A model generated the notes under the pieces. That model was not told the origin of the DNA. It did not search any database and worked only from the letters and a program-made list of their open reading frames with translations. The position numbers and the translations under genes were made by a program. A DNA stretch of 20,584 nucleotides from a virus, in the IMG/VR virus record IMGVR_UViG_3300023172_000253, positions 1-20,584 of that record; one strand, 5' to 3'. Positions 1-20,584 of this stretch are shown here, piece after piece. Every line of letters starts with the position of its first letter. The stretch's first letter is position 1.

Positions 1-1423
1 GATTTTTTGTACCTGTAAAAAATGATATTACACTTGCACCAAGATCTGCAATTGCGTTTAATCCTTTACCACCTGCAAAAGCTGCAAGGCCAGCACCTAA
101 ACTTGCAAGAGCAGTCATTGCAGTTTCTATTTGAACTGGATCTGCTTCTTGTCCAATAGTTAATAAGGTTTCAACTTCTCTTTTAATATCTTCTGCAAAA
201 TTATCACCTGCTGTAAACATTGTTAATGCATCAGCTGCACCAGCTGCGCCTTTCGCGGTTGAAAATGCTAATAATCCAGCAGTAATACCGCCCATAGTAC
301 CAATAAATGCTGCAGTATCCCAACCAAGGTTTGGTAAAGATCCTATTGAAAGTAATGATTCAACTTCAGCTTTAATATCTGCACCAAAATTATCGCCGGC
401 GCTAAATTTTCCAACTGCATCTGCAACTCCAGCCGCGCCTTTACCTACTGCAAATGCTGCAAGTCCAACTCCTAATCCTGTAAGAGTAGCAACTAAACCA
501 GCAGTATCCCAAAAACCAAGTTGATCTATAGATAAAAGAGTTTCTACATTATTTTTTATTTTTGTAGCCCAATCTTCTCCACTACTAAATTTTGCTACAG
601 CTTCACCAATTCCTCCAGCAGCTGAGCCAAATCCAAATGCAGCTAAACCAATACCTATACCACCAAGTGCTAGTGCTAAAGCTCCTCCTTCAGCAAGCAT
701 TGCTCCAGCTCCACCAACTTCATCATTTATTGCAATTAAACTAAGAACATTTTCCTTAATTCTATCAGTCCAACCTTCTTCTAAAAATTTATCTACTACC
801 CCAGCAACTCCAGCTCCGATACCGAATGCTGCTAAACCAATTCCAATTCCACCTAGTGCAAGTGCTAGTGTTCCACCATCAACTAATAAATTACCACCAG
901 CTTCTTCAACGTCTTTATTAATACCAACTAATTTTTGTACATTTTCTGATATTTTATCAACATTCATATTCTCAAAGGTTTCAATAAGTTTAGGTGCGGT
1001 ATAAAATACAGCTGCAAGTCCTATACCTAATCCAGCTCCTGCTATTCCAACTCCAGATAGTAGACCACCTAGTTTACCAGCTATACCACCTTTACTTTCA
1101 GCAGCAACTGTTTGATTTGCAGTTTCTTTTGGCAGTTTACGTAATTCATCACGTATTTCTTCAAAGATAGTCATTCTTTCCATTTGATCTTCTTGACCCT
1201 GTAACTTATTAGAGTCAATCATATCTTGGAAGTTTTCAAAACCATAAACGGTACGTGCTTGAAAGTCATTCATAACTTTCTGCATGTTTTTCATTTCTAA
1301 TAAATGTCTTCGAGTATTTTGACCATCATTAGCAATTTTATTGGTAGACTTATTATTAGCCTCCATTAATGCTATTAGATCAGATATACCTTTTCCGCCT
1401 AATGGTTTTTTATCTTCTGCCAT
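1..1423 (-). CDS. Probable tail tape-measure-like structural protein, repetitive and hydrophobic (C-terminus outside window)
   Basis: The frame is open from ATG at 1423-1421 to the window edge, giving 474 codons with no stop, so the 3' end is missing. Residues 1-110 are polar and mostly helical. From about residue 115 the protein becomes Gly/Ala-rich and hydrophobic, with a repeated unit. The motif GLAAF or a close variant (GLAAV, GLLAF) recurs at residues 135, 196, 260, 320, 383 and 445, a period of 60-64. Each copy is followed by a segment like DKFxxGDxxAxxIKxxVExLLSI. The gene follows the two-helix membrane protein by 4 bases; a GGA 11 bases upstream is the only weak ribosome site. Tail tape measures usually lie just downstream of the tail chaperone frameshift pair, and long hydrophobic helical repeats are typical of them, so this is the best guess. 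T4's own tape measure, gp29, is not recognisably similar by eye. A membrane-active ejection protein is the alternative. Confidence 0.6.
   Translation of the reverse strand, partial: MAEDKKPLGGKGISDLIALMEANNKSTNKIANDGQNTRRHLLEMKNMQKVMNDFQARTVYGFENFQDMIDSNKLQGQEDQMERMTIFEEIRDELRKLPKETANQTVAAESKGGIAGKLGGLLSGVGIAGAGLGIGLAAVFYTAPKLIETFENMNVDKISENVQKLVGINKDVEEAGGNLLVDGGTLALALGGIGIGLAAFGIGAGVAGVVDKFLEEGWTDRIKENVLSLIAINDEVGGAGAMLAEGGALALALGGIGIGLAAFGFGSAAGGIGEAVAKFSSGEDWATKIKNNVETLLSIDQLGFWDTAGLVATLTGLGVGLAAFAVGKGAAGVADAVGKFSAGDNFGADIKAEVESLLSIGSLPNLGWDTAAFIGTMGGITAGLLAFSTAKGAAGAADALTMFTAGDNFAEDIKREVETLLTIGQEADPVQIETAMTALASLGAGLAAFAGGKGLNAIADLGASVISFFTGTKN
115..1081 (-). repeat. Six degenerate ~62-residue repeats in the tape-measure-like gene
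   Basis: The repeats are seen at protein level, with GLAAF-type cores at residues 135, 196, 260, 320, 383 and 445 (spacings 61, 64, 60, 63, 62). A typical unit has a Gly/Ala-rich hydrophobic helix, then a Asp/Lys-Phe turn, a Gly-Asp or Gly-Glu, and an amphipathic helix ending in a leucine-rich LLSI-like stretch. The DNA copies have diverged, so this is an old internal duplication rather than a recent tandem repeat. Coordinates cover the part where the repeat is clear; the last copy continues toward the left edge. Confidence 0.65.
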
Positions 1424-1427
1424 TTAA

Positions 1428-1805
1428 TTATTTTCCGCCAAATGCTCTTCCAGCTTCACTAATACCAAATGCACCTAATGTAACCACTACAAAAGATGTA
1501 TAAATTGTATCAGAGATAACTAAATCTTTTCCCATAAATGCAGTGATTAGATCGCATATACCAAAAATTGTCATTAATGCAAATGATATAAATCCAATTA
1601 TTGCCTTTTCATTTACATCATTATCATCTAAAAAGATGTCCATGAATTTTCTTTCTGGTGGAGCAAGTCTTTTCTTTGCTTCTGCAGCTTCAAGTTGCAT
1701 TTCCTTAATAGTATCTTCAGCCTTATCAAGCTTATCAATAAGACCCATATACTTATCTAAATCTATTTCAACTTCGTTACGACTATTGTCTTGTCCTTCA
1801 GCCAT
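1428..1805 (-). CDS. Small membrane protein: coiled coil plus two transmembrane helices
   Basis: This 125-residue protein is not recognised by name. Residues 13-48 are charged and heptad-like, probably a coiled coil. Residues 67-90 and about 101-116 are hydrophobic and look like two membrane helices, separated by a short loop MGKDLVISDT; the C-terminus is short and basic. The start is firm: an AGGAG Shine-Dalgarno lies just upstream, and the ATG overlaps the TAA of the gp51-like frame as TAATG. It sits between the tail chaperone region and the tape-measure-like gene. The layout (soluble amphipathic N-terminus, two close helices, few charges at the end) could fit a holin or a small tail protein acting at the membrane during DNA entry. 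Both roles are inference; no lysis enzyme is visible in the window to support a holin. Confidence 0.8.
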   Translation of the reverse strand: MAEGQDNSRNEVEIDLDKYMGLIDKLDKAEDTIKEMQLEAAEAKKRLAPPERKFMDIFLDDNDVNEKAIIGFISFALMTIFGICDLITAFMGKDLVISDTIYTSFVVVTLGAFGISEAGRAFGGK

Positions 1806-1999
1806 TATCTTCTCCTTCTATTCATACTTTGTATGCGTTCGTTTTCTGTTTTAATATGTTCCTGTAGTAGAGCTAAGTATATCTCCCTCTCCCACGGCAT
1901 CATATTTTCAATCTCAGTAAGACTATACTTATGATGTTGCATTAAAGCAAAATTAGTCTGATAAAAATTAGTCAAACTATCATGCGAGAGGCCTATGAA
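1805..1999 (-). CDS. gp51-like C-terminal extension in the -1 frame of gp26 (programmed frameshift product)
   Basis: A continuous frame of 64 codons with no start at its beginning. It opens at the T-run at the 3' end of gp26 and ends in TAA overlapping the next ATG. Slipping one base back on the two TTT codons joins gp26 residues 1-236 to this frame and gives a 300-residue fusion. The sequence is protein-like: an N-terminal part, then MQHHKYSLTEIENMMPWERE and a following helix, ending in four arginines. The motif of a Tyr/Ser-Leu-Thr-Glu segment, Met-Pro-Trp-Glu-Arg and a Tyr resembles the C-terminal domain of tail assembly chaperone 'GT' proteins. In T4 the neighbour of gene 26 is gene 51, a hub assembly factor. 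An internal ATG at 1942-1940 could instead give a 45-residue stand-alone protein, but it has no clear Shine-Dalgarno. Confidence 0.65.
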   Translation of the reverse strand, partial: FIGLSHDSLTNFYQTNFALMQHHKYSLTEIENMMPWEREIYLALLQEHIKTENERIQSMNRRRR

Positions 2000-2706
2000 A
2001 AAAAACTTTGTAATCCTTTTAATTCAAGTTTATTTTTCTTAGAACACTTAACACATTCATAATCTGATTCATAATGTAAGGCAGGAACACTTAAAAAGAA
2101 CTGTTGTATTTTTTTAAATTGTTCACTGCTTAATGAATCAATAAAAGCTTGTACTTCTTCTGCTGATTCATTCTTCACATCATATACGTTATCATTATCA
2201 AATATTGTATCAATACATTTTGTAATTAAATCCATAACACCATCAATCGAATTTAACCTTTCTGGATCTAAAGATCCAATCATTTCCATTGATGGGTATT
2301 TCATTTGAACTCCTACTCCTGTAGATTCGTCCAATGTAATCACTCTATCAAGATTTTTATTAATAATATTAACATCATTAATATCAATTACAATTGGTGT
2401 AACACCAGTGCATTCTTCATCTTGACATTTTGCTTGTAGATTCATTTTTTCACCTACAGATTTACCACGTAAATGTAAGAACAAATATTCTATATCAAAT
2501 ACTGTAAGCTCTTCTAGGCTTTGTAGATCATAGCAAGATAATATTATATTTCTTACTGCTTGTGAAATCTGAACTACATCATTAGATTCTAAAGCAATCA
2601 TTAGTACCTTTTCTTCTTTTACAAGATAAGGTCTCATATTAATAAGTTCTCCAGTACTAGGTAATTCTACCTGATATTGAGGAACATTCAGTTTGGGTAA
2701 TCCCAT
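1993..2706 (-). CDS. gp26: gp26-like baseplate hub / tail assembly chaperone subunit
   Basis: This 237-residue protein matches the marine T4-like gp26 family (Pfam 'T4 bacteriophage base plate protein', by memory). Its N-terminus begins MGLPKLNVPQYQVELPSTGE, a layout I associate with that family. It is mostly alpha-helical, with Leu/Ile-rich central helices and a Glu/Ser-rich segment before the C-terminal helix. Two Cys pairs, C94/C99 and C218/C221 (CVKC), could form one zinc site. T4 gp26 is a hub component of about 208 residues; the extra length here is modest. The start is supported by a GGAG site. It lies 12 bases after the tube-like gene and ends in a slippery T-run leading into the gp51-like frame. 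By analogy with G-type tail chaperones it may coat the tape measure during tube assembly; that is inference. Confidence 0.82.
   Translation of the reverse strand: MGLPKLNVPQYQVELPSTGELINMRPYLVKEEKVLMIALESNDVVQISQAVRNIILSCYDLQSLEELTVFDIEYLFLHLRGKSVGEKMNLQAKCQDEECTGVTPIVIDINDVNIINKNLDRVITLDESTGVGVQMKYPSMEMIGSLDPERLNSIDGVMDLITKCIDTIFDNDNVYDVKNESAEEVQAFIDSLSSEQFKKIQQFFLSVPALHYESDYECVKCSKKNKLELKGLQSFFS
1998..2005 (-). promoter_or_regulatory. Candidate -1 ribosomal frameshift site (T8 run) in gp26
   Basis: On the coding strand gp26 ends AGT TTT TTT TCA TAG. The run of eight T lets two tRNA-Phe re-pair perfectly after a one-base backward slip, so translation continues TTC ATA GGC into the gp51-like frame instead of stopping at TAG two codons later. 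The shape (slippery heptamer a few codons before the stop, followed by a short chaperone-like domain) matches the G/GT tail chaperone frameshift of many tailed phages. Confidence 0.6.
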
Positions 2707-2718
2707 TTTTTTCTCCTA

Positions 2719-3357
2719 TTATGTTATCAAATCAAGGGCACTTGAAATAGCACTTGCAGTACTACTCAATGGACCTTCTGGTATAAAGTTATCATAACTT
2801 AAAGTCACAGTTAATTCTTGAACAGTATTTTCACTACTGTTATCAAGTTCTATAGCAGTTACGGTTGTTGGAAATGCATTTTGCAATTTAACACCATACA
2901 CTGGTACATTTTTATCATTCACCTGTTGTATAATTACATCAGTTGAAAAATCCTTTTTATATCCTATTTGATAATTGGCCATATCAATAACAGATGATTC
3001 CCAGTTATCAAATAGAACTTTTATATAATAATCGTTTGTAAGTAAAAATTTTAATTGCACATCTTCATTTATTGCGGTATATGGTATTGGCACCTGTTGT
3101 TTATGTGCTTGGTAATCTATTGTAGTAATTTGTCTTCCTGGAATTTGAGCGCTTTGACATAATAGCGATATGTCTCTTGGGTCATTAATTAAGTTACGTG
3201 CACTAAAAGTTCCAGAAAGTAATGATCCTACTAATACTTCTGGATTTAAATTTAATAATGATTGTGTAGGTGGTGTAAAGATTATATTAAATCTATTTGC
3301 TTTGGCCAATCCACCTTTCTTAGATATTAATGATTTTAAATTATCAATATTGCTCAT
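2719..3357 (-). CDS. gp19-superfamily tail tube / baseplate tube-initiator protein (gp54-like)
   Basis: This 212-residue protein has the signature of the T4 gp19 tail-tube superfamily. An N-terminal strand NRFNIIF is followed by CQSAQIPGRQI near residue 70, then a core with ED(V)QLKFLLTNDYYIK, a Phe-Asp-x-Trp segment, and strands ending in NAFPTTV and TVTLSYDNF. The major tube protein gp19 normally lies with gp18 near the portal genes. Here the gene is beside gp26 and across from gp48, so it is more likely the tube initiator at the baseplate (gp54 role) than the major tube subunit. Its ATG overlaps the stop of the gene before it as TAATG, suggesting translational coupling. The exact paralogue (gp19, gp54) cannot be decided by eye. 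Confidence 0.75.
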   Translation of the reverse strand: MSNIDNLKSLISKKGGLAKANRFNIIFTPPTQSLLNLNPEVLVGSLLSGTFSARNLINDPRDISLLCQSAQIPGRQITTIDYQAHKQQVPIPYTAINEDVQLKFLLTNDYYIKVLFDNWESSVIDMANYQIGYKKDFSTDVIIQQVNDKNVPVYGVKLQNAFPTTVTAIELDNSSENTVQELTVTLSYDNFIPEGPLSSTASAISSALDLIT

Positions 3358-3947
3358 TAGCTTCTCGCAATTTTAAGACTTTCTTGCCATACAGATGTCT
3401 TACTCTTCTTCTTAAATTGTTCTATTGGTAAAAATATTGCTATCTCCCACTCAGACATTGGTACTCTTGATATACGAGATGCAATATGATTACCTAGGTA
3501 ATGTTTAAAACATGGCTTAAATTCTTTATATTTTCTTACACCATTTAAAAGATTATATCTTAATTTAGTAAGTCTTGTATTATCTTTTATGTTATTTGGA
3601 GCTAAACTCATAAGTTCATCTAAAAATCTAGCTCTTACACCATAATTTAAATAGTGTAAGTTTAATCCATAGAATCCACCAGGTGCAGGATCAACCATTA
3701 TAGTCAAAGGAAATCTATCATAATAGGGTAATGTTTCCTTATGTTTTGGATCGTAAAAATACATATACATATTACCTCGTATTTCTCTTGAGGTTTTTTC
3801 TAAAGCCGAATCTCTTAAGATGCTTTGTCTACTTGGAACTTGTAATTCTTGAACTTTTTTCTGAAACCAATTTCTAGACTGCTTTGTTCGAGCAGTAACT
3901 CCAGCCCTAAAAGCTTGTGCCTGTAATGTATCGAATAAACTTGCCAT
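3357..3947 (-). CDS. Conserved T4-like virion protein, possibly DNA end protector (gp2-like)
   Basis: This 196-residue basic protein resembles a conserved family next to gp4 in marine T4-like phages. The recognisable core is MYMYFYDPKHKETLPYYDRF at residues 60-79, followed by a Pro-Leu hydrophobic strand and GLNLHYLNYGVRARFLDELM near residues 94-113. The C-terminal third is rich in Lys/Arg and aromatic residues. I recall this core in proteins labelled structural or 'DNA end protector' (gp2) in cyanophages, and T4 gene 2 is also near gene 4, so gp2 is a plausible but unproven name. The start is odd: there is no Shine-Dalgarno, and a TATAAATA late-promoter box begins 14 bases upstream, so the message would start about one base before the ATG. 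The stop overlaps the following ATG. Confidence 0.6.
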   Translation of the reverse strand: MASLFDTLQAQAFRAGVTARTKQSRNWFQKKVQELQVPSRQSILRDSALEKTSREIRGNMYMYFYDPKHKETLPYYDRFPLTIMVDPAPGGFYGLNLHYLNYGVRARFLDELMSLAPNNIKDNTRLTKLRYNLLNGVRKYKEFKPCFKHYLGNHIASRISRVPMSEWEIAIFLPIEQFKKKSKTSVWQESLKIARS

Positions 3948-3953
3948 ATAAAC

Positions 3954-3961
3954 TATTTATA
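3954..3961 (-). promoter_or_regulatory. T4-type late promoter, nearly leaderless
   Basis: The minus strand reads TATAAATA here, identical to the T4 late-promoter -10 octamer. Placing it at -13 to -6 puts +1 at 3948, one base before the ATG at 3947. No Shine-Dalgarno fits in between. The box and start, TATAAATAGTTTATATGGC, closely match the arrangement before gp25. Confidence 0.6.
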
Positions 3962-3967
3962 AAAAAA

Positions 3968-4408
3968 TTATAGTACTTTGATGCCGAGATTCTTTAAAGT
4001 TTCTTCAGTCCATACTTGAAATTTCCATCCATTATGTTCAGCAAACTTATTGGCAGCTTCCCATTTATCATTGTTTTTGATATAGGTTAACTGTTCATTG
4101 ATAAACTTTTTAGTCTTACGCGACCTAGGTTTAGGTGGTTGTGTTTCTTTTTTAGGTTTAATTTCTATGAGATACGTCTTTTTATTATCCATTTGAATTA
4201 ATAAATCAACATAATATCTATGAAGTTTTTTATCAATAGATGATACATAGGGCACTACGACCTCTTCTGAATTCCAGAGTTTTACTTTTGGATTATTTTC
4301 ACACCATCGAAACGTATTGCGTTCCCATAAAGAACGATATATTACTTTTTTAACGTCACCAGCATACTTATCTGGATTTTTAATTGTATATCTACCTTTG
4401 TAACTCAT
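3968..4408 (-). CDS. gp4: gp4-like head completion protein with TnsA/PD-(D/E)xK nuclease fold
   Basis: This 146-residue protein fits T4 gp4 (head completion) in length and in its motif pattern. Residues 24-36, YRSLWERNTFRWC, are the family's N-terminal signature. It also carries residues expected of a PD-(D/E)xK endonuclease: E29, D68 (in YYVDLL) and E82-x-K84 (in LIEIKPKK). TnsA-like nucleases have this same spacing, and the family is classed near the TnsA N-terminal domain. A basic stretch at residues 84-101 could bind DNA. In T4, gp4 is needed to finish filled heads so that tails can attach; whether it cuts DNA is not settled. It is the first gene of the minus-strand block, with its own late promoter and a TAGG site about 8 bases before the ATG. 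Confidence 0.85.
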   Translation of the reverse strand: MSYKGRYTIKNPDKYAGDVKKVIYRSLWERNTFRWCENNPKVKLWNSEEVVVPYVSSIDKKLHRYYVDLLIQMDNKKTYLIEIKPKKETQPPKPRSRKTKKFINEQLTYIKNNDKWEAANKFAEHNGWKFQVWTEETLKNLGIKVL

Positions 4409-4415
4409 ATAAATA
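4408..4415 (+). promoter_or_regulatory. T4-type late promoter for the gp48 baseplate block
   Basis: An exact TATAAATA whose first T is also the complement of the first base of the gp4 start codon. The predicted +1 is near 4421, giving a leader of about 32 bases to the gp48 ATG at 4453. That leader contains AGGA at 4442-4445, 7 bases from the ATG. It forms a back-to-back pair with the minus-strand box at 4433-4440; the palindrome CTATATAG (4418-4425) lies between them. Confidence 0.6.
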
Positions 4416-4432
4416 ACCTATATAGTTTTATT

Positions 4433-4440
4433 TATTTATA
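4433..4440 (-). promoter_or_regulatory. T4-type late promoter for the gp4 block
   Basis: The minus strand reads TATAAATA. The predicted +1 is about 4427, giving a leader of about 19 bases to the gp4 ATG at 4408, including a TAGG ribosome site. It faces away from the plus-strand box at 4408-4415. Confidence 0.6.
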
Positions 4441-4452
4441 CAGGAAAAAACA

Positions 4453-5322
4453 ATGTCAGATAGTCAAATTTTAAAATTTCCAAGCGATCTAGGCAGATAT
4501 GCTGAACAAGGTCATGCTCATATGCGTATTGAGATTGAAGAAAGAGTTGGCGATACTACAATAAGACCATATTGTATCCATACGTACATACCTATAGGTA
4601 TTACTGTAGGAGATGGCCAAACCTATTCAAATTTAGATAAAGGTATAATGGGTAAAGGAATAGATATTGTTAGAAGTAAAATGGGATTAGGTGGTGAAGG
4701 TTCTACAGGATTTACTAAACAAGACTTAGTTGTAGGTGGAGCTGAAACTTTAGGTAGATTTGCTTCTGATGTTGATGCATTTTTTGGTGGATTTACAAAT
4801 GCAGAATCTGCAAGAAGAATAGGTCTTTTAGAAGCTGGTGTAGCATTAAATCCAAATACAGTAGTAGCTTATGATGCCCCTAGTATTAGAACATTCAATT
4901 TTACATTTAAGTTTGTTGCTGAATCTGCTGAAGAAGCAGAAACTGCAAAAGAAATTATTAATGTATTTAGAAATTATATGTATCCAGAGAGAGTCGGTGT
5001 ATTGGCATTACAATATCCAGCAAAATTTCATATAAAATTTTATGCTGGTGAAGATGAAAATTTACATATGCCTATTATAATGCCATGTTATTTACAAAAT
5101 TTAGAAACAACATATAATGCAACAGGAAATACTTTTCATAGAGATGGTGCTCCAATAGAATTAGATATGGCATTAACCCTTACAGAAACAAAAACATTAG
5201 TTCGTCAAGATTTATATGATAACTATCCAGGTCTTGACCCAAGTGAAGAAGCTACACAAGAACAAATAGATGCTGAAACCGAAGCAACAGAAGCTGGTGA
5301 AGAAACTCAGCCAGGAGGTTAA
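4453..5322 (+). CDS. gp48: gp48-like baseplate tail-tube cap protein
   Basis: At 289 residues, this resembles the gp48 tail-tube cap family of T4-like phages (T4 gp48 is about 364 residues). Supporting features are the segment IRTFNFTFKFVAESAEEAET at residues 149-168, a following helix ending in NYMYPERVG, a Tyr-Pro-x-x-Phe strand, CYLQNLETTYNATGN near residues 215-229, a His-x-Asp-Gly turn, and a strand of Leu-Thr-Glu-Thr before LVRQDLYDNYPG. The last 30 residues are acidic and likely flexible. In T4, gp48 sits on the hub with gp54 and starts tube polymerisation; the gp19-like gene on the opposite strand may be that partner. It leads the plus-strand block behind a late promoter and an AGGA ribosome site, and is followed after 3 bases by gp53. 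Confidence 0.8.
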   Translation: MSDSQILKFPSDLGRYAEQGHAHMRIEIEERVGDTTIRPYCIHTYIPIGITVGDGQTYSNLDKGIMGKGIDIVRSKMGLGGEGSTGFTKQDLVVGGAETLGRFASDVDAFFGGFTNAESARRIGLLEAGVALNPNTVVAYDAPSIRTFNFTFKFVAESAEEAETAKEIINVFRNYMYPERVGVLALQYPAKFHIKFYAGEDENLHMPIIMPCYLQNLETTYNATGNTFHRDGAPIELDMALTLTETKTLVRQDLYDNYPGLDPSEEATQEQIDAETEATEAGEETQPGG

Positions 5323-5325
5323 TAA

Positions 5326-6150
5326 ATGTCGTTTTTTAAACAATTTCCAAAAGTAGAATATGATTTTAATCTTACAGGTGTCAAACAAAATATGGTTGAT
5401 ATCTTTCGAGGTGTTAGACCATTACCTACCTTTTTAGATAATTTTTCTGCTTATAAATTTTATGAAATTAAAAATGGTGAAAGACCTGATATAGTTTCAA
5501 GAAGATTATACAAAAATCCAGATTTTTATTGGACATTTTTTGTTGTTAATGATTTTTTACATGATGGATATCGAGCATGGCCATTGAGTCAAGAAAATCT
5601 TTTCGATTATATTAATAAAGAATACGAAGGATTTGTTATTGAAACAAATCCACAATTAATTAAAACGGGTGATGGCTTAATAACTGAGTATAGAAATAGT
5701 ATTTCTGGACGATTTACACTAGGTGAAGAAATAAGAGGCGCAACATCTGGTGCCATAGGAAAACTTACTAAAAAACATATTGATATGAACCAATTAATCA
5801 TTCAAGATGTAACGGGTACTTTTGTTGGAGATCCTGATGCTATACCTAACGTAACAGAATTGATTGTAGGTCAAAGTTCTGGTGATAGTGTTTCAACATA
5901 TCAAGTATGGAAATTTGCTGATGCTCCATATTATTATTATGATGAAAATGATGGTGATAAGAAACCAGTATCAAGTGCATCACATTTTTCTTCTGGTTCT
6001 ACAGGTGGTGTTGCAAGAAGTGATCTTGCATATGAAACATATCGTGATCATGAATTTCATATAAATGAAGAAAGATCTAAAATACGTTATGTTGACCCTA
6101 GGTATATTGGTCAATTTATTGATAAATTTAAAACTGCGATAAATGCTTAG
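5326..6150 (+). CDS. gp53: gp53-like baseplate wedge protein with an inserted beta module
   Basis: The N-terminal 100 residues match gp53: MSFFKQFPKVEYDF, a helix, then NFSAYKFYEIKNGERPDIVS and the LysM-like turn RLYKNPDFYWTFFVVNDFLH, ending in AWPLSQENLFDYI. The C-terminus (residues 225-274) returns to a typical wedge pattern with YRDHEFHINEERSKIRYVDP. T4 gp53 is about 196 residues; here about 80 extra residues lie at roughly 110-200. Their core (residues 128-188) holds the pattern GExIxGxTSGAxGxL and LIVGQSSGD, a beta module also present in gp8. gp53 links wedges around the hub and helps start wedge-to-hub assembly in T4. The gene begins 3 bases after gp48 and ends 8 bases inside gp27. The start follows an AGGAGG-type site at the end of gp48 (CAGGAGG). 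Confidence 0.87.
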   Translation: MSFFKQFPKVEYDFNLTGVKQNMVDIFRGVRPLPTFLDNFSAYKFYEIKNGERPDIVSRRLYKNPDFYWTFFVVNDFLHDGYRAWPLSQENLFDYINKEYEGFVIETNPQLIKTGDGLITEYRNSISGRFTLGEEIRGATSGAIGKLTKKHIDMNQLIIQDVTGTFVGDPDAIPNVTELIVGQSSGDSVSTYQVWKFADAPYYYYDENDGDKKPVSSASHFSSGSTGGVARSDLAYETYRDHEFHINEERSKIRYVDPRYIGQFIDKFKTAINA

Positions 6151-7474
6151 TTCATATCAAAACAGTCCTAATACTTTTAAAGCAAATGCATTTGAATTAA
6201 ATGAATTAAGGTTGTATACAAATTTAAATCAATCTGATCAATGGATTGATTTAAAAGCTAATGTAACATCAATTACAATCAAAGAAAGCTTATTTACAAA
6301 TGGATTAACTGCAGAGATAAGAGTTGAAGATGCTAGAAGTTTATTAGAAGCTTTTAAAATAACAGGTAATGAAAAAATTGAATTGCATATATCAAGAAGT
6401 GAAATAACTGGAGAAACTAAAGAATATAAGTTTGATTTATATATTGCTGAAATTAATGAATATTCACGAACACAAGCTGGTATGCAATCTTATAATTTAA
6501 AATGCATTTCATTACATCTTTATAATAATCAATTTATTACTCTTGTTAAACCATTTAATGGTTCATATGGTAGTATTATTAAAGACATATGTAAAACAAA
6601 TCTTAAAATATCAAACGATAAATTAGATATTAGCACATCAACTGGTGTAGGTAAAGGTATATTTCCAAGATTAAAACCACATAGTGCAATACAATGGTTA
6701 TTAAAAAATTGTATTGATAATGGAACACCATTCTTTTTTTATGAAACAATACAAGGTAAAGTTAAATTAAAATCATATAAAGAATTATTAGATCAAGATG
6801 TTTATGCTGAATATAATAATTTACCATTTCTTGATAATGATATAACAAAAAATGATAATGCAATTGATGCTTTTAATGAAGAATTAAGAAAAATTAGATC
6901 TCTTTCATCTGATTTTAATATATCAAAATTTAAATCTGCGTCTGAAGGCGTATATGGTTCTCAAGTATTTAATCTTGATATAGCTACTAAAAAAATGGAA
7001 AAGATTGTTTATAATTTTAAAGATGATCCTATTAAAAGATTAAATGAACATAAATCATTTAGTAGTAATGTTGAGTTTCTTGATAGAAAATTAGATACAC
7101 ATACAGAAGGCAAAAATTATTTTATATCAAAAAATAGTTTAGCATTTAATAATCTCAAAAATTATCATAATGCATTTGGCCAAGATAATTTAGAAGCTTC
7201 GTCAAGATTATATAATTTAAACTCATTAACTCAAGAATTTACCATTCCAGGAGATTTTGATTTAGAACTTGGTGGTTTAGTAGATTTATATATACAAAAA
7301 GTTGGTGCTGATGCAAATGAAGAAGCAAAAGATCAATATCTATCAGGAAAATATTTAGTAGCAGGTAAAGTACATACTTTTACAGGTCAAGGTTATTATA
7401 TGAAAGTTAAATTGAAAAAAGATTCTTTCTTAGAAAGTGCAGATGAAATATTAAAAATTACTAGAGATGAATAA
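6143..7474 (+). CDS. gp27: gp27-like baseplate hub protein
   Basis: This 443-residue protein sits directly before the gp5 spike gene and has the pattern of the gp27/gpD hub family. It starts with beta strands (residues 30-60: LKANVTSITIKESLFTNG), has DLYIAEINEYSRTQAGMQSY near residues 100-119, and contains the conserved hub segment GIFPRLKPHSAIQWLLKNCI at residues 172-191, followed by PFFFYETIQGKVKLKSY. The C-terminal half ends with LTQEFTIPGDFDLELGGLVD and a strand holding GKYLVAGKVHTF, a typical hub-family ending. T4 gp27 has about 391 residues and forms a trimeric ring that seats gp5 and the tube. The ATG lies 8 bases inside gp53 and its TAA overlaps the gp5 ATG (TAATG), consistent with coupled hub synthesis. 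Confidence 0.8.
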   Translation: MLSSYQNSPNTFKANAFELNELRLYTNLNQSDQWIDLKANVTSITIKESLFTNGLTAEIRVEDARSLLEAFKITGNEKIELHISRSEITGETKEYKFDLYIAEINEYSRTQAGMQSYNLKCISLHLYNNQFITLVKPFNGSYGSIIKDICKTNLKISNDKLDISTSTGVGKGIFPRLKPHSAIQWLLKNCIDNGTPFFFYETIQGKVKLKSYKELLDQDVYAEYNNLPFLDNDITKNDNAIDAFNEELRKIRSLSSDFNISKFKSASEGVYGSQVFNLDIATKKMEKIVYNFKDDPIKRLNEHKSFSSNVEFLDRKLDTHTEGKNYFISKNSLAFNNLKNYHNAFGQDNLEASSRLYNLNSLTQEFTIPGDFDLELGGLVDLYIQKVGADANEEAKDQYLSGKYLVAGKVHTFTGQGYYMKVKLKKDSFLESADEILKITRDE

Positions 7475-8814
7475 TGATAAGAGATGATATGTATTTAAGC
7501 ACTCAATTCTCCTGGTTTACAGGAGTAGTTGAAGATAGATTTGATCCCGAAGAAATGAATCGTGTAAAGGTTCGTTGCTTTGGTTTTCATACGGAAGATA
7601 AAAAAATACTTAGCACTGAAGATTTACCTTGGGCCACAGTGATGATGCCAGTAGGAGATGCCGGAACATCTGGTATCGGAACAACTCCTCATGGATTAAT
7701 GGAAGGTAGCTGGGTAGTTGGATTTTTTAGAGATGGCCCAAGTGCTCAAGATCCAATTATTATGGGTTCAATTGCTAGTAAATCTTCACAAGATGATAAA
7801 TCAAAAGGATTTACTGGATTAAACTATCCTACTGGAGATTATATTGGCAAAAGCGATGTTAATTTTTCAGCCAGAGAATCAGAATACCAAAAAGGTAATT
7901 CATATCTAAGTAGAAGTGATGAAGGAACTAAAGACCCAGTTCAAACTGCATCACCTGCAAAAGTTACTTCAGTTTCTGAAGATAAGCCTGATAGTTATTA
8001 TGAAAGAAAGACTTGGTCTGAATTGGAGCCACTAAATGGTTCAATACCAGAATATCCATATAATAAAGTTTATGAATCAGAAGGTGGACATATCAATGAA
8101 ATAGATGATACGCCTGGTTCACTTAGAACAAATAGACAACATGCTTCAGGAACTTTTGAAGAAATTTATAATGATGGAACAAGAAATGTAAAAATTATTG
8201 GTGATGATTATGAAGTTGTTTTAAATAAAAAAAATATTCATATCAAAGGTAATATGAATATGACAGTAGAGGGTGATCTTCGACAATTAGTATATGGCAA
8301 TTATCATTTGGAAGTACAAAAAGATTTTACAATGAATATTCATGGTAGTATACAACAAAAGATTGGTGGTAATTTAGAAACAGAAGTTGTACGAGGCAGA
8401 AGTACTAATATAGGAACGAATGATAATTTAACCGTCATTAATGATTTAAATGAAAATATATTAAATGATAAGATATCAACAATAGGTAATGATTCATTCT
8501 ATCAAATAACAAATGATTTAGGAATTAATGCATTTAATGATATGAGTTTATTTAGTGGTGGAAAATACTCACAAAGCTCAACTGGAGATTATGCAGTTGC
8601 ATCAGGTGGTAATATGAAGTTTGGTACAACAGGTAATCTAACAGAAGAAATAGATGGTACACATACCTTATCTTGTGCCACAGCAGCTTTAGTATATGAT
8701 GCTGGAGAAATTACAGTAAATGATATAACACAAACACAACACATACATCCACAGACTGGAGGAACCGTAGCTGATGGCGATGCTAATGTGGATGTTGGAT
8801 TACCAACAGGATAA
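7474..8814 (+). CDS. gp5: gp5-like baseplate spike protein without lysozyme domain
   Basis: This 446-residue protein has an N-terminal OB-fold domain (about residues 10-105). It includes FTGVVEDRFDPEEMNRVKVR, then LPWATVMMPVGDAG, a Gly-rich turn, GSWVVGFFRDG and DPIIMGSIASK. Residues 110-205 are a polar linker that replaces the lysozyme domain of T4 gp5 (about 575 residues). I see no T4-lysozyme catalytic pattern. Residues 210-410 are short repeated beta strands with alternating Gly/Asn turns, typical of the trimeric beta-helix needle. The last 25 residues hold H423-x-H425 in QHIHPQTGG, like the iron-binding HxH tip of P2 gpV-type spikes. It would be the central puncturing needle on the gp27 ring. 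The ATG overlaps the gp27 stop, and the next gene follows after 3 bases. Confidence 0.87.
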   Translation: MIRDDMYLSTQFSWFTGVVEDRFDPEEMNRVKVRCFGFHTEDKKILSTEDLPWATVMMPVGDAGTSGIGTTPHGLMEGSWVVGFFRDGPSAQDPIIMGSIASKSSQDDKSKGFTGLNYPTGDYIGKSDVNFSARESEYQKGNSYLSRSDEGTKDPVQTASPAKVTSVSEDKPDSYYERKTWSELEPLNGSIPEYPYNKVYESEGGHINEIDDTPGSLRTNRQHASGTFEEIYNDGTRNVKIIGDDYEVVLNKKNIHIKGNMNMTVEGDLRQLVYGNYHLEVQKDFTMNIHGSIQQKIGGNLETEVVRGRSTNIGTNDNLTVINDLNENILNDKISTIGNDSFYQITNDLGINAFNDMSLFSGGKYSQSSTGDYAVASGGNMKFGTTGNLTEEIDGTHTLSCATAALVYDAGEITVNDITQTQHIHPQTGGTVADGDANVDVGLPTG

Positions 8815-8817
8815 TAT

Positions 8818-9675
8818 ATGGCGATTTGTGGAAAGAACGAAGCCTTAGATAAAGTTAAGGATAAAGCAAAAGAATTAAAAGATCTATTACAAGGTGGTAA
8901 AGATCAATTAGCCGCAATGCAAGCAAAACTTGATGCTATTAAAATTGATTTAGATTCTTTTAAACCTGAATTACCAAGCATTGATAGTTTACAACAACAA
9001 TTATTAGGCCTTGCAGGTATTTCAACTGAATCAGAATTATCAACAAAAATAGCGGAATTAAAAGAAAAGTTCAAATCGGCAGTTCCTGATTTTGATGGAC
9101 TGATTAGTTCTTTAGGATTAGATAGTTTTCCACCTTCAATTAGTTTTGATAGTATTTGTGCACAAGTACCAAATGTAGAAGAAAAAAATGGCGAAGTAAA
9201 AGAACAACCTACTGAACCAAAAGTACCAGAAGAAGAGCCCGTCGCTGAAGAGCCAACACCAGTTGTAGAAAAATTAGAAGAAGAATATAATCGTCATTAT
9301 ATGATGTTTTTACATAATCTTACAACAAATAGAATTGCTAAACGAGCTAAGACAATACCGGAAAAGAAAAAAATACAACAACAGTTTTTAGACTTAACAT
9401 GGCCAGAAAAATTTATTGAAGTGGCTCTAGCAGGTGGATCTACATTTGATGATTTGAAATATCTTTCATACACTGAAGCTGAATTAAAGGAACAACAAAC
9501 ACAACTTTTAAATCAATATCCAAATGTAACATGGGATTTTAAAACTGAAGGCCAAATATGGGCAAAGACATATGCTGAATTTAAATCAAGTGATATTGGT
9601 GCTAACACGGGATCTTTTTCAACTGCAGCCTCTGAATTAGTGACAAGTAGACTTAAAAAATTAGAACAATCATAA
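8818..9675 (+). CDS. Unrecognised structural-region protein: coiled coil, Pro/Glu linker, C-terminal helical domain
   Basis: A 285-residue protein with no name I can assign with confidence. Residues 7-47 are charged with regular Leu/Ile spacing, probably a coiled coil. Residues 50-120 are helical, with Pro-Ser turns, and end in SFDSICAQVPNV. Residues 121-152 are a low-complexity linker rich in Pro, Glu and Val. Residues 153-285 form a second helical domain with Trp/Tyr residues (LTWPEKFIE, YPNVTWDFKTEGQIWAKTYA). No signal peptide or membrane helix is seen. It lies between the gp5 spike and gp25, 3 bases after gp5, so it is probably a hub- or spike-associated virion protein. I recall similar proteins after gp5 in cyanophages annotated only as structural. 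An acidic linker joining two domains could bridge hub and wedge; that is speculation. Confidence 0.75.
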   Translation: MAICGKNEALDKVKDKAKELKDLLQGGKDQLAAMQAKLDAIKIDLDSFKPELPSIDSLQQQLLGLAGISTESELSTKIAELKEKFKSAVPDFDGLISSLGLDSFPPSISFDSICAQVPNVEEKNGEVKEQPTEPKVPEEEPVAEEPTPVVEKLEEEYNRHYMMFLHNLTTNRIAKRAKTIPEKKKIQQQFLDLTWPEKFIEVALAGGSTFDDLKYLSYTEAELKEQQTQLLNQYPNVTWDFKTEGQIWAKTYAEFKSSDIGANTGSFSTAASELVTSRLKKLEQS

Positions 9676-9681
9676 AAGTAA

Positions 9682-9689
9682 TATAAATA
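9682..9689 (+). promoter_or_regulatory. T4-type late promoter fused to the gp25 start (leaderless candidate)
   Basis: An exact TATAAATA. With the usual -13 to -6 placement, +1 falls on base 9695, the A of the gp25 ATG. The 19 bases between the upstream stop and the ATG contain no Shine-Dalgarno. The same box-to-start layout occurs on the minus strand at 3961-3945. Confidence 0.6.
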
Positions 9690-9694
9690 GTTAT

Positions 9695-10144
9695 ATGGCT
9701 AGTTTAACAACATCAGATAAATCAATAACAGGAGATATAACTCAAGCTAAAGTCGTTTCAAAAAAGAAACCTTGGAGAGATTTAGATTTATCCTTAAAGA
9801 TACACCCAATACGAAAGGATATTATACCTTTGAAAGATGATGCTGCAATTAAGAATGCTGTAAAAAATTTATTGGTAAGTAATTTTTATGAAAGACCTTT
9901 TTCTCAAGATAAGGGAGCAAATTTAAGAGGTCTTCTATTTGAGCCAGCTGATGCAATTACTCGTATATCAATAAAAGAAAACATAAGACAAGTTATAAAA
10001 AAATACGAGCCTAGAGTATTAATTAAAAATATAATTGTAAAAGAAAAGGCTGATCAAAATGCATATTTTGTAAAAGTATTTTTTAAAATAAAAGAATTTG
10101 ACACTAGTGAAAGTGTTGAAATAATATTACGAAGGTTAAAGTAA
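9695..10144 (+). CDS. gp25: gp25-like baseplate wedge protein
   Basis: This 149-residue protein belongs to the GPW/gp25 family. It has the family core PWRDLDLSLKIHP, then DAAIKNAVKNLLVSNFYERP, the Gly-x-x-Leu-Arg-Gly-Leu-Leu-Phe-Glu segment, a helix, and the hallmark EPR motif at residues 105-107 (KKYEPRVLI), followed by two beta strands. T4 gp25 has 132 residues and lies at the base of the sheath, where it nucleates sheath assembly; the family is shared with type VI secretion TssE. The N-terminal 25 residues are polar and likely flexible. There is no Shine-Dalgarno, and the predicted late-promoter +1 coincides with the ATG, so the transcript may be leaderless. gp6 follows after one base. Confidence 0.93.
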   Translation: MASLTTSDKSITGDITQAKVVSKKKPWRDLDLSLKIHPIRKDIIPLKDDAAIKNAVKNLLVSNFYERPFSQDKGANLRGLLFEPADAITRISIKENIRQVIKKYEPRVLIKNIIVKEKADQNAYFVKVFFKIKEFDTSESVEIILRRLK

Positions 10145-10145
10145 A

Positions 10146-12014
10146 ATGGCAACAAATTTAAATGTAACCGAATTAGATTTTGCAGATATAAAGAAAAATC
10201 TAAAAAACTATCTTAAACAACAATCTGAATTTAATGATTATGATTTTGAAGGCTCAGGCTTAAGTGTGTTATTAGATGTATTAGCATATAATACTCATTA
10301 TAATGCATTAAATGCTCATTATTCATTAAATGAAGCATTCCTTGACTCAGCTCAAATCAGAGGTAATGTAGTTACAAGAGCAAAGCTTCTTGGATATGTT
10401 CCAAGGTCTATATTATCACCAAGAGCACAAGTTAATTTAGTGGTAGATGTTTCATCTGAAGTTGGTACTAAACCTTCTGTTCTTTCACTACCAAGAGGAA
10501 CAAAATTAAATACCGTGATTGAAGGTGAAGAATTTCAATATGTAGTATTAGAAACACAGCAAGCTAATTTGGTAGGTAATACATATACATTTAGTAATGT
10601 TGTAATTACAGAAGGTACAATTAGAACACTTAAATATAGAGTTGATAATGATATAGAGAATCAAAAATTTCAACTCTCAGATTTTAATGCAGATTCTTCA
10701 ACATTACGAGTAAGAGTACAAGCAAATGAAGAATCAAGTTCATATGATATATACACTAAATTTGAATCTCTTAAAAACGTAGATTCAACGAGCAAAATAT
10801 ATTATATACAAGAAAATGCATCAGGTTATTATGAAATATTTTTTGGTGATGGTGTAACAGGATTTAAACCATCTAATAATAATATTGTCACACTAGATTA
10901 TGTTATTACTGAAGGTGCAGAAAGTAATGGTGCTAATGTATTTTCTATGGTAGATAATATAAGTGGATATTCAAATATTGCCGTTACTACAGCAGTAAAA
11001 GCTGCAGGTGGTGCTGAGGCTGAAACATTAGAATCAATACGATTTAATGCACCGCTAACATTTACAACTCAAAACAGAGCAGTTACTTCAGACGACTATG
11101 CTGCGATTATTAAAAAGGAATTTAGTAATATTGATTCAATATCAACATGGGGTGGAGAAGACAATGATCCACCAGATTATGGTAGAGTTTATATAGCAAT
11201 TAAACCACTCTTATCTGAAACATTAACCACAGCTGAGAAAACAGATATTACTGGTGCGATATTAAAAGGTAAGAATGTAGTATCAATCACACCACAAATT
11301 GTTGATCCAAACTTTACATATTTAGAATTAGATACATTCTTTAAATATAATCCAAATCTAACAGACAGAAGTTCTGTTGAATTGCAATCAGTTGTCAGAG
11401 ATACAATTTCAGATTATAACTTTAATAACCTCAATAAATTTGATGGTGTGTTTAGACATTCACAACTCACTAGAGCAATTGATTCAGCTGATCCATCAAT
11501 ATTAAACACTGTTGTAAGACCAAGAATGTTTCAATATATCACACCCACCGTTGATACGAATAATGTTGTCGAGTTACAAAATCATACTCTTACTTTTGTA
11601 GCTCCATTCTATCAATCAGGTTCATCAACTGATTTTATTCTTACATCAACAGCATTTGGTCTTGCAGCAGCTCCAACTACTAATCATTTCTTTGGAGATG
11701 AACCAATTGCAGGCTCAGTAAATCGAAGAGTCTTTGTATACAAAGTTGTTAATGGGCAAAATGTAACAGTTATTAGTGATGCTGGATTATTAGAGCCTAC
11801 ACTTGGTAAACTTACATTAAATAATTTTAGACCTAATAACACAAATAGAATACGATTAACCATAATACCAGATTCTCTTGATCTTGCTCCAAAAAGAGAT
11901 CAGTTAATTTCAATTGATAATAATTTTGTTACAATAACACCACAAATTGATACAATTGCAGTAGCTGGTTCTTCTGGCTCAATTACATATACAACAACAT
12001 CGAGATTTAAGTAA
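10146..12014 (+). CDS. gp6: gp6-like baseplate wedge protein
   Basis: This 622-residue protein matches gp6 of T4-like phages (T4 gp6 is 660 residues), a relative of the P2 gpJ baseplate J family. The N-terminus shows LDFADIKKNLKNYLK, then a Glu-Gly-Ser-Gly-Leu-Ser motif and LLDVLAYNTHYNALNAHYSL at residues 45-64. Next come NEAFLDSAQIRGNVVTRAKL and a beta-rich Pro/Gly stretch with LPRGT. The middle has YEIFFGDGVTGFKP, the J-family core, and SDDYAAIIKKEFSNI about residue 318. The C-terminal part is beta-rich. In T4 two gp6 chains form the wedge core with gp7 and build the ring around the hub. It starts one base after gp25, and its TAA overlaps the next ATG (TAATG). Confidence 0.92.
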   Translation: MATNLNVTELDFADIKKNLKNYLKQQSEFNDYDFEGSGLSVLLDVLAYNTHYNALNAHYSLNEAFLDSAQIRGNVVTRAKLLGYVPRSILSPRAQVNLVVDVSSEVGTKPSVLSLPRGTKLNTVIEGEEFQYVVLETQQANLVGNTYTFSNVVITEGTIRTLKYRVDNDIENQKFQLSDFNADSSTLRVRVQANEESSSYDIYTKFESLKNVDSTSKIYYIQENASGYYEIFFGDGVTGFKPSNNNIVTLDYVITEGAESNGANVFSMVDNISGYSNIAVTTAVKAAGGAEAETLESIRFNAPLTFTTQNRAVTSDDYAAIIKKEFSNIDSISTWGGEDNDPPDYGRVYIAIKPLLSETLTTAEKTDITGAILKGKNVVSITPQIVDPNFTYLELDTFFKYNPNLTDRSSVELQSVVRDTISDYNFNNLNKFDGVFRHSQLTRAIDSADPSILNTVVRPRMFQYITPTVDTNNVVELQNHTLTFVAPFYQSGSSTDFILTSTAFGLAAAPTTNHFFGDEPIAGSVNRRVFVYKVVNGQNVTVISDAGLLEPTLGKLTLNNFRPNNTNRIRLTIIPDSLDLAPKRDQLISIDNNFVTITPQIDTIAVAGSSGSITYTTTSRFK

Positions 12015-14653
12015 TGGCTCATAGAAGTTCTTTATCACCAGGTATCGTAGAGGTTGAAAACTCTACATTGCATGAAACAAAAGAAGATATTCGTATTGAT
12101 CAATTAATTCCTGCTGATATATTAGAAGATAGAACTAAATTAAAACAATTTTTAGAAGCTTATTATACGTTCATGAATATGGACGAATTTATCTATCAGG
12201 AAACTGAAACATTTAATGATGTTGTATTAGATAATCTTGCAAGATTTAGAATACCAGATCCAAATAACGAAAACAATAGATTCTTTACAGACGAAACAGG
12301 CGCTGACTCTACTCTTATATTAACATCACCTACAGGTACTACTGTTAATATATCTTTAAGTGATATTAATGTTTCAATTACAAATGGTAATGAATTACCT
12401 GGATCACTTGCAGAAGTAACATCAGAAGTTGGTAAAACATTTACTGTCTTAAGTTTAAATGGTTATAATGGTTATACAGCAACACTTACAACAATAGTTA
12501 AATACTGGGTAGGTCCAGGTCCATCATGGGTCATGAATAACATTGAAGCTGCGATGGATATTGATCGCAATGAGACTAATTATTTAGAACTCATGCAAAA
12601 AGAAATTGCTGCAGCTATTCCAAGAGATGTTACTGTAAATAAAAGAAATCTTTATAAACGTATTATTGATTTCTATAAGTTAAGAGGAAGCTCTGATTCA
12701 ATTGAAATCTTTTTTAGGCTTCTTTTTAATGATAGTGTAGAAGTTGAGTTTCCATATAATGAAACCTTGGTACCATCATCTGGAGATTGGGATCAGCCAG
12801 CTACAGTTACCTCAATAGTAAATGGAGTAGTTACAAATAGTTCTACTATTGTTATTAGTACAGCAAATGAAAATATTCGACTCTCATCTAAATTAGTATA
12901 TGGATCGATATATACAAAATTAAATGATATTCGTGTTGCTGGAATTAGTGGAACAACAATTACTCTTTCAGATCCCGTTAGTTTACCCGATGGTGCTATT
13001 ATTGAATTTGTACCTAGAGGTACTTATTTAGATAACAAAGGATTTCTATCATACAATATTAAGTTACAAGATAGTTTACGTTATCAAAAATTTAGTTATA
13101 TAATAAAAACTGGTAAAAACTTATCCGATTGGGAATACGCTTATGATAAATTAGTACATCCAGCTGGGTTTGTTTATTTTGCAGAGATATTAATCTTTTT
13201 AGAATTAGTTGATTCAACATTAACAGCAGCTTTAAACCAGGCTTCAATGCCACAAACACAACCTGGTGTTATTGGTCCAGAAGATATTCCATTACTTGTG
13301 GAAATGTTTGCTTCTACCTTTTTACCAAGTGCTGAAGCTAAAATACATAAAACAGGTACATTATCACTTTCATTAAAGAATGGAGTAATTAGTTCTATTA
13401 CAATAACAGATGGAGGAAGTGGATATATAGCACCTCCTGTAGTTACACCACAAGATTCAGGTACACCATCAGGAGTAGACGATACTGCAATATTAGTTGC
13501 TAATCTTGGAGCAGGAGAAGTAACAAGTATTTCAATTACAAATGGCGGTGAAGGATATAATATTCCTACACTTACAATTGCTCCTCCAACAAGAATTGTA
13601 TTTGATGGATCTGATTTTGGATTAGGTCAAACAGTCGATACAACAACAGATACAATTACACTTCAAGCAGCTGAGGTTTCTGCTTTGCCTATTGGCTCTG
13701 TAGTTACATATGATTCGGGAGGTAATTTAGCAATTGGTGGACTTGTTACTGGACAACAATATCGAGTTTTAGCAACTCCAACACCAACAACAATTCAATT
13801 AGAAGATCATATTAATTTTCCAGGTGTTGCAATTAACTTTAGTGGAGCTGGTGGTGGAACTGATCACGGCTTTACTGGTGAAACAGCAACTGCAACTGCA
13901 AGTAAAACTGATGGATTATTACAAAGTGTTACTATTGTAGAACCTGGATATGGTTATGCAAGTGCACCATCAATATCATTTAGTGGTATTGAACAATCAC
14001 CAGGTAGTGGAGTCGCACCAACTGTTACAATAGGTATAGATTCAAATGGAAGATTAGATGTTGATGATGTAACAATTAATACTGAAGGTGGTGGTTGGAC
14101 ATCATTATTTGCTACAGTAGCAGCTAATCCAAATGCAACATCAATTGCATCTGTATCTCTAGCAGGTTTAGCAGATAAAATATATACAACTGCACCAACA
14201 ATTGTATTTCCACAACCAACAGCAAAGGATACAGTAGGAAATCCGTTAAGTTCTAATGTATTAGCAACTGCTGAATTTACACTTGATTCTGAAGGAGAAA
14301 TAACAGGGGTAAATATAACTAATGCAGGTTTAGGTTATATAAATGATCCTATTGTACGAATTGGTAGTGCAGTAAGTAATGAACAAAGAGTGAAGGATAT
14401 GCAAGAAACTCTTGTTCTAAGCTTAAATCATCAAATAACTGATATTTATGGTGGTCTACAATATAATAATTTCAGAACCATAGATAATAATAGCTATTAT
14501 CAAAGGAAAGGCACTAATAACTTTTTCTCTAGTGCCAGAATATATAATACTAATCAAACAATTGAGTTTTTAGGTACAAATCAGATACAAACTATCGACT
14601 CAAGTGTTATAAATAACTATAATACGAATACTTTCGTACACATTGAAGAATAA
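12014..14653 (+). CDS. gp7-like baseplate wedge protein with multiple inserted beta modules
   Basis: An 879-residue protein in the gene 7 position, directly after gp6. The N-terminal core is helical (residues 30-80 and 172-260), with LKQFLEAYYTFMNMDEF, RNLYKRIIDFYKLRGSSDSI and FFRLLFNDSVEVEFPY followed by PSSGDWDQ. This is the pattern of a tail I/gp7-type wedge domain. Residues 85-165 are a beta insert. Residues 272-332 are module A (also in gp8), 450-525 hold two GGxGYxxP units, 530-612 another beta module, and 634-784 further GYxxxP units. Residues 785-879 return to a helical, Asn/Tyr-rich ending. T4 gp7 is longer (1032 residues) and I see no direct match to it, so the name rests on gene order and the helical core. 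Its start overlaps the gp6 stop. Confidence 0.6.
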   Translation: MAHRSSLSPGIVEVENSTLHETKEDIRIDQLIPADILEDRTKLKQFLEAYYTFMNMDEFIYQETETFNDVVLDNLARFRIPDPNNENNRFFTDETGADSTLILTSPTGTTVNISLSDINVSITNGNELPGSLAEVTSEVGKTFTVLSLNGYNGYTATLTTIVKYWVGPGPSWVMNNIEAAMDIDRNETNYLELMQKEIAAAIPRDVTVNKRNLYKRIIDFYKLRGSSDSIEIFFRLLFNDSVEVEFPYNETLVPSSGDWDQPATVTSIVNGVVTNSSTIVISTANENIRLSSKLVYGSIYTKLNDIRVAGISGTTITLSDPVSLPDGAIIEFVPRGTYLDNKGFLSYNIKLQDSLRYQKFSYIIKTGKNLSDWEYAYDKLVHPAGFVYFAEILIFLELVDSTLTAALNQASMPQTQPGVIGPEDIPLLVEMFASTFLPSAEAKIHKTGTLSLSLKNGVISSITITDGGSGYIAPPVVTPQDSGTPSGVDDTAILVANLGAGEVTSISITNGGEGYNIPTLTIAPPTRIVFDGSDFGLGQTVDTTTDTITLQAAEVSALPIGSVVTYDSGGNLAIGGLVTGQQYRVLATPTPTTIQLEDHINFPGVAINFSGAGGGTDHGFTGETATATASKTDGLLQSVTIVEPGYGYASAPSISFSGIEQSPGSGVAPTVTIGIDSNGRLDVDDVTINTEGGGWTSLFATVAANPNATSIASVSLAGLADKIYTTAPTIVFPQPTAKDTVGNPLSSNVLATAEFTLDSEGEITGVNITNAGLGYINDPIVRIGSAVSNEQRVKDMQETLVLSLNHQITDIYGGLQYNNFRTIDNNSYYQRKGTNNFFSSARIYNTNQTIEFLGTNQIQTIDSSVINNYNTNTFVHIEE
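13379..14366 (+). repeat. Dispersed GxITSITITxGGxGYxxxP beta repeats
   Basis: Protein-level repeats in the gp7-like product, at residues about 456-476, 501-522, 634-656 and 761-784, with a degenerate copy near 680-697. Each has Gly, a short Ser/Thr-Ile strand, Gly-Gly or a variant, Gly-Tyr, then a Pro about three residues later and a second strand. A related pair occurs in gp8 at residues 274-345. They are interrupted by another beta module at residues 530-612. Confidence 0.65.
14608..14615 (+). promoter_or_regulatory. T4-type late promoter inside the gp7-like gene, upstream of gp8
   Basis: An exact TATAAATA inside the 3' end of the preceding gene. The predicted +1 is about 14621, giving a leader of about 45 bases to the gp8 ATG with AAAGGAAAA as ribosome site. 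Confidence 0.5.
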
Positions 14654-14665
14654 AGGAAAACAATT

Positions 14666-16255
14666 ATGGCAGCAATAGTAACATCAAATTTTAGAGTTCT
14701 TAATGCAAATAACTTTAAGGAAGATGTAGCAAATAACGTAGTGTACGTGTCTATTGGTAAATCGGATGCATGGTCATTAACGACATCTGATACAACAGAT
14801 ACTACACCATTCACACCTTATGATCATTTAGATGCTTTAGGCGAAGCAAGAGCTAACCTAATGGGTTTAAAGAAAATTGCATCAAGTGATCTTTCACACG
14901 TTATTCCAAGATACACTTGGACATCAGGTAATAGTTATGTAGCATGGGATTCAGACGATGCATCAATTTTTGATAAAGCATTTTATATCGTCACATCAGA
15001 GTTTAAAGTATATAAATGTATTAAAGCAGGTGGTGGTGCTTCAAGTATTCAACCTACTCAAACACTTACAGATCCACAAGCAGAATCCGATGGATATACT
15101 TGGAAATACTTATATACAATTTCAGTAGCAGATGCTGAAAAGTTCTTAACAAATAGTTATATGCCCGTTAAAACAGTTTCACTTGGAACAGAAGGAGTGG
15201 TTGCTGCCACTACATCTTCAAGTACAACAGTGGTTCTAACAGGTGCTAATTTAGATATTTTATCAGGTATGACAGTATCAGGTACAAATATTTCTGGCAC
15301 ACCAACAGTGTCTGCAAGAACAGGAAACACATTAACACTTTCTGCTGCTCAATCATTAACAGCAAATGATATACTTACATTTGCATTTGCATCTGATGCC
15401 GCAGCAGAGGCTTCATTAACAGAAGCAGACTTTGCACAATATCTAAACCAAAAAGCATCAAGAGATTCTTCAACTGCTGCTGGTATTGAAAGAATTGAAG
15501 TTACTGCAGGTGGTACAGGTTATACATCTGCACCAACAGTTACAATTACAGGTGATGGATCTGGTGCAACTGCAACAGCTACAGTTTCTGCAGGAGCAGT
15601 TACAGCTGTGACAGTAACAGGTAAAGGAACAAATTATAGAGTTGCTGATATTACTTTTTCAGGTGGTGGTGGATCCGATGCAGGAGCAAGAGCGGTTCTT
15701 GCACCTAAAGAAGGTCATGGAGTAAATCCAAGAGAAGAGCTCGGTGGATTCTTTATGTCATTAAATGTTTTATTAGACGGTGCTGCAGGTTCTGGTGATA
15801 TTACAGTAGGTAATGATTTCAGACAAATCATGTTATTGAAAAATCCAAGAGTCTATAATGCAACTCCATTAGCAGGAGCAATCGCATCTGCAGATACATT
15901 AAAAGCTACAAATTATTTAGATTTTGATTCTGCAGTCGATGTTACTGATTATACAGTTGATGAATTAATTGTTGGTCAAACATCAGGAGCTCAAGCATTT
16001 GTAGTAGAAATTGACTCATCAAATGGATATATCCATTATCATCAAAATGATAAAACTGGTTATGCATCATTTACTGATGGTGAAGATGTACAAGGACAAA
16101 CAAGCACTACAACAGGAGCTCTAGAATCTGCAAGTGCAGTTGGAAATCCTGAAGTTGATAGAGCAAGTGGTGAAATATTATTCTTAGAGAATAGAGATCC
16201 AATTAATAGAACAACAACACAGATTGAAGATATTAAAGTTATATTAGAGTTCTAA
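14666..16255 (+). CDS. gp8: gp8-like baseplate wedge protein expanded by beta modules
   Basis: This 529-residue protein begins like gp8: MAAIVTSNFRVLNANNFKED, then VYVSIGKSDAW, a Pro-Tyr-Asp segment and a helix (residues 58-75: LGEARANLMGLKKIASSD), followed by SHVIPRYTWTSGN. Residues 104-168 carry YIVTSEFKVYKCIKAGGGAS and the conserved DGYTWKYLYTISVADAEKFL. The end (residues 500-529) has SGEILFLENRDPINRTTTQI and EDIKVILEF, a typical gp8 ending. T4 gp8 is 334 residues. The extra length lies at about 178-240 (module A), 274-345 (GGxGYxxxP repeats) and 431-488 (TSGA module, shared with gp53). gp8 dimers in T4 join wedges at the outer baseplate. Start chosen for the AAAGGAAAA site 12 bases after the previous stop, with a late promoter upstream. 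Confidence 0.88.
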   Translation: MAAIVTSNFRVLNANNFKEDVANNVVYVSIGKSDAWSLTTSDTTDTTPFTPYDHLDALGEARANLMGLKKIASSDLSHVIPRYTWTSGNSYVAWDSDDASIFDKAFYIVTSEFKVYKCIKAGGGASSIQPTQTLTDPQAESDGYTWKYLYTISVADAEKFLTNSYMPVKTVSLGTEGVVAATTSSSTTVVLTGANLDILSGMTVSGTNISGTPTVSARTGNTLTLSAAQSLTANDILTFAFASDAAAEASLTEADFAQYLNQKASRDSSTAAGIERIEVTAGGTGYTSAPTVTITGDGSGATATATVSAGAVTAVTVTGKGTNYRVADITFSGGGGSDAGARAVLAPKEGHGVNPREELGGFFMSLNVLLDGAAGSGDITVGNDFRQIMLLKNPRVYNATPLAGAIASADTLKATNYLDFDSAVDVTDYTVDELIVGQTSGAQAFVVEIDSSNGYIHYHQNDKTGYASFTDGEDVQGQTSTTTGALESASAVGNPEVDRASGEILFLENRDPINRTTTQIEDIKVILEF

Positions 16256-16281
16256 TATAGATATAATATTAGGAAAAATTT

Positions 16282-19200
16282 ATGGCAACAACAGTAGTAA
16301 AAAATTATAACATAGCTCCTTACTATGATGACTTTGATGAAGCAAAGAATTATCATAGAATATTATTTAAGCCAGGATATTCTGTTCAGGCTCGCGAATT
16401 AACACAGTTACAAACCGCACTTCAAGCTCAAATAGATCGTTATGGTCAATTTGCTTTTAAGGACGGATCAAGAGTTATAAATGGTAAAGCTACTTTAAAT
16501 GTTGAATATGATTTTATTAAAATCGAATCATCATTTTGGAATGGAACTGCAAGTGTAAACTCAGATACTTATTTAAGTGATTTTGTAGGTAGTACAATTA
16601 CTGGAACTGCCAACTCTGGAAATCAAGTTACAGCTACTGTATTAAGTGTTGTTGCATCGGAAAGTTCAGATCCAAATACATTATATATTAAATATAACTC
16701 TGCTGGTGGAACAAATAGAACAGTTCAAAAGTTTGTTGCAGGAGAATTATTTCAATCAGATGGAACAGGAAGTCCGTTTGGTATGGTTGGAGGCGGATCC
16801 AATATTGATAATTCTAATACTGCGTCATCAATTACTAATCCTATTGGTCAGGGTTCTGCAGTAAATATTGAAGAAGGTGTTTATTTTATTGCTGGTTCTT
16901 TTGTATATGTTCCAGCTGGTACATTAATTCTTGACAAATATACAAACACTCCAAATTATATCGTTGGTTTAAAAGTTACACAAAATACGATATCATCAGA
17001 CAGTGATTCAGATCTCGTTGATAATGCTCAAGGTACACCTAACTATTCAGCACCAGGTGCCGATAGATATCAAATTACAACAACACTCATTAAGCAGGAC
17101 CCAGACCTAGCGAATAGAACAGAAGATAGTTATATTACATTATTAGTCATTGAAGATGGTAAAGCAAGATCAGATAAAACAGATAAAAATAATGATACTG
17201 AATTATCTGAAAGACTTGCAAGAAGAACATTTGAAGAATCAGGTGATTACTCGTTAAATCCATATCAATTAAATGTAAGAGAACATTTAGATACTGGAAG
17301 TAATAATGGTTACTTAACAGTTGCGAATGGTGGAGATGCTGATAAATTAGCAATTGGTATTGAACCGAATATATCATATGTAAAAGGTTTCCGTGTAGAA
17401 AATACAACAACTAAATATGTTGAAGTTGATAAACCACGTGGAACAGATGCTAAAGTCGATGTTAATCAAGAAACACAAACATTAAATCTTGGAAACTATA
17501 TTAAGTTGGCAGAATCAGCAGCAATTGGAATGCCTGATATTACTAATTTTAGTTCTATTAATTTACATAGTTCAGCTAATGGTGGTGGTAGTGTTATAGG
17601 TACTGCAAGAGTAAGAGGTATTACTGAAGGCTCTAGCTCTACTGAATTATATCTTTACTTATTTGATATATCATTTACAGGTAGTAATACATTTGCACAA
17701 GTAGAAAGTGTGCAATGGGATGATTCTGGTACAGTTAAATTTCAAGCTAACTTAACATCTGATAAAACATTATATGGTACAAATAATAACACATTAGTTT
17801 ATAAATTACCTTATGCCGCTATTGATACATTAAGAGATCCAGCATCTACAATTGCTTCACCTTCTTATAATACTTCATTTACAGTAAGACAAACATTTAA
17901 TACTGCATCCGCAACAGCTTCAGATACAATTAGTGGTGCAACATATATTAACTCAGGAAATGTAGTAGCATATATTTACAATACAAGTACAGGGACTTAT
18001 GGTGCATTAGATGCATCGCCAACTTGTACAATTAGTGGTGGTGGTACTACAATCACCTTTACAACAATTAATGGTAGTGCAGTTTCATTAGGTGCTAATG
18101 ATCAAATATTTTATGCAGTTGATGTTACTTATGCTGGTCAACAACCAAAATCAAAACAAAACACAAATGCAACTCTTAGTGGTCAATCATTAGTAAGTAA
18201 TGAACTTTCTTTAGGTAAAGCTGATATTATTAAAATTAATTCTATCACAGATGCTAATGGACAAGATGTAAAAAGTAGATTTACTTTAGATAATGGTCAA
18301 AAAGATAATTACTATGGAATAGGAAAAATTATTTTAAAGAGTGGAGAATCAAATCCAGGTGCAATTGATGTAGATTTTAATTATTATACACATACAGGTA
18401 CTTCAGATTTCTTTAGTGTAGATTCATATCCAACAGCAGATTATGCATCTATTCCAACATTTACAGGTATTAATGGAACCGTTCAATTAAGAGATTGTAT
18501 AGACTTTAGACCAAGAATTAATGATGCAGGTACAGGATTTACTGGAACAGGAGCTTCATTATCATCAATTCCATCAAATAGCCAAAGTTTTATAACTGAC
18601 CTAACTCACTATTTACCAAGAGTAGATAAACTATATGTAACTAGAAGAGGCGAATTTAAAGTAGCAGTTGGTGTACCAGATAATAATCCTAAACCACCAC
18701 AAGTTCCAGATGATGCTATGGGTATCTATAACCTAAGATTATCACCCTATGTCTTTTCACTAAATGGTATTAAACCACAACTTGTGGATAACAAACGATT
18801 TACTATGAGAGATATAGGCTCCATAGAAAAAAGAGTTAAAAATTTAGAATACTTTACATCACTTTCTTTATTAGAACAAAGTGCAGCTGATGTTGATATA
18901 TTAGATTCAACAGGAGCTTCACGATTAAAGAATGGATTTATTGTTGATAATTTTACTAATCATGGCATTGGAGATACAAGTAATATTGATTATGCTGTAT
19001 CAGTTGATAAACAAAATGGATTACTTAGACCTAAATTTGATGAAAGAAATGTAAATTTAATAAGAATAGCAGGGGATACAGGAACATCAGTGATTAATAA
19101 TGGTATAGTCACTATGCCAATGACAACCGATGTTAATTATATTAATCAACCTTATGCATCAACATTCTCAAATGTCAATCCATATAATGTATTTAGTTGG

Positions 19201-20584
19201 GCAGGTACAGTTAAACTTTCACCAGATTCTGATGAATGGAAAGAAGTAGATGTAAGACCATCAGTAGTAGTTGATGACTCATCATCATATGATCAATTTA
19301 AAAAATTAGCTGAAGAACAAGGTATACTTGGAACAGTATGGAATGAGTGGGAAACAAACTGGACAGGTGTAGAAGTAGAAACACAAAATGATGTTACAGG
19401 AACACCTCCTGCAAGAAGACAGAGACAAGAACCAGTTGAAGCAAGAAATTGGTGGTGGATTGATGGCGAACCAGAATTTGATTTCTTTGATATAGGAACA
19501 GCTGGTGGTGGTCAACAATCAACAACAATTACAACTACAACAACTACAACTGGTCAATCAAGATCTGGTATTAAAACAGATTTAGCATTTGATACAGTTA
19601 CAAGAACAAATGGACGAAGAGTAGTTGAAACTAACTTTGTACCATTTATACGATCAAGAGAAATTTTCTTTAAAGCAGAATTACTTAAACCAAATACACA
19701 GGTATATGCTTTCTTTGATGGTGCAGACATATCAAATTATATAAAAGAAAAAACTTTTGTTGAATTTTCTGGTAGATCTTCAGTCACAACATTTGAAGGT
19801 AATACAGCTCACCCTGATACTGCAGGTGCTTTAATATCTAATGGATCAGGTGTAATTGAAGGTTCATTTATTATACCAAGAAATGATGCACTAAAATTTG
19901 CAACTGGTGTAAGAGAATTTAGATTATCAGATAGTTCTACAAATGATAGATCTGCTGAAACCACTTATGCTGAAGCTCAATACCATGCACAAGGATTACT
20001 AGAAACATCAGAAGAAAGAATTGTTTCAACTAAAGTACCAAGATTAGTACAATCAGAATTAAGAGAAGATAGAACATTAGTAGATACAAATGTATCTGAA
20101 ACAACAGAGTGGATCGATCCAGTTGCTGAAACTATTTTAATAGACAAAGCAGGTGGTATCTTTATGAAGTCTATTGATATATATTTTAAATCAATCGATC
20201 TTAATATACCAGTTAGACTTACAGTAAGAACTACAAAGAACGGTATACCAACTCAAAAAGTAGTACCAGGTGCTGATAAAATATTATATCCATCTGAAAT
20301 TGCTTCTCAAGCAAGTGTTGCAGCAGCAGATTGGTCAAATGGAAATGCTTCTATAGCAACAAATTTTGCATTTGATTATCCAGTATATCTTTCACAAGAT
20401 ACTGAATATGCAATAGTACTTACTTCACAATGTGATAGCTATGAAGTATGGATTGCAGAAATGGGTGGATTTGATGTTACTGATGTTGATCAAAGAATTA
20501 CAAAACAACCATATAATGGTGTATTCTTTAGTTCAGCAAATGCTTCAACATGGACACCAGAACAATCTAAAGATTTAAAATTCA
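16282..20584 (+). CDS. Giant DUF4815-type virion structural protein (3' end outside window)
   Basis: The frame is open for 1434 codons to the window edge with no stop. The start has AGGA at 16271-16274, 7 bases before the ATG. Residues 13-51 carry the family signature, including YYDDFDEAKNYHRILFKPGY followed by SVQARELTQLQTALQ, which I associate with DUF4815 proteins of marine T4-like phages. Residues 102-160 hold a TSGA-like beta module. Later parts are beta-rich, with a conserved-looking CIDFRPRIND near residue 740, LSPYVFSLNG near 825, and a helical IGSIEKRVKNLEYFTSLSLL near 852. Around residue 1074 there is a Thr-rich run, then EIFFKAELLKPNTQVYAFFD near 1130. It follows gp8 in the place where T4 has genes 9-12. 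It may be a peripheral baseplate or fibre-attachment protein; that role is inferred from position. Confidence 0.8.
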   Translation, partial: MATTVVKNYNIAPYYDDFDEAKNYHRILFKPGYSVQARELTQLQTALQAQIDRYGQFAFKDGSRVINGKATLNVEYDFIKIESSFWNGTASVNSDTYLSDFVGSTITGTANSGNQVTATVLSVVASESSDPNTLYIKYNSAGGTNRTVQKFVAGELFQSDGTGSPFGMVGGGSNIDNSNTASSITNPIGQGSAVNIEEGVYFIAGSFVYVPAGTLILDKYTNTPNYIVGLKVTQNTISSDSDSDLVDNAQGTPNYSAPGADRYQITTTLIKQDPDLANRTEDSYITLLVIEDGKARSDKTDKNNDTELSERLARRTFEESGDYSLNPYQLNVREHLDTGSNNGYLTVANGGDADKLAIGIEPNISYVKGFRVENTTTKYVEVDKPRGTDAKVDVNQETQTLNLGNYIKLAESAAIGMPDITNFSSINLHSSANGGGSVIGTARVRGITEGSSSTELYLYLFDISFTGSNTFAQVESVQWDDSGTVKFQANLTSDKTLYGTNNNTLVYKLPYAAIDTLRDPASTIASPSYNTSFTVRQTFNTASATASDTISGATYINSGNVVAYIYNTSTGTYGALDASPTCTISGGGTTITFTTINGSAVSLGANDQIFYAVDVTYAGQQPKSKQNTNATLSGQSLVSNELSLGKADIIKINSITDANGQDVKSRFTLDNGQKDNYYGIGKIILKSGESNPGAIDVDFNYYTHTGTSDFFSVDSYPTADYASIPTFTGINGTVQLRDCIDFRPRINDAGTGFTGTGASLSSIPSNSQSFITDLTHYLPRVDKLYVTRRGEFKVAVGVPDNNPKPPQVPDDAMGIYNLRLSPYVFSLNGIKPQLVDNKRFTMRDIGSIEKRVKNLEYFTSLSLLEQSAADVDILDSTGASRLKNGFIVDNFTNHGIGDTSNIDYAVSVDKQNGLLRPKFDERNVNLIRIAGDTGTSVINNGIVTMPMTTDVNYINQPYASTFSNVNPYNVFSWAGTVKLSPDSDEWKEVDVRPSVVVDDSSSYDQFKKLAEEQGILGTVWNEWETNWTGVEVETQNDVTGTPPARRQRQEPVEARNWWWIDGEPEFDFFDIGTAGGGQQSTTITTTTTTTGQSRSGIKTDLAFDTVTRTNGRRVVETNFVPFIRSREIFFKAELLKPNTQVYAFFDGADISNYIKEKTFVEFSGRSSVTTFEGNTAHPDTAGALISNGSGVIEGSFIIPRNDALKFATGVREFRLSDSSTNDRSAETTYAEAQYHAQGLLETSEERIVSTKVPRLVQSELREDRTLVDTNVSETTEWIDPVAETILIDKAGGIFMKSIDIYFKSIDLNIPVRLTVRTTKNGIPTQKVVPGADKILYPSEIASQASVAAADWSNGNASIATNFAFDYPVYLSQDTEYAIVLTSQCDSYEVWIAEMGGFDVTDVDQRITKQPYNGVFFSSANASTWTPEQSKDLKF
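19501..19560 (+). repeat. Thr-rich low-complexity linker in the DUF4815-type protein
   Basis: Residues 1074-1093 are Gly-rich then Thr-rich (QQSTTITTTTTTTGQS), coded by ACA/ACT codon runs. It lies just after a Trp-rich segment (RNWWWIDGEPEFDFF), suggesting a flexible hinge between two domains. Confidence 0.55.

Follow-up and report, generated by a model that had tools for sequence, protein, structure and literature searches.

Whether the gp26 protein of this marine T4-like phage is made only in its short form, or also as a longer chain ending in a gp51-like domain, is the question raised by two overlapping reading frames on the minus strand of the window (the whole stretch of 20,584 nucleotides analyzed here, from IMG/VR record IMGVR_UViG_3300023172_000253). 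The gp26 reading frame (1993..2706, minus strand) encodes 237 amino acids and matches PF12322 (E value 3.7e-58) and phrog_150 (E value 4.2e-63); it is read here as a gpG-like tail assembly chaperone (TAC) of the short type, TAC-N. Its 3' end reads CAA AGT TTT TTT TCA TAG. The first-pass annotation had pointed to the eight T residues in this ending, and they are found on the minus strand at 2005-1998. The T8 run (1998-2005) contains the heptamer T_TTT_TTT (1999..2005, minus strand), which is in frame and has the X_XXY_YYZ form that characterizes programmed -1 frameshift sites. The same T8 run is present in two other metagenome contigs (L003 and L004), the gp26 of which is 100% identical, and this makes a sequencing error less likely.

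The -1 frame is open from a point 5' of the T8 run and comprises 64 codons followed by a TAA at 1807-1805 (1805..1999, minus strand), the last base of which is shared with the next ATG (TAATG), exactly as first described. A -1 slip on T_TTT_TTT would yield a chain of 300 amino acids (236 + 64), a TAC of the long type or TAC-NC, with the sequence S-F-F-F-I-G-L...ENMMPWEREIY. Searched by itself, the -1 frame hits PHROG 634, 'baseplate hub assembly catalyst' (E value 1.2e-27), as well as the terminal part of the baseplate hub profile PHROG 150. The PHROG 634 match indicates that the frame is not open by chance, and the suggestion that it encodes a gp51-like domain with an MPWER motif is borne out. 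Positions are given below in RNA coordinates, where 0 is the first base of the gp26 stop codon. From 10 nt before this stop to +52, the -1 frame of the window has neither ATG nor GTG, and its sole start candidate is a TTG at +20, in keeping with the earlier remark that the extension has no suitable start.

The neighboring genes are also on the minus strand. Upstream of gp26 is a tail-tube-family protein related to gp19/gp54 (2719..3357; phrog_45, E value 4.2e-35; PF06841, E value 7e-7). Downstream, a 125-aa protein (1428..1805), the start of which overlaps the gp51 stop, has hydrophobic segments when inspected by eye and no confident family in Pfam or PHROGs profile searches; a small ORF is found at the same position in phiN3 and Rhizobium I1_9. 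The large ORF that follows (2..1423) runs off the edge of the window and is likely the tape-measure protein, as judged from its position and from weak profile matches, i.e., phrog_2836 tape measure (E value 0.0065) for the window protein and phrog_3547 tape measure (E value 2.2e-5) for the S-SM2 protein at the equivalent position. The order is thus tube family, gp26/gp51, small protein and likely tape measure, which places gp26/gp51 between tube and tape-measure genes as is characteristic of a TAC, the identity of the tape measure being the soft part of this assignment. Elsewhere in the window, a head-closure gp4-like protein (3968-4408, minus strand) matches the TnsA-like endonuclease N-terminal domain PF08722 (E value 1.1e-18).

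Conservation of the heptamer and the open frame

Relatives were collected from IMG/VR and from named phages, and removal of duplicates left 223 distinct junctions. With the Tevenvirinae and Ackermannviridae set aside, every distinct junction (201/201) combines an open -1 frame with a T_TTT_TTN heptamer shortly before the gp26 stop, and in 197 of these the heptamer lies at exactly -10. A frameshift site near the 3' end followed by an open extension, as expected of a TAC gene, is therefore conserved in these junctions, and the check proposed at the outset, namely whether the T run and the -1 frame persist in relatives, has held. The run is only six T long in 103 of the 201. Phages that carry the site include cyanophages and phages of Vibrio, Aeromonas, Cronobacter, Stenotrophomonas, Rhizobium, Desulfovibrio, Methylophilales and Pseudoalteromonas. 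In the two main clades (105 representatives), the codon 5' of the heptamer always ends in T (Ser AGT or TCT, Gly, Asp, Asn). The gp26 of Vibrio phage nt-1 (L087, 2150-2998) is longer than that of the window (282 versus 237 aa) and has an acidic insertion.

The Tevenvirinae served as a control. Their gp26 mostly retains the Phe-Phe pair, encoded by TTC TTT, and the heptamer is absent from all 11 sequences. In the Ackermannviridae, the -1 frame after gp26 is open, gp51-like and conserved, yet the heptamer is missing, an exception that counts against the frameshift model. The junction in this family (Det7, Menlow and relatives; L088, L332-L346, L358) reads GAG ATT TTC ATT TAA or, in some members, GAA ATT TTC ATT TAA.

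The extension is conserved at the protein level in a region that precedes any start codon. In the clade of the window, the -1 frame of 13 of 30 representatives is free of ATG, GTG and TTG up to +53. Among the 201 junctions, 67 lack all three through +49 and 28 through +52, and in Desulfovibrio phage 7757 the -1 frame is entirely without a start codon. Between +2 and +53, diversity at the third position of -1 codons is 0.358, as compared with 0.099 and 0.079 at positions 1 and 2, a difference of about fourfold. By this measure, the -1 frame is under purifying selection.

Sequence and structure flanking the heptamer

Programmed -1 sites may be accompanied by an upstream Shine-Dalgarno (SD)-like stimulator. 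In the window, the SD-like motif AAAGGA (2014..2019, minus strand) lies about 9 nt 5' of the heptamer, and a motif of this kind is found 8-9 nt 5' of the heptamer in nearly all junctions. In the cyanophages, the Glu-Gly codons at the motif are either GAG-GGN or GAA-GGG, with GAA occurring only before GGG (16/16; hypergeometric probability 2.4e-12, with relatedness not corrected for). When placed on the protein tree, this double synonymous switch corresponds to about nine parallel gains and three reversals. Both the fixed spacing and the compensating synonymous codons speak for an upstream stimulator.

A structure is also predicted close to the 3' side of the heptamer. In the clade of the window, positions +3..+14 pair with +99..+110 to form a stem of 10-12 bp that begins 6-7 nt 3' of the heptamer and has a structured loop of about 85 nt between its arms. 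The 5' arm in the window is GCCTCTC-G-CATG (1981..1992, minus strand) and the 3' arm, located inside the MPWER codons, is CGTG-G-GAGAGGG (1885..1896, minus strand). The RNA of the window has a minimum free energy of -36.2 kcal/mol (z -4.23; 0 of 200 shuffles), and the arms of the stem have a mean energy of -17.7 kcal/mol versus -3.4 kcal/mol for control segments. All ten core pairs are kept in 59 of 76 representatives. Counting against the stem, parts of it are disrupted in some clade-2 sequences (GAACGT variants). At +7/+106, C-G and U-A interchange by means of synonymous codons for Leu and Glu, and in the 76 representatives no column shares more mutual information with +7 than does +106. A first covariation set of 30 sequences had given a single compensatory pair, weak by itself, and the covariation became convincing once the second clade was added. 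An RNAalifold analysis that ended at +90 did not detect the stem, since the 3' arm lies further downstream. Strong stem arms are also found in the isolates Melnitz-3, P-HM2, nt-1 and VH1_2019.

Cyanophages of the S-SM2 type have instead a local hairpin of five pairs, each of which shows changes on both sides (43 double-change cells versus 12.1 in shuffles; 0 of 500). A close downstream structure, another attribute of programmed -1 sites, is thus indicated by the z value of the stem and by covariation in both the stem and the cyanophage hairpin. Based on their position and conservation, the SD-like motif, the stem and the hairpin probably stimulate slippage.

Probable translation of the extension by frameshifting

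Taken together, we consider it very probable, on the evidence of comparative sequence analysis, that the locus contains a strongly conserved programmed -1 frameshift site that makes a TAC-N/TAC-NC pair of the G/GT type. The first-pass annotation had proposed such a pair, of 237 and 300 residues, and its proposal is supported by the conservation of the site, by gp51 homology across the junction (see below) and by the position of the gene. We infer the occurrence of frameshifting, its efficiency and the protein contacts as follows. Most ribosomes would stop at the gp26 TAG and release the short form of 237 aa. In a minority, TTT-TTT would slip back by one base on T_TTT_TTT, and the product would be the 300-aa form with the gp51 domain. 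Slippage would probably be promoted both by the internal SD-like motif 9 nt upstream and by the stem of 10-12 bp that starts 6-7 nt downstream. If the proteins act as in lambda, the short form may coat the tape-measure protein and the gp51 tail may recruit tube subunits.

An improbable alternative is that gp51 is a separate short gene, translated by reinitiation or from an internal start once gp26 has terminated, the candidate starts being the TTG at +20 in the window and an ATG at +5 or +14 in cyanophages. Most S-SM2-type cyanophages do have such an in-frame ATG, from which a separate gp51 could begin, and GenBank often annotates one there. However, the 13 startless representatives of the window clade have a conserved peptide upstream of +53, the frame of Desulfovibrio phage 7757 offers no start at all, and the single-chain gp51 of the Tevenvirinae aligns across the junction. 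Moreover, a separate gene would leave the invariant heptamer, the SD-like motif and the downstream structure without explanation, and some annotated starts cut the domain. In P-HM2, for example, gp51 is annotated as 30 aa only, from +90. The Melnitz-3 annotation is likewise truncated, from about +54, and gp51 is not annotated in the records of S-CAM1, Cronobacter LPCS28, Aeromonas Asswx_1 and Menlow (L360 and L347 for P-HM2 and Melnitz-3; L357, L352, L354 and L358 for the others).

Slippage of RNA polymerase on the T8 run, so that mRNAs of mixed length encode both products, has a still lower probability in our estimate. The window does have eight T residues, and long T or A runs are known sites of such slippage, but a run of only six T in about half of the distinct relatives (103/201) speaks against it, and what is conserved, i.e., an in-frame heptamer with an SD-like motif and downstream structures, fits slippage of the ribosome. 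Least probable of all, to the point of being negligible, is that the two frames reflect an indel error in what is really one in-frame gene, or that gp51 is the relic of a decayed gene. While homopolymer runs attract indel errors, the arrangement recurs in cultured isolates as well as in numerous independent assemblies, the T8 run is identical in the two other contigs noted above, and the -1 frame is under purifying selection; an origin by error or decay is contradicted by this conservation.

Relation to T4 and to other chaperone systems

In T4, gp26 and gp51 are both full-length members of PF12322 (E values 8.8e-64 and 3.9e-52, respectively), and gp51 has approximately 48 additional C-terminal residues. 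The fusion predicted for the window is colinear across the slip junction with gp51 from JD18 (E value 1.35e-12) and from T4 (E value 3e-7), and in a multiple alignment of gp26 and T4-type gp51 proteins, the gp51 tail begins where gp26 ends. By family membership, then, the short form is homologous to gp26 and the fusion to gp51. One T4-type gp51 locus (L177) was left out, since its Klebsiella-type gp51 ORF (2001-2746) is interrupted by an apparent one-base indel relative to JD18. Because both T4 proteins are full-length members of the family and gp51 is colinear with the fusion, T4 encodes the short and the long form as two paralogous genes, which are divergently transcribed. The two had been taken initially as separate hub genes; separate they are, but not merely so, being full-length paralogues that form a short/long pair. 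These comparisons suggest that an ancestral frameshift was lost in T4 via duplication, so that between T4 and its relatives recoding was exchanged for gene duplication. We lean, with some reserve, toward a broader reading in which one slip site in one family has clade-specific stimulators, each kept up by synonymous covariation, in addition to a shared SD-like motif, while in the T4 lineage the signal is gone and its role has passed to two paralogous genes. Within this reading, the long-range stem, with its 3' arm in the PWER codons, applies to the clade of the window and some isolates, and the local hairpin to the S-SM2-type cyanophages.

The AlphaFold2 model of gp26 has a pLDDT of 87.9. When compared with PDB chains, residues 5-93 align to 3fgx (Z 7.9) and residues 1-84 to the HK97 TAC, 2ob9 (Z 7.1); these are followed by 5ir0 (Z 5.0), after which the next match drops to Z 2.7. 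The Z values for the TAC fold are below 8 and below the level at which the tool advises caution, and were weighed as supportive only. Foldseek found no match of the gp26 model in the PDB at E<=0.001, the TAC structures surfacing only upon realignment, and a sequence search of the PDB returned no solved relative. For the T4-type gp51 model, VIA-align against the PDB gave no TAC among its matches, which counts against the TAC fold without refuting it. Among predicted viral structures the model matches T4-type gp26 proteins. It is possible, based on these models, that the N-terminal ~85 residues of gp26 resemble the HK97 tail assembly chaperone.

A 2016 review described G-T frameshifting as widespread 'except T4' (PMC5009743). 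According to two later papers (PMC10885494, PMC12846349), TAC genes of T4-like phages, which in T4 are 26 and 51, were identified by Vladimirov, Gautam and Davidson (Virology 2022;566:9-15), a study known to us through these citing papers only. The citing papers also report that in some T4-like phages a short gene and a longer, fused gene take the place of frameshifting (PMC10885494), and that TAC-N genes in T4-like phages are known to contain poly-T -1 signals (PMC12846349). The proposed tie between T4-type hub assembly and the general tail chaperone is, as far as these citing papers convey the 2022 study, correct but not new. A search of the literature other than the 2022 study itself found no earlier direct report of this slip site under the gene names and no description of the stimulators. 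The core idea has already been published in outline, and the apparent novelty lies in the conserved RNA signals that flank the slip site.

The slip site explains why gp51 is missing, truncated or 'hypothetical' in many genomes of T4-like marine phages. It also favors the view that the hub chaperones gp26 and gp51 are what the general G/GT tail chaperone looks like in T4. With the conserved stimulators, a collection of natural signals is at hand on which the tuning of the ratio of short to long form by phages can be measured.

Among known systems, the TAC locus of the Vandenendeviridae and Andersonviridae, with a conserved GTTTTT, likewise has a poly-T site near the 3' end of TAC-N and an extension that is routinely annotated as a separate hypothetical gene; these are other phage families, and stimulatory structures are not mentioned in the passages of that report consulted (PMC12846349). 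The locus would share with lambda gpG/gpGT and the wider TAC family a short product and a rarer -1 extended product, a site a few codons before the stop, a position between the tube and likely tape-measure genes, and possibly an N-terminal fold resembling HK97 TAC 2ob9. It differs from lambda in its family (PF12322), in the T_TTT_TTN slip site, in an extra C-terminal domain of the short form, and in its conserved, clade-specific downstream RNA structures. The T4 proteins belong to the same family, with gp26 as the counterpart of the short form and gp51, over its whole length, as that of the long form. T4 and the other Tevenvirinae differ in that the long form has a paralogous gene of its own, which is divergently transcribed, and in that gp26 is without the heptamer. 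The dnaX-type -1 signals of bacteria consist of a heptamer, an upstream SD-like stimulator and a downstream RNA structure, the same elements as are found here. The dnaX shift shortens the product, whereas the shift proposed here would extend it, and the stem of the window clade is long-range, with arms about 85 nt apart.
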